Below, in pieces: positions 1 to 64,000 of a DNA stretch of 64,000 bases. Under the pieces are notes generated by a model, which saw only the letters and a program-made list of their open reading frames with translations, was not told where the DNA came from and did not search any database. The stretch is from IMG/VR virus record IMGVR_UViG_3300009152_000043, positions 1 to 64,000 of that record; one strand, 5' to 3'. The translations under genes and the position numbers were made by a program. The first letter of the stretch is position 1. Each line of letters starts with the position of its first letter. Source of the DNA: a virus.

Positions 1-429
1 AATATCTGGGGCATTTAAGCCTGCTATGATATTCTGACTGTTTTCATCAAAGGTTGCACCCCATGCAATATAGGATGCTTCTAAAACTGACTTGGCAAAA
101 CGTCTAATACCTAGAATGACTAAGCCCCTCTTTTCTTGTTGAGCTCTGTCAATTTCATTTGTCACAAGCCATTCATTATCTCTTAAAAAAGGATTGGCAT
201 ATTTCTGTGCAATCCTTCCTCTTTCATCTATTATGTCAACTTCTGTATGCCAGATGTTTAAGTGCCAATACAAAAATGGGTTGATGTAAACACCCCCCAT
301 CATAGCTCCATTCAAACATAGCTCTCTGTGAAAGTCAAAGAATGGCTTACACTCCTGAGAGTCTTTGTCAGGAATACGTTTCTGATTTATAAACCAGTCT
401 TTGTAATCTATGTTTTGTAGTTCTATCAT
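1..429 (-). CDS. terL: Terminase large subunit, N-terminal part (cut by window edge)
   Basis: The first 143 residues of a protein that runs off the left edge. It starts at an ATG at 429 that overlaps the stop of the upstream gene (ATGA). Around residues 122-130 there is a degenerate Walker A, GIRRFAKS, followed by a hydrophobic helix, in the place where large terminases have their ATPase P-loop. The preceding stretch, with a conserved-looking NPFLYWHLNIWHTE segment, fits the N-terminal adenine-binding part of TerL. The protein would be the ATP-driven packaging motor and nuclease acting at the portal. Only the N-terminus is visible: Walker B and nuclease residues cannot be checked, so the call rests on the P-loop, the order of small genes before it and its place in the late block. 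Confidence 0.62.
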   Translation of the reverse strand, partial: MIELQNIDYKDWFINQKRIPDKDSQECKPFFDFHRELCLNGAMMGGVYINPFLYWHLNIWHTEVDIIDERGRIAQKYANPFLRDNEWLVTNEIDRAQQEKRGLVILGIRRFAKSVLEASYIAWGATFDENSQNIIAGLNAPDI

Positions 430-758
430 TTTCTATTTGCTAAGAACTCAGCAGCTGCTCCTGATAACTCACCTTTTCCTCTCACTTCCACCTTAGCTTC
501 TTCCATGTTTCTTAACTTATCTACCACTTCCACTAGGGCTAGGTAGTTCTTCATAGTCTCTTGTACAAACTTACCCTGTGCTTCAATAGATGCTATGACC
601 ATAGGTAACATGCCTCCTTTAGCTGTGGGTTTCCACTCAATTCTATCCTTTAGTTCATGTAGTGGATTAGCGTTTACATAAGCTTTCCAGGAAAGAAGTT
701 GTGCTTCAGCCCATTCAAGCTCTGTATTTATGTATGTAGTTTTCTTAATAGTCGCCAT
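426..758 (-). CDS. Small protein upstream of terL; terminase small subunit candidate by position
   Basis: 110 residues, mostly predicted helical, with a basic C-terminus ending AEFLANRK. I do not recognise the family. It is translationally coupled to terL through an ATGA overlap and overlaps the gene before it by 14 bases. That is the usual place for a small terminase subunit, but no helix-turn-helix is evident, so the role is a positional guess. Confidence 0.6.
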   Translation of the reverse strand: MATIKKTTYINTELEWAEAQLLSWKAYVNANPLHELKDRIEWKPTAKGGMLPMVIASIEAQGKFVQETMKNYLALVEVVDKLRNMEEAKVEVRGKGELSGAAAEFLANRK

Positions 759-1029
759 CTTCTTCCTCCTCTTTTAGAATGTTATCAAGGTCCATGCCCT
801 CTTTAATTATCTTTTCTAATTCAGAATCCTCTGTATGAGGAACGTCCATTTCTATTTCAGACTTATATTTGCTAAGAGCAAATGCTAATTCTTTGTCTGT
901 TATACCCCAAATGTCACCATATCCATCAAGAGCTGTAGCTAAGTGTCTTCCCAAATTGTATGTAGGGAAGTCTTTATTTAGTTCCTGTAGAATAGAAATA
1001 ACATCTGTATAGTGAGTTTTCTTACTCAT
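745..1029 (-). CDS. Conserved-looking small acidic protein, unknown function
   Basis: 94 residues with a very acidic C-terminal tail (KEEEEDGDY) and a central segment, YNLGRHLATALDGYGDIW, that looks like a folded helical core. It sits in the late operon between two other small genes and overlaps the next gene. No function can be assigned. Confidence 0.6.
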   Translation of the reverse strand: MSKKTHYTDVISILQELNKDFPTYNLGRHLATALDGYGDIWGITDKELAFALSKYKSEIEMDVPHTEDSELEKIIKEGMDLDNILKEEEEDGDY

Positions 1030-1038
1030 TGTTCTTTA

Positions 1039-1302
1039 TTATATTAACTGGTTTATATCGTCATCTGTTAGTTTGCTTGGACCAATCTCCAAGTCTATCT
1101 CATTATCATCATCTTCTATAAAGTTTTTCTTTCCTTCTTCTGTCATATAGTCTTTTGTGAACACAATTGCCATACTATCAAAATCAGTACCTGGTGTTCC
1201 AGATATGTCAATATAATCTATTCCTTGATTATAAAGGCTAACTAACGTCTCAATTAGAGCGTCCAGTGGAATCTTCTGAATCTTCACTTCCTTGTTTTCC
1301 AT
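1039..1302 (-). CDS. Small acidic protein, unknown function
   Basis: 87 residues. The N-terminal half (IPLDALIETLVSLYNQGIDYIDISG) has a helix-strand pattern seen in many small phage proteins. The C-terminal half is strongly acidic. It overlaps the zinc-ribbon gene upstream by 53 bases, an unusually long but same-strand overlap. Function unknown. Confidence 0.6.
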   Translation of the reverse strand: MENKEVKIQKIPLDALIETLVSLYNQGIDYIDISGTPGTDFDSMAIVFTKDYMTEEGKKNFIEDDDNEIDLEIGPSKLTDDDINQLI

Positions 1303-1597
1303 ATACTGTTTGTATTAATTGTTCTTCATCTTCTCTTGATTCCATCTCTGCCACCCACTTTTCTATAGGGCAAGCACAAGATAAACACTTAGTTTTTGCT
1401 GCTAGAGTGCAGCCACAATGGGTACAATGCTTATCAAACCTTCTAGGTTTCTTAGGTCTGTTTTCAGAACACCATTCACAGGCATCACAGATAGCCATAC
1501 GCTGTTGGCTAATTGCTGTAATTTGTTCTTTCATGTCATCAGCTGGGAACAGGTTATTCTTCCAGCCCTCGTAAATCTGAGAGAAGTTGATCTTCAT
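1250..1597 (-). CDS. Cysteine-rich zinc-ribbon protein
   Basis: 115 residues. Residues about 38-80 hold nine cysteines in the clusters CDACEWC, CTHCGC and CLSCAC, the pattern of a small zinc-binding treble-clef or ribbon found in many phage late regions (DUF6171-like). Such proteins may bind nucleic acid or act as assembly or transcription accessories; nothing here decides between these. The start overlaps the upstream HU/IHF gene by 44 bases. The C-terminal tail is acidic and Ser-rich. Confidence 0.7.
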   Translation of the reverse strand: MKINFSQIYEGWKNNLFPADDMKEQITAISQQRMAICDACEWCSENRPKKPRRFDKHCTHCGCTLAAKTKCLSCACPIEKWVAEMESREDEEQLIQTVYGKQGSEDSEDSTGRSN

Positions 1598-1940
1598 ATG
1601 TAATTTTACTTTTTAAAAGATTGATCAGAGCTTCTGTTTTTTCTAGTGTCACCTGAGAGGAACGTTTCTTTTGTTCAGAGGTTTCAGCACTGGCTAGGAA
1701 CTCAAGCATTAGGTTTTTCTTCCTAGTCAAGTCTTCTAGACGTTTCTTAGCTTTCTTCTCATTAAAGTAAAACTTCCCAAACCCAGATATTTCAATACTG
1801 TTATTTGTGTCCATCGCTTCGTTGGCAGATTGAAACTGGTGATTTACCACTGTCTCAATCGTCTTTTCAGAGATCATCATCTTCACAGCAAGGGTCCTAA
1901 CTAGGTAGTCCTTGACAGACATACTTATAGGCTTATCCAT
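1554..1940 (-). CDS. HU/IHF-family DNA-bending protein
   Basis: 128 residues. The N-terminal 75 residues follow the HU/IHF fold: a helical dimerisation part (SVKDYLVRTLAVKMMISEKT), then NSIEISGFGKFYF, which matches the conserved ISGFGxF element at the base of the DNA-binding arms. The remaining 50 residues are charged and helical, an extension beyond the usual 90-100 residues. HU/IHF paralogues are a recurrent feature of crAss-like phages. It would bend DNA for replication, packaging or transcription. It overlaps the winged-helix gene upstream by 8 bases and probably shares its promoter at 2296-2326. Confidence 0.78.
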   Translation of the reverse strand: MDKPISMSVKDYLVRTLAVKMMISEKTIETVVNHQFQSANEAMDTNNSIEISGFGKFYFNEKKAKKRLEDLTRKKNLMLEFLASAETSEQKKRSSQVTLEKTEALINLLKSKITYEDQLLSDLRGLEE

Positions 1941-2283
1941 GTGTTAATGTAATTTGTAGCACTATATCCTTTTCGAAGTTGAGCAGAATGATGGGGTTCA
2001 CCTTCACCTTTGTACCATCCTTCACAAATATCCCCATCTTCTTTAATTTGGAAATAATGTTGTTTATCGCTGGGGACGTACTATTGTACAATTCACAAAA
2101 CTCCTTACGTATGTTAGCATAAGAGATGTTCCCTTTTATAGCAGCAAAGGCTATCAATTGTATTTCCCTCTTTGTAAGCTTCAATTCATTCACAGCTGAC
2201 AATATCTTGTAATACTTCTCAGCCATAGGAATGACATCTTCTATTGAAGTTTTTAGTCGTTGTACAATTGGTTTTGCTTCCAT
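1933..2283 (-). CDS. Winged-helix DNA-binding protein, likely regulator
   Basis: 116 residues. Residues about 38-100 (KLTKREIQLIAFAAIKG..., then SPAINNIISKLKKMGIFVKDG) read as a helix-turn-helix with a wing, of the MarR-like type where the recognition helix is followed by KLKKMGI and a beta hairpin. It is the first gene after a perfect Bacteroidota-type promoter whose -7 box lies only 12 bases before the start codon, so the mRNA leader is very short. An inverted repeat inside that promoter suggests self-regulation. Confidence 0.6.
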   Translation of the reverse strand: MEAKPIVQRLKTSIEDVIPMAEKYYKILSAVNELKLTKREIQLIAFAAIKGNISYANIRKEFCELYNSTSPAINNIISKLKKMGIFVKDGTKVKVNPIILLNFEKDIVLQITLTHG

Positions 2284-2295
2284 AATTAGTTAATA

Positions 2296-2326
2296 CAAAG
2301 ATATGTATATCTGGACGATCTACAAA
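2296..2326 (-). promoter_or_regulatory. Bacteroidota-type promoter with internal inverted repeat
   Basis: Read on the minus strand: TTTG (2326-2323), a 19-base spacer, then TATCTTTG (2303-2296). This is an exact match to TTTG-N19-TAnnTTTG. It drives the winged-helix, HU/IHF, zinc-ribbon and terL operon. The repeat AGATAT-GT-ATATCT at 2299-2312 overlaps the -7 box and could be an operator. Confidence 0.75.
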
Positions 2327-2361
2327 TAACTAATTTAGTTATTGTAAAACTTAATGCTATA

Positions 2362-2610
2362 TTATGCATCAAATCTCCTGAAGATGATTAAAAAGGTGAA
2401 TAACAACACACCTATTCTAAGCTCTTGTTCCAATCCTCCATCTGTCAACTCATAGTTTCTATTAGTGACACCTAGTTCAAAGTTGTTGTAGTCTTTAGGT
2501 AGAAACTCTATCCCTATTTCCCATTCATCAAAATGGGTGAATCCCCATATACAAACAATTACACTCAAGAGACCAACAATACAACCAACCAATGTTAAAA
2601 TCATTTCCAT
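2362..2610 (-). CDS. Small membrane protein, unknown function
   Basis: 82 residues with a hydrophobic N-terminal segment (residues 4-24) and a second hydrophobic stretch near the C-terminus (about 66-77), separated by a polar acidic loop. It probably spans the inner membrane twice. It lies just left of the divergent regulatory region, with its own promoter candidate at 2666-2698. No family recognised. Confidence 0.55.
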   Translation of the reverse strand: MEMILTLVGCIVGLLSVIVCIWGFTHFDEWEIGIEFLPKDYNNFELGVTNRNYELTDGGLEQELRIGVLLFTFLIIFRRFDA

Positions 2611-2665
2611 GTCTAAGCTTTTATTAATAGAGAGGTATTAGATAGGGCCCCCCCTAAATCCCCCC

Positions 2666-2698
2666 CAAAGATAATGGTAAATCTTTATACCCACCAAA
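2666..2698 (-). promoter_or_regulatory. Bacteroidota-type promoter for the minus-strand membrane protein
   Basis: Minus-strand TTTG (2698-2695), 21-base spacer, TATCTTTG (2673-2666). The -7 box is identical to that of the promoter at 2296-2326. The spacer is one or two bases longer than in the best examples. The gene it would serve starts at 2610. Confidence 0.55.
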
Positions 2699-2761
2699 TT
2701 TATTTTTGTAAAGCCATCCCTTGACCAAACTTGTTACATATTTATATAAAAAGGTAACAAA

Positions 2762-2777
2762 CGTTCCACGTGGAACA
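2762..2777. promoter_or_regulatory. parS-like ParB-binding palindrome
   Basis: CGTTCCACGTGGAACA matches the bacterial chromosomal parS consensus TGTTnCACGTGnAACA at 15 of 16 positions. Its core GTTCCACGTGGAAC (2763-2776) is a perfect 14-base palindrome. I saw no second copy in the window and no parA or parB gene, so any ParB would come from the host or from outside the window. Confidence 0.6.
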
Positions 2778-2928
2778 TTCCCCTGCTTATAGCCCAAAAT
2801 TTTCCCAGCCCCCCACACCCTTTGTGTCCATGGGAGTGTAGCCTTCTCCATATCACAACCCCCCATACAAATTGGGGGAACGACACATCCCCCCTAATTA
2901 ATTAATTAACAAATTAAAAAACAAACAG

Positions 2929-3312
2929 ATGACAAAAAATTACGTTATCAACAATGGCAGTTTTACTGCAAATGGCAACTTCAGTGGTTACACAGCTTTG
3001 GGCGAGAGAGTCCACATTTTTGGCAGACAGATGGAAGCCTTAAGTTGGAAGAGCAACGCTGACGTAACATTCCCATTCTACGCAATTGGTCAGATGAAGC
3101 AAATCAACCAATTGAATGAGAAGGGCGAGACTATTGGCACAGCTGATAGACTTACAGCTTTGAGTGCATTCAAGTCTCGTGAAGAGATTAAGCAAGCTCA
3201 CGCTGACAGCACATTGCTTGACATTGAAATCCAACAGGAAATCAAAGCACAAGCAAGCAGTGCAGGCTTAACAGAATCTGCAATCAACAGCTTGTTGTCA
3301 GTAGCATTCTAA
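2929..3312 (+). CDS. First early gene; probably highly expressed protein of unknown function
   Basis: 127 residues. The N-terminus is beta-rich (YVINNGSFTANGNFSGYTALGERVHIFG) and the C-terminal half helical and charged. I do not recognise it. Codon use differs from its neighbours, with many C-ending codons (AAC, GAC, TTC, AGC) in an AT-rich genome, the bias expected of a very highly expressed gene. It is a single-gene unit: it follows the divergent region and ends in a strong terminator seven bases after the stop. No host-type promoter is visible before it, which would fit transcription by a virion-carried RNA polymerase. Confidence 0.8.
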   Translation: MTKNYVINNGSFTANGNFSGYTALGERVHIFGRQMEALSWKSNADVTFPFYAIGQMKQINQLNEKGETIGTADRLTALSAFKSREEIKQAHADSTLLDIEIQQEIKAQASSAGLTESAINSLLSVAF

Positions 3313-3318
3313 ACTAAT

Positions 3319-3360
3319 AGAGAGTAACGTTCTAATAAAGGACGTTGCTCTCTTATTATA
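3319..3360 (+). terminator. Intrinsic terminator after the first early gene
   Basis: A 12-base-pair stem, 3319-3330 with 3342-3353 (one G-U pair), with an 11-base loop, followed by a T/A-rich tail (TTATTATATA). Confidence 0.8.
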
Positions 3361-3541
3361 TATAAGGGTGGGTGTAATGTACACGTTTGGGTGGGAATAA
3401 CACTGACTAACACATTGATTCTCAATATATTCTGTGTGAATGTGAGAAGAGCTGTGTACTTAATTACCACTTATTCCCACATATTAACACATCATTAATT
3501 CACGCTATACAATACAATATATATAGCATTAAATAGATATT

Positions 3542-3736
3542 ATGCCACAATTAGCAATCAGAACAGATGACGATCATGAACTATGGGTAGATAGAGATAT
3601 CATTCATATACCTAGACTAGGAGACAATATACATCTTCCTTATGATAGTTATAAGATATATAGAGTTATAGAAGTTAATTGGATGTATGGTGAGAGTAAT
3701 AGTTATTCTATTATGGTTATGGTCAAGACATTATAG
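3542..3736 (+). CDS. Small protein, unknown function
   Basis: 64 residues. A beta-rich pattern (HELWVDRDIIHIPRLGDNIHL...) resembles a small SH3-like barrel, but I cannot name a family. It is preceded by 229 gene-free bases that contain the terminator above and no clear promoter. Confidence 0.55.
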   Translation: MPQLAIRTDDDHELWVDRDIIHIPRLGDNIHLPYDSYKIYRVIEVNWMYGESNSYSIMVMVKTL

Positions 3737-3869
3737 AGATTTTAATATAGGTATGTAGCATAGGTAGAGGTCCTTAATATGAACCAATGCAAGTTAGATG
3801 TGGATTACCAAACATCCAAATAGGTGTGAAGCCTATTATTAACCAACACACAAACTAAAACACACGATT

Positions 3870-4091
3870 ATGAAACTAATCAAGCATCTCATTAACATTA
3901 TGTTCCTATGGAGCATTCCTTTCATTCTATTAGGGTTCTTTAACCTGCTTACGTGGTTCTCATTCAGCTATACAGCTGCTGTGACTTCCCCATTATGGAT
4001 TACAATTATGTTCTTCTATTGTCTTATTGCTTCCATATTATATGGATTGAGCTCTGGTGAAGAAGATGACATGTCACTCTTTAAACCATAA
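3870..4091 (+). CDS. Small two-span membrane protein
   Basis: 73 residues with two hydrophobic segments (about 9-31 and 40-61) and an acidic cytoplasmic-type tail. Early phage membrane proteins of this size often act on the host envelope or in superinfection exclusion, but nothing specific is visible. Its leader ends in ACTAAAACACACGATT just before the ATG, nearly the same as the leader of the gene at 4235. Confidence 0.6.
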   Translation: MKLIKHLINIMFLWSIPFILLGFFNLLTWFSFSYTAAVTSPLWITIMFFYCLIASILYGLSSGEEDDMSLFKP

Positions 4092-4154
4092 TACAATGAA
4101 CGAACTACCAGACTTTATTACAATACAATATTAGTGGTTAGTTTGTGTGAGATA

Positions 4155-4188
4155 GGGCTCAGCTTCCCCTGGCTGGGTCCTTATTTTT
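4155..4188 (+). terminator. Intrinsic terminator
   Basis: Stem of nine pairs, 4155-4163 (GGGCTCAGC) with 4172-4180 (GCTGGGTCC), two of them G-U, followed by TTATTTTT. A TATATTTG box (4202-4209), a possible promoter -7 element, follows immediately, but without a good -33 match. Confidence 0.7.
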
Positions 4189-4234
4189 AACACAAATAAC
4201 CTATATTTGCTAACAGACACTAAAAACACACGAT

Positions 4235-4807
4235 ATGTTTACATTAGCCAAGCTTGTACTCAAATCATACATGCCCAAGCAATTAGAAAAGGGCATGTGG
4301 TTTAAGAAAGAACACAGTGATGTGCTCTTAGGTAGAGTATATAACTACTTTACCATATATGAACTAAAAGAGATACCAAATGACATGTATCATTATATGT
4401 CTATGAATGGTGCTCCTGTTGAGCCATACATTGTTATGCCAACACAGAATCTAGATGATAAAGAAGAAATCCTTGCCACACCTGAACAAATAGGTTGGTG
4501 GGACCAAGGTGATACTGCTGATGACCTAGAAGATCTCACTGTTGACATCATCAATGCATATATCTATGGCGAAGAAGGTGAGGATGGTTACATAGCATTA
4601 GAAGTCTTTGACTCTGAAGATGAAGAAGGCATACATAGAAATGTAGTGTTCTTTCATAATAAGGTGACTATGAGACATGTAACCTTTGTAGATGAGCATG
4701 AAGAAGGTTGGGATGATGATGACGAAGAATATGAGGATGATATAGATGAGGATGATTTAACAGACCATGATCCTGAACTAACAGATGCAGACCATGAAAC
4801 AGAATAA
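4235..4807 (+). CDS. Acidic early protein, unknown function
   Basis: 190 residues. Residues 1-140 look folded, and the last 50 are almost entirely Asp/Glu (DDDEEYEDDIDEDDL). Such tails often mimic DNA or bind basic host proteins; that is speculation here. A single long gene between two terminator-bounded units. Confidence 0.7.
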   Translation: MFTLAKLVLKSYMPKQLEKGMWFKKEHSDVLLGRVYNYFTIYELKEIPNDMYHYMSMNGAPVEPYIVMPTQNLDDKEEILATPEQIGWWDQGDTADDLEDLTVDIINAYIYGEEGEDGYIALEVFDSEDEEGIHRNVVFFHNKVTMRHVTFVDEHEEGWDDDDEEYEDDIDEDDLTDHDPELTDADHETE

Positions 4808-4994
4808 CTCATTAAAAACCAAAGAAATGAAGAGATTATATGAAATTTTATTTGAAGGTAAGAAGCCTGAAGAACAGCCATTAAAGCTTGAGATAAAGCT
4901 TAAGTCTACTGCTACACCACAAGAGCATATAGACATAAATACATGGTATAAGTTAATAAATGATTTAAACGATAAGAAATTAAGGTTAGGTTAG
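4785..4994 (+). CDS. Small charged protein, unknown function
   Basis: 69 residues, Lys/Glu-rich and helical. The start overlaps the acidic gene by 23 bases; the second ATG (4794) is equally possible. It is followed by a strong terminator, which supports it as the last gene of this unit. Confidence 0.6.
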   Translation: MQTMKQNNSLKTKEMKRLYEILFEGKKPEEQPLKLEIKLKSTATPQEHIDINTWYKLINDLNDKKLRLG

Positions 4995-5013
4995 GTAGTG
5001 TGGTTAGTAAGCG

Positions 5014-5046
5014 AAAGCCCTGCAGAAATGTGGGGCTTTTTATTTA
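5014..5046 (+). terminator. Strong intrinsic terminator with GAAA tetraloop
   Basis: Eleven-pair stem 5014-5024 / 5029-5039 (two G-U pairs) capped by the stable tetraloop GAAA and followed by a T-run. Confidence 0.85.
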
Positions 5047-5069
5047 AGTAATTCATTAAAAACAAATAT

Positions 5070-5378
5070 ATGAAAGCAAAAGGACAGAACAACTACTCCA
5101 AATTTGAGTTAAGAAGGATTAAATTTATGATGGACGAAAACAAGCGTGCTACAAGACCTATGTCTATAGCTAAGTTATCTAAGTTTGTAGCTGCAGAGTT
5201 AAAAAGACAATCTAGTGGTGTCTACATTAAAATGTTAGATATGTCACCAAAAAAGACTAAGCGTCAAGCAGTTGTGACAAAGACAGTATCTACAAAGATG
5301 CCTATTAACAGATCTGTTACATTTAGAAAGCCTACAAAAATAGAGATATCTGAAACAGGTATGACATTCTTCTTTTAA
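5070..5378 (+). CDS. Basic protein, possible nucleic-acid binder
   Basis: 102 residues, rich in Lys and Arg throughout (RRIKFMMDENKRATRP, SPKKTKRQAVV), with a helical N-terminal half and an extended C-terminal half ending in three Phe. The first gene of a run of small early genes ending at the DNA polymerase. A role in binding DNA or RNA is inferred only from charge. Confidence 0.65.
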   Translation: MKAKGQNNYSKFELRRIKFMMDENKRATRPMSIAKLSKFVAAELKRQSSGVYIKMLDMSPKKTKRQAVVTKTVSTKMPINRSVTFRKPTKIEISETGMTFFF

Positions 5379-5396
5379 CCATTAATACTAACACAC

Positions 5397-5636
5397 ATGT
5401 CTTACAGCCTAGTCTTTAGTGCAAAACCAAATTGCACACATACAATCCAGGTTTACGAACCAAACCAACAAGATTCTCCTTATGCAAGGAGCATTAAAGC
5501 GTGCTCTAAACTAATAGATGTTATATTTGCTGTCAAAGCACATTATACACCATCTAGACGTTTACACATCAAAGGACGCAGATATATGTATATTAGTTCT
5601 GATGAGTACAAACTTATTAGATTTAAAAACTATTAG
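5397..5636 (+). CDS. Small protein, unknown function
   Basis: 79 residues, mixed alpha/beta, with two cysteines (CTHTI and ACSKL). The final segment is basic. Tightly packed: the next ATG follows its stop by one base. Family not recognised. Confidence 0.6.
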   Translation: MSYSLVFSAKPNCTHTIQVYEPNQQDSPYARSIKACSKLIDVIFAVKAHYTPSRRLHIKGRRYMYISSDEYKLIRFKNY

Positions 5637-5637
5637 A

Positions 5638-5745
5638 ATGATTTATTTTATTATCTTTGTATTACTGATATGGATATGGCTTATATCTGAATGGATAAAC
5701 GCTCCACATTATACTAATACACATAAAAATGATTCTACAGCTTAA
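5638..5745 (+). CDS. 35-residue single-span membrane protein
   Basis: Starts one base after the previous stop. A hydrophobic segment (residues 2-20, FIIFVLLIWIWL) is followed by a polar tail. A longer upstream start in the same frame would lie inside the previous gene and is less likely. Overlaps the next gene by 17 bases. Confidence 0.5.
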   Translation: MIYFIIFVLLIWIWLISEWINAPHYTNTHKNDSTA

Positions 5746-5935
5746 TCCAATGATTCCAATCCTAAGGCTGAGTGATAAAATGGAAGGTTATGCTTTTTTG
5801 GTTATAGATTATAGCCAGGAGCATAATCTTCTATTTACTTGTGCCATGAATGATGGACAAATATGGACACTCACAAACAAAGAGATTAGATTCTGCAAGA
5901 ACATTTCTTTAGAAAGATATAATATAAATCTATGA
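5729..5935 (+). CDS. Small protein, unknown function
   Basis: 68 residues. A strand-rich pattern (YAFLVIDYSQEHNLLFTCAMNDGQIWTL) resembles a small beta barrel of the kind that binds other early proteins. It ends in an ATGA overlap with the next tiny membrane gene, which supports both. Confidence 0.6.
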   Translation: MILQLNPMIPILRLSDKMEGYAFLVIDYSQEHNLLFTCAMNDGQIWTLTNKEIRFCKNISLERYNINL

Positions 5936-6033
5936 TAATATTCTACATTCAAATAGTCTTAGCAATAATATGCTGGACATATATGGTAATTTACGTATAT
6001 AAACGTTTAAAAGACAAATATGGCAAAAAGTAA
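5932..6033 (+). CDS. 33-residue single-span membrane protein
   Basis: Starts in an ATGA overlap and ends 14 bases inside the next gene. Residues 2-22 are hydrophobic and the tail is basic (YKRLKDKYGKK), as for an inner-membrane protein with a cytoplasmic C-terminus. The second tiny membrane protein in 400 bases. Confidence 0.5.
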   Translation: MIIFYIQIVLAIICWTYMVIYVYKRLKDKYGKK

Positions 6034-6226
6034 AAAACAAATAGACAAGCTCAAAGCTCATTTCTTTATGTCTGTAAGTGATGGTAATGTAACTACACTA
6101 TATGATGATAATGATGATAAATCAATATTAGCTGCAGGATTTGCATCAGCTATGATGGAAGATAGTTACTTATTAGATGCTATCAGTGCAGCATTTCTTA
6201 TAACATTGGAGCAAAAAGAGAAATAA
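6020..6226 (+). CDS. Small protein, unknown function
   Basis: 68 residues: a basic start, an acidic DDNDD turn in the middle, and helical Ala-rich segments after it. No family recognised. Same operon as the polymerase. Confidence 0.6.
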   Translation: MAKSKKQIDKLKAHFFMSVSDGNVTTLYDDNDDKSILAAGFASAMMEDSYLLDAISAAFLITLEQKEK

Positions 6227-6236
6227 ACTTTTAATT

Positions 6237-6359
6237 ATGAATAAGTATTTTTCATTTCATGAAGGCTTTTATAAGCTATTTAAGTCTAAGCAAAGATATT
6301 ATCTATGGGATATGATTAAATGGTGTGTTAAAGAGTATTTTAAAACATACACAAGATAA
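6237..6359 (+). CDS. 40-residue aromatic, basic protein
   Basis: An uninterrupted frame fills the whole gap between two genes, from an ATG ten bases after one stop to a stop three bases before the polymerase start. It is rich in Tyr, Phe, Trp and Lys (YYLWDMIKWCVKEYF), so probably a membrane-surface or protein-binding peptide. Support is from position only. Confidence 0.45.
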   Translation: MNKYFSFHEGFYKLFKSKQRYYLWDMIKWCVKEYFKTYTR

Positions 6360-6362
6360 CCT

Positions 6363-8315
6363 ATGAACATACTCATCTATGATATTGAGACAATGCAGGA
6401 ACTATTCCTCATTGGCATATATAATCCTGAGAGCAAAACTTATACAGAGTTTGAAGTGAGTAAGGATAAGAACCAACTAGATGGGTATATGAGGTTTATT
6501 GAACAACACCCTGAATACTATTGGGTTGGTTATAATAACTTACGCTTTGACTCTCAAGTGATTGAGTGGATCTTGCGTAACTATGATGATTGGCATGAGC
6601 TTGCTGCTTTTGAAATAGCTGCTAAGATAGCACAAAAGGCTGCTGATATCATACATGATGCTAACTATGATGTATTCCCTGAGTACAGAGAAGAATGGCT
6701 TACACTAAAGCAGATTGATTTGTTTAGAATCAATCACTATGACAACAAGAATAGAATGGTCTCACTAAAAAGGTTAGAGTTTGAGATGGATCTGGAGAAC
6801 ATTGAAGAGATGCCAGTACACCATACTAAAACAAACATGACTGATGATGATATTCAACTAACTAAAGACTATTGTAAGAATGATGTTATGGCTACCTATG
6901 AGTTCTACAAGGTGACAACAGGTGATACAGACCATCCATTGTACAAGGGTAACAATCAAATAGAGCTGAGACAAGACATTGAAGAAGAGTTTGGTATACC
7001 ATGCTTAAACTATTCTGATAGCAAGATTGGTGATGAGATGATTAAGAAGTTCTATTGTCAAGAGAAGAACATACAATACTCTGATTTACCAAAGAAAGGT
7101 AAGTTTAGAACTGAAGTGAAGGTGAGACATTGTATAGCTGATTACATTACATTCCAAACACCAAAGCTAAAAGATTTCTTAAAGAAGGTTAGCAAAGAGG
7201 TATTGACAATGAAGGATGAATTCAAAGAATCATTACAATTTTATGAAAATACGTACACGTTTGCAAAGGGTGGCCTTCATACAGAGAACAAACCAAAGAT
7301 TTTTGAGTCTGATGAGGATTATGAAATTATTGATTGGGATGTGTCTAGCTATTATCCAGCTATTATCATTAACAATGGTAGATATCCTGGTCACTTGGGT
7401 AAGGAATTCTTACTTGGGTACAAAGCAATGTTTGATAAAAGGTTGGAACTCAAACCAATGGCCAAGAAAGACAAGAAAATAGCAGGTATTGTTGGTGCTC
7501 TTAAACTTGCAGTTAACTCTGTGTATGGTAAGTCTAGTGACATGCAAAACTGGATATATGACAGACAGCTAACAATGTTTACCACTATCACAGGCGAACT
7601 GAGTCTTCTTATGCTCATCGAAGCATATGAACTAGCTGATATACATGTTATATCTGCAAATACAGATGGTGTAACTATTAGGATTAAGAAATCACTAATA
7701 GATAAGATGCATGAGATTAATAAGTGGTGGATGGATCTAACTAGCTATGAGCTAGAGCGTACAGACTATGCTAAGATTATATTCTCTACAGTAAATGACT
7801 ATCTAGCAATTAAAACTAATGGAGAAATCAAAAAGAAGGGTGACTTCCTTACAGACTTTGAACTACACAAAAATAAGTCTGCCAGGATTGTACCTATTGC
7901 ATTGGAGCAGTTTTTTGTTAATGATGTGCCTGTGGCTACCACCATTCGCAATCATACAAATATATATGACTATTGTCTCAGGCAAAAAGCTAGTAAAGAC
8001 TTTCATTATGAAGGTCATAGCAAAGAGACAAAGACAGTCTACAATAAGCTGATTAGATATTATGTATCCAATACAGGAGAGAAGCTACTGAAGGTGAAGA
8101 ATCACAATTCAGATAGCACAGCTGTTGATATATCACAAGTGGAAGCAGGTGATTGGGTGATGCATGTATGCAACAATCTAAAACCAGACCATCCATTAGA
8201 TAATATCAATCATGCATATTATATTGAGCGTGCTGAACGCATAATACACAAGATACAACTAGAGGGTAAGAAACGTAAAATCATTGTTAACCCTAATCAA
8301 ATTAGTTTGTTCTAA
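6363..8315 (+). CDS. Family-B DNA polymerase with 3'-5' exonuclease
   Basis: 650 residues. The N-terminal DEDD proofreading exonuclease has DIET (residues 7-10, Exo I), NNLRFDS (about 57-63, Exo II) and YCKND (about 169-173, Exo III). The polymerase half has motif A DWDVSSYYP (about 325-333), motif B KLAVNSVYG (about 381-389), motif C NTDG (about 433-436) and a KKKGD element (about 490) in the place of the KxY motif. Motif C carries one Asp before Gly rather than the usual DTD, a variant seen in short phage enzymes. At 650 residues it is short for the family, like the crAss-like PolB. It would replicate the phage genome with the helicase, primase, loader and SSB encoded downstream. Confidence 0.92.
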   Translation: MNILIYDIETMQELFLIGIYNPESKTYTEFEVSKDKNQLDGYMRFIEQHPEYYWVGYNNLRFDSQVIEWILRNYDDWHELAAFEIAAKIAQKAADIIHDANYDVFPEYREEWLTLKQIDLFRINHYDNKNRMVSLKRLEFEMDLENIEEMPVHHTKTNMTDDDIQLTKDYCKNDVMATYEFYKVTTGDTDHPLYKGNNQIELRQDIEEEFGIPCLNYSDSKIGDEMIKKFYCQEKNIQYSDLPKKGKFRTEVKVRHCIADYITFQTPKLKDFLKKVSKEVLTMKDEFKESLQFYENTYTFAKGGLHTENKPKIFESDEDYEIIDWDVSSYYPAIIINNGRYPGHLGKEFLLGYKAMFDKRLELKPMAKKDKKIAGIVGALKLAVNSVYGKSSDMQNWIYDRQLTMFTTITGELSLLMLIEAYELADIHVISANTDGVTIRIKKSLIDKMHEINKWWMDLTSYELERTDYAKIIFSTVNDYLAIKTNGEIKKKGDFLTDFELHKNKSARIVPIALEQFFVNDVPVATTIRNHTNIYDYCLRQKASKDFHYEGHSKETKTVYNKLIRYYVSNTGEKLLKVKNHNSDSTAVDISQVEAGDWVMHVCNNLKPDHPLDNINHAYYIERAERIIHKIQLEGKKRKIIVNPNQISLF

Positions 8316-8569
8316 TGGCAAAGATAAATAGAGAGAATATTGGTGAGCACTTGGTAGACTATCAATTAGGAATGATTGGTAAGTCTACACAAGAAGCATA
8401 TATGACAAGAGAATGGTATAGCAAATGGACTATGACACAAGAACAACATGATCAGTTCAAAGCTTATGCTATACCATTGATGAAAAAGGTATTTAAAATA
8501 AACAAAGCAAGAGCTGAAGCAAACTTTCAATGGTTTGACCTACAGTTTGGTTTACGTATTAAAGATTAA
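8315..8569 (+). CDS. Small basic protein next to polymerase
   Basis: 84 residues, helical, with Trp-rich segments (REWYSKWTMTQEQHDQFKAYA). The start overlaps the polymerase stop by one base (TAATG), so the two are translationally coupled. It may act with the polymerase, but nothing shows how. Confidence 0.65.
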   Translation: MAKINRENIGEHLVDYQLGMIGKSTQEAYMTREWYSKWTMTQEQHDQFKAYAIPLMKKVFKINKARAEANFQWFDLQFGLRIKD

Positions 8570-8572
8570 TTT

Positions 8573-8749
8573 ATGACTAATCAAAAATATATAATTAGTT
8601 CTGTAAAGACATCGTCCAGCAGATCTCTCTCAAAAAGAGGGGTTAATTGGTGGATATATACAACAACACCTAGAAAGAAGAAACACAGTGGTCCATTCTA
8701 TTCTAGATGGGAAGCACAACAACAATTAGATCAAATTTTAAACAGATAG
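8573..8749 (+). CDS. 58-residue basic protein
   Basis: An ATG three bases after the previous stop opens a frame of 58 residues that ends two bases before the next ATG. It contains GVNWWIYTTTPRKKKHSG and a helical C-terminus (SRWEAQQQLDQIL). The tight packing supports it. Function unknown. Confidence 0.5.
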   Translation: MTNQKYIISSVKTSSSRSLSKRGVNWWIYTTTPRKKKHSGPFYSRWEAQQQLDQILNR

Positions 8750-8751
8750 TT

Positions 8752-9309
8752 ATGGGAGCAACACAATTTAAAGTAAGATACAGTGGTAAAACAGCAGATG
8801 AAGCATATAGAAAAGCTTGTGATGACGCAGAAGAAGAATATGGTCATCAAGATGGATATAATGGTACTATCAGTACTACCCCTGGATTCAGAGATGAAAC
8901 AGAAGCATATGGTAAAAGTAAGTTTGATGATGTATCTGCTTATATACGTAATAGATTTGAAAACATGAACAAATATGATTGTTCAGCTATATGTATTAGA
9001 CAACCTATTGCTAATAAGAACAAGACTAAGTCTCACGTGGAGCACATTGTAACACCTGGTACAAAGAAATGGGTTCTTAAATATGTAGTGTTCAATGATT
9101 ATAATGATCAACTAATTGGATCTTTTTCTACTAAAGGTGATGCTGTTAAGAAAGCTAGAGACATTACAGAAAAGCACCAAACCTCTACATATATAAATAT
9201 GGAGAAAGTGCTTGAGAAAGGTGATAGAAGAGTAGCTAAGATAACATACAAGAAAGCACCAACAGAAAGAGATGGTGAGTGGATATTCTTTGGTTATGCA
9301 GCAGAATAA
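8752..9309 (+). CDS. Hypothetical protein, two-part
   Basis: 185 residues from the ATG at 8752. An upstream in-frame ATG at 8707 would overlap the previous gene by 43 bases and is less likely. The N-terminal half (TADEAYRKACDDAEEEYGHQDG, then a Gly/Thr stretch) has the look of a conserved phage domain. The C-terminal half repeats a similar alpha/beta pattern (YNDQLIGSFSTKGDAVKKARDI). Perhaps two related small domains. No function assigned. Confidence 0.65.
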   Translation: MGATQFKVRYSGKTADEAYRKACDDAEEEYGHQDGYNGTISTTPGFRDETEAYGKSKFDDVSAYIRNRFENMNKYDCSAICIRQPIANKNKTKSHVEHIVTPGTKKWVLKYVVFNDYNDQLIGSFSTKGDAVKKARDITEKHQTSTYINMEKVLEKGDRRVAKITYKKAPTERDGEWIFFGYAAE

Positions 9310-9324
9310 TTAAAATTAAATAAA

Positions 9325-9555
9325 ATGCCAGATATTTCAATGTGCAAAGGTGGTCATTGTATGCTAAGATTACAATGTCACAGATATACAGCAACAGCTG
9401 AACCTTTAGGTCAATCATTTTTCTCAGAACCTCCATATAAAGTAAACATGATGCTAGATGAACACAATGCTAATCTAGGTGTTGTCACAACAGCTTGTGC
9501 TTATTTTTGGAATAATGAAAAATATAAAAAAGATGAGCAAAAACCTACAAATTAA
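9325..9555 (+). CDS. Small Cys-containing protein, possible metal binder
   Basis: 76 residues. Four cysteines and nearby histidines (SMCKGGHCMLRLQCHRYTA at the start, ACAYFW near the end) suggest a small zinc- or iron-binding fold. Short proteins with this opening (MPDISMCKGxxC) recur in phages of Bacteroidota to my knowledge. Function unknown. Confidence 0.65.
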   Translation: MPDISMCKGGHCMLRLQCHRYTATAEPLGQSFFSEPPYKVNMMLDEHNANLGVVTTACAYFWNNEKYKKDEQKPTN

Positions 9556-9727
9556 TGATGATTGGGAGAGAGAATCTCTCAAGGATTTAGTATATTTGCA
9601 AGAGACACAACAGATACTTGAAGAGGAGTTTAGAAGAATAAAACTACCTGCTCAGATAGTAGTAATAGATAAAGACAAAATACTAAACAGAGAACATGAA
9701 CATCAAAGTAACCCCTTACCATTTTGA
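9533..9727 (+). CDS. Small helical acidic protein
   Basis: 64 residues from the ATG at 9533, which overlaps the previous gene by 23 bases; an earlier in-frame ATG (9479) would overlap far more. Mostly one long amphipathic helix (ESLKDLVYLQETQQILEEEF), possibly a coiled coil. Overlaps the next gene by 32 bases. Confidence 0.55.
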   Translation: MSKNLQINDDWERESLKDLVYLQETQQILEEEFRRIKLPAQIVVIDKDKILNREHEHQSNPLPF

Positions 9728-10322
9728 GCAGTTGCTTAAAGATGGATTTACATTAGACATGATATTTCTTCTCAAGCTGATAGATGAAGAATTTGATATC
9801 AAGACATTAGCTGAAGGAGGAGCAAAGACAGACATGCTATGTCAAACTTTACGTAGAAAAGGACTAATGTCTGAACAATTTAAGATTACAGTGTTAGGTA
9901 GGAATCTATTGGAATTCATGAACTCACGTGCTAAGACTAGCAAGATTGTAAAGAAAACACAAACCTTTGCTGAGTTTGAGAGATGGTGGGCTGCTTATCC
10001 AGGAACAGATATCTTTACACATAAAGGTAAAAGCTTCTCAGGTGGTAGAACATTACGTGTTTACAGAGATGACTGTCAAGTAAAACTAGATTCTATTCTT
10101 GCTGAAGGAGAATACACTATTGATCAGCTTATAGCAGCATTAGAATATGAAGTGTTACAGAAGAAAGAAAACTCTTTCAAGACAGGTACAAACAGGTTGA
10201 CTTACATGCAAGGTAGTCTCACTTATTTGAATCAACGCTCATTTCAAAACTATATAGAGCTTATCAATCAGGGTGTGGTAATTAAAGAGGCTGATGAACC
10301 AATTAAAGGAATGGACATATGA
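9696..10322 (+). CDS. Replication protein, helicase-loader candidate
   Basis: 208 residues. The N-terminus (about 1-75) reads as a winged helix. From about residue 88 the sequence FAEFERWWAAYPGTD resembles the FxxFWxxYP element common in phage replication proteins that sit beside a DnaB-like helicase. It overlaps the helicase start by 4 bases (ATGA). By analogy it would bring the helicase to the origin; direct evidence of loader activity is absent. It could also be an origin-binding initiator. Confidence 0.5.
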   Translation: MNIKVTPYHFEQLLKDGFTLDMIFLLKLIDEEFDIKTLAEGGAKTDMLCQTLRRKGLMSEQFKITVLGRNLLEFMNSRAKTSKIVKKTQTFAEFERWWAAYPGTDIFTHKGKSFSGGRTLRVYRDDCQVKLDSILAEGEYTIDQLIAALEYEVLQKKENSFKTGTNRLTYMQGSLTYLNQRSFQNYIELINQGVVIKEADEPIKGMDI

Positions 10323-11380
10323 GTTTTGAAGATTTAAAACGAGAAGTTCAAGCTGGCCTAGATGGTAGAAACAATGGTATACCTATGGGCTTTGACAGAT
10401 TGAACAGATACATTGGTATCAGGAAGTCTATGTACACACTTGTAGGTGGTCTCACTGGATCAGGTAAAACTAGCTTCATTGATGATGCTTACGTTTTAAA
10501 TCCATTTGATTGGTATATTGCTAACAAACCACCAGAGCTGAAGTTACGCATCATATATCGCTCTATGGAGCGTAGTAGAACGTATAAGTATGCCAAGTGG
10601 GTAAGTAGAAAGATATTCCTAGACCAAGGAGTAGTTATTCCTGTGCCAAAGCTATTAGGTTGGACAGAGAAGATGACGAGTGATGAGCACGATTTGTTCT
10701 TGATGTATGAAGATTATATGGAGAACATGAAAGATGTTATTACAATCATTGATGGACCAGAGAACCCAATAGGCATAGCTAAGCATCTAAGAGACCATGC
10801 ACTAGAGAATGGTGTAATAGAAGATGTAGATAAATACAACAAAAGATACATTCCTAATAATGAGAATGAACTAACTATTGTTGTTATTGATCATATAGGT
10901 TTATTAAAACCAACAAAAGACTATCCTACTAAAAAGCAACTGATAGATAAAATGTCAGATGAGCTTAGATATGCTAGAGATATGTATGGTTATAGTCCTG
11001 TGATTGTCAGTCAGTTCAACAGAGACATTTCTAGTCCAATGAGATTAAAGAATGGTGATGTAGAACCACAGTTGGAAGACTTTGCTGACAGTTCACAGAC
11101 ACAGAACGATGCTGATGTTGTCCTAGCATTATTTGATCCTATGAGATACAAGGTGCAAGACCCATCAGGCTATGACCTGAACAAACTCAGAGATGAGCAT
11201 GGTGCAAAGTATTTCAGATCCTTGAGACTTATCAAGAATTCTTATGGTGAAGATGATGTAAGGATTGGTCTAGGCTTCCTAGGTCAGATTGGTATGTTTA
11301 AAGAACTACCAAAGGTTAAGTATATGAATGAAAACGTATACAATGAGATTATTAATAAAACTTTTTTTATAAACAAATAA
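10319..11380 (+). CDS. DnaB-like replicative helicase (RecA-like domain only)
   Basis: 353 residues. Walker A GGLTGSGKTS (about residues 43-52), Walker B LTIVVIDHIG (about 187-196), the sensor segment VIVSQFNRD and a Gln/Asp-rich region (DFADSSQTQNDADVVL) match the C-terminal motor domain of DnaB-family helicases. The N-terminal primase-binding domain of bacterial DnaB is absent. It would unwind the fork ahead of the polymerase as a hexameric ring. Coupled to the loader candidate by overlap. Confidence 0.85.
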   Translation: MSFEDLKREVQAGLDGRNNGIPMGFDRLNRYIGIRKSMYTLVGGLTGSGKTSFIDDAYVLNPFDWYIANKPPELKLRIIYRSMERSRTYKYAKWVSRKIFLDQGVVIPVPKLLGWTEKMTSDEHDLFLMYEDYMENMKDVITIIDGPENPIGIAKHLRDHALENGVIEDVDKYNKRYIPNNENELTIVVIDHIGLLKPTKDYPTKKQLIDKMSDELRYARDMYGYSPVIVSQFNRDISSPMRLKNGDVEPQLEDFADSSQTQNDADVVLALFDPMRYKVQDPSGYDLNKLRDEHGAKYFRSLRLIKNSYGEDDVRIGLGFLGQIGMFKELPKVKYMNENVYNEIINKTFFINK

Positions 11381-11381
11381 C

Positions 11382-11588
11382 ATGAGATTAAACGTTAAAA
11401 TGTATAATACATTACCCACTAAGAAGAGCCATTGGTGGCAAGTGGTGTTGTTTCCTACAGTGAGTGTGATGAACAACATACAAAAACATGACCCATACTT
11501 AGCTGTGAATGCTGAGTATTTGTTCTGGTCAATTACAACAATTATAAGCTATGGCAAAAAAGGTCAACACCCTTACGTTACGAGATAA
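11382..11588 (+). CDS. Small protein between helicase genes
   Basis: 68 residues, beginning two bases after the helicase stop and running 38 bases into the next gene. Trp-rich (SHWWQVVLF, YLFWSITTI). A second ATG (11400) is possible. No family; the position fits a real gene but the overlap tempers that. Confidence 0.5.
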   Translation: MRLNVKMYNTLPTKKSHWWQVVLFPTVSVMNNIQKHDPYLAVNAEYLFWSITTIISYGKKGQHPYVTR

Positions 11589-12645
11589 GAGACAACAAGA
11601 GTTTGCTCAAGTGTTCTTAGACCATGGTGAATTTGGTATTCTAAACTTGTGTCCTAGATTTGGTAAGATATATACAACTATCAACATCCTGGAGAAAATG
11701 GATAAGAATATCAACATCCTCATAGCATATCCTGATTTAAAGATTAAGGATGCTTGGGAATCAGATTTTAAAGCTAGAAAGTATAAGAATCCAAACATCA
11801 CTTATACAACACATCTATCTATTAAAAAGCACATAGGAGGCTTTTGGGACCTAGTTGTACTTGATGAGATACATTTACTCTCTGAAGCACAAATAGAGGC
11901 TGTAAAGGAACTTATGTGTGTAAGTGTGCTTGGTTTAACAGGAACCTTAGCATCAGATACAGAAGAAACATTAGGACTAGAGTTAAAACTACCAGTTTTA
12001 GCTACGTATTCCATAGAACAAGCAATTAGAGAAGGTGTTATCACAGACTATGAAATCAGAGTTATCTCTGTACCTTTAGATAACAAGGTGGCAATCAACT
12101 ATAAAGGTAAAATGAAGACTGAGAAGAAACAGTTTGATGCTTATGGTTGGGTCATAGATCAGATGGAAAGACAGAGAAATAATACAATGTTCTTACGTTT
12201 AGCTAGGATGAGAATTATCCAAGGCAGTCTTGCAAAACTTAACAAGACTAAAGAACTCTTAGCAAAGCATAAGGACGAGCGTATTTTAGTATTCTGTGGG
12301 GTCACAAAGATTGCAGATGCATTAGGCATTCCTGTATATCATAGCAAAGCAGGTGACAAAGAAGTGTTTGAAGACTTTGCATCTGGAGGAGGTAACCACC
12401 TGGCTGTTGTAAAGATAGGTAATACAGGAGTTACATATAAGCCTCTTAATAGAGTGATAATCAATTACTTTGATAGCAACGCTGAGAATCTTGCACAAAA
12501 GATTAATAGATGCATGGCTATGGAGTATAATACACCTGATAAGAAGGCACACATCTACATCATCTGTTCTACAGAGGAAGTAGAGAAGAAATGGCTTAGA
12601 AAAGCATTAGAATTTTTTGATAAAAACAAAATAGTATACTTATGA
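11551..12645 (+). CDS. SF2 helicase with altered Walker A
   Basis: 364 residues, compact for SF2. Motif II is DEIH (about residue 106), motif III-like LTGTL follows, and motif VI appears as QKINRCMAM near residue 315. The place of motif I reads CPRFGKIYTT: the Lys is present, but the Ser/Thr that follows it in nearly all Walker A motifs is Ile. Phage relatives act in fork remodelling or recombination, like T4 UvsW and the SNF2-type helicases of crAss-like phages. Either the downstream Thr pair substitutes for the missing residue or ATPase activity is reduced. Confidence 0.78.
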   Translation: MAKKVNTLTLRDKRQQEFAQVFLDHGEFGILNLCPRFGKIYTTINILEKMDKNINILIAYPDLKIKDAWESDFKARKYKNPNITYTTHLSIKKHIGGFWDLVVLDEIHLLSEAQIEAVKELMCVSVLGLTGTLASDTEETLGLELKLPVLATYSIEQAIREGVITDYEIRVISVPLDNKVAINYKGKMKTEKKQFDAYGWVIDQMERQRNNTMFLRLARMRIIQGSLAKLNKTKELLAKHKDERILVFCGVTKIADALGIPVYHSKAGDKEVFEDFASGGGNHLAVVKIGNTGVTYKPLNRVIINYFDSNAENLAQKINRCMAMEYNTPDKKAHIYIICSTEEVEKKWLRKALEFFDKNKIVYL

Positions 12646-12854
12646 TATTAGAATTAGTAGAAGAAATAAACCCAGCAACTGGTACAATGTACGTAGTGAG
12701 AACTGACAATAATTCTGTCAAGTGGTTTTCTAAAAGAGAAGATGCAGAAGCGTTCTATGACGCAATATTAGCTGATATAAATTTATTAAAACAGCAAAAA
12801 AATGTTTTGAAATCAGAAGAAATTGATGTACCTTTGGAGGAAACAAATCAATAA
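12642..12854 (+). CDS. Small acidic protein, unknown function
   Basis: 70 residues with a beta start (VEEINPATGTMYVVRTDNNSVKWF) and a helical end (EDAEAFYDAILADINLLKQQKN), an alpha/beta pattern typical of small phage accessory proteins. ATGA overlap with the helicase. Confidence 0.6.
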   Translation: MILELVEEINPATGTMYVVRTDNNSVKWFSKREDAEAFYDAILADINLLKQQKNVLKSEEIDVPLEETNQ

Positions 12855-12859
12855 AAAAC

Positions 12860-13531
12860 ATGGCAAGCAAATTAATTGGAATTGTTGGTTCTACAGGAAC
12901 TGGCAAGTCAACATCAGTGAAACATTTAAATCCAAAGGAAACTTACATCATCAATGTTGCTAAAAAGGAATTACCTTTCAAAGGAGCAGAGAAGTTGTAC
13001 AACGCAGAGAACAAGAACTACAAAGAAGTGGATGATGCAAATGAGATTACACGTCTATTAAAGACTATCTCAGAGAAAGCACCACACATTAAGAACATCA
13101 TTATTGAAGACTCTAATTACATTATGGGATTCAATATGATTGCTAAAGCTACAGAAGCTGGCTTTACTAAATTTAGCATAATGGCTAGAGATATGGTAGA
13201 GTTGTTTAGAGAAGCAAGACGCTTACGTGATGACATCAAAGTGTTCTATTTTACACATCCTGAAACTATTGAAGATGGTGGTGAGATTATAGGATATAAG
13301 ATTAAGACAGCAGGTAAGTTGATTGACAATCAGATTGTCCTTGAGGGTTTACTAACAGTGTGTTTATACACATACGTGGAAGAGAGCAAAGATGGCACAG
13401 CCACATATAACTTTATAACTAATAGGTTTAGAAAGTATCCAGCAAAGAGTCCTGATGGAATGTTTGCAGATATCAAGATGCCTAATAACTTACAAGAAGT
13501 AGTCAATGCAATTGATGAATATTACAATTAA
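12860..13531 (+). CDS. Sak4-like RecA-fold ATPase (AAA_24 type)
   Basis: 223 residues. P-loop GSTGTGKST (about residues 10-18), then NIIIEDSNY as Walker B. FYFTHPET corresponds to the sensor strand. The fold matches phage Sak4-like ATPases, which load or anneal single strands in recombination, and the conserved ATPase next to SSB in crAss-like phages. Followed immediately by the SSB gene, its usual partner. Confidence 0.72.
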   Translation: MASKLIGIVGSTGTGKSTSVKHLNPKETYIINVAKKELPFKGAEKLYNAENKNYKEVDDANEITRLLKTISEKAPHIKNIIIEDSNYIMGFNMIAKATEAGFTKFSIMARDMVELFREARRLRDDIKVFYFTHPETIEDGGEIIGYKIKTAGKLIDNQIVLEGLLTVCLYTYVEESKDGTATYNFITNRFRKYPAKSPDGMFADIKMPNNLQEVVNAIDEYYN

Positions 13532-13552
13532 AAACAATTAAATCCAGAAAAA

Positions 13553-14428
13553 ATGAGTAACATTGGAGGAGAAAAAAGAGAAAACCCAGTATTTGAAGAC
13601 AAAGAATTTGCCAAAAAGGTTGGCTTATTCGAAGCAAAGGTGATTGCAGTAAACCCAACAAGAGAGCAATATGCTGACGTATTGGGTAGAGAACTAAAAG
13701 AAGACAGTAAAGCTACTGACTACTTAGGTACAAGCAAAGATGGTAATGCAAGATTACGTTTAGACTTTTGGTTAGAAGAAGTTAAATCACAAGACAAGTA
13801 CAAACTAACTTTCTTTATTGAGAACAAAGAGAAAGAAAATAGAGATGGTACAAAGAAACAATACATCAACAATGTAGGACGTTGTACATGGGCAGACAGT
13901 CCAAACAACTTACCAACATGGTTCAAAGAAAGAGAGAATCGTGTAGCATTTGTTGGTGAAGAAGACTTATACAATTTCTTACGCTCTTGGTTAAGTAACA
14001 TTGATTTCAGCAGTAAGAAATCTACATTACAAGTGGAGTTTAATAAGTTGATTAAGGGTAATGTAAGAGAACTTAGTGAGCAGATTAACTCTGAGTGGGC
14101 TAACAGCATTGTAGCCTTAGCAACTATCAGCAGTAAAGAAACAGAAGAAGGTGTAAAAGAGTATCAGAATGTATACAACAAAGCATTCTTACCTCCATAT
14201 AGCATCAAAGCTTTCAGATTGGTAGATTACAACAGAGCTGACTCAGTTAGTGCTTTACGTCAAAAGTCTTCTAAAGACTTAAAACCTCATGAGCGTTTTG
14301 TAATAAACGTAGTGGGTGAGTATGGTTGTAAAGACTTCTTTACATTTAAAGAGTTAAAGGAATATAGTTCTGAAGACAATTTAGTAGCATCTGACAAAGT
14401 TATGGAAGATGATGACAGTGATTTTTAG
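13553..14428 (+). CDS. ssb: Single-stranded DNA-binding protein
   Basis: 291 residues. The central part is beta-rich with many aromatic and basic residues (RLRLDFWLEEVKSQDKYKLTFFIENKEK), as in an OB fold. The protein ends in an acidic tip, MEDDDSDF, the hallmark of phage and bacterial SSBs (acidic tail with a final Phe) that recruits replication partners. It is longer than E. coli SSB and close in size to T4 gp32. It lies between the Sak4-like ATPase and the primase and is closed by a terminator. Sequence identity alone would not prove it; the tail and context do most of the work. Confidence 0.75.
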   Translation: MSNIGGEKRENPVFEDKEFAKKVGLFEAKVIAVNPTREQYADVLGRELKEDSKATDYLGTSKDGNARLRLDFWLEEVKSQDKYKLTFFIENKEKENRDGTKKQYINNVGRCTWADSPNNLPTWFKERENRVAFVGEEDLYNFLRSWLSNIDFSSKKSTLQVEFNKLIKGNVRELSEQINSEWANSIVALATISSKETEEGVKEYQNVYNKAFLPPYSIKAFRLVDYNRADSVSALRQKSSKDLKPHERFVINVVGEYGCKDFFTFKELKEYSSEDNLVASDKVMEDDDSDF

Positions 14429-14451
14429 TGTGTCCCCTCTAAATACGAATT

Positions 14452-14475
14452 GGCCTCACACTTGTGGGGCCTTTT
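14452..14475 (+). terminator. Intrinsic terminator after ssb
   Basis: Stem GGCCTCAC (14452-14459) with GTGGGGCC (14464-14471), one G-U pair and a four-base loop, followed by TTTTC. Confidence 0.85.
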
Positions 14476-14490
14476 CATTAACCCTATATT

Positions 14491-15495
14491 ATGATTAGTG
14501 GAGAAAGAAAAACAAAACTATCTATGGCTGCTATTCTAAGCAGGATATCAGAGTATGATATATTTAGATATTATATGCCTCATCAAGACTGGAGGATTAA
14601 TAGGGTGACCTATTCTCCATTCAGACATGAGAACAATCCATCTTTCATGATTGGTAATAAGTTAGGCTATCTGTCATTTATAGACTATGCTGATACTAGT
14701 AAGCGTGGTGATTGTTTTAACTTTGTTCAGACATTACATAACCTTCCTAGTACAAGTGATACTTTGAAGATGATAGATAGAGACTTTGGTCTTGGTCTGT
14801 CTACAGGTGTGATGACAGGCGAGTATAAGAAGATTATATCTGAGTATAAACAACCTGAAATAGAGAAGAGATACTCTCTCATCCAAGTCAAGGTTAGGAA
14901 GTTCACAAAAAGCGAACTAGACTATTGGGCAGAGTATCACCAGGATCTCCAGGACCTTAGAGATAACAATGTGTATTCTATCAAAGAGCTATATCTTAAC
15001 AAGCAAAGGTTCCCACTAGGAGAGAATGAACTCAGGTTTGGTTATCTCTATGAAGGACAGTATTGGAAGATATACAGACCATTTACTGATAAGAAACACA
15101 AATGGATGCCTAACAATGTACCCATCACAGCAATGGATGGTAAAGACAATATAAAGAACTGTAGTGTAGCATTCATCAACAAGAGTAAGAAAGACTTTAT
15201 GGTGATGAAGAAGTTATTCCCCTGCAGTTGTGCTGTCCAGAATGAAGGTCTTGGATGTTTCTCACATGAGAATGTAGAATATTTAAAGGCTAACTCTGAC
15301 AGACAAATCCTTAGCTTTGATGCTGATGATGTAGGTGTACAGAATTCTGTACAGATTACAAAGATGTTTGACTTTGAATATACTAACGTCCCACGTCAGT
15401 ATCTAGCAGAAGGTATTAAAGATTGGGCAGATCTTGCAAAAGTCCATGGATTAAAAGTAATTGAAGATTATTTAAAAAGTAAACAAATTTTATGA
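14491..15495 (+). CDS. DnaG-like primase
   Basis: 334 residues. The N-terminal half contains YSPFRHENNPSF and SKRGDCFNFVQ, which align with the CHC2 zinc-binding region (CPFHxExxPSF, GDxxxFV), but the zinc ligands are mostly replaced. A Toprim domain follows: INKSKKDFMVMKKL takes the place of the EGxxD strand, and LSFDADDVG gives the DxDxxG metal site. The variant where Glu is replaced in an SKKD context is known from phage primases. It would prime lagging-strand synthesis. First gene after a terminator, and coupled to the next gene by ATGA. Confidence 0.78.
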   Translation: MISGERKTKLSMAAILSRISEYDIFRYYMPHQDWRINRVTYSPFRHENNPSFMIGNKLGYLSFIDYADTSKRGDCFNFVQTLHNLPSTSDTLKMIDRDFGLGLSTGVMTGEYKKIISEYKQPEIEKRYSLIQVKVRKFTKSELDYWAEYHQDLQDLRDNNVYSIKELYLNKQRFPLGENELRFGYLYEGQYWKIYRPFTDKKHKWMPNNVPITAMDGKDNIKNCSVAFINKSKKDFMVMKKLFPCSCAVQNEGLGCFSHENVEYLKANSDRQILSFDADDVGVQNSVQITKMFDFEYTNVPRQYLAEGIKDWADLAKVHGLKVIEDYLKSKQIL

Positions 15496-15653
15496 CAATA
15501 GAAGATTTAAAACAAGCTATTCAAGACCATGTAGAGTGGTTTGAAACCACTGAAGGTGATGATTTGGAATGTATTGGTATAGAAAACTTAGAAGGTATAC
15601 TATCTGAATATTTTAACACAGAAATTAAATTATCATTAAATGGAGACGTTTAA
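15492..15653 (+). CDS. 53-residue acidic protein
   Basis: ATGA overlap with the primase stop and a 14-base overlap with the next gene. Strongly acidic (HVEWFETTEGDDLECIGIENLEG), helical start. Function unknown. Confidence 0.55.
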   Translation: MTIEDLKQAIQDHVEWFETTEGDDLECIGIENLEGILSEYFNTEIKLSLNGDV

Positions 15654-16401
15654 CACAACAAAGGAACTGATAATGAATACAGCAGTTCCTGTACAAACAC
15701 GTACATATAAGCCAGTTAGTCATTCATCATTGATTGACCTAACATTAAACAGTATTGAGAAAGCAGGATTCAAATTAGACAAAGAGACTTACTCTTCTGC
15801 AGTGGATGGTCAGATTGCTAATGGTAGATTCTCTATCAGCAATGTTGCAGACAGTGAGATGCAATTACAGATTGGTTGGCAGAATAGCTACAACAAGCAG
15901 CTTACATTGAAGTTTGCTATTGGTACACGTATTTTGGTATGCCAGAATGGTTGTGTATCAGGTGACTTTGGTGCATTCAAAAGAAAGCATGTAGGTGAGA
16001 TTCAATCATTTACACCAGGTGCTATTGTAGACTACATTGCACAAGCAGGTGAAGCATTTACACTTATGCAACAGCAAAGAGAGTCTATGAAGCAAATAGA
16101 AATCACTAAGCGTACCAAAGCTGAGTTAGTTGGTAGAATGATGCTAGAAGAGCAGTTCATTACATCTACACAGTTAAACATCATCAGTAGAGAGTTAAAA
16201 GCCCCTACACATGATTACAATGCTAAAGATAGCTTATGGGAGTTGTACAACTATACAACATTTGCTATGAAAGAATCTCATCCAGCTCAATGGATGGAGA
16301 GTCATATCAAAGCACATGCATTCTTCAATAACTATGCATTTGATCAATCAGTGCCATGGGAAGCTCAAGAAGCATCATTTAGTCAACTAGAAATATTTTA
16401 A
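15640..16401 (+). CDS. DUF932-like protein
   Basis: 253 residues. The core (LQIGWQNSYNKQLTLKFAIGTRILVCQNGCVSG) resembles phage and plasmid DUF932/TIGR03299-like proteins, which keep the pattern 'strand, ...VCxNGxVxG'. The C-terminal 120 residues are helical. The family often lies beside recombination genes, but its activity is unknown. An alternative start is the ATG at residue 12, which removes the overlap with the previous gene. Confidence 0.6.
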   Translation: METFNTTKELIMNTAVPVQTRTYKPVSHSSLIDLTLNSIEKAGFKLDKETYSSAVDGQIANGRFSISNVADSEMQLQIGWQNSYNKQLTLKFAIGTRILVCQNGCVSGDFGAFKRKHVGEIQSFTPGAIVDYIAQAGEAFTLMQQQRESMKQIEITKRTKAELVGRMMLEEQFITSTQLNIISRELKAPTHDYNAKDSLWELYNYTTFAMKESHPAQWMESHIKAHAFFNNYAFDQSVPWEAQEASFSQLEIF

Positions 16402-16402
16402 C

Positions 16403-17119
16403 ATGAATTGGGAGAAATTTAAAGATCAGTTTCATCCTTCTTGGCATAGGTTTATGCAACCTTTCATTGAAAGTGAAGCGTGTGACAACATCTATAAATA
16501 TCTCAAATCTGAAAGTCAGAGGGGCAAGAAGATTGCTCCTCTCTCTCAGAATGTTTATAGATGCTTTATGGAGACATCCTATAACGATCTGAAGGTGGTT
16601 ATGATAGGCATGTGTCCTTATCACTCTATAAAGAATGGAGAGTATGTAGCAGATGGTCTTCTAATGGGTTGCTCTACAACAGGTATATTACAGCCTTCTC
16701 TAATAAAGTTTTATGATGCTATAGAGAAAGAGTTCTATTCAGGATTGTGTGTAACCTGCGAAAGATCACCAGACATGTCATTCCTAGCTAAGCAGGGTGT
16801 GTTGATGTATAACGCAGCTTTGACTACAGAAATTAATAAAGCAGGCTCTCACATTGATCTGTGGGAACCCTTTACTAAGTATCTGTTAGAAGAGGTGTTG
16901 GCAGTAACAGGAGCACCTGTAATCTTCCTAGGTAAGGACGCAGCTAAATATCAAAAGTATATTGCTCCATTCACATGGAACTTTACACTAAGTCATCCAG
17001 CCAGTGCTTCTTATAAGCAGACTGATTGGGACACAGAAGGAGTATTTACAAAGGTAAATACAATATTAAAAGAAAACAATAACACATCAATAGATTGGTT
17101 ATTAGATTCACCATTTTAA
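16403..17119 (+). CDS. ung: Family-1 uracil-DNA glycosylase-like protein, active site altered
   Basis: 238 residues. The order of motifs follows family-1 UDG: GMCPYH (about 69-74), GLLMGCS, LQPSLIKFYDAIE, GVLMYNAALTTEINKAGSH, GAPVIFLG and SHPASASY (about 197). In the first motif, canonical GQDPYH has become GMCPYH, so the catalytic Asp is Cys and the Gln is Met; the His of the last motif is kept. It may be a structural or DNA-binding descendant, like the poxvirus UDG that serves as a processivity subunit, or a still-active variant. UDG is common in crAss-like phages. Confidence 0.85.
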   Translation: MNWEKFKDQFHPSWHRFMQPFIESEACDNIYKYLKSESQRGKKIAPLSQNVYRCFMETSYNDLKVVMIGMCPYHSIKNGEYVADGLLMGCSTTGILQPSLIKFYDAIEKEFYSGLCVTCERSPDMSFLAKQGVLMYNAALTTEINKAGSHIDLWEPFTKYLLEEVLAVTGAPVIFLGKDAAKYQKYIAPFTWNFTLSHPASASYKQTDWDTEGVFTKVNTILKENNNTSIDWLLDSPF

Positions 17120-17129
17120 AAACACAATT

Positions 17130-17489
17130 ATGTATACAGTAAAACATGGAGGAGACATCCAAAAAGGAGATTTAATAGCAGTAAGTAATGGTAATGACTT
17201 CACTGTTGGTATTTATTTTGGTAGAGGAGCAGGTGGTACAGTTCAATATTATAGATACACTACCCCTAGACATTGTAAAGAACGTCATAATAACAGAGTG
17301 ACTAGTATTGGTGCTGAAAAAGCAGGTCCATTTACAATTAAATGTCTTTGGAAAGACTTTCTAAATACACCAAGAGATACCAGAATACTTAAATTGAACA
17401 GATATAACATTACAGATGAAAAGGTAATAGAAGATATACTAGAAGCAAAAGAAATACTACAAGAATTGAATATTACAGTAAACTACTAG
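17130..17489 (+). CDS. Hypothetical protein
   Basis: 119 residues, N-terminal half beta-rich (GDLIAVSNGNDFTVGIYFGRGAGGTVQYYRY), which suggests a small barrel; the C-terminal half is helical. Family unknown to me. It sits between UDG-like and rIIA-like genes with a typical A-rich leader (TTAAAAACACAATT) before its ATG. Confidence 0.65.
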   Translation: MYTVKHGGDIQKGDLIAVSNGNDFTVGIYFGRGAGGTVQYYRYTTPRHCKERHNNRVTSIGAEKAGPFTIKCLWKDFLNTPRDTRILKLNRYNITDEKVIEDILEAKEILQELNITVNY

Positions 17490-17493
17490 ACAC

Positions 17494-19845
17494 ATGATAC
17501 TCGAAAAACAAACAGAATCACACATCCTTCAGGAAGGAACCACACAGGAAACTGTGAAAATGTCACTAGACTTAGATTCTGCACAAGTATTGATGCAGAT
17601 GTTAAGTAAGAATCTATATTCAGATTCAATAGGCTCTACTATCAGAGAATGTGCATCTAATGCACTAGATAGTCACAGAAGAGCTGGATGTGACGAGCCT
17701 ATTATTGTTTCATTCAAAAGAAACAGTCAGGCAGATACGTATGAATTTGCTGTTGAAGACTTTGGTATTGGCTTAGATGCAGATGATGTAGTAAATATCA
17801 TCAGTAAGTATGGTAAGTCAACCAAGCGTAATAGCAACACAGAATTGGGCATGATGGGTCTTGGTTTCAAGGCTCCATTGGCATATAGCTCTAGCTTCTA
17901 CTTTATAGCTAGAAAAGATTATATGGAACGTAAGTATATGATGTACGAAGGAGAAGATACAAACAGTATTGACCTTTTGTATGAGAAGCCTACAGCAGAA
18001 CCAAATGGTGTAAAAGTGATTGTTCCAGTGAACTATTCTGATAGATACAATTTCACTAACAAAATCAAAGAACAATTGGCTTATTTTGAGAATGTTTATT
18101 TTGAGGTGGACAGCTCATGGGGAAGAGTGGATAATGATTTCATAATTCACAGAGCAGAACACTTTCAATATTCTAGCTTAGCTACTAACAATGATATGCA
18201 TTTATGCTTGGACAATGTTAGTTATCCTATTGATTGGGATAAACTTGGTATAAGTAGAATAGGTATCAAAATGGCTTTGAGATTCAGTCTTAGTGATGGA
18301 TTGTTCCCTACACCAAACAGAGAAGCTCTTAGATATACACAAGAAGCTAAGCAAGTTATTCTTAACAAGATAGCTGCAGTGGCTGATGTGTTCATGAACA
18401 AGTTTAATGAAGCCATCACTACACAAAGTGATATCAAAGCTATTATGCAATTCTACAGTAGAAACAGCAAACATATTAAGTCTTGGTACAAGGGTACAGA
18501 CGATGATGTTTGTATAGATGATCTTTTAGTACATTCTTCTATACCTGTAGCACAGCCTAAACTAGATAGCATAAAGTTGTTGAACTTAGAAAGACTTGCT
18601 GTAAAAGCCAAGGAGTATATTCTTGCTGAATACAAGTTTAAATATAGATTTACTGGTAAGTTTCAAAGTATGAAAAGTTACTATCATGAGTATCTAAGAA
18701 TTTCAGAATTTACAAGTTATAACTTTGGTGGTGTGTATATTTATGAGAATGAGCTTTCTAAAGGTAAACAAGACTATCTAAGAACTATTCTACCAGATAA
18801 TAAACAGATATATTTTGTTAAGAAATCACCATTTAAACTTAAAGCTAAAGGTGGTCAAGTAGATTATGCTAAGTATTATGACTCTATATTAAACTTATCA
18901 ATGTATCCTAAAGCTCAATGGAGACAGCTTATTCAAGAGTTCCAATATGTAGTGGGTCTGTATGCTAAAGACTTTATAGATGTAGATGCTATTGAAATTC
19001 CACAATCATTTAAGGATGCTCAGAAGGCTAAGAGACTGAAGATGTCAGTTGCAGCTGCATCTGTAAAGGGTCCTAAGAAGATAAGAATGAAAGGTGAATT
19101 CTCTGGTAAGGTGGGTACACAAATGCAAATAGATCTATCTGATCAACATTGTAAGTTTGTTCCTACTACATACAAAATGGAAGACATTCATAAATTGAAT
19201 AAGTTAAGTGTTTATGCTAAAGAATCTGATAAGAAGAAAATGGACAATGCTTGGTCTTGTTTTAATAAACATGCATCATTTGTATTAGTTGCCCAAGCAA
19301 CCTATGATAACTTACAGAAAGCAGATTTACATAACTGGATAACAATAGATAAATTTATGGAAGGTAAAAATAGACCATTTAAAACAGTAGCTACAGAATT
19401 TCTAATCAGGGATTTGATCGAAACATATAGTGCTACATTTAAAAGAATCAGTACAGTTAGAGAGATATCTACTGATTTGGCAGATAAATTACAGACACTA
19501 CATAATTATCATAATAGCCAATATAGAAGTTATTGCGATGATGACACTAGGAAAGCAATTATAGAACATGCCATAGCAAACAACTTATTTGACCAACCTA
19601 CATATTTGGTGTACAAGCAGGTCAATGAAGTGTTTACTAAGTTAACATTCTTAAATGTAATACTAGACACAATGGGCTATCGTGAGTCTAAGAAAGAGGG
19701 TCCAATGATGATTGCTATAGCTGATTTATTTAAATATCACAAGCATAAAGTTAATTTAGAGCATTATAAAATCAAATTAACAGAAGATGCTCCTTTAGAG
19801 GAGACATTGACACAAGACACAATTGAAGAATTACAAACAATTTAA
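17494..19845 (+). CDS. rIIA: rIIA-like GHKL ATPase
   Basis: 783 residues. The N-terminal GHKL domain shows RECASNALD (N box, about residues 49-57), VEDFGIGLD (G1, about 89-97), KYGKSTKRN and GMMGLGFKAPLAYS (G2, about 120-133). The remainder has the transducer-like and helical layout of T4 RIIA, close to its 725 residues. RIIA and RIIB together protect T4 from lambda Rex and other prophage exclusion systems, and affect lysis timing, at the inner membrane. The rIIB-like gene follows after 11 bases. Confidence 0.8.
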   Translation: MILEKQTESHILQEGTTQETVKMSLDLDSAQVLMQMLSKNLYSDSIGSTIRECASNALDSHRRAGCDEPIIVSFKRNSQADTYEFAVEDFGIGLDADDVVNIISKYGKSTKRNSNTELGMMGLGFKAPLAYSSSFYFIARKDYMERKYMMYEGEDTNSIDLLYEKPTAEPNGVKVIVPVNYSDRYNFTNKIKEQLAYFENVYFEVDSSWGRVDNDFIIHRAEHFQYSSLATNNDMHLCLDNVSYPIDWDKLGISRIGIKMALRFSLSDGLFPTPNREALRYTQEAKQVILNKIAAVADVFMNKFNEAITTQSDIKAIMQFYSRNSKHIKSWYKGTDDDVCIDDLLVHSSIPVAQPKLDSIKLLNLERLAVKAKEYILAEYKFKYRFTGKFQSMKSYYHEYLRISEFTSYNFGGVYIYENELSKGKQDYLRTILPDNKQIYFVKKSPFKLKAKGGQVDYAKYYDSILNLSMYPKAQWRQLIQEFQYVVGLYAKDFIDVDAIEIPQSFKDAQKAKRLKMSVAAASVKGPKKIRMKGEFSGKVGTQMQIDLSDQHCKFVPTTYKMEDIHKLNKLSVYAKESDKKKMDNAWSCFNKHASFVLVAQATYDNLQKADLHNWITIDKFMEGKNRPFKTVATEFLIRDLIETYSATFKRISTVREISTDLADKLQTLHNYHNSQYRSYCDDDTRKAIIEHAIANNLFDQPTYLVYKQVNEVFTKLTFLNVILDTMGYRESKKEGPMMIAIADLFKYHKHKVNLEHYKIKLTEDAPLEETLTQDTIEELQTI

Positions 19846-19856
19846 AAAAGCAAAAC

Positions 19857-21323
19857 ATGTTAAGCTTAAAATGGTTTAAGAGTGCTATTGAACGCACAAT
19901 TGAAAAAGTAGTAGAAAACAAAATTGAGCAGGCTTTTAATGAATTGGATAATGAGGAGGGGCAAGTAGCCCCTTCTTATCATCCTTCAGGAAAGCCCTAT
20001 CTAAACATTAAAATGGTTAATGATACATTGACTGTTGTAATGAACGATGGCAACATCATTACTAAATCTCCAGCAACAGCAGATGATTTCAATGCTGCTA
20101 GAAACTGTAGAACAGAAGCTTGTCTATTTAATCTTGTAAGTTCACAAGAAGTTAAGGACCAAAGAAGAAAGGCTGAAGCTGAGTATGAAAAGGTAAAGGC
20201 TGTTCAAAGAGGTGCTGAGTATTTGGCTACACTTGAGCAGTTTGAAATGAAAGATGGTAGTCTTTACTTAAAAGGCATCAACAGAAGCTTACCTCCATTA
20301 CTAGTAGAAGAGTTCTTAGAAGTGACTGGTAGAAACTTTGGTACAGATAATGACGAGTTTCTTGCTTTACAAAGATTCTTTATGTGGTGTTGCTTGAATC
20401 CAAGAGCTGAGGTAGCAGACAAGCTATTTAACTTCTTAAAAAAGAATGCTTTTGGTATCACTAAACAGGGCTTCTTTGTAGCTTTGAGAAATGTAGTGAC
20501 ATTACATGGTTCTACTGAACTTGTAGACTTTGTGTCAAATGCATATAACAAAGTGAAGGCTGTATGGAAGAAGAAACCTGATGAGTATTTAGTATTCTTA
20601 AAGGATGGTGAATACAAAATGGTTGCTAAATCTATATTTGATGAGCTAGAGACATGTGCTGGCTGTGATGGTTCTGGAACTATTCCTTGTGAAGATGATG
20701 ATTATGATGACAGCGAAGACTGTTGGGAATGTAATGGTACTGGTACACAGACAAAATATCATGAGTCTGATTATGGTGAGAATATTGGTAACTTAACTGA
20801 ATTATATCTTGATTTGCCTAATAGAGCAGAGAATAGATATACAGATGCTCACACAAGAACATTTGACATTAGAATTGGTAGACCAGTAGATATGCCTATG
20901 GAGCAATGTAGATGGAATACTGACGACTGTGGTGCTGAAGGTTTACACTTCACTAGTGATGAGATTCATTATGTAGGTTGTGGTGACACAAGCGTGCTTG
21001 TACTTATTAATCCAATGAAGGTTGTAGGTATTGGTGAGTCTAAGGGTAGATGCTATGAGTATTTACCAATTATGACTGTTCCTACTGACGAAGCAACAGA
21101 AATCTTACATGACCTAGACTTTGACACATTAGAATTGGATGAGTCTTATGCTGTACGTGAACTAGATAACTTGGCTGAGAAGGCCAAACAAGGGTTTACA
21201 GAAGAGCGTAAGAAATATGATTTCAACCTACCTGCTTTGTCTGCTGTAGAAGTTTATACAATTGTTAAGAGTCTTGATGAAATAAAGCAAGAAATATCTA
21301 AAAGAATTGTAAAAATTGATTAA
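19857..21323 (+). CDS. rIIB: rIIB-like protein with inserted DnaJ-type zinc finger
   Basis: 488 residues, against 312 for T4 RIIB. The RIIB-like signature is in the C-terminal half: CRWNTDDCGAEGLHFTSDEI followed by DTSVLVLINPMKVVGIGES, which parallels the 'CSxGLHV' and 'VKVNPxDVVSVP' elements of that family. Residues about 266-301 carry CAGCDGSGTIPC...CWECNGTGT, two CxxCxGxG units as in the DnaJ cysteine-rich domain, with an acidic linker between. This zinc finger lies inside the domain, not at an end. The adjacency to rIIA supports the assignment. Closed by a terminator. Confidence 0.72.
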   Translation: MLSLKWFKSAIERTIEKVVENKIEQAFNELDNEEGQVAPSYHPSGKPYLNIKMVNDTLTVVMNDGNIITKSPATADDFNAARNCRTEACLFNLVSSQEVKDQRRKAEAEYEKVKAVQRGAEYLATLEQFEMKDGSLYLKGINRSLPPLLVEEFLEVTGRNFGTDNDEFLALQRFFMWCCLNPRAEVADKLFNFLKKNAFGITKQGFFVALRNVVTLHGSTELVDFVSNAYNKVKAVWKKKPDEYLVFLKDGEYKMVAKSIFDELETCAGCDGSGTIPCEDDDYDDSEDCWECNGTGTQTKYHESDYGENIGNLTELYLDLPNRAENRYTDAHTRTFDIRIGRPVDMPMEQCRWNTDDCGAEGLHFTSDEIHYVGCGDTSVLVLINPMKVVGIGESKGRCYEYLPIMTVPTDEATEILHDLDFDTLELDESYAVRELDNLAEKAKQGFTEERKKYDFNLPALSAVEVYTIVKSLDEIKQEISKRIVKID

Positions 21324-21328
21324 ATTTG

Positions 21329-21358
21329 TAGTCCCAGGGAGAAATCCCTGGGCTATTT
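21329..21358 (+). terminator. Intrinsic terminator after rIIB-like gene
   Basis: CCCAGGG (21333-21339) pairs with CCCTGGG (21346-21352), extended by TAG/CTA around a bulged T, followed by TATTTAAT. The T-run is weak. Confidence 0.7.
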
Positions 21359-21369
21359 AATACAATATT

Positions 21370-21786
21370 ATGGCAACAGCAAAGAAAAAGGCAGTTAAGA
21401 GAGTTAAAGCAGTTAAGGTGAGAAATGCTGGTACAATGACTGAATCTGCTTTTTGGAGTTTTATTAGAAGTACATTAAGACAGAAATCTAGATGGTGGAA
21501 GCCTATTACAGAATGTAGGCTCAAAGCTAAGCGTAATTATAAAGGACCAAACAAAAGACAAAAGTTTGAGTATCAATGCAAAGCATGCAAGAACTGGTTC
21601 CCTCAGAAACAGATTAATGTGGACCACATCATTCCTGCAGGATCACTAAACTGTGCTCAAGACTTGCCAGGATTTGTAGAAAGATTGTTCTGTGAACAGG
21701 ACAATTTACAGTGTTTATGCACTACATGCCACGATAACAAAACAAAAACAGATAAAAATGAAAAGACAAATTCTAAAGCTTCATGA
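21370..21786 (+). CDS. HNH endonuclease
   Basis: 138 residues. Residues about 74-125 hold the HNH fold: CKACKNWFP (zinc Cys pair), then NVDHIIPAGS, where DH carries the catalytic His, then CEQDNLQCLCTTCHDNKT with the Asn and the second Cys pair. The basic N-terminus (KKKAVKRVKAVKV) would bind DNA. It could be a free-standing homing endonuclease or part of phage DNA processing; no intron or intein is seen beside it. Confidence 0.85.
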   Translation: MATAKKKAVKRVKAVKVRNAGTMTESAFWSFIRSTLRQKSRWWKPITECRLKAKRNYKGPNKRQKFEYQCKACKNWFPQKQINVDHIIPAGSLNCAQDLPGFVERLFCEQDNLQCLCTTCHDNKTKTDKNEKTNSKAS

Positions 21787-22021
21787 CAAGAAGTATGCAA
21801 ACCTACTTGATGACAGAGTCAAAGAATGCATTCTAAAGAATGAAAACTATGAAATTGAGTACAGAGGTAAGACGATGATACTCACTTCAGAAGATCTCAA
21901 AACAAAGTGCCTAAGCAGGCAGTATATTGAGAAGCCAAAGTATGGGGAAAAGCCATATCATTTGTTATCTTATTTATGGGAACCTACTAAAACTACAAAA
22001 GATGAGAAAGGAACTGACTAA
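21758..22021 (+). CDS. Small basic protein
   Basis: 87 residues from the ATG at 21758, which overlaps the HNH gene by 29 bases; an earlier start (21692) would overlap more. Lys/Tyr-rich (KKYANLLDDRVKECILKNENYEIEYRG). Unknown function. Confidence 0.55.
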   Translation: MKRQILKLHDKKYANLLDDRVKECILKNENYEIEYRGKTMILTSEDLKTKCLSRQYIEKPKYGEKPYHLLSYLWEPTKTTKDEKGTD

Positions 22022-22277
22022 CGTATTTGTAAGTGGAAATCCTGCATTTACAGAAGTGTGGTATGAAGGCTACATAGAAGAAGGAGATATCAAGCACCAG
22101 TTTTGGTTAATTGATCCTCAGGGTGAAGACCAGTATGGTAATGAGTATGAAATGGAGGTGAGGTGGTTCTTTAAGAACGTCCCTGCTAAGATTAGAGCAG
22201 CTCATGACCAAATTTTACAACAGTATAAATACAAGAAGAATGATACAAGGGGAAACGAAAACAGAAGCTCAATATAG
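22002..22277 (+). CDS. Small protein, unknown function
   Basis: 91 residues from the ATG at 22002 (a longer frame from 21927 would overlap the previous gene by 95 bases). An alpha/beta pattern with aromatic strands (FTEVWYEGYIEEGDIKHQFWLIDP). The tail overlaps the PD-(D/E)XK gene start. Function unknown. Confidence 0.6.
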   Translation: MRKELTNVFVSGNPAFTEVWYEGYIEEGDIKHQFWLIDPQGEDQYGNEYEMEVRWFFKNVPAKIRAAHDQILQQYKYKKNDTRGNENRSSI

Positions 22278-23283
22278 AGCAATTTATCTAGACAGCAGTT
22301 CTAGTTTAAAGGACTTTTCCATGGATAGGAAAAAGTACCATAAGAAATACATACTTAACCAAGTGGTTGAGGATGAAGAAAGTAAAGCAGCCACTACAGG
22401 TAGACTTGTAGAAACTTTACTAATGGAGCCCCATCTATTTGATGAGAAGTTTCACATATCTACATGTATGTCTACACCAACAGCTATGATGTTGGACTTT
22501 GTAGAAGCTTTGTATAAATACACAGTGGAGGCTACAGCTGAAGATGGTACAATAACTAGAAGCTTTGAAGACATGTGTAAGGATGCTTATGCAGATGCAG
22601 GCTTCAAGATTACATTAGAGGCTGTTCTTAAGAAGTTTATAGGATCTGAAGCTGAGATATATTACAAAGAGATTAGAGAGGTGAGATCTAAGAAGCTTAC
22701 AGTGGTGACTACCAAAGAGATAGAAAACGCTGAGAAGATTGTTCTAGAATTAAGAACTAATCCTACCACAGCAGAGATTGTAAACTTAGTAGATGATAAG
22801 CAGTATTCTGTATACAATCAGTTACAGGTGGAAGGATATGAAGTGTTTGGTCACATGTTCAAGAGTATGATGGATAAGATGATTGTAGATCACAAGTCAA
22901 AGACTGTCCAAGTGTATGACCTTAAATGTACATGGTCTGTAGAGAACTTCTATAGTGAGTATTATCTTTACAGAAGAGCTTACATCCAAGGATTCCTCTA
23001 TCACAAAGCTGCAGAGACTTGGGCTAGTGAAATGGGCTATGGAGATTATACTATTTTATATCCTAGATTCATTGTATGTGACAGCACTAATTATTCTAAT
23101 CCTTTAGTATATGTAATGACTGTAGATAGTATGGACAATGCTCTTAATGGTTTTGAACATAATGGAAGACCATATCCAGGTGTTGCACAACTTATTGAAG
23201 ACCTTAAATGGACTTTAGATAATGATGTGTGGAACATTTCAAGAGAGAATTATATTAATAATGGCATTGTAAACCTAAGCTAA
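22240..23283 (+). CDS. PD-(D/E)XK nuclease (RecE/Cas4-like exonuclease fold)
   Basis: 347 residues from the ATG at 22240; an earlier ATG (22204) lies deeper in the previous gene. The key segment is MMDKMIVDHKSKTVQVYDLKCTW (about residues 207-229): an Asp in a turn, then D-x-K on the next strand. An N-terminal 'TGRLVETLLMEP' helix resembles the GxxxH/E-type helix of RecB-family nucleases, with Glu in place of His. It would process DNA ends for recombination, or be the PD-(D/E)XK protein conserved in crAss-like phages. Confidence 0.75.
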   Translation: MIQGETKTEAQYRAIYLDSSSSLKDFSMDRKKYHKKYILNQVVEDEESKAATTGRLVETLLMEPHLFDEKFHISTCMSTPTAMMLDFVEALYKYTVEATAEDGTITRSFEDMCKDAYADAGFKITLEAVLKKFIGSEAEIYYKEIREVRSKKLTVVTTKEIENAEKIVLELRTNPTTAEIVNLVDDKQYSVYNQLQVEGYEVFGHMFKSMMDKMIVDHKSKTVQVYDLKCTWSVENFYSEYYLYRRAYIQGFLYHKAAETWASEMGYGDYTILYPRFIVCDSTNYSNPLVYVMTVDSMDNALNGFEHNGRPYPGVAQLIEDLKWTLDNDVWNISRENYINNGIVNLS

Positions 23284-23835
23284 ATGGAGAGAAAACACAC
23301 AATCACTAGCATATTCATTGTCCCAACTCTTAGCATTGGCAAAGACAAGTTGGTAGACAATGGATTTGTAAATGGATATATAAAAGATGGTATGAGAGAT
23401 GTACAGTATGAAAATGCTGTATATCTTCTCTTTAAACCAATTAATCTAGATAAATTTAAAGTTTTTCTAGATAAGGAGTATGAAAGAACAAAGTCCATTA
23501 TAGATGACTATGACTATGAAGATGGTTATGTAGTGGTTGTTTATGAAATCAATCCTAAACTGAAAGGTGATATAGAATTGATAAAACAGGGCAAATATTC
23601 TAAAACTTCTCCTGCTTTTCAAGGAATATTCCCCAAAGTTGTACAGATCAAGAAAGGTAGTATACGTAAAGATGAGATATCTTTGCAATACAGAGTCTTT
23701 AATAAGACAGAAGATCTTGTAAAGTTTTGGGAGGATAAACTAGGAATGGAGCTTCCAGAAGACTTAGAAGTTTGGCATGGTTTCTTTGAGGAATTTGAAA
23801 CGTTAGACCTTAATAAAATTAAAGAGTATGTATAA
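23284..23835 (+). CDS. Hypothetical protein
   Basis: 183 residues, starting right after the nuclease stop. Alternating strands and helices (HTITSIFIVPTLSIG, EDGYVVVVYEINPKLKGDIELIKQGKYSKTS) suggest a globular alpha/beta protein. Not recognised. The middle is Lys/Tyr-rich and the C-terminus acidic. Confidence 0.65.
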   Translation: MERKHTITSIFIVPTLSIGKDKLVDNGFVNGYIKDGMRDVQYENAVYLLFKPINLDKFKVFLDKEYERTKSIIDDYDYEDGYVVVVYEINPKLKGDIELIKQGKYSKTSPAFQGIFPKVVQIKKGSIRKDEISLQYRVFNKTEDLVKFWEDKLGMELPEDLEVWHGFFEEFETLDLNKIKEYV

Positions 23836-24034
23836 TAGTGATATACTAAACCATCTAATCAGTAAATATGGTATAGATGATGTAATTAAATTCTGTGACA
23901 TGGAGCGTGAAAAGAATGCTCTCCTAGCACAGTCAGTAGATGAAGACAAGCAGCACCATCCAGAACCTAATGAATGGAGATTCGAAAGAGATTGGTGGGC
24001 TGAAAGTGGTAAACAATTAAAACAAAGAATATGA
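23828..24034 (+). CDS. Small protein with PNEWRFERDWW motif
   Basis: 68 residues; overlaps the previous gene by 8 bases and the next by 4. An N-terminal helix pair, then the sharply conserved-looking HPEPNEWRFERDWWAE. Short proteins with this ending recur in phages, as far as I recall, without a known role. Confidence 0.6.
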   Translation: MYNSDILNHLISKYGIDDVIKFCDMEREKNALLAQSVDEDKQHHPEPNEWRFERDWWAESGKQLKQRI

Positions 24035-24405
24035 CAGGAGCAGAACTATTAGAGACCTATCCTAAGGCAGCATTTGCTATTAAGGAGTTTTACTATGGAA
24101 AGATGATTGAGTCTTTAAGTGAAGACTCTGACATTCCACAAGACTTTAAAGAGATGGTTAAATCACAACAGTTTGATAGTGAATATGTTGCAACATTTAT
24201 AGACAACAATCCTAGATTCTTATTTGATATCTTTGATGAAAATGGTATTTATATTAATGTTACAGCTTTTCCTAATAAGTTATTTATCTATTCGCTAGTG
24301 GGTGAGGTAGCAGAAGTTGGATCAACAGAAACATCTAGTACTAGAAAAGAAGCTGAGAAATTAGCCATTGAACAAGCATTTGAAATCTTAAATAACAAGT
24401 TATGA
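24031..24405 (+). CDS. Hypothetical protein with RNA-binding-like C-terminus
   Basis: 124 residues. The last 45 (VGEVAEVGSTETSSTRKEAEKLAIEQAFEIL) have a strand-turn-helix pattern that resembles the end of a double-stranded-RNA-binding domain, where a Ser/Thr-Lys/Arg turn leads into a long Ala-rich helix. Too short a match to assert. ATGA overlaps on both sides. Confidence 0.6.
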   Translation: MTGAELLETYPKAAFAIKEFYYGKMIESLSEDSDIPQDFKEMVKSQQFDSEYVATFIDNNPRFLFDIFDENGIYINVTAFPNKLFIYSLVGEVAEVGSTETSSTRKEAEKLAIEQAFEILNNKL

Positions 24406-24653
24406 GTGATCAAATAGTATTAGAAGTGATTGAGAAGTATGCTCAGCGTAGTGAAATAGGTATTAACAAATATGGAACTACCCTTGAACAAAACAATCAT
24501 GATAACTATCTAAAACACTTACAAGAAGAATTGATGGATGCCACGCTTTATCTACAGAAATTAATAAGCTTTGACAAGGAAATAACTAAATTAGTTAGAG
24601 ATCATCCAAATGATACAGAGCTAGGAATGAAAATAAGAAATTTAGTTAGATAG
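24402..24653 (+). CDS. MazG-like protein (tentative)
   Basis: 83 residues, all helical. 'KYAQRSEIGINKYGTTLEQ' followed by 'HLQEELMDATLYLQKL' has the spacing of phage MazG-like nucleotide pyrophosphohydrolases, where EExxD residues bind metal. A second EDxxD-type pair is not evident, so activity is uncertain. If right, it would act on nucleotide pools, consistent with the ribonucleotide reductase and dUTPase nearby. Last gene before a terminator. Confidence 0.45.
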   Translation: MSDQIVLEVIEKYAQRSEIGINKYGTTLEQNNHDNYLKHLQEELMDATLYLQKLISFDKEITKLVRDHPNDTELGMKIRNLVR

Positions 24654-24668
24654 AATTTTCTAATTCTC

Positions 24669-24699
24669 TTGGTTTATAAGAAGGGTTGCAGTAAATTTG
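24669..24699 (+). promoter_or_regulatory. Host-type promoter overlapping a terminator hairpin
   Basis: TTG (24669-24671), 20-base spacer, TAAATTTG (24692-24699). The -7 box lies in the loop and right arm of the terminator at 24680-24716. Transcription would start just before or within the T-run and read into the ribonucleotide reductase gene at 24737. Confidence 0.5.
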
Positions 24700-24716
24700 C
24701 GACCCTTCATTTTTTA
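24680..24716 (+). terminator. Strong intrinsic terminator
   Basis: Eleven-pair stem: GAAGGGTTGCA (24680-24690) with TGCGACCCTTC (24698-24708), one T-G pair, and a 7-base loop, followed by ATTTTTT. Confidence 0.88.
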
Positions 24717-24736
24717 ACTAAAAAACACAAATTAAC

Positions 24737-26593
24737 ATGGATTTAGGATTAGAAGCCTTGAGCAAGATTACCATTTTTAGCAAGTACGCAAAGTACATCC
24801 CTGAGCTAAAAAGAAGAGAGACATGGGAAGAGATAGTAGATAGATATGAGAGCATGATGATCAAGAAGTATCCTAATCTAGAGAAAGAAATTAAAGACAG
24901 TGGTACATTTATCAGAAAAAAGAAAGTGTTACCTTCTATGAGAGCTCTACAGTTTGCAGGTGTTGCAGCTGAGGTGAACAACTCAAGAATCTACAACTGT
25001 TGTTTCCTACCAATTGATAGTATTTATAGTTTCAGTGAGACTATGTTCCTATTGTTAGGAGGTACAGGTGTAGGTTATTCTGTACAAAAGCACCATGTAG
25101 ACCAACTACCTACAATTGTTAAAAATGAGAAATTTAAGCACAGAAACTGGCTTATTGAAGATTCTATCATGGGCTGGGCTGATGCAGTGAAGGTATTATT
25201 AAAGTTTTATTTTGAAGGTGGTCAAAAGCCTAAGTTTGACTTTAGAGCTATTCGTGAGAAAGGAGCAAGACTTGTAACAGCTGGTGGTAAAGCACCTGGT
25301 TCTGAACCATTAAAGATCTGTTTAGCACACATTGATGCTATTATGGAGCGTAAAGAGAATGGATCAAAGCTTACATCATTAGAGTGTCATGACATCTTAT
25401 GTCATATTGCTAACTCTGTGTTAGCAGGTGGTATCAGAAGGTCAGCAATGATTGCCTTGTTCAGCCATGATGATGAAGAGATGATCACATGTAAGTATGG
25501 TAACTGGTGGGAACTAAATGAGCAAAGAGGTAGAGCTAACAACTCAGCTGTTCTAGAGAGAGGAGTAGTAGGTGAAGAGGAATTCCAAGCATTATGGAAA
25601 AGAATTGAAGCTTCTGGCTCTGGTGAACCAGGTATCTATTGGACTAATGATAAAGATTGGGGAACTAATCCTTGTTGTGAGATTGCTTTGAGACCATATC
25701 AGTTCTGTAACTTATGTGAGGTGAATGTGTCTGACATCACATGTCAAGAGGATCTTAATGATAGAGTGACAGCAGCTGCATTCTTTGGTACATTACAGGC
25801 AGGCTTTACTGATTTCCACTATCTACGTGACATATGGAAGATGACCACCTTTAAAGACGCTCTATTAGGCATTGGTATGACTGGTATTGCATCTGGTGAA
25901 GTGTTACAATACAATCTAGAAGTGGCAGCTAAAATAGCAATAAAGACTAATCAATTTGTTACAGAGATTATTGGTACAAATGAAGCAGCTCGTGTTACAT
26001 GTATTAAGCCTTCAGGAACCACATCATTAGTATTAGGTACAGCAAGTGGCATCCATGCTTGGCATGCTTCACACTATCTACGTACAATGAGATTTAACAA
26101 GACAGAAGACCTTGCACAATACTTAATGATTAACCATCCTGAACTAGTTGAAGATGATGTGTTACGTCCTAAGGATACAATATGTGTAAGAATTCCTGTT
26201 AAAGCACCAGAAGGATCTATTCTACGTACAGAGACAGCACTTGATACATTAGAACGTGTTAAGAGATTCTCTACAGAATGGGTTAATGCAGGTCATATTA
26301 ATGGGGCTAATACACATAACGTCTCAGCAACAATATCTGTTAGAGAAGGAGAGTGGGAAACTGTAGGAGATTGGATGTGGATTAATCAGGAATTCTATAA
26401 TGGTCTTTCTGTATTACCAGCATTTGATCATACTTATAAGCAAGCTCCTTTCGAGGACATTACAGAAGAAGAATATAATACACGTATTAATGCATTAAGT
26501 TCCCTTGACTTAACTAAGGTGATGGAATTAGATGACACTGTAAACTTTGGTCAGGTGGCAGCTTGTGCAGGTGGTGCTTGTGAAATACAATAA
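24737..26593 (+). CDS. nrdJ: Adenosylcobalamin-dependent (class II) ribonucleotide reductase
   Basis: 618 residues. YNCCF near residue 92, GGTGVGYS, NPCCEIALRPYQFCNLCEVN (about 311-330) and PSGTTSLVLGTASGIHAW follow the 10-stranded barrel of ribonucleotide reductase. The C-terminus CAGGACEIQ holds the Cys-x4-Cys pair used to re-reduce the active site in the monomeric Lactobacillus-type RTPR. No radical-generating small subunit or activase gene is present, which points to class II, dependent on cobalamin. It is about 120 residues shorter than RTPR. It makes deoxynucleotides for phage DNA synthesis. Confidence 0.8.
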   Translation: MDLGLEALSKITIFSKYAKYIPELKRRETWEEIVDRYESMMIKKYPNLEKEIKDSGTFIRKKKVLPSMRALQFAGVAAEVNNSRIYNCCFLPIDSIYSFSETMFLLLGGTGVGYSVQKHHVDQLPTIVKNEKFKHRNWLIEDSIMGWADAVKVLLKFYFEGGQKPKFDFRAIREKGARLVTAGGKAPGSEPLKICLAHIDAIMERKENGSKLTSLECHDILCHIANSVLAGGIRRSAMIALFSHDDEEMITCKYGNWWELNEQRGRANNSAVLERGVVGEEEFQALWKRIEASGSGEPGIYWTNDKDWGTNPCCEIALRPYQFCNLCEVNVSDITCQEDLNDRVTAAAFFGTLQAGFTDFHYLRDIWKMTTFKDALLGIGMTGIASGEVLQYNLEVAAKIAIKTNQFVTEIIGTNEAARVTCIKPSGTTSLVLGTASGIHAWHASHYLRTMRFNKTEDLAQYLMINHPELVEDDVLRPKDTICVRIPVKAPEGSILRTETALDTLERVKRFSTEWVNAGHINGANTHNVSATISVREGEWETVGDWMWINQEFYNGLSVLPAFDHTYKQAPFEDITEEEYNTRINALSSLDLTKVMELDDTVNFGQVAACAGGACEIQ

Positions 26594-26595
26594 TT

Positions 26596-26772
26596 ATGGA
26601 AAAGAAAGAATTTATAAAAGACATTGATTATTATCTAGAAGATGGTTTTGTAATCTTTACAGAAAGCTATCTTAGAGAAAAAGGAGAGTGCTGTGGTAAC
26701 AACTGCAGACACTGTCCATATGAAAAACCTGTTATCAAAGGTACTCAAACGATAGCAGAAGATAATAAATGA
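26596..26772 (+). CDS. DUF5522-like small Cys-rich protein
   Basis: 58 residues, starting three bases after the reductase stop. EDGFVIFTESYLREKGECCG is followed by NNCRHCPYEKP. The CCGNxCRHCPY motif defines DUF5522, a small family of probable metal binders found mainly in Bacteroidota chromosomes. Its presence in one transcript with the reductase suggests a link to redox or cofactor supply, but this is only context. Probably host-derived. Confidence 0.7.
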   Translation: MEKKEFIKDIDYYLEDGFVIFTESYLREKGECCGNNCRHCPYEKPVIKGTQTIAEDNK

Positions 26773-26782
26773 TAAAATAATT

Positions 26783-26822
26783 TGCGTATGTATGCGTATG
26801 TATGCGTATATTTGCATATCTG
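26783..26822 (+). repeat. Four tandem 10-base repeats
   Basis: Two perfect units TGCGTATGTA (26783-26792, 26793-26802), then TGCGTATATT (26803-26812) and TGCATATCTG (26813-26822). The period of 10 puts each unit on the same face of the helix. A TTTG (26781-26784) and TATATTTG (26807-26814), 22 bases apart, make a possible host-type promoter that spans the repeats. Confidence 0.75.
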
Positions 26823-26840
26823 TTTTTTGTTAATTGTGTC

Positions 26841-26879
26841 AGCCCCTGATGTTTCTACATTGGGGGCTTTATTTTTTAA
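26841..26879 (+). terminator. Intrinsic terminator before recA
   Basis: Twelve-pair stem AGCCCCTGATGT (26841-26852) with ACATTGGGGGCT (26857-26868), two G-U pairs and a TTCT loop, followed by TTATTTTTT. Confidence 0.88.
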
Positions 26880-26938
26880 CAAAAAAGTATGGAAATATCA
26901 AAGAAAAATAGTAAATTTGTATCACAAAATTAACAATT

Positions 26939-27976
26939 ATGGCAAAAGCAGCAAAACAACCAACAGACAGTGGTGTCTCTAAACTCCAAGACGCTTTGGA
27001 TAAATTAAACAAAGCATATGGCACAGGTACAGTGTTAGCACTAGATTCCAAAACAGATGGTCATTATGATGTAATCAGTACAGGTTCAATTGGATTTGAT
27101 TGGATCACATTAGGTACTGGTGGATTTGTAAAAGGTAAGTTGTATGAACTAATGGGATGGGAAGGTTCAGGCAAGTCTACCATCTGTGGTCACGCAGTTG
27201 CTGAATGTCAGAAGGCAGGAGGTAAGGTGGTTTATATTGATGGCGAACATGCTGTTGATAAAAATCACTTTGAAGCAATTGGTGTTGATACATCAGAGAT
27301 GTTAATTGCTCAGCCAAGTTGTGGTGAAGAAGGATTTAATGTTGCATTAGAAATGATTAAGACTGGTGAGGTGGATCTATTGATTATTGACTCAGACTCA
27401 TCATTGATTCCTAAGAAGGTATTAGATGGTGAGGTGGGTGATAGCTCAATTGGTTTGAAAGCTAGATTAAACAGCAGTGTATATTCAAAACTAAAGTCTG
27501 CTATGTCTATCAGTAACACATGTGTTATTGTCATCTCTCAATACAGAGAGAAAATTGGTGTTATGTTTGGTAACCCCACCACTACACAAGGTGGTCATGC
27601 ATTGAAGTTTGCATCTGATGCTCGTATAGAAGTGAGCAAGTCAGCTGCTAAAGATGGTGATGTAACTTATGGTAATATTACTAAAGTGAAGTGTGCTAAG
27701 AATAGAATGAGTCCTCCATTTAGAATGACTAGTTTTGAGATTGTCTATGGTGTAGGTATTGATAAAGTGAAAGAAATCATGGACTTATTGAATGAGTATG
27801 AACTTGGTAGAAAGTATGGTCAGACAATGACATTCAATGAAATCAAATACAACCTTGACGAATTCAAACGCATGTTGTTAGACAATGAAGAATTCTATAC
27901 TGAGATTAAACAAAGTATAATTAACAAGATTAAACAAATTGAACCTAAAATTGAATTAGCAAATGTTGAAAATTAA
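26939..27976 (+). CDS. recA: RecA recombinase
   Basis: 345 residues, the size of bacterial RecA. Walker A GWEGSGKST (about 71-79), the strand with YIDGEHAVD (Glu-His of the ATPase site), LLIIDSDSS as Walker B, and VISQYREKIGVMFGNPTTTQGG leading through loop L2 to ALKFASDARIEV. These are strict RecA features and distinguish it from the Sak4-like ATPase at 12860. It is closer to the bacterial form than to T4 UvsX. It would carry out strand exchange in phage recombination and repair. A TAAATTTG box lies 20 bases before the start codon, but no good -33 element was found. Confidence 0.93.
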   Translation: MAKAAKQPTDSGVSKLQDALDKLNKAYGTGTVLALDSKTDGHYDVISTGSIGFDWITLGTGGFVKGKLYELMGWEGSGKSTICGHAVAECQKAGGKVVYIDGEHAVDKNHFEAIGVDTSEMLIAQPSCGEEGFNVALEMIKTGEVDLLIIDSDSSLIPKKVLDGEVGDSSIGLKARLNSSVYSKLKSAMSISNTCVIVISQYREKIGVMFGNPTTTQGGHALKFASDARIEVSKSAAKDGDVTYGNITKVKCAKNRMSPPFRMTSFEIVYGVGIDKVKEIMDLLNEYELGRKYGQTMTFNEIKYNLDEFKRMLLDNEEFYTEIKQSIINKIKQIEPKIELANVEN

Positions 27977-28415
27977 ACTACAAAAGACAACAGAGGATGC
28001 AAACATGCCATTTAAAGCATCCTCTGATGCTGCTTGCTATGATGTATACGCACATAGCATCACAAGTAAAGAAGATGGTAAAGTGGTTGTAGGACTTGGA
28101 TTTAAAACTGAAATCCCTAAGGGATATAAAGGCATCCTAGTTCCACGCAGTAACTTAACTAAATACTTCTGGATGATGAACAACTCCTTTGGCATAATTG
28201 ATGCTGATTATAGAGGAGAGTGGATGGCAATATTTACACAAATTCCTGTTCCTTTAGGATCTCATGAAGGTTCTACATCATTTCCTTATAATGTAGGTGA
28301 TAGAGTGGGTCAAATATTCTTTGAACCAGTTATACCTATAGCTTTTGAAGTGGTGCCTGAGCTAGAGCAATCTGAAAGAGGTGAAGGAGGATTTGGTTCA
28401 ACTGGTCTTAAGTAA
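27963..28415 (+). CDS. dut: dUTPase
   Basis: 150 residues with all five trimeric dUTPase motifs in order: ASDAACYDVYA (I), PRSNLT (II), GIIDADYRGEW (III, catalytic Asp), GDRVGQIFF (IV) and RGEGGFGSTG (V). It hydrolyses dUTP to dUMP and keeps uracil out of DNA, or supplies dUMP. Overlaps recA by 14 bases and shares one base with the next start (TAATG). Confidence 0.95.
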   Translation: MLKIKLQKTTEDANMPFKASSDAACYDVYAHSITSKEDGKVVVGLGFKTEIPKGYKGILVPRSNLTKYFWMMNNSFGIIDADYRGEWMAIFTQIPVPLGSHEGSTSFPYNVGDRVGQIFFEPVIPIAFEVVPELEQSERGEGGFGSTGLK

Positions 28416-28822
28416 TGGGTACGTGTAAAACCTGTGGTAAGAAATGTGATAAAGAATACTGTTTTCAACATAAGCCTAGAAAACCTTTGACAGCTACAAA
28501 AGGATTTAATGCTGTTAAAAGAGAACCACAGATTCAACAAATTGATGAAATGAGAAACCTTTTCTTACAGATTTGGAAGAAAAGGACACATAAGTCAGAA
28601 GTTAGTGGTGATTATCTAGGCTCTGAAGCATTACATGTATTCTTTCATCATATTTTAACAAAAGAAAAATACCCTGAAGCTAAATTAGATGAAGAAAATA
28701 TCATACTTTTGACATTAGATGAGCATAGTAATGTAGAATCTGATATGTATAGATATGAAGAAGTAAACAGAAGACGTGAACAATTAAACCTCAAATATGA
28801 AAGAATCAAACAGGGAACGTAA
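28415..28822 (+). CDS. NinG-like protein: zinc ribbon plus His-Me finger nuclease
   Basis: 135 residues. N-terminal CKTCGKKCDKEYCFQH is a zinc-binding knuckle. WKKRTHKSEVSG, then EALHVFFHHILTKEKYPEA and ENIILLTLDEHSNVES, follow the NinG/HNH pattern in which HH and the later Asn and His sit in the active site. Lambda NinG helps resolve or process recombination intermediates; a similar role beside RecA fits. One or two of the zinc cysteines of HNH relatives are missing at the C-terminal end. Confidence 0.68.
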   Translation: MGTCKTCGKKCDKEYCFQHKPRKPLTATKGFNAVKREPQIQQIDEMRNLFLQIWKKRTHKSEVSGDYLGSEALHVFFHHILTKEKYPEAKLDEENIILLTLDEHSNVESDMYRYEEVNRRREQLNLKYERIKQGT

Positions 28823-29447
28823 ACAGGAGATTAAATATAATGTACAGCTTAATGAAGAACAAAAAGAAGCCAAAAGACTTATTATAGAAAATCAAGTGGT
28901 AATTGTCACTGGTAGAGCAGGTTCTGGTAAGTCATTAGTTTGTGCTCAAACAGCTCTTGATTTTTTATTAAAGAAGCAATGTGATAATATATTTATTACT
29001 AGAGCTACTATTGAGGTGGGTAATTCATTAGGTTTTCTTCCTGGAGGATTAGATGAGAAGTTTAATCCTTATTTAGAAGCATTTATGGAAAATCTTGCTA
29101 AATGTAAAGAAAAGGAAACATTAGAAAAGTTAGTATCTGAACAAAAAATATTAGCCTATCCTATACAATTTATTAGAGGTAAAACTGTAGATGATGTTCT
29201 TATTGTAGAAGAAGCACAGAATCTGTCTAAAGCACAAATGTTAGCCATCTTAACTAGACTTGGTAAAACTGGTAAGATTATCATCAATGGTGATATGGAA
29301 CAACAGGATACTAAAGATAGTATAAATGGACTTGCTTATGCAATTGAATTGTCTAAAAAGATTGAAGAAATCAAATGGATTAAACTTAAAGAAAACCACA
29401 GAAGTGATATAGTGGGTAAAATATTAGAATATGAGCATGGTAAATAA
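28797..29447 (+). CDS. phoH: PhoH-like ATPase
   Basis: 216 residues. VTGRAGSGKSLV (Walker A, about 38-49), IFITRATIEVG, LGFLPGGLDEK and DVLIVEEAQNL (Walker B) are the sequence series of PhoH proteins, with IINGDMEQQD near the end. PhoH is widespread in phages of aquatic and gut bacteria; its role is unproven (RNA helicase or ribonuclease-linked). The start overlaps the previous gene by 26 bases. Confidence 0.9.
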   Translation: MKESNRERKQEIKYNVQLNEEQKEAKRLIIENQVVIVTGRAGSGKSLVCAQTALDFLLKKQCDNIFITRATIEVGNSLGFLPGGLDEKFNPYLEAFMENLAKCKEKETLEKLVSEQKILAYPIQFIRGKTVDDVLIVEEAQNLSKAQMLAILTRLGKTGKIIINGDMEQQDTKDSINGLAYAIELSKKIEEIKWIKLKENHRSDIVGKILEYEHGK

Positions 29448-29889
29448 GATTATTACTTATGTATTAGGTATAATGTTAGTAATAGTTTTAATGAGTTTAT
29501 TAATTATAAACATGGATAAAATGGAAGAACCAAAACAATTTATGATAACTGGTGGCACCTTTGATCTAGATGCTTATATAATTATTACAGATGACACAGC
29601 TTATGCTGCAAGTTATGCCACTCAAATATTAAATGAGCCCTATACAAATGAAGACTTCAAAGCAAGAGGATTAACTCTTTCTGATGAGCTTGGAACCACA
29701 TTTGTAATATGGCTTCCTACTAAGAGTGCTGAAGATACATCTATTGTACATCATGAACTGTTACATTTAACATATTCTATGTTACACGCTGTGGGAATAG
29801 AACTATCTCCTGAAACAGAAGAAGTTTATACATATCAATTACAACATTTATCAAAACAATTTTACAATCAAATAAAACCAAAACAATGA
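29431..29889 (+). CDS. Membrane-anchored HExxH protein, putative metallopeptidase
   Basis: 152 residues. Residues 8-27 form a transmembrane anchor (VLGIMLVIVLMSLLIINM). At about 107-112 the sequence VHHELLHLTY gives HExxH, the zinc-binding site of metallopeptidases, followed by a helical region with ETEEVYTYQLQHL that could provide the third ligand. The soluble part would face the periplasm or cytoplasm, depending on topology. Substrate unknown. Confidence 0.6.
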   Translation: MSMVNKIITYVLGIMLVIVLMSLLIINMDKMEEPKQFMITGGTFDLDAYIIITDDTAYAASYATQILNEPYTNEDFKARGLTLSDELGTTFVIWLPTKSAEDTSIVHHELLHLTYSMLHAVGIELSPETEEVYTYQLQHLSKQFYNQIKPKQ

Positions 29890-30149
29890 GTTTATTCTTT
29901 TTTACAAGACAAGGAGAAAATGGTAAAGACTACACAGAGTGCTTTAACCTTAACAAAATGATCAGATCTATGCAAATTTCTGAAGAGGAACTATTAATCT
30001 TATTTGATGATTATTACGAGCGTTCTGAAGAAGTACCTGATGTTAAAAATGGTAAAGTGGTTGGTTCCAAAAGAGAACGTCACACTTATCAAACAGAGAT
30101 TAGATTACGTGGTGAAGACATTATAAGATTTAACAATTTAAACAAATAA
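29886..30149 (+). CDS. Hypothetical protein
   Basis: 87 residues, charged alpha/beta. ATGA overlap with the peptidase-like gene. It has no recognisable motif; LFDDYYERSEEV and a basic KRERHTY element are the only notable parts. Confidence 0.6.
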   Translation: MSLFFFTRQGENGKDYTECFNLNKMIRSMQISEEELLILFDDYYERSEEVPDVKNGKVVGSKRERHTYQTEIRLRGEDIIRFNNLNK

Positions 30150-30151
30150 TC

Positions 30152-30439
30152 ATGCCAAAGTTATTAGGAAACAGAATCTACTTAGAAATGCCTAAGGAAG
30201 ATGAAGAAAGTAAGTTAATTGTAGATGACAACACTAAAGAAGCATTACAAAGAGAATTGCTTAATAAGATGTCTAAGTTAAAAGTGTTACAAGTGGGCAC
30301 CATTGTTACAGAAATCAAGGTGGGAGATTGGGTGTTGGTAGATCCAGCAGCTTTAAACAAAGCTACATTGGTTCCAATCAATGATGATGATGAACGTGCA
30401 ATCTTAGTATCACCATTTGATGTAATTCAAATCTGGTAA
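30152..30439 (+). CDS. GroES/gp31-like co-chaperonin (tentative)
   Basis: 95 residues, the size of GroES. LGNRIYLEMPKED at the start, VLQVGTIVTEIKVGDWVLVDP in the middle and AILVSPFDVIQIW at the end follow the beta layout of GroES, in which 'VGDxVLV' precedes a loop and the last strand is 'V...DI'. The mobile loop would lie in the middle polar stretch. T4 gp31 replaces host GroES to fold the capsid protein; a similar role is plausible. Confidence 0.62.
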   Translation: MPKLLGNRIYLEMPKEDEESKLIVDDNTKEALQRELLNKMSKLKVLQVGTIVTEIKVGDWVLVDPAALNKATLVPINDDDERAILVSPFDVIQIW

Positions 30440-30440
30440 T

Positions 30441-31196
30441 ATGAATCCACTTCCATTTATATCATGTAAGTGCATAACTTATGGAAGAGTTAGTACGCTT
30501 GAGGAGAGTGTTGAATCTTTCCTCAAGCAGGACTATCCTAAGGATAGATGTGAACTCATCATAGTAAATGACTATCCCTTACAAACTCTTATATTTGAGC
30601 ATCCTCAAATCAAGATAGTTAATTTACCTAAAACGTTTGATACAATAGGAGAGAAGGAAAACTATGCTACAGAACTATGTCAAGGAGACATTATATGTCA
30701 ATGGGACGATGATGACGTAGCTCTACCAAACCACTTACAGAATGTAGCTAAGTATATGACAGAAGAAGTTAATATTCTTCATTGGGAGACAGGAGTGTTA
30801 TGTCACATTACAGGTATTGAAAATGTTGGTTGGATAGGTAACTCTGGTATTGTGTTTAGAAAAGCAGCTTGGAAAGCAATAGGGGGACATCCTCTTGAAA
30901 ATGCTGGATATGATATGACGTTTATAGAAACATTACATAAGTATGGAGGTAGACTGTTTGCCAAACCACCCAAAGAAGAAGCTAGCTGGTTCTATATGTG
31001 GGGAGGAAGAGGATATCATATGAGTGGACAAGGTCATGATAAACCTGGAAAACTCAATGCTATTCAAAGACACAGTAATCACATTGAAATGGAAAGAACT
31101 ATGGGAAGAATTCCTACAGGAAATGTTCATCTCAATCCTTATTGGGAAAAAGATTATAAAGAAATGTTACAAAAGAAAATAGATGAAGATAAATAA
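30441..31196 (+). CDS. Family 2-like glycosyltransferase
   Basis: 251 residues, GT-A fold. ISCKCITYGRVSTLEESVESFLKQ is the N-terminal nucleotide-sugar strand, DIICQWDDDDVALP (about residues 86-99) is the DxD metal site. The acceptor is unknown. First of three genes for sugar or methyl transfer that end the early block. Confidence 0.82.
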   Translation: MNPLPFISCKCITYGRVSTLEESVESFLKQDYPKDRCELIIVNDYPLQTLIFEHPQIKIVNLPKTFDTIGEKENYATELCQGDIICQWDDDDVALPNHLQNVAKYMTEEVNILHWETGVLCHITGIENVGWIGNSGIVFRKAAWKAIGGHPLENAGYDMTFIETLHKYGGRLFAKPPKEEASWFYMWGGRGYHMSGQGHDKPGKLNAIQRHSNHIEMERTMGRIPTGNVHLNPYWEKDYKEMLQKKIDEDK

Positions 31197-31836
31197 ACTA
31201 ATTATTGACTCTACAAGTTCTAACACAGAATTGTGTAAACTTGCTGTCAAGTATCCTACAGACAAGTGTCCCTATCATAATAACTCCACTTTACATAGAC
31301 ATGCTTATACGTCTGTGTATAATTTAATATTCTCACACATACGTTATAACAAACTTATAATTGGTGAGGTGGGTATATTAGATAACAACTCAATGTTATG
31401 TTGGAGAGAATATTTTCCTAATGCTTTATTGTTTGGCTATGAATATCACCAAAACAAATTAGACAAAGCAATAAATGACAAGGTTGATAGAGCATCCTAT
31501 ATTCATGTAGACATCACTAGTGAAGAGTCTTTAAAAGCTGTGTTTTCTGAAACCAACTTCTTTGACATCATCATTGAGGATTCAACGCATGTGTTTGAAG
31601 ATCAAATCAGATTTTTAAACATAGCCTATAAGTGTGTTAAACCAGGAGGAACAATTGTTATTGAAGACATCTTCATTAAAGAAGATGAAAACAGATATAT
31701 GGAAGCTATAGATCACATCAAAGAATACTTTTCATCAGCTACATTTGTTTTAGCTAATCATGATTTAAAGTTTTCTCCAGGTTGGGACAATGATAAACTA
31801 TTAATATTACATAGAAACGACAAACCATGTTCTTAA
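31183..31836 (+). CDS. SAM-dependent methyltransferase
   Basis: 217 residues, class I fold. LIIGEVGI is the motif I strand and loop, FFDIIIEDSTHVFEDQ is motif III with an Asp-Ser-Thr-His, and CVKPGGTIVIEDIF is the usual post-fold motif. The 'YPTDKCPYHNNS' start resembles O-methyltransferases of sugar clusters. Overlaps both neighbours by 10-14 bases. Confidence 0.75.
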   Translation: MKINKLIIDSTSSNTELCKLAVKYPTDKCPYHNNSTLHRHAYTSVYNLIFSHIRYNKLIIGEVGILDNNSMLCWREYFPNALLFGYEYHQNKLDKAINDKVDRASYIHVDITSEESLKAVFSETNFFDIIIEDSTHVFEDQIRFLNIAYKCVKPGGTIVIEDIFIKEDENRYMEAIDHIKEYFSSATFVLANHDLKFSPGWDNDKLLILHRNDKPCS

Positions 31837-32360
31837 ACATCATCACTCCTTGTAGTAGACCTCATCTTTTACATAGAATTGCAGAGAGCATTAACATACC
31901 TAAAGAAAATTACAGATGGATTGTTGTGTTTGATTCAGACACTGTTCCTGATAGCATTCCTGAATGCGAAGCCTATTGTATAAAAGATGCAGGTAGTGTA
32001 TGTGGAAATGCTCAAAGAAATTTAGCAATTGATTTAGTAACAGAAGGTTACATCTATTTTAATGACGATGACACTATCATACATCCAGAACTGTGGAACA
32101 ACATTAAAGATTTAACTAATGACTTTATTCATTTTGATCAAGAAGAAAAAGATGGAAGCATTAGATTAAGACAAAGTAAAGTTAGACTAAGCTACATAGA
32201 TAGTCACAACTTCATTGTACATACAACAATAGTAGGTGATGAAAGATTTGTTATACATAGAAGGGATGCAGATGGTGTATTTGCTGAAAACTGTTACAAC
32301 AAATCTAAAACTTCAAACTATATTCCTAAAGTGTTAAGCACTTACAACGCACTTAGATAA
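31827..32360 (+). CDS. Glycosyltransferase-like (GT-A) protein
   Basis: 177 residues, short. MFLNIITPCSRPHLLHRIAESI matches the start of family 2-type enzymes, YIYFNDDDTIIHP is the DxD site, and HTTIVGDERF is a possible acceptor loop. Last early gene before the bidirectional terminator. Confidence 0.7.
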   Translation: MFLNIITPCSRPHLLHRIAESINIPKENYRWIVVFDSDTVPDSIPECEAYCIKDAGSVCGNAQRNLAIDLVTEGYIYFNDDDTIIHPELWNNIKDLTNDFIHFDQEEKDGSIRLRQSKVRLSYIDSHNFIVHTTIVGDERFVIHRRDADGVFAENCYNKSKTSNYIPKVLSTYNALR

Positions 32361-32365
32361 TAATA

Positions 32366-32400
32366 AAAAAAGCCCCTTAATTGGGGCTTTTCTTTTATTT
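32366..32400. terminator. Bidirectional terminator between convergent blocks
   Basis: AAAAGCCCC (32368-32376) pairs with GGGGCTTTT (32383-32391), loop TTAATT. A-tract on the left and T-tract on the right allow termination in both directions, for the plus early operon and the minus virion operon. Confidence 0.9.
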
Positions 32401-32601
32401 TGATAATCTCTTTTGTTTCATAGGCCAATTCTTACTTCTCAATCTAAGCTTTGTATCAGCTTCCTTCATATAATTACCATCAACTGGTTTAGGAGGAGCC
32501 ACCTTAGGTGCAGGTCTTGGTGTACCTGATCCTTTAGCTTTACCTGCAGTCATTGGCTTTACTGACTTTGCTTGTTTAACACTCACCTTAGCTGATTTCA
32601 T
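32395..32601 (-). CDS. Lys/Pro-rich basic protein
   Basis: 68 residues from the ATG at 32601, one base of overlap with the previous stop (TAATG). Half the residues are Lys, Ala, Pro or Ser (AGKAKGSGTPRPAPKVAPPKP). Probably intrinsically disordered. Last gene of a run of eight very basic small proteins. Confidence 0.65.
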   Translation of the reverse strand: MKSAKVSVKQAKSVKPMTAGKAKGSGTPRPAPKVAPPKPVDGNYMKEADTKLRLRSKNWPMKQKRLSK

Positions 32602-33047
32602 TAGCAACCATTTTTACACTTACCAACAGATTTACCCATCTTAGCTTTACCAGTGTAGTTTTTACCAATTTGTCTGTCATAACTACCAAGTTGCATAGAT
32701 ACAGTGCCACCAGCTTTCATCATCTTCTTAGGTACTTTACCTTCTTTCTTCATAGCAATTGCAATAGCAGCTTGCTTAGCAACTTTCTTACCAGACTTAG
32801 CCATACCCTTAGCACCTGCAATTCTATCTGCTTGTGTAGGATTAGGGTTTTTGTCAATACCAGCTTTCACTGATAACATACCAAATTCTCCACCAGATTT
32901 AGCTTTAGTTTTCATTTTAGGTAATGAATCAAAACTTTTCTTGTCAAAGTTCATGCCTGTTTTACGAACAGTTGAATCTGCTTTTTTAGCAGCTGATTTT
33001 ATTTTTGATACCATATCACCAGATTGAGCCTTTTTCATCTTTGCCAT
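32601..33047 (-). CDS. Lys-rich basic protein
   Basis: 148 residues with about one Lys in five. It contains GAKGMAKSGKKVAKQAAIAIAMKKEGK and a C-terminal Cys pair (GKCKNGC). Likely disordered and DNA-binding or virion-associated. It keeps short patches such as GYxRQIGKNYTG seen in other Bacteroidota phage virion regions. Function unknown. Confidence 0.7.
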   Translation of the reverse strand: MAKMKKAQSGDMVSKIKSAAKKADSTVRKTGMNFDKKSFDSLPKMKTKAKSGGEFGMLSVKAGIDKNPNPTQADRIAGAKGMAKSGKKVAKQAAIAIAMKKEGKVPKKMMKAGGTVSMQLGSYDRQIGKNYTGKAKMGKSVGKCKNGC

Positions 33048-33066
33048 TTTTTATAATTTTAAATTG

Positions 33067-33321
33067 TTAGCATTTCCATTTACGAAGTGACTTATTAATT
33101 CTACTGTTAGGATCATTAGCAGTCTTTGAACTTGTTAGTTTCTTTTTCATACCACTCATCCTAGCACAGAATGATTTCTTTCTAGAACCTCCCTCAGGTT
33201 GTGGAGCTTTAAGACCAGGCTTACCTGGATTAGCTCTGTTGTAGGAAGCCCTACCTTTTGCATTTAGGCCACCAGAAGGATTCTTACCTTCCTTACGTTG
33301 CCAAGCTTCAGTCTTTGCCAT
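33067..33321 (-). CDS. DUF6321-like protein
   Basis: 84 residues: AWQRKEGKNPSGGLNAKGRA at the start, RKKSFCARMSGMKKKLTS and NDPNSRINKSLRKWKC at the end. This exact layout defines DUF6321, a small basic protein widespread in marine and freshwater phages. Function unknown; the two Cys are conserved. Confidence 0.85.
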   Translation of the reverse strand: MAKTEAWQRKEGKNPSGGLNAKGRASYNRANPGKPGLKAPQPEGGSRKKSFCARMSGMKKKLTSSKTANDPNSRINKSLRKWKC

Positions 33322-33746
33322 TACTTTATAAGTTTAATACCTTTAAGTTTTCTAATAATCTTATTGGCCTCATCCTCAGCCATTGTGACTATCTCTTCTG
33401 ATTTCTTCTCAGCATCCCATTTGTATAGAAGAAGAGCCATGTGCATAGTTTCATGCATTATTGCTGTCTTCTGTTCATCAGCACTGTATTTTTTAAACGT
33501 TCCCATGTTTAAGAATAAAAAGGGCTTATAAGGATCTTTAGCTATAAGCTTTTTATCTGCTGGGTCATAATTAGTAAGCCCATAGATGTACACTCCGTTA
33601 CCTTTTGTCTTATCAACCTCTTCTGCTTGGGCATCTTTTAGATTTAGCCCATGCATTTCTTTAACCTTATAGTATTTGAATATGTCAGTAGCATTCTTAC
33701 CAATTAGTAAGATGTACTTATCCATATCAAATTCTTTAATGTCCAT
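33321..33746 (-). CDS. HExxH metallopeptidase-like protein
   Basis: 141 residues from the ATG at 33746 (TGATG overlap with the preceding gene's stop; a GTG at 33749 is possible). AIMHETMHMALLLY (about residue 98) is a perfect HExxH zinc site, with EEIVTMAEDEANKI 20 residues on as a possible third ligand. It may be a virion maturation or cell-wall peptidase; it lies among virion genes. Confidence 0.6.
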   Translation of the reverse strand: MDIKEFDMDKYILLIGKNATDIFKYYKVKEMHGLNLKDAQAEEVDKTKGNGVYIYGLTNYDPADKKLIAKDPYKPFLFLNMGTFKKYSADEQKTAIMHETMHMALLLYKWDAEKKSEEIVTMAEDEANKIIRKLKGIKLIK

Positions 33747-34165
33747 CACTTCTTTTTTAATGGCTTTTTACCATAGTTAGGGTTCTCTCTATGCCATTTC
33801 TTAACAGAAGCAACACCTTGTTTAACAGTTTTAGCTTTAGACTTTTCAGTGAGGTTAATCTTGTCCCATTTACCTGCAGAAGGACCAGCTGTATGATCTA
33901 CAACTATGTCTCCTTTATCACCTATACCCTTATCAACTTTCTTCTTAAATACTTTATGTGTTTGACCACCAGCTTTAACAATAGCTTTTGTCTTACCACC
34001 ATTCTTTAATGATGTGCCATCTTTTTTAATTAGATGACCATTAGGAACAGGAGTGATAGAACCTTTGATAGGACTAAGAGTGTCCCCATTTCTGAGAACT
34101 CCTTTACCTACATAAGCAGAAGCTTTCTGTGGATTATAGGGACCAGGTTTCTTAATACTAGCCAT
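33746..34165 (-). CDS. Basic Gly-rich protein
   Basis: 139 residues, Lys/Gly-rich (NGGKTKAIVKAGGQTHKVFKKKVDKG). It ends in WHRENPNYGKKPLKKK. It overlaps the structural gene before it by 8 bases. A DNA- or virion-associated role is inferred from charge and place only. Confidence 0.65.
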   Translation of the reverse strand: MASIKKPGPYNPQKASAYVGKGVLRNGDTLSPIKGSITPVPNGHLIKKDGTSLKNGGKTKAIVKAGGQTHKVFKKKVDKGIGDKGDIVVDHTAGPSAGKWDKINLTEKSKAKTVKQGVASVKKWHRENPNYGKKPLKKK

Positions 34166-35138
34166 TTATAAAATTTGAAAAGTTTGTTGTAAGAGATGTC
34201 CAAGTTGAACCAGTTCTCACTTCCAATGAATTAAAATTAATAAATGCAGAATAACCATCATCAGCATTAATAAATGTACCACTAAATAAATATAAATTGT
34301 TTACAGATCCTAATGCAGGAATGATTGTATTATGTAAGATGTTATAACTTGCAACTCTTATAAGTTCTGTAGCTTGAATCATATTCTCTGAATATGTGTG
34401 AGCATTATAATAAGCATAAGAGCCATAAACAATTAATGCAAGTTGATATCTTTGATAATTGTTTACAAAAGGAGCATTTGTAGCCACTGGTGCAACACCA
34501 TTTAATGTAATTGCATCAGCAATAGCTGTAGCAACAGCTCCACATGTATTATCATTTGTAGCAGAACTCTTACCTCTTCTTAACATTCTACCTACATTAT
34601 CATTAGCTACAACAAGATCAGCTTGTTGTGTAATTCCTATATGAGGCATGTTAATTAACAATAATGGTCCATTTGCATTATTATTTGATGTAGTGTGACT
34701 TTGCCAAGCTTGTGCTCCTAATATACCTGTATGAGGATATCCAGCAAGACCACCACCCATGAATGGTCCAAGATAGTTATTTAATGCTGGAGGATTTTGA
34801 CCTATGTTAAATATATTAGCAAACTCAGAAGCATTAACATCATCTGAACAAACTGTAGAATTCAAAACAGTATTGTATGCATCAGCACCTAAAGTATCAA
34901 GAAATCTTACTAAACTATAAGCAATATTATTAGCTAATAATGCATTTGGATATTTGGCATTAATCACTCCACTATAACTTTTAGTAGTTTTATTAAAATA
35001 CTCTATAGGTTGCATCTCTTTCCAGATACCAACAGTGGGAGCACCTCTAAATAAACCAAGGCTTCCTGGAACTATATCTCCATTTCTGTTAAACCTTGCA
35101 TAAGGCTTTAAAGGGATATTTGGGTTTGTTGTTGCCAT
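34158..35138 (-). CDS. Probable virion protein with shared N-terminal module
   Basis: 326 residues. The N-terminus KPYARFNRNGDIVPGS then LxLFRGAPTVG shares its pattern with the protein at 36996-37499. The rest is rich in Asn, Ala, Thr and Tyr with little charge (NNYLGPFMGGGLAGYPHTGI), typical of a beta-rich surface protein. It is probably attached to the virion by the N-terminal module. Confidence 0.6.
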   Translation of the reverse strand: MATTNPNIPLKPYARFNRNGDIVPGSLGLFRGAPTVGIWKEMQPIEYFNKTTKSYSGVINAKYPNALLANNIAYSLVRFLDTLGADAYNTVLNSTVCSDDVNASEFANIFNIGQNPPALNNYLGPFMGGGLAGYPHTGILGAQAWQSHTTSNNNANGPLLLINMPHIGITQQADLVVANDNVGRMLRRGKSSATNDNTCGAVATAIADAITLNGVAPVATNAPFVNNYQRYQLALIVYGSYAYYNAHTYSENMIQATELIRVASYNILHNTIIPALGSVNNLYLFSGTFINADDGYSAFINFNSLEVRTGSTWTSLTTNFSNFING

Positions 35139-35139
35139 A

Positions 35140-35460
35140 TTATTTACTTTTACGAGCTTTGCCCATTGCTTTAAATGTCTTAGCTAAAGCTTTACGCTTA
35201 GGAGTACATGTAGCTTTGGTCATTGGTGTACAATATCCTTTATGTTTAGGGTTAACAGCTTTTTGAATCCATTTACCATCTTTAGCTTTAGGAGCTTTCT
35301 TCTTAGCCATAGCAGCTTTACCAAATACACCAGACTTGTCTAATTCAGCAGCTTGTTTTCTAACAATCTCATCTATTTCAGACTTCTTGTACATTTTACC
35401 AGTCATTTCACCTGGTACCATTTTAGGAGCAGCTTTCTTAGGTTTTTGAATTGTTGCCAT
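35140..35460 (-). CDS. Basic small protein
   Basis: 106 residues, Lys/Ala-rich (KAAPKMVPGEMTGKMYKKSEIDEIVRKQAAELD). C-terminal CTPMTKATCTPKRKALAKTFKAMG has two Cys. Member of the basic cluster. Confidence 0.65.
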   Translation of the reverse strand: MATIQKPKKAAPKMVPGEMTGKMYKKSEIDEIVRKQAAELDKSGVFGKAAMAKKKAPKAKDGKWIQKAVNPKHKGYCTPMTKATCTPKRKALAKTFKAMGKARKSK

Positions 35461-35461
35461 G

Positions 35462-35806
35462 TTATTTCTTTTTAGATTTTAACTTAGGAGCCATTTCACC
35501 ACTACGCTTCTCTATTAATTCAGATTCACGCTTTAATGCTGCTTTTCTAAAACTTGCTGGATTAACTTCTTTTGTAGCTGCTTGCTTCTTATCAAGACCA
35601 AATTGCTTTTCAGAACGTCCATTCTTTGCCATCTTAGTAGCACCAAGTTCTTTATCCATAGTTAACTTAGCTTTGCCTTTAGCACCTGCTAAGGTAGCTT
35701 CTTGAACTTTAGTCCAAGCACCTTGAGGGTCAACAGGACCTACACGCTTATCAGAAGCTTTCATTCCTGAAAGACTACCCATTCTATCTTTTTTTACAGT
35801 TGCCAT
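35462..35806 (-). CDS. Basic small protein
   Basis: 114 residues with Lys-rich ends and a GPVDPQGAWTKVQEATLAGA segment. Its start overlaps the stop of the 49-residue gene before it by one base. Function unknown. Confidence 0.65.
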   Translation of the reverse strand: MATVKKDRMGSLSGMKASDKRVGPVDPQGAWTKVQEATLAGAKGKAKLTMDKELGATKMAKNGRSEKQFGLDKKQAATKEVNPASFRKAALKRESELIEKRSGEMAPKLKSKKK

Positions 35807-35955
35807 TATTTTTTAGTTTTAGCTTTTATTTTCTTCTCTTGTTTTAACATAGCAGCTGTAGGCTTCTTTCCAGATCCTTTAGCAGCTCTAATATTGTCCC
35901 AAAGACCACGCTGTGAAACAGAGCCATCTTTACGTTTAATCATTTCTTTTGCCAT
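35806..35955 (-). CDS. 49-residue basic protein
   Basis: ATG at 35955 overlaps the stop of the gene before it, and its own stop overlaps the start of the next, so it is tightly coupled on both sides. KRKDGSVSQRGLWDNIRAAK and GSGKKPTAAM is a pattern I have seen in short proteins of other phages. Likely real despite its length. Confidence 0.65.
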   Translation of the reverse strand: MAKEMIKRKDGSVSQRGLWDNIRAAKGSGKKPTAAMLKQEKKIKAKTKK

Positions 35956-36233
35956 TATAAACTAGCTTTATTTTCAGGAACCTCTACTACTATACCAACT
36001 TCAACTGCAGCAGCCAATGCCTCTTCAAGAACATCTCCTGCTTGTTTAGCTAATAGAATAGTTTGTGCTTCCTTTGTATTAATAACTGCACGTAGTGCGT
36101 TCAATAACATTCCAAATTGTCCACCATCTAATACAAACTGGGTATCTTTTTCCCATGTGTACTTTTTAGTTGGATCAAACTTAGGAGTTTGAGGTTCTTG
36201 TTGAACTTCTTCAAAATTGATAATCTCTGACAT
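35955..36233 (-). CDS. Hypothetical virion-region protein
   Basis: 92 residues, acidic. KKYTWEKDTQFVLDGGQFGMLLNALRAV and a helical Ala-rich C-terminus. First gene after the promoter at 36258-36289. Conserved-looking in similar phages; function unknown. Confidence 0.7.
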   Translation of the reverse strand: MSEIINFEEVQQEPQTPKFDPTKKYTWEKDTQFVLDGGQFGMLLNALRAVINTKEAQTILLAKQAGDVLEEALAAAVEVGIVVEVPENKASL

Positions 36234-36257
36234 ATAATTGTTTTTTTGGTTTAGTCA

Positions 36258-36289
36258 CAAAGATATGCATTTATTGCGTATCTTCCAAA
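36258..36289 (-). promoter_or_regulatory. Bacteroidota-type promoter for the basic-protein operon
   Basis: Minus-strand TTTG (36289-36286), 20-base spacer, TATCTTTG (36265-36258). It overlaps the 3' end of the preceding gene. The arms AAGATA (36260-36265) and TATCTT (36279-36284) form an inverted repeat similar to the one at 2299-2312. Confidence 0.72.
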
Positions 36290-36564
36290 TTTATTTCAAA
36301 CGTTATAGTTGCTGAACTTTTGATACTTTTAGATAGGTTTAGTCTAATCTTAAACATATTATGTAACTTCAATATCTCCTGCAATAGCATGTCATTGTAC
36401 ATAGGCAATGAAGGTGCTAGTCTAAAGTGATACGAATGTGGATTCTTAGTTATTTCAAGTGTAGACAGTTCGTCTACAGATGATATAACTCCCTCAAGGT
36501 GTGCAAAATAAGCTATTTCATTATCTTGCATCACCTCAGGAAAGAATTTCTTATTTATTTGCAT
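36271..36564 (-). CDS. Hypothetical protein
   Basis: 97 residues. 'HSYHFRLAPSLPMYNDMLLQEILKLHNMF' is the most distinctive part, followed by amphipathic strands. Overlaps the Dps-like gene stop. Not recognised. Confidence 0.62.
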   Translation of the reverse strand: MQINKKFFPEVMQDNEIAYFAHLEGVISSVDELSTLEITKNPHSYHFRLAPSLPMYNDMLLQEILKLHNMFKIRLNLSKSIKSSATITFEINLEDTQ

Positions 36565-36980
36565 TAAGACAAACTTAAACGATACAATGTTTGAGCAGCT
36601 TCTCCAGACAAGCTTTGAGCTACATTTTCAATATCAGGCATGTTGTTTTCTTCTCCAAACTCTTCAAGATCTTTTGCAAAAGAAACTAGGTCTTTTACCA
36701 CTTTATTAGACATACCTGAAGCATAATCTTTCAAAGCATCAATTTTAAATGCTTTAACTCTTTTGCCTGCATAGCCCATAATTTTTTCTACAATCTCATC
36801 TTGTAAATCTCCCACCTTATCATACAGTTTACCTAAAGCTTCATGCTCAGCAAATGATGTAGTTTGCCAATGTAATAGATGTAATTGCTCATAAAAGAAA
36901 GAAAGCTTCCCAGCTATTGTTTCCAAATTTAATTCTCCTGATTTCATCATCTCATCAGGAAATAGTGATTTAAGTGCCAT
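36564..36980 (-). CDS. Dps/ferritin-like four-helix protein
   Basis: 138 residues, all helix. FYEQLHLLHWQTTSFAEHEALGKLYDKV closely follows the Dps ferroxidase helix (LHWNxxGxxFxxLHExFxxLY), with the two His and Trp kept and Glu/Asp in the following helix (DLQDEIVEKIMG). DUF5856-like proteins of this type occur in phage virion regions. It may be a virion component, or protect DNA from iron-driven damage. Iron binding is inferred from residues only. Confidence 0.65.
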   Translation of the reverse strand: MALKSLFPDEMMKSGELNLETIAGKLSFFYEQLHLLHWQTTSFAEHEALGKLYDKVGDLQDEIVEKIMGYAGKRVKAFKIDALKDYASGMSNKVVKDLVSFAKDLEEFGEENNMPDIENVAQSLSGEAAQTLYRLSLS

Positions 36981-36995
36981 TATATATTGGTTTTA

Positions 36996-37499
36996 TTATC
37001 CACCACTAGTTGTTGTTGTTGTAGTAGTAACAGGTCTAGTTGTTGTTGTAGTTGTTGTACTAGTAGATGATGTAGTGGTTGTTGTACTAGTAGATGATGT
37101 AGTGGTAGTAGTTGTATTACTAAAGCTCACTGCAGGATCTGAAGCAGAACATGAACAACCAGCTCCTGCTGTAATAACTGTTGTAGTTCCAACAGCATTT
37201 GTAGCAGACACAGAACCAGTTACAGCACAAATAGTAGCCACTAATAAGTTAGTACCAACTAAATTTACAGTTTGTGTACTGTTGTCAACACCAGATCTGT
37301 AAGTGATAACACTTGATACAGCACCTGAAGCAGTTGCTACAACTCGATAAGATGTACCACCGCTATTACATTCATAGCCCTGTACTTGCTGAAAGTTACC
37401 CACTTTTGGTTTGTTTCTACGTAGTATTAAACTACCTGGAACTACTCTGCCACTACCATCGTAGCGAACATAAGCTTTTAAATTTTTATTGCTTCCCAT
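36996..37499 (-). CDS. Virion protein with Thr-rich tail
   Basis: 167 residues. The N-terminal KAYVRYDGSGRVVPGS then LILRRNKPKVGNFQQVQ is the same module as at 34158-35138. A beta domain follows, then about 45 residues of nearly pure Thr and Ser (TTTTTTSSTSTTTTT). The tail is likely disordered and a good O-glycosylation substrate. Confidence 0.7.
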   Translation of the reverse strand: MGSNKNLKAYVRYDGSGRVVPGSLILRRNKPKVGNFQQVQGYECNSGGTSYRVVATASGAVSSVITYRSGVDNSTQTVNLVGTNLLVATICAVTGSVSATNAVGTTTVITAGAGCSCSASDPAVSFSNTTTTTTSSTSTTTTTSSTSTTTTTTTRPVTTTTTTTSGG

Positions 37500-37516
37500 A
37501 ATTTTGTTTAATTAGG

Positions 37517-38533
37517 TTAATAGTTAAGGTTATATTTATTTTTTATTTCTGTTAGTTGTCTAGTGTAGTAATAAGTGGCATATTTTTTAGAAGTCTCATC
37601 ACTAAGCACTTTTAGTACGTGTGTATCTAGAAAAGGATCTTTACCAGTGTGATATGCTCCTTTATAGAAAGCAGGATATCCCATACTGCTTTGTCCTGTA
37701 ATACCTGCGTTATGTAATATAGTTGTTCTATCAAGCTTCTCTATAGGATCTGAAGACCAACAGAATTCCATTTCAGGAATGTTCTTTGCTTCTTGTTCTC
37801 TAAGCCAAATGTTCCATAACACAGCCCACATATCTGCACACCAGCTTTGGAACCCTGCGTTCTCATCTTTAAAGAACTCTTTGTTTATGTTCTGAAGATA
37901 TGTACGAATAAGTACACAATCATTCATCACCTTCTTCCAGAAGTTAGCGTCTATGTTCTTAAGGAAATATTGAGCTCCTCCTGAGTGATCATTGTTAGCT
38001 TCAGCTATCTCTCTTGTTATACCCACTAAGCTTGTAAGCTCAGCTAAGACATCTCTAGTTTGGTATTCTTCCACCTTATCTAATAAGACATCTCTTAATT
38101 TACTATCAAAATATGAAGCATTGATATAGCTGTTTGTATCAGACAAGTAGTTTACATCATCATCTTTAAACTTGTCAACATCAAATTTATCTGTAAAGAT
38201 TACGTCACAGTCACAGTAAAACACTGCTTTGGTGACCATATCAGGATTGTCCTGGAAATATCTCATTAAGCAATAAGGACGTAGAATAGGAATATAAACT
38301 CCTAAATACTGACTTACATCTCCTGAATCCTTGTAGAAAGCAAACTTTGCTTCAGGATACAGTTCCATGATCTTTTCCCACTTGCCATTGTATTCTCTAA
38401 AACTAGGTGTATACACTAAAACAATTGCTTTGTCTGAGTGTCCAAGCTTCTTCAAGCTTTCCAACCATAGATGTACCTGCCATGTGTAGTATACATCATC
38501 TGGCTGGGCACAGATAAATTTAAGATCCTTCAT
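37517..38533 (-). CDS. GT-A glycosyltransferase
   Basis: 338 residues. KFICAQPDDVYYTWQVHLWLES opens a nucleotide-sugar fold, and AVFYCDCDVIFTDKF (about residues 103-117) is the DxD metal site. The C-terminal half has WCADMWAVLWNIWL and a HNAGITGQ segment where such enzymes hold a conserved His. Related enzymes add sugars to protein hydroxyls. It is encoded among virion genes, so its substrate is probably a virion protein. Confidence 0.72.
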   Translation of the reverse strand: MKDLKFICAQPDDVYYTWQVHLWLESLKKLGHSDKAIVLVYTPSFREYNGKWEKIMELYPEAKFAFYKDSGDVSQYLGVYIPILRPYCLMRYFQDNPDMVTKAVFYCDCDVIFTDKFDVDKFKDDDVNYLSDTNSYINASYFDSKLRDVLLDKVEEYQTRDVLAELTSLVGITREIAEANNDHSGGAQYFLKNIDANFWKKVMNDCVLIRTYLQNINKEFFKDENAGFQSWCADMWAVLWNIWLREQEAKNIPEMEFCWSSDPIEKLDRTTILHNAGITGQSSMGYPAFYKGAYHTGKDPFLDTHVLKVLSDETSKKYATYYYTRQLTEIKNKYNLNY

Positions 38534-38560
38534 ATATGTAGTTTGTTGGTTTTCTCTTTA

Positions 38561-38704
38561 TTAAGGAGTAGCTGTAGTTGTTGTAGTGGTGGTAGCAGGA
38601 ATATTCCTACCCATCACTCCTGTTAAAGCTTCTAATTGCTTAGATATCTGCCAAAGTAGTTTAGCCTTTTGGCTCCAGCCTATTTGTTGAGAAGGTATTG
38701 CCAT
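38561..38704 (-). CDS. 47-residue paralogue of the next virion protein
   Basis: MAIPSQQIGWSQKAKLLWQI then SKQLEALTGV is nearly the same as the N-terminus of the gene at 38707-39276. The rest is a short Thr run (TTTTTTTATP). An evident duplication of the N-terminal anchor without the jelly-roll domain. Confidence 0.7.
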   Translation of the reverse strand: MAIPSQQIGWSQKAKLLWQISKQLEALTGVMGRNIPATTTTTTTATP

Positions 38705-38706
38705 GA

Positions 38707-39276
38707 TTATCCTATGTTAAATATATTAAAATTAACAGATGGTGATAAAGGTCTAGTTGGGTTACTACCAGCAGCAGTTGCTAAAAGCTTCATACCTGTA
38801 GCTGGTGACCACCAATAGAATTTAATATATTGTCCAGCAGTTAATGCAATTGTATCTGATAAATGTGCTAAAGTTTGATCATTTTGTGCTCCAGTTGTAG
38901 TGAATGTAAATGCAGAATTAGGTACAATTGCATCATTTATTGTATACCAAACAGTTACATTATAGCTTGATGCTCCACCAGTAAATGTAAGTTGGAGAGC
39001 AAGGTCTATATAATATACACCTGAATTAATAACATTCACTCTATTACTAGTCAATGTAAACCCATTAGCAGCTTGTGTTGACGCTATTAATACTTGGTTA
39101 GCTGTAGTTGCACCACCATTGTTTTGAGTGGTAACATCAAAAAAAGTGCCTGAATAAAGAGATAGTGGAGCTGGTATATTACTTGTTACACCAGTCAATG
39201 CTTCCATCTGTTTAGATATCTGCCATAAAAGGTTTTCTTCTGTTCCCCATCCTATCTGTCTGCTTGGTATAGCCAT
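38707..39276 (-). CDS. Virion protein with C1q/TNF-like jelly roll
   Basis: 189 residues. N-terminal anchor (residues 1-30) shared with the 47-residue gene next to it. Residues about 45-189 form a beta sandwich with SGVYYIDLALQLTFTGGA, VTVWYTIND and LTAGQYIKFYWW, the pattern of C1q-like jelly rolls in phage fibres. A likely head or tail decoration protein. Confidence 0.68.
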   Translation of the reverse strand: MAIPSRQIGWGTEENLLWQISKQMEALTGVTSNIPAPLSLYSGTFFDVTTQNNGGATTANQVLIASTQAANGFTLTSNRVNVINSGVYYIDLALQLTFTGGASSYNVTVWYTINDAIVPNSAFTFTTTGAQNDQTLAHLSDTIALTAGQYIKFYWWSPATGMKLLATAAGSNPTRPLSPSVNFNIFNIG

Positions 39277-39295
39277 AGTATTGAAAATTAATTCC

Positions 39296-39325
39296 CAAAG
39301 GTATGTTACTTTTTACTATTAACAA
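39296..39325 (-). promoter_or_regulatory. Bacteroidota-type promoter before the jelly-roll gene
   Basis: Minus-strand TTG (39325-39323), 19-base spacer, TACCTTTG (39303-39296), 20 bases before the start codon. Confidence 0.68.
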
Positions 39326-39384
39326 TGAGAGTCAATAATTTACAATAACAATTTTAGTTATAAGTGTTTTAACTTTTTTAGTTA

Positions 39385-39513
39385 TTATCTGCCCTGTCTG
39401 TTGTAAGGTTTAGTTGCCTTGTCTTTAGGACCTTTAGTTTTACTAGCCTTTCCACCCTTGCGTTTTCCAAATGTTAGTTTTGTAGAGGCTGTTCCTCCTT
39501 TTGCTTTTGCCAT
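39385..39513 (-). CDS. 42-residue Lys/Gly-rich basic protein
   Basis: MAKAKGGTASTKLTFGKRKG, then GKASKTKGPKDK; ends at 39385. Starts six bases after the endolysin stop. Same character as the basic proteins at 32395-35955. Confidence 0.6.
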   Translation of the reverse strand: MAKAKGGTASTKLTFGKRKGGKASKTKGPKDKATKPYNRQGR

Positions 39514-39519
39514 GTTAGT

Positions 39520-39993
39520 TTATTTTTTAAAATATAAATCTGCTTCTGCTTTTCTTCTTCTAGCAAGTCCTTTAATATGAGCTCCATTAGCCATGTCCCA
39601 TTTCATAAACTCATCTCTAATTGTAGGATCTAAAGGATTGATATTCACCTTCTTACGTAATGTAGAACCTTTTAAAGCTCCAAGTCCTAAGTTATAAGCA
39701 AAGCTTACTAATGCCCCAAACTGATTAACAGTTAGGTCATCTCTAATAAGCATATCTACACCATCAGTTTTTAGATTCACTTCATGTTTCAGAAATTCAA
39801 ATCCTTGTATTGTAGTAATCATTGGATCACCCACCTTAACAGCTTTACCCCCCATATAATTGGGAGGATATTTAATAGTTCCATAACCAATAGTATCTAC
39901 GTGTGCAGGATCTAGTTCACCATGATAAGCATTTGAAGAGAATCCCTCAAAGCTTTTAATTAAGTTGATACAATCATCATTAATCTTTATCAT
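39520..39993 (-). CDS. GH24 endolysin (T4-lysozyme type)
   Basis: 157 residues, the size of T4 lysozyme. Catalytic Glu16 in KSFEGF, then HVDTIGYGT (residues 31-39) with the Asp33/Thr34 and GYGT of GH24. The downstream FGALVSFAYNLGLGALKGSTL matches the second half (QxALxSFxxNxGxxAFxxSTL). It cuts cell-wall glycan at lysis. No signal peptide, so it needs the holin encoded upstream. Confidence 0.92.
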   Translation of the reverse strand: MIKINDDCINLIKSFEGFSSNAYHGELDPAHVDTIGYGTIKYPPNYMGGKAVKVGDPMITTIQGFEFLKHEVNLKTDGVDMLIRDDLTVNQFGALVSFAYNLGLGALKGSTLRKKVNINPLDPTIRDEFMKWDMANGAHIKGLARRRKAEADLYFKK

Positions 39994-40595
39994 TTAAGTC
40001 TAATTTTCCAATATGAATAAAATCCATAGATTGGTTGACCATCAAAACCAACAGAAGCAACAAAGATTCTGTCTTGCCTATCCTTATACAACACCCCTAA
40101 GTTTGCAGACTTTATAATTGTAAGAGGATTTCCATAAAGTCCACCTCCTATGTAGAACTGTCTAACAGCAGGAGGAGTTTTAGTTATAGTGATTGTCTTA
40201 GTAGGTATATTTAGATTGTAACTTATTAAACGTCCTGATAACTTGTTAGCAACCACTGTATCTGCAATAGTGGCAGTTCCAAAGCTATCTAATTCATAGT
40301 TTGTTTTGTATATATTCTTAGTAAAATGAGAGTCTCCCAAGGCAATGTATTGCTTAAGAAGACCTTCATAGTTGGTGTCAGGCTTAAATATTAAACTATC
40401 TTTCCAGATGGTATCTCTTTTAGCTTTGATAAAGACAGGTTTTCCTTTGATTGTGTCATGTATCTCTATAACACTTATAAGGGTGTCAATTGTTACCTTT
40501 GGAGCTTCTTTAGGAATGTAAGTACAGCCAGTTCTTTGTAAGAATACAACAGCTATCAAAGCAATAATCACTATATATAAATGTTTACTTTGCAT
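39990..40595 (-). CDS. Putative spanin or envelope protein (DUF6808-like)
   Basis: 201 residues. An N-terminal hydrophobic segment (7-20) is followed by TGC at 23-25, a weak lipobox. The periplasmic part ends in a strand-rich C-terminus (YIGGGLYGNPLTI, SVGFDGQPIYGFYSYW). Its place between endolysin and holin, and its size and topology, suggest a spanin that fuses the membranes at lysis; DUF6808 proteins occupy the same place in other Bacteroidota phages. The assignment is by context. Confidence 0.58.
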   Translation of the reverse strand: MQSKHLYIVIIALIAVVFLQRTGCTYIPKEAPKVTIDTLISVIEIHDTIKGKPVFIKAKRDTIWKDSLIFKPDTNYEGLLKQYIALGDSHFTKNIYKTNYELDSFGTATIADTVVANKLSGRLISYNLNIPTKTITITKTPPAVRQFYIGGGLYGNPLTIIKSANLGVLYKDRQDRIFVASVGFDGQPIYGFYSYWKIRLK

Positions 40596-40806
40596 TCTTA
40601 GTCTTTTTTACTGGTTTATCTTCTTCAAAGAAGTTAGATACCACCTTAGCTACAAAGCCTAAAACAAAAATAATGGTTCCTACTAGAGGGTGACCATTAA
40701 GTACAACTACACTACCACTAAATGTAGTTGCTGCTACAATAGCATCAGCAATTTTCCTAATCTTCTTAGGGGTAGGTTTCCAATAGCCTGTCCATTTAAA
40801 TTTCAT
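40585..40806 (-). CDS. Holin candidate
   Basis: 73 residues with two hydrophobic helices (about 20-37 and 41-60), a short turn (GHP) and a charged C-terminal tail (EEDKPVKKTKNAK). The usual class II holin layout, in a lysis cassette just before the spanin and endolysin. Confidence 0.65.
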   Translation of the reverse strand: MKFKWTGYWKPTPKKIRKIADAIVAATTFSGSVVVLNGHPLVGTIIFVLGFVAKVVSNFFEEDKPVKKTKNAK

Positions 40807-41108
40807 ATAGTTTTCTTTTTAGTTTTTATAGCAATTAATTCTTCACGAGTAGGGATAACAGCTATTAGATTATAAGGAGGTTCTGGTAATCTTCTATCAG
40901 TAGGAAAGTTTGTATTCCCACTCTTATTACCAAACACAGCTCTTTCTAAGTTGTCTATACGAGTTTTGTCTATGGCTGACTGAGCCATTAGGGCTTTGAC
41001 ATCAGCTTTGATTTCGTTGACATCATTCCATATCATCATGGCTAAGATAGAAACTAAAGTTGGGAATACCCAAGCTTTGATTGTTTGAATGTTAGTATTT
41101 TCTCTCAT
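40803..41108 (-). CDS. Membrane-anchored coiled-coil protein of the lysis cassette
   Basis: 101 residues: an N-terminal transmembrane helix (about 12-27), then a coiled coil (DVNEIKADVKALMAQSAIDKTRIDNLE), then a Pro-rich tail. Similar in layout to XhlA-like haemolysin or holin helpers. First gene after the promoter at 41190-41221, overlapped by the holin start. Confidence 0.6.
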   Translation of the reverse strand: MRENTNIQTIKAWVFPTLVSILAMMIWNDVNEIKADVKALMAQSAIDKTRIDNLERAVFGNKSGNTNFPTDRRLPEPPYNLIAVIPTREELIAIKTKKKTI

Positions 41109-41189
41109 TGGTATAAATAAAAATACACCCAGGACATGAGTGCATAATATGGTCAGAAAGACCTATTTAGGTTAAATTCTAGTTCATTG

Positions 41190-41221
41190 CAAAACTAAGT
41201 GAAAAAGTTGAAACTACCAAA
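41190..41221 (-). promoter_or_regulatory. Bacteroidota-type promoter for the lysis cassette
   Basis: Minus-strand TTTG (41221-41218), 20-base spacer, TAGTTTTG (41197-41190). An 81-base leader follows with the imperfect hairpin GGTC-AGAAA-GACC (41151-41163). Confidence 0.72.
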
Positions 41222-41228
41222 TCTTTTT

Positions 41229-41597
41229 TTAGTAGGGCTGGTAGGACTTTTCCTCTACAAAGTCAGAGCCATACTTAATATTAATTTCTTTTTTAATATG
41301 TGCTCTTTTATCATTTAATTTGTAGACAGATCTAGCCAAGTCAACAAACTCTTCACCAAAGCTACCAGCTCTTTCAAAGTCTCTTAGAAGATCTTCCACC
41401 TTCCAAAGAGCTTGATTCACCTCAATTAGTTGATCTGTTAAAACATCATGTAAGATTTCAAAATCTATAACAGTGTTTAGATAATTTCTTTCTTTGAAAA
41501 CATTAACTAGTTTGTCTTTGTCTGTAATGTTCAGACCTTTAATGGAAAGTATAGTCCATTTGTCTACAACTTCCCCCACAGAAACTTCAATTTTCAT
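41229..41597 (-). CDS. DUF6165-like protein
   Basis: 122 residues from the ATG at 41597; a 166-residue version would start inside the opposite-strand gene and cross both promoters. MKIEVSVGEVVDKWTILSIK matches the start of DUF6165 (V-S-x-GE-x-VDK-x-TIL-x-IK), a family often located in glycan-synthesis clusters. Its place directly beside the glycosyltransferase operon fits that. Role unknown. Confidence 0.75.
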   Translation of the reverse strand: MKIEVSVGEVVDKWTILSIKGLNITDKDKLVNVFKERNYLNTVIDFEILHDVLTDQLIEVNQALWKVEDLLRDFERAGSFGEEFVDLARSVYKLNDKRAHIKKEINIKYGSDFVEEKSYQPY

Positions 41598-41607
41598 GGT
41601 AAAATGT

Positions 41608-41652
41608 TTTGTTATTTTCAACAAAAATACTAACTTTGTTTGAAATAACCAA
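41608..41652. promoter_or_regulatory. Overlapping divergent promoters
   Basis: Plus strand: TTTG (41608-41611), 19-base spacer, TAACTTTG (41631-41638), 17 bases before the glycosyltransferase operon. Minus strand: TTG (41652-41650), 20-base spacer, TATTTTTG (41629-41622), for the DUF6165-like gene. The two overlap over some 20 bases, so the polymerases should compete. Confidence 0.7.
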
Positions 41653-41655
41653 CAA

Positions 41656-42582
41656 ATGAAACCAGTTTGTTTAAATCTGGAAGAATGTAATGGATTGGGT
41701 GACCTAATCTGTGCCACCCCCACTATCAAAAAACTTCATGACTCCTACCAAAGAAAGATTGTTGTTCTCTCTAAAATGCCTGAGCTCTTCAAGATGAATC
41801 CTTATGTAGAAGCTAGCTATAAAGCTGCTTCTGTAGACATGACGTACATACAAAGTAATTACATTGTACATAATTCATTCTATCTAGTGGGTAAGAAAGA
41901 CGAGCGTGGTGTAGAGATGAAGCATAACATGATGGATATCAGGCAGTTCCATGCTATACACCTAGGCTTTATGCTTAGGCAAGATGAAATGGAATGTTTC
42001 TATCAACCTATAGAAGAACCTAATGTTCTTGTAGAGGGTAAATATGCTGTGATACATCCTGTTAACAGCTGGCCTAATAGAACGTGGTCACAGGATAATT
42101 GGTTAAAACTAGTTGATGAATTAAATAAATTGGGATATAAAGTTGTAGCAGTTGGTAAGGACTCTTCTGAGACAGGGTTCTTTAATGTAGATAAACCTGT
42201 ACATGAGATGAATGATAACGTTATCAACCTAATGAATAAGACATCCATCTCTCAAACTTGGCATTTGATTAACAATGCTAACTTGGTCATCACTATGGAC
42301 TCAGGTATTCTACATCTAGCAGGTACAACTAGCACTGATATTATTGAATTAGGATCTCCTATCAATCCAGAGTTTCGCACACCACATAGACAAGAAGGAA
42401 AACATATATACGTAAGAGGAGGATGTGGATTACACTGCAGCTCTAATATGAAATATGCTCTTGAGTATTGGCCTACAATAGATTATGTACAGCCACTAAT
42501 TGGATGCTTAGAAAAGAAAGAAACTTTTGAATGCCATCCATCTGTAGCACAAGTGATACATGCAATTAACAATAACATATGA
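41656..42582 (+). CDS. Heptosyltransferase-like (GT9) glycosyltransferase
   Basis: 308 residues, GT-B. NGLGDLICATPTIKKL at residue 12 is the GT9 start (GDxxxxTP), AVIHPVNSWPNRTWSQDNW matches 'HPGSxxxxKxWPxExW', and ITMDSGILHLAG is the nucleotide-sugar binding segment. GT9 enzymes add heptose or other sugars to LPS or proteins. First gene of a seven-gene operon. Confidence 0.82.
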   Translation: MKPVCLNLEECNGLGDLICATPTIKKLHDSYQRKIVVLSKMPELFKMNPYVEASYKAASVDMTYIQSNYIVHNSFYLVGKKDERGVEMKHNMMDIRQFHAIHLGFMLRQDEMECFYQPIEEPNVLVEGKYAVIHPVNSWPNRTWSQDNWLKLVDELNKLGYKVVAVGKDSSETGFFNVDKPVHEMNDNVINLMNKTSISQTWHLINNANLVITMDSGILHLAGTTSTDIIELGSPINPEFRTPHRQEGKHIYVRGGCGLHCSSNMKYALEYWPTIDYVQPLIGCLEKKETFECHPSVAQVIHAINNNI

Positions 42583-45236
42583 AAAAACTATTAATCATCA
42601 CTCCTCATCTATCAACAGGAGGGGCACCACAGGTAACAGTAAATAAGATAGAGCTTTTACAGAATGATTTTGATATCAAGGTGGTTGAGTGGGACTTGAT
42701 TGCCTGGGCTTTTGTTGTACAAAGAAACAGAATCATAAGACTTGTAGGAGAACAAAACTTCTATTCTCTAGGAGATAACAAGCTTGAGCAACTATCAAGG
42801 ATTGTTGATGAGTTCCAACCAGATACAATATCCATGGAGGAATTTCCTGAGATGTTTATGAACACTGAATGTGCTGACTATCTATATAGCTCAGATAGAA
42901 GCTGGAGAATTGTAGAAACTACACATGATAGCTCATTTAACCCTAGAAGTAAGACAATGTTTCCTGATATGTTTGTGTTTGTTAGTGCATATAATGCATT
43001 CAAATACATACACTTAGATGTTCCTATGAGGATTATTGAATATCCTGTAGACAAAAAGCAACGTAGCAAAATAGATATGCAGAAGAAGTTAGGACTAGAT
43101 CCTAGTTACAAGCATCTCATCACTGTAGGACTATTTACACCTAGAAAGAACCAAGCTTATGCATTTGAATTAGCTGAGCGTTTGAAGAACTATAAGATTA
43201 AGTTCCATTTCTTAGGTAACCAAGCAGGTAACTTTGAATTCTATTGGCAGCCATTGATGCAGAACAAACCAGAGAACTGTGTTGTCTGGGGAGAGCGTGA
43301 TGATGTAACTAATTTCTTAGAAGCATCTGATGTGTTCTTCTTCCCTTCCAAGGGTGATCGTGGTAACAAGGAGTTAAATCCCATTGCTATTAAGGAAGCA
43401 TTACAATACGATGACCTAATCAAACTAATGTACAACCTAGATGTGTATTGTAATAAGTATGATGATGAACCTAACATGGTTTATTTAACTGGAGATCTTA
43501 GTAGTGATGCTACCAATCTAGTAGAAAAATTAAACCTTGATAAGATAGAAGAAGAGTGTATCATCTTGGGCACCTATCCTAATATTAAGGACAGAGTGCA
43601 GTGGACAAAGGATACTATCAATAGTCTTAAACCATTAGGTAGAAAGATTATACTAGTGAGTCACTATCCTGTAGATGCTGATATACAAAGAATGGTGGAT
43701 TATTATATCTATGATGCACACAACCCTCTTACACATCACAGCTACTACACCAGGTTCTATAATGATCAACCAGACTACTTTGCTGAGATAAATATCAATG
43801 GATTGAAGAATAGTAACCAGTCTCTCACTGTCTTGACTAACATGTTCAATGGTGCCAAAGCTGCCAAAGAACTAGGATTCAATAGATTCTTCTACACTAC
43901 ATATGATGTTGTGTTAGACAAAGATGATGTACATGCAGTGAATGCTGCATTTAAGACAGATAAAAAACTTTGTGCAGCTACACTTCCTACACCACAGGGA
44001 TTAGGAATTCAGACTAATGGTATCTTGTTTAATACAGACTTCTTCTTAAAAGAGTTTGATGATGTACGTACACCAGAAGAATGGAATGCTGTATGCACAC
44101 GCAGAAGATGTGAGAACTATCTAGAAGAATATCTATCTAAAGTGATATTTAGTTTCAATCCTAATGACGTACAACTAGTTACTAATGACAAGTCTACTCT
44201 ATTGATTAACAGTGGATTAGGTGTTGCCTCTAATAGTGAGTATTATTCCATCCTTCCTGTTGTTGGAAAACCAAACAATTACATGTTCTATTTCTTTACA
44301 TACAACAGAGACTATAGAAACATCTATGTATCTATTGCAGACTACATGTGGAAAAGAATCATACCAGCCCAGAAGCATGAACTTGCTTATCAGTTTGAAT
44401 TCAAGGGAGAACCTATAGATATAAGAATGGATTTCTATGATGGAGATACTAACTATAAGGTGGAAGAGTTTAAACTAACTAAGGACAACTTACACTTGTA
44501 TGAAAATACAGGTAAGTTTCAATGGAAGAATATCAAACCTAAAATTAAATTAGTTCACATACAAACAACATTAAACGATGAAAGAGAACAAGCAAGTAGA
44601 GCATCCCTTGAGCAAGTCAAAGACCATGGATGGGAATATATCTTACAACTTAATGAGCCCTATAAATCATTACCACCATCATATAACTGCATCAGACCAG
44701 ATTGTGTTTCAATGGAACTCTTCGATGAACCCACAGTGCAAAGGTTGGGCACTGCACTTACCCCAGCACATTATGGATGCTATGAAGCATTCAAGAATGC
44801 CATCCTAACAGAATTCCATGATTGTGACTTCTTAATGGTATGTGAAGGAGATTGTATTATTGAGACAGATATACACAATTTCATACGAAAAGTTGAGGAA
44901 TGTGCACACTTATTGGGACCAAACAACATACACATTATGTCCTTTGGAGATAAAGATACATTAGAACATGGCTGGCCTCAATCTCCTATAATAGAAGAGG
45001 TCAATGATGTAATGTATATTACCAATCACATTATTGGTTTACAATGTATTATGTTCCCAGCTAAGATTGCAAAGGAATTAAAAGACACTGTAAGAATGCA
45101 TCATTGGGATGCTGCAGATATGTATTTTAATCTCATCTTTGCAGGACACAAGATGGGCATTCTACATAACAGAATTACCACCCAAGCAGATGGATTCTCA
45201 TTAATTGATAACTCACATAAAACATTTAGAAAATAA
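42579..45236 (+). CDS. Three-domain glycosyltransferase
   Basis: 885 residues. Residues 1-300: GT4-like GT-B domain (ITPHLSTGGAPQVTVNK; HLITVGLFTPRKNQ; DVFFFPSKGDRGNKELNPIAIKEAL). Residues about 320-650: GT-A-like domain that starts ECIILGTYPNIKDRVQ and resembles the protein at 46453-47448. Residues about 655-885: GT25-like domain with LMVCEGDCII and MHHWDAADMYFN. It could build a di- or trisaccharide on one acceptor. ATGA overlap with the GT9 gene. Confidence 0.75.
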   Translation: MKKLLIITPHLSTGGAPQVTVNKIELLQNDFDIKVVEWDLIAWAFVVQRNRIIRLVGEQNFYSLGDNKLEQLSRIVDEFQPDTISMEEFPEMFMNTECADYLYSSDRSWRIVETTHDSSFNPRSKTMFPDMFVFVSAYNAFKYIHLDVPMRIIEYPVDKKQRSKIDMQKKLGLDPSYKHLITVGLFTPRKNQAYAFELAERLKNYKIKFHFLGNQAGNFEFYWQPLMQNKPENCVVWGERDDVTNFLEASDVFFFPSKGDRGNKELNPIAIKEALQYDDLIKLMYNLDVYCNKYDDEPNMVYLTGDLSSDATNLVEKLNLDKIEEECIILGTYPNIKDRVQWTKDTINSLKPLGRKIILVSHYPVDADIQRMVDYYIYDAHNPLTHHSYYTRFYNDQPDYFAEININGLKNSNQSLTVLTNMFNGAKAAKELGFNRFFYTTYDVVLDKDDVHAVNAAFKTDKKLCAATLPTPQGLGIQTNGILFNTDFFLKEFDDVRTPEEWNAVCTRRRCENYLEEYLSKVIFSFNPNDVQLVTNDKSTLLINSGLGVASNSEYYSILPVVGKPNNYMFYFFTYNRDYRNIYVSIADYMWKRIIPAQKHELAYQFEFKGEPIDIRMDFYDGDTNYKVEEFKLTKDNLHLYENTGKFQWKNIKPKIKLVHIQTTLNDEREQASRASLEQVKDHGWEYILQLNEPYKSLPPSYNCIRPDCVSMELFDEPTVQRLGTALTPAHYGCYEAFKNAILTEFHDCDFLMVCEGDCIIETDIHNFIRKVEECAHLLGPNNIHIMSFGDKDTLEHGWPQSPIIEEVNDVMYITNHIIGLQCIMFPAKIAKELKDTVRMHHWDAADMYFNLIFAGHKMGILHNRITTQADGFSLIDNSHKTFRK

Positions 45237-45787
45237 TGGCACACGAAAATCAACAGAAGTTCTGTCTTAAAGTGAAAGAACTATTCCCTGAGTATTTCAA
45301 GGGAGTGAATGTATGTGATATAGGATCTTTAGATATCAATGGAAGTAATCACTTCCTATTTGAAGACTATTCATACATAGGAATAGATATTGGTAAAGGT
45401 AAAAATGTAAATGTAGTTAGCAAGGGACATTTATACAAGCCTATTGATAATTCTAATTATGATATTGTAATATCTACAGAATGCTTTGAGCACGATATGT
45501 ACTGGAAAGATACTATTACTAATGTTTCTGAGAATCTGTTAAGATCAGAGGGATTATTCTTATTTAGTTGTGCTACAACAGGAAGACATGAACATGGTAC
45601 CAGAAGAACTACACCAGATAACTCTCCTTTCACAGCTGTAGTTACTGATGAGTGGGCTGACTATTATATGAATCTAACAGAAGAGATTATATGCAATGAA
45701 TTAGATCTAACTAAATGGTATAAAATTTATAAGTTTTATACTAATGAAGAAACACATGATTTATATTTTTGGGGAATTAAAAAATAA
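45236..45787 (+). CDS. SAM-dependent methyltransferase
   Basis: 183 residues, type-11 fold. VNVCDIGSLDINGSNH is motif I, YIGIDIGKGKNVN is motif II with the acidic residue, YDIVISTECFEHDMYW is motif III and LLRSEGLFLFSC is the following strand. It may methylate a sugar made by the operon. TAATG overlap with the gene before. Confidence 0.82.
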   Translation: MAHENQQKFCLKVKELFPEYFKGVNVCDIGSLDINGSNHFLFEDYSYIGIDIGKGKNVNVVSKGHLYKPIDNSNYDIVISTECFEHDMYWKDTITNVSENLLRSEGLFLFSCATTGRHEHGTRRTTPDNSPFTAVVTDEWADYYMNLTEEIICNELDLTKWYKIYKFYTNEETHDLYFWGIKK

Positions 45788-45790
45788 TAT

Positions 45791-46465
45791 ATGATAGTAG
45801 ATGTAATAATACTTACAGATAGTACAGATGTAACTATGACACAGCGTACTATAGACACATTACATAATAGTGAGTCAACGTATAGGTTTCGTGTACAACT
45901 TGTAGATTCAGGAAGTAATAATCCAATTAGATATAGAGACTATCATAATTATATACGTCCTGAGAGTTCATTCAATTATAACAAGTTCTTGAATATAGCC
46001 ATTGGTTATTGTACTAGTGATTGGGTAGTTATATCTAATGATGATGTAAGTTATGAAAAGGGTTGGTTCACTGAGATGATAAATGTGCACCAACAAAGAC
46101 CAGACATAGAAGCATTCTCTCCTAGAGATCCATTACTATACATGCGTTACTTCCCTAATCATTTTATAGGAAGTGATGATAGCTATTTTGAATCTTACGC
46201 TGTTACAGAAGCATTACAAGGCTGGTGCACTGTGATTAAGAAAACTGCTCTAGATAAAATCCTACCATTTGATGAACTGTTTGACATGTACTACCAGGAT
46301 AATGACTATGCTGAGAGACTTAAAGAAGCAGGGATTAAACATGCTCTTGTTAGAGATGCTATTGTTTGCCATATGGAAACATTAAATGTACAACAGATAG
46401 GAGAAGCTAAAGCTAAGAAGCTTAAGATTGATGAAATTAAATTCAGAACCAAATGGAACCAGTAG
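45791..46465 (+). CDS. Family 2 glycosyltransferase
   Basis: 224 residues. IILTDSTDVTMTQRTIDTL at the start, WVVISNDDVSYEKGW for the DxD site (about 77-91), and FDMYYQDNDYAERLKEAG, which is the acceptor-binding ED segment of GT2 enzymes. Overlaps the next gene by 13 bases. Confidence 0.82.
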   Translation: MIVDVIILTDSTDVTMTQRTIDTLHNSESTYRFRVQLVDSGSNNPIRYRDYHNYIRPESSFNYNKFLNIAIGYCTSDWVVISNDDVSYEKGWFTEMINVHQQRPDIEAFSPRDPLLYMRYFPNHFIGSDDSYFESYAVTEALQGWCTVIKKTALDKILPFDELFDMYYQDNDYAERLKEAGIKHALVRDAIVCHMETLNVQQIGEAKAKKLKIDEIKFRTKWNQ

Positions 46466-47448
46466 CTATAATAAGTGTCTATCCTTCTAATGATAGAATC
46501 ATAAACATCCTTAACAGATGTATACATACCTATAAGTCAATAGGTTGGGATGTTATAGTTACTAGTCATCTACCACTAGATGAACAGACTACTAAGAATG
46601 CTACATACACTATATATGATAGTGACAATACCTTCTTAAGACATGACCTTTGTCCTGTGTTCTGGAATGAATGTGCTGGTACAAAGATAACCATTCCCAC
46701 CTGTGGACACGTTCTTCCTATATGTAGGAACATAAAGCTTGGTACAACCATGGCTAAAGCTCTTGGCTATACACACTTTGTATTTACAGAAGCTGATGTA
46801 CTATTAGGAGGAGCTGATTTACAACTGTTAGAGTCTTATATAAAAACTCTTGACATTGAGGATAAGAAGATGTTGTTCTTCAGACCTGAAGAGTATAGAG
46901 GAATCAATGGGTCCTATGTATATGAGTCACTAATGTTTGGTGGAAATGTAAACTATTTTGTAGACAATTTCACTCCCCCCCTATCATCAGAAGACTGGAT
47001 AAATTTTAACTTTGGTCATACGTTAGAACTATCTTTCTATGAGAAGCTTTCACACGATGAAGATAAGTTTTTAATAATCAATGACCACAGCTCTAACATA
47101 TTCAAAGCTAGTGAGGTTAATGTATTAAGGTTTGGATTCTTTAACTGTGAGATAGTGCATAACACTCCTGATCCACAGAAGGTTGCGTTGTATATAATGA
47201 ACTATTTAATAGGAGAAGAACAGATTAAATATGTAACTATTTATAAAAATAATACTATCTTTACAAACATAATTCTTCATAAGCATGGATATTGGTTTGC
47301 TGATTTTGATATTGATGATAGTGAAATAGTAGTAGAAGTTTATACAGATGCTAATAAAACTATGTTAGAAACATCTAAGAAGTATGTTTTAAATAAACAA
47401 TTAAAAGATACAGCTCATGAAAGAGGTGTGTTTGAATATATAAACTAA
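46453..47448 (+). CDS. GT-A-like glycosyltransferase, single domain
   Basis: 331 residues. 'AIISVYPSNDRIINILNRCI...WDVIVTSHLP' and 'KALGYTHFVFTEADVLLGG' share order and spacing with the middle domain of the 885-residue enzyme. The middle holds the E-x-D metal site; the C-terminal 100 residues form a strand-rich add-on. No match to a named family. Confidence 0.62.
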   Translation: MEPVAIISVYPSNDRIINILNRCIHTYKSIGWDVIVTSHLPLDEQTTKNATYTIYDSDNTFLRHDLCPVFWNECAGTKITIPTCGHVLPICRNIKLGTTMAKALGYTHFVFTEADVLLGGADLQLLESYIKTLDIEDKKMLFFRPEEYRGINGSYVYESLMFGGNVNYFVDNFTPPLSSEDWINFNFGHTLELSFYEKLSHDEDKFLIINDHSSNIFKASEVNVLRFGFFNCEIVHNTPDPQKVALYIMNYLIGEEQIKYVTIYKNNTIFTNIILHKHGYWFADFDIDDSEIVVEVYTDANKTMLETSKKYVLNKQLKDTAHERGVFEYIN

Positions 47449-47452
47449 CAAT

Positions 47453-48460
47453 ATGAATATTATTCAAGTGGCTACAGGATTAATAACCATCCCACCAAAT
47501 GGCTGGGGTGCTGTAGAACGTATCATATGGGAATACAAACAAGAGCTAGAAGCTTTAGGTGACACTGTACATATTAAATATACAAATGAGTTAGAGAAAA
47601 TACCTAACACTATTACACATGCTCACATGGCTAACCAAGCATTACATTGTAAAAGCTTAGGCATACCATACATCTATTCTCTACATGACCATCATGTTGA
47701 ATGGTATGGTAAAGATAGCTGGGTGTACAAACAAAACCTAGAAGCTATCAAAGGAAGTGTTATATCTATCACTCACACAGAGCATTATCTAGATTACTTT
47801 GACACTACAGATAAGTTGTTCTATCTAAGACATGGTGCTAATATAGAATTCTTTACACCAGACTATTCTCCTAAAACACATAGCCTATTGATGTTAGCAA
47901 ACAATGGCTTAGCTGGTAACGCAGGGTATGATAGAAAAGGATTTAGATATGGTATAGAAGCAGCTGAAAGAATGGACCTACCTATTACTATAGCTGGTCA
48001 TACAGATAATCAAAACTTCTTTGATATACATACAGAACTAACCGCCTATAAAAAGTTAACTTTAAAGTTAACAAATCCTACAGACGAAGAGATTAAAGAG
48101 CTCTACCAAAACCACACTATATTCTTACATCCATCCATGCTAGAAGGAGGACATCCAAATCTAACATTGTGTGAGGCTATAGCTAGTGGACTTCCTATTG
48201 TAGGAACTTATAAAGGATCTACACCTGTTCCAGGGATGCATGTCATAGATGACATTACAACAGAAGCTGTAACAGATGGTATAGTGAATGTAATACATAG
48301 CTATGACAAGCGTAGAGAAGAGATATTTGCTGCAAGAGAACAGTTTAGCTGGAGACACGTAGCTAAGACATTGCATAAGTATTATGAGAATGTCCTAAAG
48401 GTGGATGAGAAATATGATTCAGATAGAACAAAACAATTATACATAGAAACTTATGCTTAA
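47453..48460 (+). CDS. GT4 glycosyltransferase
   Basis: 335 residues, GT-B. PPNGWGAVERIIWEYKQELE is the acceptor-binding start, and HPSMLEGGHPNLTLCEAIAS (about 224-243) is the donor-binding E-x7-E motif. Acts on an unknown acceptor. Confidence 0.85.
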   Translation: MNIIQVATGLITIPPNGWGAVERIIWEYKQELEALGDTVHIKYTNELEKIPNTITHAHMANQALHCKSLGIPYIYSLHDHHVEWYGKDSWVYKQNLEAIKGSVISITHTEHYLDYFDTTDKLFYLRHGANIEFFTPDYSPKTHSLLMLANNGLAGNAGYDRKGFRYGIEAAERMDLPITIAGHTDNQNFFDIHTELTAYKKLTLKLTNPTDEEIKELYQNHTIFLHPSMLEGGHPNLTLCEAIASGLPIVGTYKGSTPVPGMHVIDDITTEAVTDGIVNVIHSYDKRREEIFAAREQFSWRHVAKTLHKYYENVLKVDEKYDSDRTKQLYIETYA

Positions 48461-49526
48461 ATATAATTTAAACTTAGTCAATGGAATGTTCTTTGAGCTA
48501 TTAAGCACATGGGAGAACAAAGAGTATCTTGTGAAATTTATGGAGAAGAAGGGCAAAGAATACATAGAAATGTATTCTGTAATGCTTAAGAAGGGTATGT
48601 GGGCTAAACATCCTAGAACCTATCTAGCTAAATACTTTATAGAAATATGGGATGGAGAGGTTCTTAAAGAGAAGATAAGCGTGTTAGACTATATCAAGGG
48701 TAAGCGTGTATTGATATCCTTTGAGTCTCATTCATTAGGAGATAGCATTGCTTGGATGCCATACTGTTTAGAGTTTAAAAACATCTATCAGTGTGATGTG
48801 GTTGTGTCTACATTTAAAAACTTCTTGTTTGAAAAGGCATATCCAGAACTTCAGTTTATAGATAGAGGTGTGGTTGTTAACAATATTGTAGCACAGTTTG
48901 AATATGGTTGGTATTGGGATGTTAATAAAGAACCTGAACATCCAGCTACAATTCCTTTACAAAAGACAGCTAGCAACACATTGAATCTTCCTTATAAAGA
49001 ACTTCCATGTAGAATAGACTTTACACCAGGAGAAAGACCTGTAACAGATAAATACATTTGTATATCCACACAATCTACATCACAATGTAAACATTGGTAT
49101 TATTGGGATGAGTTGATTTCTTATTATAAAGAAAAAGGATATAGCGTGTTTGAGATGTCTAAAGAAGCAGGAGACTATGGAGCAGAGAAACTTGAGGACA
49201 CAAGCCTTAATAATGTAATGAACTATCTACATCATGCAGACTTATACATAGGACTGTCTAGTGGTATAAGTTGGTTGAACTGGGCTATAGGTAAACATAC
49301 AGTGATGATTAGTAATTTCACTAATGAAGACCATGAGTTTGTTTCTAACTGCACACGTATAGTTAAGAAGGATGTATGTAATGGATGTTGGAACAATCCA
49401 CTGTTTAAATTTAACAAAGGAGATTGGAATTGGTGTCCTGTAAATGAAGATAGCCCTAAACATTTTGAATGTCATAAGGTTATCACTTCTAAAGACGTTA
49501 TTGAACAGATTAGTAACTTATTATAA
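48453..49526 (+). CDS. Autotransporter heptosyltransferase-like enzyme with four-Cys finger
   Basis: 357 residues. The C-terminal part runs SWLNWAIGKHTVMISNF and then CNGC, followed after 15 residues by C and 14 later by C (CNGCWN...WNWCPV...HFECHK). This C-x2-C-x15-C-x14-C matches the iron-finger of BAHT/TibC-type enzymes that add heptose to Ser residues of autotransporter adhesins. GT9-like strands (GLSSGISWLNWA) precede it. Its 3' end overlaps the end of a convergent adhesin gene by 17 bases. Sugar and acceptor are not shown by sequence. Confidence 0.72.
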   Translation: MLKYNLNLVNGMFFELLSTWENKEYLVKFMEKKGKEYIEMYSVMLKKGMWAKHPRTYLAKYFIEIWDGEVLKEKISVLDYIKGKRVLISFESHSLGDSIAWMPYCLEFKNIYQCDVVVSTFKNFLFEKAYPELQFIDRGVVVNNIVAQFEYGWYWDVNKEPEHPATIPLQKTASNTLNLPYKELPCRIDFTPGERPVTDKYICISTQSTSQCKHWYYWDELISYYKEKGYSVFEMSKEAGDYGAEKLEDTSLNNVMNYLHHADLYIGLSSGISWLNWAIGKHTVMISNFTNEDHEFVSNCTRIVKKDVCNGCWNNPLFKFNKGDWNWCPVNEDSPKHFECHKVITSKDVIEQISNLL

Positions 49527-50391
49527 GAACAAACCCATCTCCACCATTTCCTCCTGTTCCACCTGTGGTTCCACCACCTCCTCCTCCACCTCCACAACCA
49601 GGGGCACCCTTACCTCCATTACCTCCTGCAATACTATTGTTTGAACCTCCACCGCCTCCACCATAAAACTTAAATGTTTTTGGTATCCAGAAACCATTTC
49701 CTCCAGCACTTCCTAAAAGACCTCCTGAAACAGCTGTAGAATAATTTGTTTGTTGAAAGTTTGATAATAAGTTACTACCACTAAGACCTCCAGCATTATT
49801 ATTTGTTATGCCAGCTCCTCCACCTCCTCCAGAAAGAATAAAATCACAGTTTTTATTAACAGCACTCATACCTGGCATTGCTCCTATTACACCACCATCT
49901 CCATCAAATCCAGAAAACTTACCCACCTGACCTAATCCAAATGTTAATGTTGGATCTGTGAGAGGACAAATTCCACCAGCACCTGCTGTACCAGGAATAA
50001 TTGATGTACCATCACTTCCATTATTTCCAGGATATCCAACTAGATAATATTCACCCACTGCAGCCACTCTATATGCTGATACTATAGTTGATGTAGGAAC
50101 AGTTGATGAAGTTCCTCCTCTACCAACTCTTATAAATATTGAATCTGTTATTAAAACTGCTGGTACAAGTATAGATGACATAGCTGCAGATCCTCCACCA
50201 CCACCTCCTGTTCTTTGATTACCTGCTGCTGCTGAAAATCCAGCACCACCAGCTCCTCCACCACCAACAGCAACTATATATATAAAGTTACAACCTGTAG
50301 GTTTAGTCCAAGTATGTACTTCATTACCTGATGTAGGTTGCATGAACCATGTCACCTTAGCATTTGTTGGTAAATTTTGAAAACTTATCAT
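49510..50391 (-). CDS. Gly-rich adhesin (copy 1 of 3)
   Basis: 293 residues. An N-terminal beta segment (TNAKVTWFMQPTSGNEVHTW, KPTGCNFIYIVAVGG) leads into about 200 residues of glycine runs broken by short loops, and ends GGNGGDGFVLIISY. This resembles Gly-rich tips of phage fibres such as the gp38 adhesin of some T4-like phages, where poly-Gly helices hold variable receptor-binding loops. Probably a receptor-binding tip. Confidence 0.72.
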   Translation of the reverse strand: MISFQNLPTNAKVTWFMQPTSGNEVHTWTKPTGCNFIYIVAVGGGGAGGAGFSAAAGNQRTGGGGGGSAAMSSILVPAVLITDSIFIRVGRGGTSSTVPTSTIVSAYRVAAVGEYYLVGYPGNNGSDGTSIIPGTAGAGGICPLTDPTLTFGLGQVGKFSGFDGDGGVIGAMPGMSAVNKNCDFILSGGGGGAGITNNNAGGLSGSNLLSNFQQTNYSTAVSGGLLGSAGGNGFWIPKTFKFYGGGGGGSNNSIAGGNGGKGAPGCGGGGGGGGTTGGTGGNGGDGFVLIISY

Positions 50392-50393
50392 AA

Positions 50394-51359
50394 TTAATAA
50401 CTTATTATTATCACTATTCCAGGAGCACCATCTCCTCCAATTGCTGCACCATCATTAGCAGATCCAGGACCAGCTCCTCCTCCTCCACTACCATATCCAT
50501 TAGCTTTACCTGCTATTGCTCCACCAGAAACGTAGTTCACTTGACCACCAGATCCAGCACCCCCTACAGATAACCAAGGTTTTAAATTAAAATATCCATC
50601 ACCTCCTGCACCACCAGCACCTGCAGCAGCAGGACCTCCATTAACATCTTTTAAAAATGTAGATAGATCATCTCCTCCTATTATACTTCCACCATATCCA
50701 CCAGCAGCACCAAATTCATAACCATCTCCTCCTCCTCCACCACCAGCACCACCAGTGGCAATACTATTGATTACAAGAGATGACCAAGGAGATGTAAAAG
50801 TTCTACTAGAATTATTTCCAGTGTTACTTCCACCACCACCATCTTGTCCTGCATATGAAGTTACATTACACAGACTAAAATATCTAGGTTTTGTTGTACT
50901 AGTAGCTAAAATAGGTGCTCCTCCAACTCCAGGAGTAGTAGTAACAGCAAAACCAGCACCCCCTCCATTAGCTTGAGCTAAAACATTATTTGCATTAGTA
51001 TTTGGATACACTGATACATAACTTGCTGCTCCTGGTTGTCCTGATGCACTTCCACCATTTTCAAAAGGCCCACCTGTACCAAATGTTCCAGGTTGTATAT
51101 ATAGTGTATCAGGAATTAAGAAAAAAGGAACTAGTAAAGATGTAATACCACCAGCACCACCACCAGCTCCACCTTGAGTATTTACAAATCCAAAAAATTG
51201 GGTTCCAGTTCCTCCACCACCTCCTCCACCAATTATGAGCATGTAAGCCATAGATCTACCTTTTGGTTTAGTCCATGTTTGCCATGTCAATCCACTAGTT
51301 GAATAGAAAGTTTGTCTATCAACATTCATGTCTGATGTTAAGTATTTAAAATCTATCAT
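50394..51359 (-). CDS. Gly-rich adhesin (copy 2 of 3)
   Basis: 321 residues with the same plan: LTWQTWTKPKGRSMAYMLII at the start, Gly runs and variable loops, then ends DGAPGIVIIISY. Two bases separate it from copy 1. Loops differ strongly between copies. Confidence 0.72.
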   Translation of the reverse strand: MIDFKYLTSDMNVDRQTFYSTSGLTWQTWTKPKGRSMAYMLIIGGGGGGGTGTQFFGFVNTQGGAGGGAGGITSLLVPFFLIPDTLYIQPGTFGTGGPFENGGSASGQPGAASYVSVYPNTNANNVLAQANGGGAGFAVTTTPGVGGAPILATSTTKPRYFSLCNVTSYAGQDGGGGSNTGNNSSRTFTSPWSSLVINSIATGGAGGGGGGDGYEFGAAGGYGGSIIGGDDLSTFLKDVNGGPAAAGAGGAGGDGYFNLKPWLSVGGAGSGGQVNYVSGGAIAGKANGYGSGGGGAGPGSANDGAAIGGDGAPGIVIIISY

Positions 51360-52219
51360 TAGAATCCTATTATTATTACAAAACCATTACCACCATTACC
51401 ACCATTGCCTCCAATAATACCACCACCACCTCCTCCGCCACCAGATCCCCAAACACCATTACCACCTTTTCCACCAGTAGTAGTAGAAGAACCTCCACCA
51501 GTTCCACCAATAGCTGAAAAAGGTTTTTTTATAAAAACTCCATCACCTCCATTTGAATCTATAGCTCCACCATTTATTTGTGGATGAACATCACTTGCTA
51601 AAATATTTCCTCCTGCAAAAGCAGTGTTGGCTGTTCCAATACTTCCTCCACCAGTTCCACCATATATACAAGAGGTTGTTGCTGAAAAATTTGTACCAAC
51701 ATCACCTGTATTAATACCACCAGGAGTTCCTGCACTTGCTCCTTGTGCTGATATAGATAGTAAAGTGTTAGTAGGAGAGTTGGGTAATCCTATACCACCT
51801 GCAGCAGTTCCAGTAGATAATCCTATACCACCAGCTCCACCACCTGCAGCATTTAATATAATATTACTTATATTTAAGTTTGGATAATAGTTTACATAAG
51901 TTGTGTTACCCTGATTTAATACACTTGAAGCTCTTCCATTTATAATACCTGCTCCACCAGCTCCCACACTTATATATAATGTATCTGGAAGAAGAAATGA
52001 TGGGGCATACATATTCATGATTTGACCACCAGCACCACCACCTCCCCCACCTCTGTTAGTACTTGCTGCTCCTGAAAAACCATTACCACCCCCACCACCA
52101 GCTCCACAAGCCATGATGAAAAAGTTTTGATATTGATCAGGTTTATCCCAAGTAAACCAACTAGATGAAGTTATATTATATATCCAAAGTCCTTCTTTAT
52201 TTAATATATCAAAAAACAT
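51359..52219 (-). CDS. Gly-rich adhesin (copy 3 of 3)
   Basis: 286 residues: SSSWFTWDKPDQYQNFFIMA at the start, Gly runs, end GGNGGNGFVIIIGF. Overlaps copy 2 by one base. All three carry the same 'TW-x-KP' entry and the same hydrophobic end. Confidence 0.72.
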   Translation of the reverse strand: MFFDILNKEGLWIYNITSSSWFTWDKPDQYQNFFIMACGAGGGGGNGFSGAASTNRGGGGGGAGGQIMNMYAPSFLLPDTLYISVGAGGAGIINGRASSVLNQGNTTYVNYYPNLNISNIILNAAGGGAGGIGLSTGTAAGGIGLPNSPTNTLLSISAQGASAGTPGGINTGDVGTNFSATTSCIYGGTGGGSIGTANTAFAGGNILASDVHPQINGGAIDSNGGDGVFIKKPFSAIGGTGGGSSTTTGGKGGNGVWGSGGGGGGGGIIGGNGGNGGNGFVIIIGF

Positions 52220-52220
52220 A

Positions 52221-52466
52221 TTATATTATTTCTGGTATTATTTCTTCTACAATAACAGCAATAGTTGTAGTGGTAGTTGTAGTAGTAGGTGGTACATCTC
52301 CACAATATTCTAATATTTCTCCATCTATTACATAACTTTCTGTTACTTCAGGTAGTTCTAATGGATTACATTGTAAGTCAACATAACTCACTACTACCAT
52401 ATTGTCAATCACTTGATATGCTTCGCAGTCTAAACCAAGTGTGAATTTTATTTTAATGTATTTCAT
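52221..52466 (-). CDS. Small virion protein with poly-Thr
   Basis: 81 residues. Strand-rich start, then PPTTTTTTTTIAV before a short hydrophobic end. Poly-Thr again suggests O-glycosylation or a flexible linker. One-base overlap with the next gene. Confidence 0.6.
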   Translation of the reverse strand: MKYIKIKFTLGLDCEAYQVIDNMVVVSYVDLQCNPLELPEVTESYVIDGEILEYCGDVPPTTTTTTTTIAVIVEEIIPEII

Positions 52467-52879
52467 TAGTAATCTCCTCCTATAACTGATACATATAACC
52501 CTGCGGCTATTGTTGTACCAATGGTTACATTAAGAACATATCCTGTTGGTAATGCAAAGTTTAATGGAATTTCAAAAGTTGATTGAGCAGAAGTATCAGA
52601 TGCTGTTGTTGATGGAATAGTAATCTCATCAAATAAAATATTATTTGCAGCTGTTTCATTTGTAGAACCATTGTTAATGAACAATCTAGCTACTGTTTGT
52701 ACGTTAGTACCTGCTGGTCTAAATCTTATTCTTTGTACATATGAACCATTTGCACCTGCTGTATAACAACCTAAGACAGTACCTGTACCGTCCATAGCAG
52801 TGTTTGCAGTGGTGATTGCAGTTGTACCCCAGCCAATTTTAGCTGTGAGTGTAAAAATAGGGGCGGTATTCGCTGGCAT
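52466..52879 (-). CDS. Virion protein, beta sandwich
   Basis: 137 residues, low charge, Thr/Ala/Asn-rich strands (TAKIGWGTTAITTANTAMDG; YVQRIRFRPAGTNVQTVARLF). A pattern common in tail proteins of Bacteroidota phages. Exact role unknown. Confidence 0.62.
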   Translation of the reverse strand: MPANTAPIFTLTAKIGWGTTAITTANTAMDGTGTVLGCYTAGANGSYVQRIRFRPAGTNVQTVARLFINNGSTNETAANNILFDEITIPSTTASDTSAQSTFEIPLNFALPTGYVLNVTIGTTIAAGLYVSVIGGDY

Positions 52880-52896
52880 AATTTATAATTTTAATT

Positions 52897-53853
52897 TTAA
52901 TATATTTGTAAAACATTTAAAGCTCTAACTGATCCTGTATAAGTTAATCCAAGAGTGAGACTGACACCATTAGCTCCACTTGTTCCTGAAGTACCAAAAG
53001 ATGCACCACTTGTTCCTGCAGTACCTGTGGATAGTCCACTAGTTCCTGAAGTTCCAACTGTACCTGATGTTCCTGTTGAACCAGATGTACCACTTGTTCC
53101 TGCTGTACCACCACCACCTGCTGTTCCACTAGACCCACTAGTTCCATTAGATATACCAGATGTACCAGTTGTACCTGAACTTCCAGATGTACCAAATGTT
53201 GCTCCAGAAGAGCCAGATGTTCCACTAGATCCAGTTGTTGTTCCTGAAGATCCACTTGATCCACTAGTTCCTGATGAACCATCTGTACCAGTTGTTCCTG
53301 TAGAACCTGATGTACCAGTTGTTCCTGAAGAACCACTAGTTCCACTTGAACCTGATGAACCAATACTTGTACCACTAGAACCATTAAATCCACTTGTTCC
53401 AGCTGTGCCAAAAGATAAACCAGATGTACCAGCTGTTCCTGAAGAACCATCAGTACCTGTTGTTCCAGCAGTTCCTGATGTAGCACCAAACAAAGTTCTT
53501 GTAAATGTAAGAGATGTTACATCAAGTGTAATTGGATTAGATGTTGATATAGTGTATACATATCCTTGACTAACTGTTCCAGAAATAATATAAACTTGTA
53601 ATCCTTGGAACACATCATCGTCTAATGACATATCCACAGATCTACTCCAAGCTCCAGCACTAACAACATATATACCATTAGTTGATGCAGTTCCTTGGTT
53701 TTTTACTAACACTCTTTCTCCTGCAACAACAGCAATATCATCAATGGTTTGTGTACCACTTAGTGTAATTGCTGCTGTTGTAGCAACACGACAAGGAAGG
53801 CTATAACTAACCCCCTTGATTTCTGCATACACTCCTATTCTTGTTATAGCCAT
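52897..53853 (-). CDS. Collagen-like tail fibre
   Basis: 318 residues. The N-terminal 120 (TTAAITLSGTQTIDDIAVVA, GERVLVKNQG, GIYVVSAGAWSRS) is a known phage fibre-anchor domain. From about residue 124 to 300 the sequence is GxxGxx repeats of Gly, Thr and Ser (GTSGSSGTTGTSG). These form trimeric collagen-like rods and carry very many hydroxyls. Confidence 0.82.
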   Translation of the reverse strand: MAITRIGVYAEIKGVSYSLPCRVATTAAITLSGTQTIDDIAVVAGERVLVKNQGTASTNGIYVVSAGAWSRSVDMSLDDDVFQGLQVYIISGTVSQGYVYTISTSNPITLDVTSLTFTRTLFGATSGTAGTTGTDGSSGTAGTSGLSFGTAGTSGFNGSSGTSIGSSGSSGTSGSSGTTGTSGSTGTTGTDGSSGTSGSSGSSGTTTGSSGTSGSSGATFGTSGSSGTTGTSGISNGTSGSSGTAGGGGTAGTSGTSGSTGTSGTVGTSGTSGLSTGTAGTSGASFGTSGTSGANGVSLTLGLTYTGSVRALNVLQIY

Positions 53854-53868
53854 AATTCTTTATTTATA

Positions 53869-56709
53869 TTAATAGAACAATAATTCTCTGTAACACTCAG
53901 TATTAGAGTGTCTGTTTAACCATAAGTATTTCAATCCATCCACTGTTTGAAACACTTCCATTCTATTTCCAATAATAGCGGCACCTGCTAAATATGGATA
54001 TTGTCCTGCACCATATGCTGTAAATGTAGTAGCATCTAAATAGTATAATCTTTGTGTAACATCTTTTGTATAATAAATTCTATCTACACCATCATAAGCA
54101 TACATACTACCTGTTGATAGAGTTTCTATTTGAGGAGTGATAGCAATTTGATCAAATGTATCTGTTGTAAGATCAACCGCATCCCAGTTAACTGTTGCAC
54201 CACCACGAGGAACTATTAGACGTTTACCACGAACACTAATATCTGTTGTACCAAATGTCCAGTTCATAGATATACCTACACCTCTAATTGGTTGTTGAAG
54301 AATAGAATAAACTGTACTAGAAGTAACTGGTGCTGTACCAGCTCCAAATGTAAGAACGTTTGCTGTATTAGATGAAATTAAAAGCTCTTGTGCTGCACCT
54401 GTACCACCCAAGAATTTTAATCTTCTACCAGCAAATATATTCACAGCCCATCCTGTAGAAGTTAATGTTCCTGAACTTACTGACTGAGAATAATTCACTG
54501 TATATGTACCAACTCCACCAAATGTATTAATACCAATTGCTGTAATTGTTGTACCTGCTAATGTAGCACCACCTGTTATTACAGAACCAATGCCTAAATA
54601 TCCAGCTGTTACAACAGTGACAGTTAATGTATTTCCTGTAATAGAAGCTGTACCACTAAAAGAAGAAACGTTTGTATCTTGTAACGTTGTTGTAGAATGT
54701 GTACCTGTAGCAATACCAGAAAACATATTTCCAATAACTTGTTGTCTTCTTCCTATAATATATCTTGTAACACCATTTACAGGAGCTGTACCAACCACTG
54801 TAAATGTTAATGTTGTAGCAGTGTTAGATAAAATCTGTAAACATTGTCCTGTAGTAACACCTGTACTAGCAGTGACAGCTGTTGTATTCATCCAAACTAC
54901 ATAACCAGCCCACTGATTTGTTGACCAGTTTTTAGTAGAATCAGCAAGTGTTTGTGTTGTTAAAGAGTTTACAAATGTTGTTGCAGCTGGTGTACCACCC
55001 ATTGTGTAAGTAAAGGTGGTTAAAGAAGGAACTGTAGCAATAGTAAACGTACCATTGAAGTTAGCATCTGTAGCACCTCTCACTACAACAGATTGACCCA
55101 CTTTAAAATTGTGTGAAATAGCTGTAGTGACAGTGGCTGTTGTTGTAACGTTTGCTAATGTTGTAAGAGCTATTGATTTATTACTTGCATATTGAACTGA
55201 ACCAATTGAGGTTAATCCAGAATCATATAATTTACTATATGTACCTAAGTCATCATTTAAATTTTGTATAAATACACCAGCATTATTACCTAACATCAAA
55301 TAAAGTTTATCAGCATCACCTATAATAGTGTATACAGATGTAGCATCTGTAACTGCTGATATAGCTTTATAGAATGTTAATGTTGTAGATGTATTAGAAA
55401 GAATAGAAGCAACTTGTCCCTTACCTGTACCAGCAGTTATTTTAACAGCATAGTTTTTCCATCTATTCACTGCCCAGCTCTTTGTAGAATCAACTAATGT
55501 TGTTGTTGAACCAGAACCAGAAGCAGTACCTGCATCAAACCCCTCAATAAAATATTGACTAGTAGCTCCAGGAGCTACAGACATAGAAGCAAAGGTTAAT
55601 GTTGTAGCTGTATTAGACGCAATTAAAGATTGTTGTCCTTCTCCTGATCCACTAAATATTCTAACATAATATCCTGCCCATTGGTTAACTGTCCAAGCTT
55701 GACCACTATCTGTCAATGTTGTAGTAGTACCTGTAACAACAGAAGTCATAGATGTACCTACCACTGTAGAAGTTGTTCTTGCCCATATAGTAGGTCCTTC
55801 TCCTGTTCTTTCTAATGTAGAGTCTGTACCAACAAGAGCAATATTAGCTGAGTTAGCAGTTCTAATATACCATATATCTGTTAATACATCATATTGTTGT
55901 AATGAATAGAATGGTGTAGCACCATTTGAAGAAACTAAAAACACACTTCCTCCTTGCACTCTAAATTTTGATGTAGCATCTGGTGTTACTAACCAGTTTG
56001 TATCTACAGTGACATTAGAAGATTCAATTTGATAGATGGAACCAGCAGCAATTGCTGGAGAAAAAATCATTGGATTACAAAAAACTTCTGAACCAGAAGT
56101 TACAGAATCAGCTAATGTTAATGCTGTAGCTGAATTATATAAAATCTTTCTCACTTGACCAGCACCAGCTCCTTGAATGATTCTCACTTGATAACCAACC
56201 CATTGATTAATTGTCCAGTTTTTAAGAGTGTCAGTAATTGAAATACCACCTAAAGCATTTGTAAATGCTGTAAGGTTACCTGAATCCTGAATAATAGGAT
56301 CAGAAACATTTGTAATAGTTCTTCTTTGACCAGCACCTGTACCAGATGTAATATAGATATCATATCCTTTAAACGTCTTGGTAAAGTAAGCAGGAATATT
56401 TGCTGTGCTTGATGTAGCAGAAATAATATTACTTTCAGGAGCTTGTAATTCTGAAAATCTCATTGAACTAAATGTACCCACACCAATTGGAGGAGATGAC
56501 AACTGAGAATAAGAATCTGCCACTGTATCATATCTCCAAAAAGATCCAGCACCTATTAAATAATAGATGTATCTACCTTGAGTGATTGAAAATATAGGAG
56601 TGTCACAAACAGCAGATGATGAAACAGCAGAAGAAACTGCTGGAGCAAACCTTGTCCATTCAAAAACTGGTAAATCTATCTGCTTCCTAAGCGTATTAAT
56701 GATTGCCAT
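53869..56709 (-). CDS. Large repeat-containing fibre or baseplate protein
   Basis: 946 residues, low charge. A module of about 50-90 residues recurs at least seven times: 'N-x2-W-x-G/N-Y/R-x-V-x-I ... GSGEGQQSLIASNTATTLTF' with variants GAGQVRKI, GTGKGQVASI, GTGAGQRRTI and GTGAAQELLI. Between modules lie variable beta insertions. It probably forms a beta-solenoid or bead-like tail fibre. N-terminus: KQIDLPVFEWTRFAPAVS. Confidence 0.7.
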   Translation of the reverse strand: MAIINTLRKQIDLPVFEWTRFAPAVSSAVSSSAVCDTPIFSITQGRYIYYLIGAGSFWRYDTVADSYSQLSSPPIGVGTFSSMRFSELQAPESNIISATSSTANIPAYFTKTFKGYDIYITSGTGAGQRRTITNVSDPIIQDSGNLTAFTNALGGISITDTLKNWTINQWVGYQVRIIQGAGAGQVRKILYNSATALTLADSVTSGSEVFCNPMIFSPAIAAGSIYQIESSNVTVDTNWLVTPDATSKFRVQGGSVFLVSSNGATPFYSLQQYDVLTDIWYIRTANSANIALVGTDSTLERTGEGPTIWARTTSTVVGTSMTSVVTGTTTTLTDSGQAWTVNQWAGYYVRIFSGSGEGQQSLIASNTATTLTFASMSVAPGATSQYFIEGFDAGTASGSGSTTTLVDSTKSWAVNRWKNYAVKITAGTGKGQVASILSNTSTTLTFYKAISAVTDATSVYTIIGDADKLYLMLGNNAGVFIQNLNDDLGTYSKLYDSGLTSIGSVQYASNKSIALTTLANVTTTATVTTAISHNFKVGQSVVVRGATDANFNGTFTIATVPSLTTFTYTMGGTPAATTFVNSLTTQTLADSTKNWSTNQWAGYVVWMNTTAVTASTGVTTGQCLQILSNTATTLTFTVVGTAPVNGVTRYIIGRRQQVIGNMFSGIATGTHSTTTLQDTNVSSFSGTASITGNTLTVTVVTAGYLGIGSVITGGATLAGTTITAIGINTFGGVGTYTVNYSQSVSSGTLTSTGWAVNIFAGRRLKFLGGTGAAQELLISSNTANVLTFGAGTAPVTSSTVYSILQQPIRGVGISMNWTFGTTDISVRGKRLIVPRGGATVNWDAVDLTTDTFDQIAITPQIETLSTGSMYAYDGVDRIYYTKDVTQRLYYLDATTFTAYGAGQYPYLAGAAIIGNRMEVFQTVDGLKYLWLNRHSNTECYRELLFY

Positions 56710-56730
56710 AATATGTTTATTTTAATTTAA

Positions 56731-57123
56731 TTAGTTTAATTTAGCACTAATGCCAGTGTTATAAGCAGTTCTTGCTTGGTTAATATACATCTCTCTATCC
56801 ATACCTGCCATGGTAGATATGTTATTTATGCTACCAATAATGTTTGCTCCAGCATTTAAGTTAGCTGAAACAGTTCCTGCTACAGTGATGTTTCCTGAAG
56901 ATACTGTAACACTTAATCCTGCTCCAAAAGCATCAACTACCACTCTTTGTCTTTGAGCAGAGTCAACAATTGATAAAGATTCAAGTAATTTTAATATTCT
57001 AGCTAATATAACAAGTGTATCATCTTGAGATACTAATGAAGGAGATTGTGTAGATGACAAAACAACTGGTGCACTATTTGCACTAGTTGCTTGACCATTA
57101 GGGTTATTTGGATTATATGCCAT
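56731..57123 (-). CDS. Virion protein, conserved small
   Basis: 130 residues. NPNNPNGQATSANSAPVVLS at the start is a phrase frequent in virion proteins of Bacteroidota phages. A helical middle (ILARILKLLESL) and a strand-rich middle part follow. Between the two big fibre genes. Confidence 0.68.
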   Translation of the reverse strand: MAYNPNNPNGQATSANSAPVVLSSTQSPSLVSQDDTLVILARILKLLESLSIVDSAQRQRVVVDAFGAGLSVTVSSGNITVAGTVSANLNAGANIIGSINNISTMAGMDREMYINQARTAYNTGISAKLN

Positions 57124-57125
57124 AT

Positions 57126-60100
57126 TTAATAAATATTATAATTTGAGTTATTTGATATAAAGTCTAACGCTGTATATGGTGTTAATGATATACTTGTAGA
57201 CCCATCAGCATTCTGTCCAGATGTAAAGGTAACAAAAATATTAACACTAGCCCTATTTTTTATTTTATAAATACAAGAATTTCCTACAGCTGTAGGTAAT
57301 GTAAGTGTACCAGCTCCTGTAAACTCATATACATAAATTACTTCTGGTGCATTACCTGCTGTTATATTACCAGATTGGCCATTGATTTGTTGTATGTTTA
57401 ATACATCTCCCCATACAACATCATAGTTTGTAGCTGAAGCTTTTAATAAAGCCTGTCCTGTAGATCCACCTAAAGGAATACCTGCCATAGTAGATCCACC
57501 AACAGCTCCATATATTTTCAAAGCATCAGATGGTGTAGGAGCAGGTCTGTCTGTAGCAAAGGTTAATGTTGTTCCTGATATAGTGTAGTCATTAGTATAA
57601 ACTAACAATTGACCATTTAAATAAAACTGATGTACAGTTCCTATTATAAGAGCAGATGCTAATGTAAATGTTTTATTTGATCCATTTTGTGTACCAGAAA
57701 TAGCAATTTCTGATATAGCAAATCCACTAGTACCACTAGTTCCAAAGGTAGCTCCTGACGTTCCTGCAGTTCCAAAGGTAGCTCCAGAAGTACCAGCTGT
57801 ACCAAAGGTTGCTCCACTAGTTCCTGCTGAACCATTTGTACCAGAAGTACCAGTAGTTCCACTAGATCCATTTGATCCATTTGTACCAGATGTTCCTGAT
57901 GTCCCACTTGTTCCATTTGTTCCTGAGGTTCCAGAAGTACCATATGTTTGTCCACTAGATCCATCTGTACCAGAAGAACCAGTTAAACCAGATGTACCTG
58001 CAGTTCCACTAGAGCCATTATTACCACCAGCAACAACTATCCAAGAACTAAATGTACCATTACCACTTGTAGTACTTGCTGTAATAACTAATTCACCTGT
58101 GCTAGAATTATATGATACAATTTGTCCAAATATATAATTAGTAGAACTATTTATAACTTGAACAAACTGCCCAGTTGTAAAAGCAAGTCCTGTATTTACA
58201 GTTAATGTTACTAGAGATGCATCAAATGATCTAATGGCGCGAACATAGCTATTGTTGGACTTAGCGTTGACGTATGGACCGCCAGCGATGAAATCCTGGG
58301 CCCACGCGAAGATGTCGCTGGCCTCTGTAGAACTATAATAGGAGTTATTCGCAAAACCACCAATAGCTATTTTATTTAAGTACAATTTATTTAACTCATC
58401 TTTACTTGGTAAATACCAGTCGTCATATCCTCCTTCTACTAAATCACCACATAATCTAGCAGCAATTCCTGCTGTAGCACAACCAGCCATTATATCAATG
58501 GTGTTTTGATTACCTGTTCCTATTGCAGTTCCATCTGCTCCTGATATAGTAGTTCCTTGACATCCCCATTGTGCACCTGTTGAAGTATTTGCAGTTGTTG
58601 CCACTAAACCTTTCTGAGCACTTGAAATATATCCTGGATCTCCAGATTGAAGAATATATGCTATTATACCACCAAGAGCAGCTTGCCCAATTATATATGT
58701 AGCAAGAGGAATTTGAATTGTTGTTGTAGAAGGACTAGTTAATATTGAGGCATTACCACTAGTACCTGCAGTACCAAATGTAGCTCCACTTGTTCCAGCT
58801 GTTCCATTTCCACTAACTCCACTAGTACCAGCTGTAGCATTTAATCCACTTGTTCCACTTGTTCCAGGACTACCAACACCTGAAGTTCCAGCTGTACCAG
58901 GAGAACCAACACCACTAGTACCAGCTGTTCCATTTCCATTTATTCCACTAGAACCACTCGTTCCTGTAGAACCAGAACTTCCACTTGTTCCTGAAGACCC
59001 TGAAGAACCATTTGTACCACTAGATCCACTTGTACCAGAACTAGCACTTGTTCCACTAGAACCATCTGTTCCAGAAGAGCCAGAGCTTCCACTAGTACCA
59101 CTAGTACCTGCGGTTCCTGATGTACCACTAGATCCATTAGTTCCTGTTATACCACTAGAACCATTAGTTCCTGATGTTCCATTAACTCCTGAAGAACCAT
59201 TAGTTCCACTAGACCCACTAGTTCCACTAAAGCCACTAGTACCTGTGGTTCCTGATGAACCACTTGTTCCAGTTGTACCAGATGAACCAGATAAACCACT
59301 AGTACCACTTATTCCAGATGTACCAGTAGTACCACTAGATCCATTGGTTCCAGAAGAACCATTAGTTCCTGATGAACCAGAAGATCCATTAGAACCATTA
59401 GTTCCACTAGACCCACTAGTTCCACTAGAACCAGATATACCAGATGAACCTGATGTACCAGAGGTACCTGAAGTACCTGTAGATCCACTAGTTCCTGAAG
59501 AAGCACTTGTTCCACTAGATCCACTAGATGCACTTGTACCTGAAGATCCACTAGTTCCAGACGTGCCAGATGTACCAGTGGTACCAGTGGAGCCAGATGT
59601 TCCTGATGAGCCATTAGTTCCTGATGTACCATTAGCCCCTGCTGTACCAGAGGTACCTGAAGGTGCATTGAATGTGGTTTGTGCGTAAGAGTAATACGTT
59701 GAACCTTCTGTATAGAAAGTTAATGTTCTACTTACACTATCATTATTTATAACATACACTTCACAATACAACCTATCTGTTGCATTTAATGATTGTGCAG
59801 GTATGAATGTGTCGAGATATATTTGTGCAACAATTGTTCCATCAATTGTTGTTACAACGTTATTTGTAGTTCCTAATAATGTAGAAACACCACCTATTGT
59901 ATATTTATATAAACGTACATCTAAATCCCATGTTGAACTAGCACTAGATAAGAAGTGTAATGTCCAAGCCCAGTTACCTCCATTTAATGAAGTGATGTTT
60001 GGAACACCACTATCTGTTGCAAAGGTTGCAACTGTTCCACTAGCTGAAGCACCTAATGTAATACTAGTTGTTTGCTGTGCAGCACCAGACGGATTAGGAC

Positions 60101-61607
60101 TCCATTGTTTATATGTAGGTGTGCCAAAAGCAGTGTTTGTATTATTAGATAGATTTAGCCAATAAATCTGACCACCAGAGATACCACTTACACCAGAGCT
60201 TCCTGCTGTACCACTTGTTCCTGTAGTGCCACTAGTTCCACTTGTACCTGTTGTTCCTGTAGAACCACTTGTACCTGATGTGCCTGTTGTACCACTAGTA
60301 CCATTTCTCCCAGATGTACCAGTAGTTCCTGATGTACCAGTTGTACCACTAGTTCCACTAGACCCTGATGTACCACTAGTACCCACTGTACCAGACGATC
60401 CACTTGTACCAGATGACCCACTTGTACCTGTAGTGCCACTAGTTCCTGCTGTACCACTTGAACCATTTGTACCGCTTGAACCATTTGTTCCACTGGTACC
60501 AGCTGTACCACTAGTTCCTGAACTTCCACTAGTTCCACTAGTCCCACTTGTACCAACTGTCCCACTAGATCCACTAGTTCCTGAACTACCACTAGTTCCA
60601 GCAGTACCTGAACTACCACTTGTACTAGCAGTGAATGTACCTATAGAACCATCACCTCTTATATATTGACTAATAGTACCATTGGCTGTTATATTAATAA
60701 CTCCATTAGATGTAATGGGACTATTTGACACTGTAAAACCTGAAGGCATAGTTATGCCTACACTTGTCACTGTACCTACATTGAATGTTCTGTTAGCAGA
60801 TAGATCTCTTGTAACACCATTGATTGTAATGGTGCGAGTGTCTGGAACAGGAGTGTATCCTAATGCTGTGATGATGTCTCCAGGTCCCACTGTAACTGCT
60901 GATGTAACTAATCCTTTACCATTTACAGCCACCTTTAAGAATGTATTACTAGCGTAAACATTGCTATTAACTGAGTTCAATGTTAGTGTAACAGGAGTGC
61001 CTATGGTTCCTGAACCACTCATGTCACCTACAATAATAATAGTGCTAGAAGCAAAAGGAATAGATGCAGAACTAATATTAACTATTCTACCCTTAGCATC
61101 AGTTGTAATGATAGGAACAGATGTTCCACTACCATATGTACCAGGGTTAGCATTCACTGTAGCTAATGTTAAAGCTACAGATCCAGGACCTGTTGCTGTA
61201 CCATCACCCACCAATCCTGTAATATAGTTACCAGCTGGTTGATAGGAATTTGGATCTAAGCTACCATCTCCTTTAACAAAGTCTGATGATGTTCCCCCAG
61301 TGGTTATGAATCCTGCTGATTCAATAGTTCCTGTCATTCTGAATGTATACCCACTGCTAGTAATGACTGTATTCTGATTTAGTGTTCCTCCAAGCCCTAC
61401 AGGTAATCCTGGTCCAGATTGAAAAACACCATTATTAAATATGTATCCTATGGCAGCTTCCTGAAACTTAGCATCTATTTTTTGTAGAGCAGTTTGTAAG
61501 CTGTCATTAGTATTGATACCAGTGTATAACAAATTAGCACCCTCGTAAAATACGCAGGTGGAATTCAGTATGACTGGACATGGTTCAGCAGAGCAAATAG
61601 GATCCAT
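57126..61607 (-). CDS. 1493-residue collagen-like fibre with DUF1566-like lectin domain
   Basis: Layout: N-terminal anchor with NDSLQTALQKIDAKF and beta segments (1-325); collagen-like Gly-Thr-Ser repeats (325-475); beta domain (475-650, 'YWLNLSNNTNTAFGTP...'); collagen-like (650-960); DUF1566/Lcl-like C-type lectin domain (965-1130) with YDDWYLPSKDELNKLY, YYSSTEAS, AWAQDF and VRAIRSF; short beta domain (1130-1200); collagen-like (1200-1297); C-terminal beta domains. The lectin domain has a GC-rich segment that looks like a retroelement variable region. Lcl-type proteins bind host-surface glycans. Probably the main receptor-binding fibre. Confidence 0.85.
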   Translation of the reverse strand: MDPICSAEPCPVILNSTCVFYEGANLLYTGINTNDSLQTALQKIDAKFQEAAIGYIFNNGVFQSGPGLPVGLGGTLNQNTVITSSGYTFRMTGTIESAGFITTGGTSSDFVKGDGSLDPNSYQPAGNYITGLVGDGTATGPGSVALTLATVNANPGTYGSGTSVPIITTDAKGRIVNISSASIPFASSTIIIVGDMSGSGTIGTPVTLTLNSVNSNVYASNTFLKVAVNGKGLVTSAVTVGPGDIITALGYTPVPDTRTITINGVTRDLSANRTFNVGTVTSVGITMPSGFTVSNSPITSNGVINITANGTISQYIRGDGSIGTFTASTSGSSGTAGTSGSSGTSGSSGTVGTSGTSGTSGSSGTSGTAGTSGTNGSSGTNGSSGTAGTSGTTGTSGSSGTSGSSGTVGTSGTSGSSGTSGTTGTSGTTGTSGRNGTSGTTGTSGTSGSTGTTGTSGTSGTTGTSGTAGSSGVSGISGGQIYWLNLSNNTNTAFGTPTYKQWSPNPSGAAQQTTSITLGASASGTVATFATDSGVPNITSLNGGNWAWTLHFLSSASSTWDLDVRLYKYTIGGVSTLLGTTNNVVTTIDGTIVAQIYLDTFIPAQSLNATDRLYCEVYVINNDSVSRTLTFYTEGSTYYSYAQTTFNAPSGTSGTAGANGTSGTNGSSGTSGSTGTTGTSGTSGTSGSSGTSASSGSSGTSASSGTSGSTGTSGTSGTSGSSGISGSSGTSGSSGTNGSNGSSGSSGTNGSSGTNGSSGTTGTSGISGTSGLSGSSGTTGTSGSSGTTGTSGFSGTSGSSGTNGSSGVNGTSGTNGSSGITGTNGSSGTSGTAGTSGTSGSSGSSGTDGSSGTSASSGTSGSSGTNGSSGSSGTSGSSGSTGTSGSSGINGNGTAGTSGVGSPGTAGTSGVGSPGTSGTSGLNATAGTSGVSGNGTAGTSGATFGTAGTSGNASILTSPSTTTIQIPLATYIIGQAALGGIIAYILQSGDPGYISSAQKGLVATTANTSTGAQWGCQGTTISGADGTAIGTGNQNTIDIMAGCATAGIAARLCGDLVEGGYDDWYLPSKDELNKLYLNKIAIGGFANNSYYSSTEASDIFAWAQDFIAGGPYVNAKSNNSYVRAIRSFDASLVTLTVNTGLAFTTGQFVQVINSSTNYIFGQIVSYNSSTGELVITASTTSGNGTFSSWIVVAGGNNGSSGTAGTSGLTGSSGTDGSSGQTYGTSGTSGTNGTSGTSGTSGTNGSNGSSGTTGTSGTNGSAGTSGATFGTAGTSGATFGTAGTSGATFGTSGTSGFAISEIAISGTQNGSNKTFTLASALIIGTVHQFYLNGQLLVYTNDYTISGTTLTFATDRPAPTPSDALKIYGAVGGSTMAGIPLGGSTGQALLKASATNYDVVWGDVLNIQQINGQSGNITAGNAPEVIYVYEFTGAGTLTLPTAVGNSCIYKIKNRASVNIFVTFTSGQNADGSTSISLTPYTALDFISNNSNYNIY
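58232..58335 (-). other. Candidate variable region of a diversity-generating retroelement
   Basis: Within the lectin domain, codons for residues about 1094-1126 switch to GC-rich, C-ending use: 17 of 29 codons end in C (GCC, AGC, GAC, ATC, TTC, GTC, TAC), while the flanks are AT-rich. That fits adenine replacement at AAC codons of a template. The segment lies at SSTE...AW...F..G...K...VRAIR, the standard variable site of DUF1566-type proteins. The downstream TATGTTCGCGCC would be the homing boundary. No template or reverse transcriptase is in the window. Confidence 0.65.
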
Positions 61608-61645
61608 ATATTAATAATAATAATGTATAAGTAATTGATATACAA

Positions 61646-61712
61646 ATAGGTGTATACTATGGGAAAGTGTACACCTATATACGCAAAAATAGCGAATTTA
61701 ATTTAGTTTCAA
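61646..61712 (-). promoter_or_regulatory. Promoter and leader hairpin before the long fibre gene
   Basis: Minus-strand TTG (61712-61710), 18-base spacer, TATTTTTG (61691-61684). The leader carries an inverted repeat ATAGGTGTA (61646-61654) and TACACCTAT (61670-61678), nine perfect pairs with a 15-base loop, about 40 bases before the start codon. A further palindrome, GAATAATTATTC, lies at 61720-61731. Confidence 0.55.
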
Positions 61713-61759
61713 TGAGTTAGAATAATTATTCCTACATAATATAGCAATAACTATACTGT

Positions 61760-64000
61760 TTATTTACCAAATGGTTTAGCTTCAGATTGTGCCTTCATAC
61801 CAAGATCTTTAGCTATATCTGGGTAGAACATTAACAGAACAGCATCTACTTGTGAAGCTATAGGGAATCCTTTCAATGCATACTTAACCACTTGATTTTT
61901 CTTTGCTAACTCTTCATCTCCTACTCCTAAAGCATACATCTCTATACCAAAGTTTAGGAACAGCTTCTTGAAGTTTTCCAAGTAACTTATTGCTGGGAAG
62001 ATTCCTGATGTGGTTAGGCCCAAGAAGGATGTTGGATTGTAGAAATAAGCAACCTCATCTCGTATTTTATCCATCACTCTAAGCATATACTTATATCTAT
62101 TCTTTGTGGCTTTATCATCATCATCTCCTGGTTCTGCTGCTTTGGCTCCTATGATTAGTGTAGACAATGCAAGATAGAACATGAAGTCTGTCATTTGGTT
62201 ACGTATATTATTACTTACTAATTCCACAAACTCCCCTTCTGTCATCCTTAGTTCTTTACCTGTATCTTTCTCATAGTCAGATCTTTTTGATTCATAAAGA
62301 TTCTTTATTTGATCGACAAACTTTTGGTCATCTCCTTTTATAGAACTAATTAAGCTATCAACAGAACCCATGAAGTCTTCTGTTAGAAGTCTGAACATGT
62401 TTCTAGTTCTACCCCACTCATAAGCTTCTGTAGCTGAGTTATATTTTAAGTTACCAAATCTTACGTCCACAAGTCTTGGTATCCAACCTTTAAATACCAT
62501 AAATGACTTACCATAGATGTTTAAGTTAATTTTTCTAACCTCATCTTCAGATAGGTTACCCAACGCATCTTTAGTAATAGACTGTACCTTTCTTCTAAGT
62601 TCAATCACACTTTCAGACTTTCTATCTAAACCTTCTACCACAAGCTCATTTCCTTCCATCTTAGCTACCTTCATGAATCCTTTTTCATCAAGTAGTTTTT
62701 TAACCTCTAACTCAAACTTATTTTTTAATTGACTTCTTTGTTCAGCAGTTCCTGTAAACATATTAGCAAACTCTGGCTGTTTCTTAAGATATTCTCTTAC
62801 GTTAAACACCTTACCATCTTCTACAATAGAGTTTTCTAAGTAGCTAAAGAAGTTGATAGACTGTACATACTGATCTCCAGTTCTCATCAAGATCATTAAG
62901 AAGTCTTGTATTCCTTCTTGACTAAACTTACTAACAGACAACTCTTTAGCAAGAATGCTATTGTAGTTTTCTGTCAAAGGTTGGAAGTATTGTAATGCTC
63001 CTATGTATTTCTTAGAATCCACACCATTCATCTTACCAGCCATCATAAACTCATTACGTACAAAGTCTGCCTTTGTAAAGAATTTACCAGCATTGATATA
63101 ACTCTGGAAGCTACCACCTAAGAAGTTTGATAGAGCTGAGATAGGATTCAATCCTAATGTCTTCATTTGGAACACATTATTTAACTGTGTGATTGTCTTG
63201 TTCAAAGATATCTGAGCATCATCATAGTCTTCAGTGAATACCTTTCTACCTAAGACTTTATTTGCTCTTTTACCAAAGTTTGAAATACCACCTAGTAGTT
63301 GGTCAAAGTTTTCACTTTCAACATACTTATGGCCATACACAATGGCTTCCATCATGTCTCTTACCAACTTAGTGTTGTCAGAGTTATCTGATGTTGTTTC
63401 TACAGTACCATCTGGTTTATATTTAGTTGTACTAAAGTAAGATGTCTTGATAGCTTCTTTATTACCTTCAACTTTTATAATTAAGTTTAACTGATGTTCA
63501 ATATTGCTTAAATATTCATAACGAATAGCCATACCATTTAATAGAGTCATGTTTCTAAACAAGTCTTCACTTGCTTCTTCTGTAGTTTCTCTAGTAAAGT
63601 ATTTAGGGATATTATATACAGGTTGTTTGGTAATAGGATCAATCTCACCATAACCAACATCGCCTTCTGTAATAGTAATATTTCTTAGTAAAGATTCACC
63701 AAGTTTAAACTCACCACCCATTACAATCTTCTCTGTAAGACTTTTTCTTACAAATGGTAAGAATGTTCTTGCATCAGATTTGTTAATATAAAGAATCTGT
63801 TCTAGGTATTCATTTCTCTTTCTGATGTAATCAAAGAATGTTTTAGCTGGTGCATTCTCAGGTTTAGTAAGGTTCTTCCATTCTTCTGATTCCCATGTGT
63901 CTCTCTTAGGAAACTTACTAACAAATTCATACAATAACCAACCAGGAGACTCAGAAGTAGATGTGTTATATAATGCATTTGTATCAGCTATCTCTCTCTT
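61760..64000 (-). CDS. Large protein, C-terminal 746 residues (cut by window edge)
   Basis: The frame is open to the right edge; a TTG at 63934 is an internal codon, not the true start. Helical and charged, with an amphipathic stretch and FMVFKGWIPRLVDVRFGNLKY, an element I associate with giant virion proteins of crAss-like and other large phages. Near the C-terminus are a hydrophobic helix (FMFYLALSTLIIGAKAA), an EPGDDDDKATKNRYKY turn, and DAVLLMFYPDIAKDLG. It may be part of a cargo protein injected with the DNA. No catalytic motif is visible in this part. Confidence 0.6.
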   Translation of the reverse strand, partial: KREIADTNALYNTSTSESPGWLLYEFVSKFPKRDTWESEEWKNLTKPENAPAKTFFDYIRKRNEYLEQILYINKSDARTFLPFVRKSLTEKIVMGGEFKLGESLLRNITITEGDVGYGEIDPITKQPVYNIPKYFTRETTEEASEDLFRNMTLLNGMAIRYEYLSNIEHQLNLIIKVEGNKEAIKTSYFSTTKYKPDGTVETTSDNSDNTKLVRDMMEAIVYGHKYVESENFDQLLGGISNFGKRANKVLGRKVFTEDYDDAQISLNKTITQLNNVFQMKTLGLNPISALSNFLGGSFQSYINAGKFFTKADFVRNEFMMAGKMNGVDSKKYIGALQYFQPLTENYNSILAKELSVSKFSQEGIQDFLMILMRTGDQYVQSINFFSYLENSIVEDGKVFNVREYLKKQPEFANMFTGTAEQRSQLKNKFELEVKKLLDEKGFMKVAKMEGNELVVEGLDRKSESVIELRRKVQSITKDALGNLSEDEVRKINLNIYGKSFMVFKGWIPRLVDVRFGNLKYNSATEAYEWGRTRNMFRLLTEDFMGSVDSLISSIKGDDQKFVDQIKNLYESKRSDYEKDTGKELRMTEGEFVELVSNNIRNQMTDFMFYLALSTLIIGAKAAEPGDDDDKATKNRYKYMLRVMDKIRDEVAYFYNPTSFLGLTTSGIFPAISYLENFKKLFLNFGIEMYALGVGDEELAKKNQVVKYALKGFPIASQVDAVLLMFYPDIAKDLGMKAQSEAKPFGK

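Follow-up and report, generated by a model that had tools for sequence, protein, structure and literature searches.

Mimicry of a foreign parS by a mobile element is exemplified by SGI1, whose parS-like sites hijack ParB of IncC plasmids: the stolen sites parasitise the plasmid-borne protein and raise the element's own stability, and the plasmid is expelled (PMC10954446). Extrachromosomal prophages (mycobacteriophages, PMC7157519; P1) also are phage genomes with a centromere-like site, and they possess ParA, ParB and parS of their own. An effect of ParB on transcription is described as well, since ParB of Pseudomonas aeruginosa bound near parS damps neighbouring promoters of the chromosome (PMC5521831). 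For crAss001, long-term carriage is linked mainly to phase variation of the capsule and delayed lysis, while a carrier state or episomal pseudolysogeny was proposed without a mechanism (PMC8375218). In the literature searched, which covered few subscription journals, no report was found of a virus having the chromosomal parS of its host without parAB. The phage site described here resembles the sites of SGI1 in that a mobile element would again imitate parS of another replicon, except that the system exploited would be the chromosomal one of the host; binding and stability were demonstrated for SGI1 (PMC10954446) and are predicted for the phage site. Like the extrachromosomal prophages, this phage carries a centromere-like site, but no ParB was found in it, and a damping of its promoters by ParB would be an extrapolation from the chromosomal case.

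The analysed DNA, hereafter the window, comprises 64,000 nucleotides of the 68,573-base record IMGVR_UViG_3300009152_000043, a virus contig, in agreement with its assignment to a phage by the earlier note. It encodes DNA polymerase, UvsX-like recombinase, ribonucleotide reductase, rIIA/rIIB-like and tail proteins, PhoH and many glycosyltransferases. Blocks of glycosyltransferase and methyltransferase genes lie at 41656–49526 and 30441–32360 and perhaps modify phage DNA or the cell surface. No DNA match to the first 8 kb of the window was detected among 50,697 named phages. The features relevant to the palindrome are as follows.

1554–1940, minus strand: HU/IHF-type DNA-binding protein (PF00216), assigned by Pfam
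1933–2283, minus strand: winged-HTH-like protein of 116 aa, flanking the hub and used as marker gene for collecting relatives
2296–2303, minus strand: Bacteroidota-type -7 box TATCTTTG (TAnnTTTG) for the HTH gene transcribed leftward, assigned by sequence
2611–2928, no strand: divergent intergenic hub containing the palindrome, free of ORFs reaching 80 aa and with the same layout in relatives
2731–2760, plus strand: inverted repeat TTGTTAC (2731–2737) / GTAACAA (2754–2760), assigned by sequence
2762–2777, no strand: parS-like palindrome CGTTCCACGTGGAACA, assigned by sequence, scarcity and conservation among relatives
2832–2895, plus strand: conserved leader block (GGGAG...TAC/GCC...CCCC...GGGGG...CCCC) located 5' of the first rightward gene
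2929–3312, plus strand: first rightward gene past the hub, 127 aa, no assigned family, swapped for other genes in many relatives

The perfect 14-bp palindrome GTTCCACGTGGAAC occupies positions 2763–2776 inside CGTTCCACGTGGAACA. Within three mismatches of TGTTCCACGTGGAACA the site at 2762–2777 is the sole match in the window, deviating in position 1 only, while the shuffled window gave on average 0.19 matches; in the whole record it is likewise the only match to TGTTYCACGTGRAACA at up to two mismatches. For the strict 14-mer GTTYCACGTGRAAC, 0.00056 copies per window are expected by chance at the window's base composition. The agreement with 15 of 16 parS positions stated in the earlier note is true relative to TGTTCCACGTGGAACA, a form common in Bacteroidota chromosomes, and comes to 13 of 16 for the textbook parS TGTTTCACGTGAAACA. 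The site was also rightly described as a single copy residing in an intergenic hub: neither the window nor the 68.6 kb record contains a second parS-like match, and the palindrome is situated between divergent gene sets, the last leftward start codon being at 2610 and the rightward gene beginning at 2929.

Immediately to the left of the palindrome the TTGTTAC/GTAACAA inverted repeat surrounds TATAAA (2745–2750), which together with TTGACC (2721–2726) makes up a putative sigma70-like promoter, and hairpins and TTGAC repeats similar to those of the window's hub were observed in relatives. Arrays of the GTAAAGCTATNNCTTGAC repeat are seen left of the palindrome in the window (2711–2760) and in hubs of relatives (e.g., L131, L133, L139, L141, and L150), along with hairpin-like inverted repeats (TGCATGAA..TTCATGCA, TTTGGCA..TGCCAAA, and TTGTTAC..GTAACAA) on the same side; both could represent replication-origin iterons or promoters. 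In L353, at about 10.5 kb (the G013 equivalent is at about 86.8 kb), the hub is the point where GC skew switches sign and where the cumulative skew over that piece is lowest; a replication origin would have this effect, but so would divergent transcription by itself. Unusually many contigs, about 15 of 88 and those of 104 and 114 kb included, start less than 1 kb from the hub near the HTH gene (L133, L135, L143, L149, L155, L175, L197, L202, L210, and others); the end of the genome, the point where packaging starts or a break in the assembly may be the reason.

On the other side of the palindrome, the distance to the leader is commonly about 59–70 nt, ranging from about 29 to 174. The leader block GGGAGRGGAGGNTACTTCC...AACCCCTCC...TTGGGGGTATCCCCC precedes quite different first genes in most relatives and is possibly an element of translation or transcription control; neither the leader nor the hub-containing loci of five relatives gave an Rfam match at the gathering threshold, covariation sought in the leader was not found, and the stability of its fold is not unusual (z -1.46). 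A search of PHROGs and Pfam with the HTH, 82-aa, 127-aa and 190-aa neighbours of the hub assigned no family to the HTH or the 127-aa protein.

The comparison with chromosomes was based on 99 Bacteroidota genomes, 96 of which contain GTTYCAYRTGRAAC sites, mostly from two to nine each and clustered among the matches listed, while the same pattern read backwards is nearly absent from them. In 15 genomes chosen from exact 16-mer matches, the sites are mainly GTTCCACGTGGAAC and the heterosite GTTCCACGTGAAAC. The three genomes that were opened have these sites on either side of mnmG/gidA, recognized by its N-terminal motif; mnmG is a neighbour of oriC in many bacteria. A site with the CATGTG core takes the mnmG-flanking position in two of these three chromosomes, and in a further genome one lies 1,957 bp from a canonical site. 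Around 116 chromosomal parS loci, single mismatches to TGTTYCACGTGRAACA were confined to folded positions 1 (42 of 47) and 8 (5 of 47), and the core of secondary sites was ACGT in 69 cases and ATGT/ACAT in five. Judged by its letters, the window site falls within the chromosomal type of Bacteroidota parS, i.e., TGTTYCACGTGRAACA with tolerance at position 1. It shares with the parS of chromosomal ParABS (ParB/Spo0J type) the 14–16-bp word, the favoured GTTCC...GGAAC form and the tolerance at positions 1, 5, and 8; it differs in being usually single and placed in a divergent hub rather than clustered by mnmG, and in belonging to a genome where no ParB was found.

Using the 116-aa HTH gene, some 88 related viral contigs were collected, and their hubs contain the palindrome as TGTTCCACGTGGAACA, CGTTCCACGTGGAACA, GGTTCCACGTGAAACA, CGTTTCACGTGAAACT, GGTTCCATGTGGAACT, CGTTCCATATGGAACT, and other forms. 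After deduplication, 31 of 55 relatives have some form of it (12 strict, nine with a variant YR core, and 10 drifted), while 24, among them several contigs exceeding 100 kb that have none anywhere, lack a recognisable site near the hub. Most variants of the phage site differ at positions 1, 8 or the Y/R position 5, and most genomes hold a single site. On the HTH tree the strict sites occur in scattered places, and well-supported branches force at least seven changes. For ten strict hub sites the median identity is 1.0 over the site and 0.27 and 0.30 over the 60-nt flanks, as for unrelated DNA; since these sites were picked for strictness, their complete identity is partly a matter of selection, and the informative part is the randomness of the flanks. 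Conservation of the palindrome where flanking DNA has diverged, suggested by the earlier note as a check on its proposal, is therefore observed: the word recurs in the same divergent hub amid random-like flanks, and the lack of conservation that would have spoken against the idea is not what the relatives display. On the scale of 74 contigs (4.38 Mb), a few of them near-identical to each other, 24 strict matches were counted against about 0.04 expected.

The pattern is not uniform. Within the clade to which the window belongs, some members keep the arms GTTCC/GGAAC around a core that, by drift, now reads TTGT, TTAT, CCAT or ATAT, and one has a 5-bp spacer between the kept arms; such cores and spacers are hardly ever seen among chromosomal parS sites and might reflect a host ParB that differs, some other binder or a hairpin. 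The hub of L151 is devoid of the site, which is found once beyond the first gene, as is the only site of L188. In the hubs of L147 and L216 an ORF-bearing insertion, endonuclease-like by eye, separates the HTH gene from the palindrome, and despite it the palindrome of L147 precedes the leader by about 60 bp.

G013, a relative of 116 kb, has six perfect sites against 0.001 expected. Its hub accounts for one, which lies past an insertion and some 60 bp ahead of the leader; two fall into the next intergenic stretch, and three reside in reading frames. In a conserved 418-aa gene (67922–69178) the nearest relatives have GATGTGGTTAAAGGAACAGG (VVKGTG), whereas G013 has GATGTTTCACGTGGAACAGG (VSRGTG): seven changes within nine nucleotides relative to the nearest relative produced a 16/16 match, placing R where 11 other orthologs keep K. 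In the rIIB-like gene of G013 the site falls in a variable linker, and twelve relatives have no such sequence there. Creation of a site inside a conserved gene counts against a promoter operator, for which such gains would be unexpected; they could be accounted for if a sliding clamp loads at the site. A coding site of G021, GGTTCCACGTGAAACT, was given little weight, because PGFHxK is encoded there in relatives as well, and this protein constraint makes the site half expected.

The whole record gave no match to the ParB families PF02195 and TIGR00180, and about 27 ORFs of the window compared with Pfam yielded neither ParA nor ParB, in line with the earlier observation that par genes are missing from the window. 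Among relatives, TIGR00180 was found in none of 14 contigs and PF02195 above the cut-off in none of 24, with three sub-threshold ParB_N matches. These weak matches (G002:69269–69478, G010:75460–75669, and G018:41462–41668) are all among rightward early genes, and the two proteins opened, of about 240–270 aa, are matched in the N-terminal domain only. For the contigs searched, phage ParB was accordingly discarded as the binder, as was the HTH protein, whose presence does not follow the site. With no phage ParB found and an HTH protein that does not track the palindrome, the simplest candidate for its recognition is ParB of the host.

Which bacteria serve as hosts was approached from the phage genomes. 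The 116-kb relative has TerL and portal proteins matching phage head families. Its TerL is 34% identical to that of Cellulophaga phages phi17:2/phi4:1, 26–27% to that of Crassvirales and, at best, 40% to that of the Leptolyngbya phage Lbo-JY46, which also provided the sole tblastn match for the capsid protein. The lineage is related to Crassvirales, probably as a sister lineage. With these TerL identities, "crAss-like" in the earlier note was a fair hint as to relationship, and placement in a named crAss family did not follow. In each of 87 relatives, the 60 nt preceding the HTH gene of the hub contain a TAnnTTTG -7 box, the background being 0.064 per 60 nt, and for this reason the host phylum is taken to be Bacteroidota; TerL relatives are mostly phages of Bacteroidota, too. 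Among 84,980 bacterial genomes searched with a view to finding the host, none had a relative of the HTH gene. The nearest named relative by TerL and capsid, PP438436.1 (L356), has the cyanobacterium Leptolyngbya boryana as its recorded host, and no such palindrome was found in the Lbo-JY46 record. Either this lineage has a wide range of hosts or the host given in the record should be looked at again, and this host name calls for caution in assigning the phages to Bacteroidota.

Several other explanations of the palindrome were considered. Binding of host ParB might have been selected for its transcriptional effect, the protein serving, close to where the rightward leader begins, as a roadblock or as a silencer at long range and thus pausing or timing infection. 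The position between divergent promoters, often about 59–70 bp before the conserved leader, fits this option; the sigma70-like TTGACC-18-TATAAA of the window would put the site just past the transcription start, and there are precedents in repression of promoters adjoining parS3/parS4 by P. aeruginosa ParB (PMC5521831) and in long-range silencing by the ParB-family protein KorB (PMC11790492). At least three of the six G013 sites, however, are in reading frames away from promoters, one of them newly created there, and in L151 and L188 the site is beyond the first gene rather than in the hub, and a primarily transcriptional role is held to be unlikely, though it is the main rival to segregation. 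We consider it less probable still that the palindrome is an operator of a phage regulator, such as the adjacent winged-HTH or HU-like protein, resembling parS by coincidence. An operator would suit the location in the hub, the fixed spacing from the leader, the dyad symmetry and, in one clade, the drift of the core between conserved arms. On the contrary, the word and its tolerated variants are those of host parS, perfect sites arise inside genes, and most genomes have one site although an operator should recur at several promoters of the phage. The HTH protein, with its near-invariant core, is conserved both with and without the palindrome, which is why the latter is probably not its operator.

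The symmetry of the word admits one more reading, a hairpin with the GTTCC/GGAAC stem and a loop of four to five nucleotides, formed in leader RNA or in single-stranded DNA as a hairpin promoter. Pairing of the arms is feasible (-6.2 kcal/mol for a short piece of the window), and some relatives keep them around the loops ACGT, ATAT, TTGT, CCAT or ATAAT. Yet the heterosites GTTCC...GAAAC and GTTCC...GAAAA, encountered in several clades (L142, L154, L204, and L207), break an inner pair of the stem, chromosomal parS exhibits the same independent C/T variation of each arm, all sites outside the hub retain the ACGT core, and the folded leader is unexceptional in stability, which leaves the hairpin improbable. 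Loss or degradation of the site in several relatives is what one might anticipate for a chance match or a functionless fossil of host DNA, but the 24 strict matches observed, the conservation amid random flanks and the de novo gain make this option extremely improbable for the window and have already refuted it for the clade as a whole.

We favour, as the probable explanation, that in this palindrome the virus has copied host parS, which serves it as a borrowed centromere. This reading draws on the identity of the word and its tolerated variants with Bacteroidota parS, on its persistence amid random flanks, on the de novo gain in coding sequence and on the lack of an above-cut-off ParB in the contigs tested; counted against it are the 24 of 55 relatives without a site near the hub, the drifted cores with kept arms in part of the window's clade and the frequent distance of about 60 bp from the leader, as would be typical of a promoter element. 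Thus, from the earlier proposal of a host-type parS tying the phage to ParB, the word, its conservation and the missing phage ParB have stood up, while binding, spreading, segregation or other benefit and silencing, as well as the host phylum, are what we infer. That host ParB binds the palindrome appears likely: as a CTP-loaded clamp it would recognise the site, load there and slide onto adjacent phage DNA, so that an incoming or episomal genome would join the partition apparatus of the host without ParB of its own. The benefit would most likely be segregational, with phage DNA tethered and shared out together with the nucleoid or origin region in slow or carrier-state infection, and damping of hub transcription may be a side effect or a second use; that tethering and segregation are the function under selection has about even chances.

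The suggestion that the site explains long-term carriage of crAss-like phages does not hold in general, because 13 named crAss-like or related phages contain no GTTYC-N4-GRAAC with the CACGTG core. A narrower generalisation, plausible though held tentatively, is that apparently non-integrating crAss-related phages of Bacteroidota keep and repeatedly re-evolve host-type parS, also inside genes, and, with no ParB of their own, are partitioned by host ParB as passengers of the chromosome. If true, parasitism on parS, known from SGI1 on IncC plasmids, would extend to chromosomal ParB and to viruses, with bearing on the persistence of phages without integration or lysogeny genes in dividing Bacteroidota populations; a conserved centromere site of the host, present six-fold and inside genes in one phage, would offer for it a concrete mechanism that needs just one short sequence.
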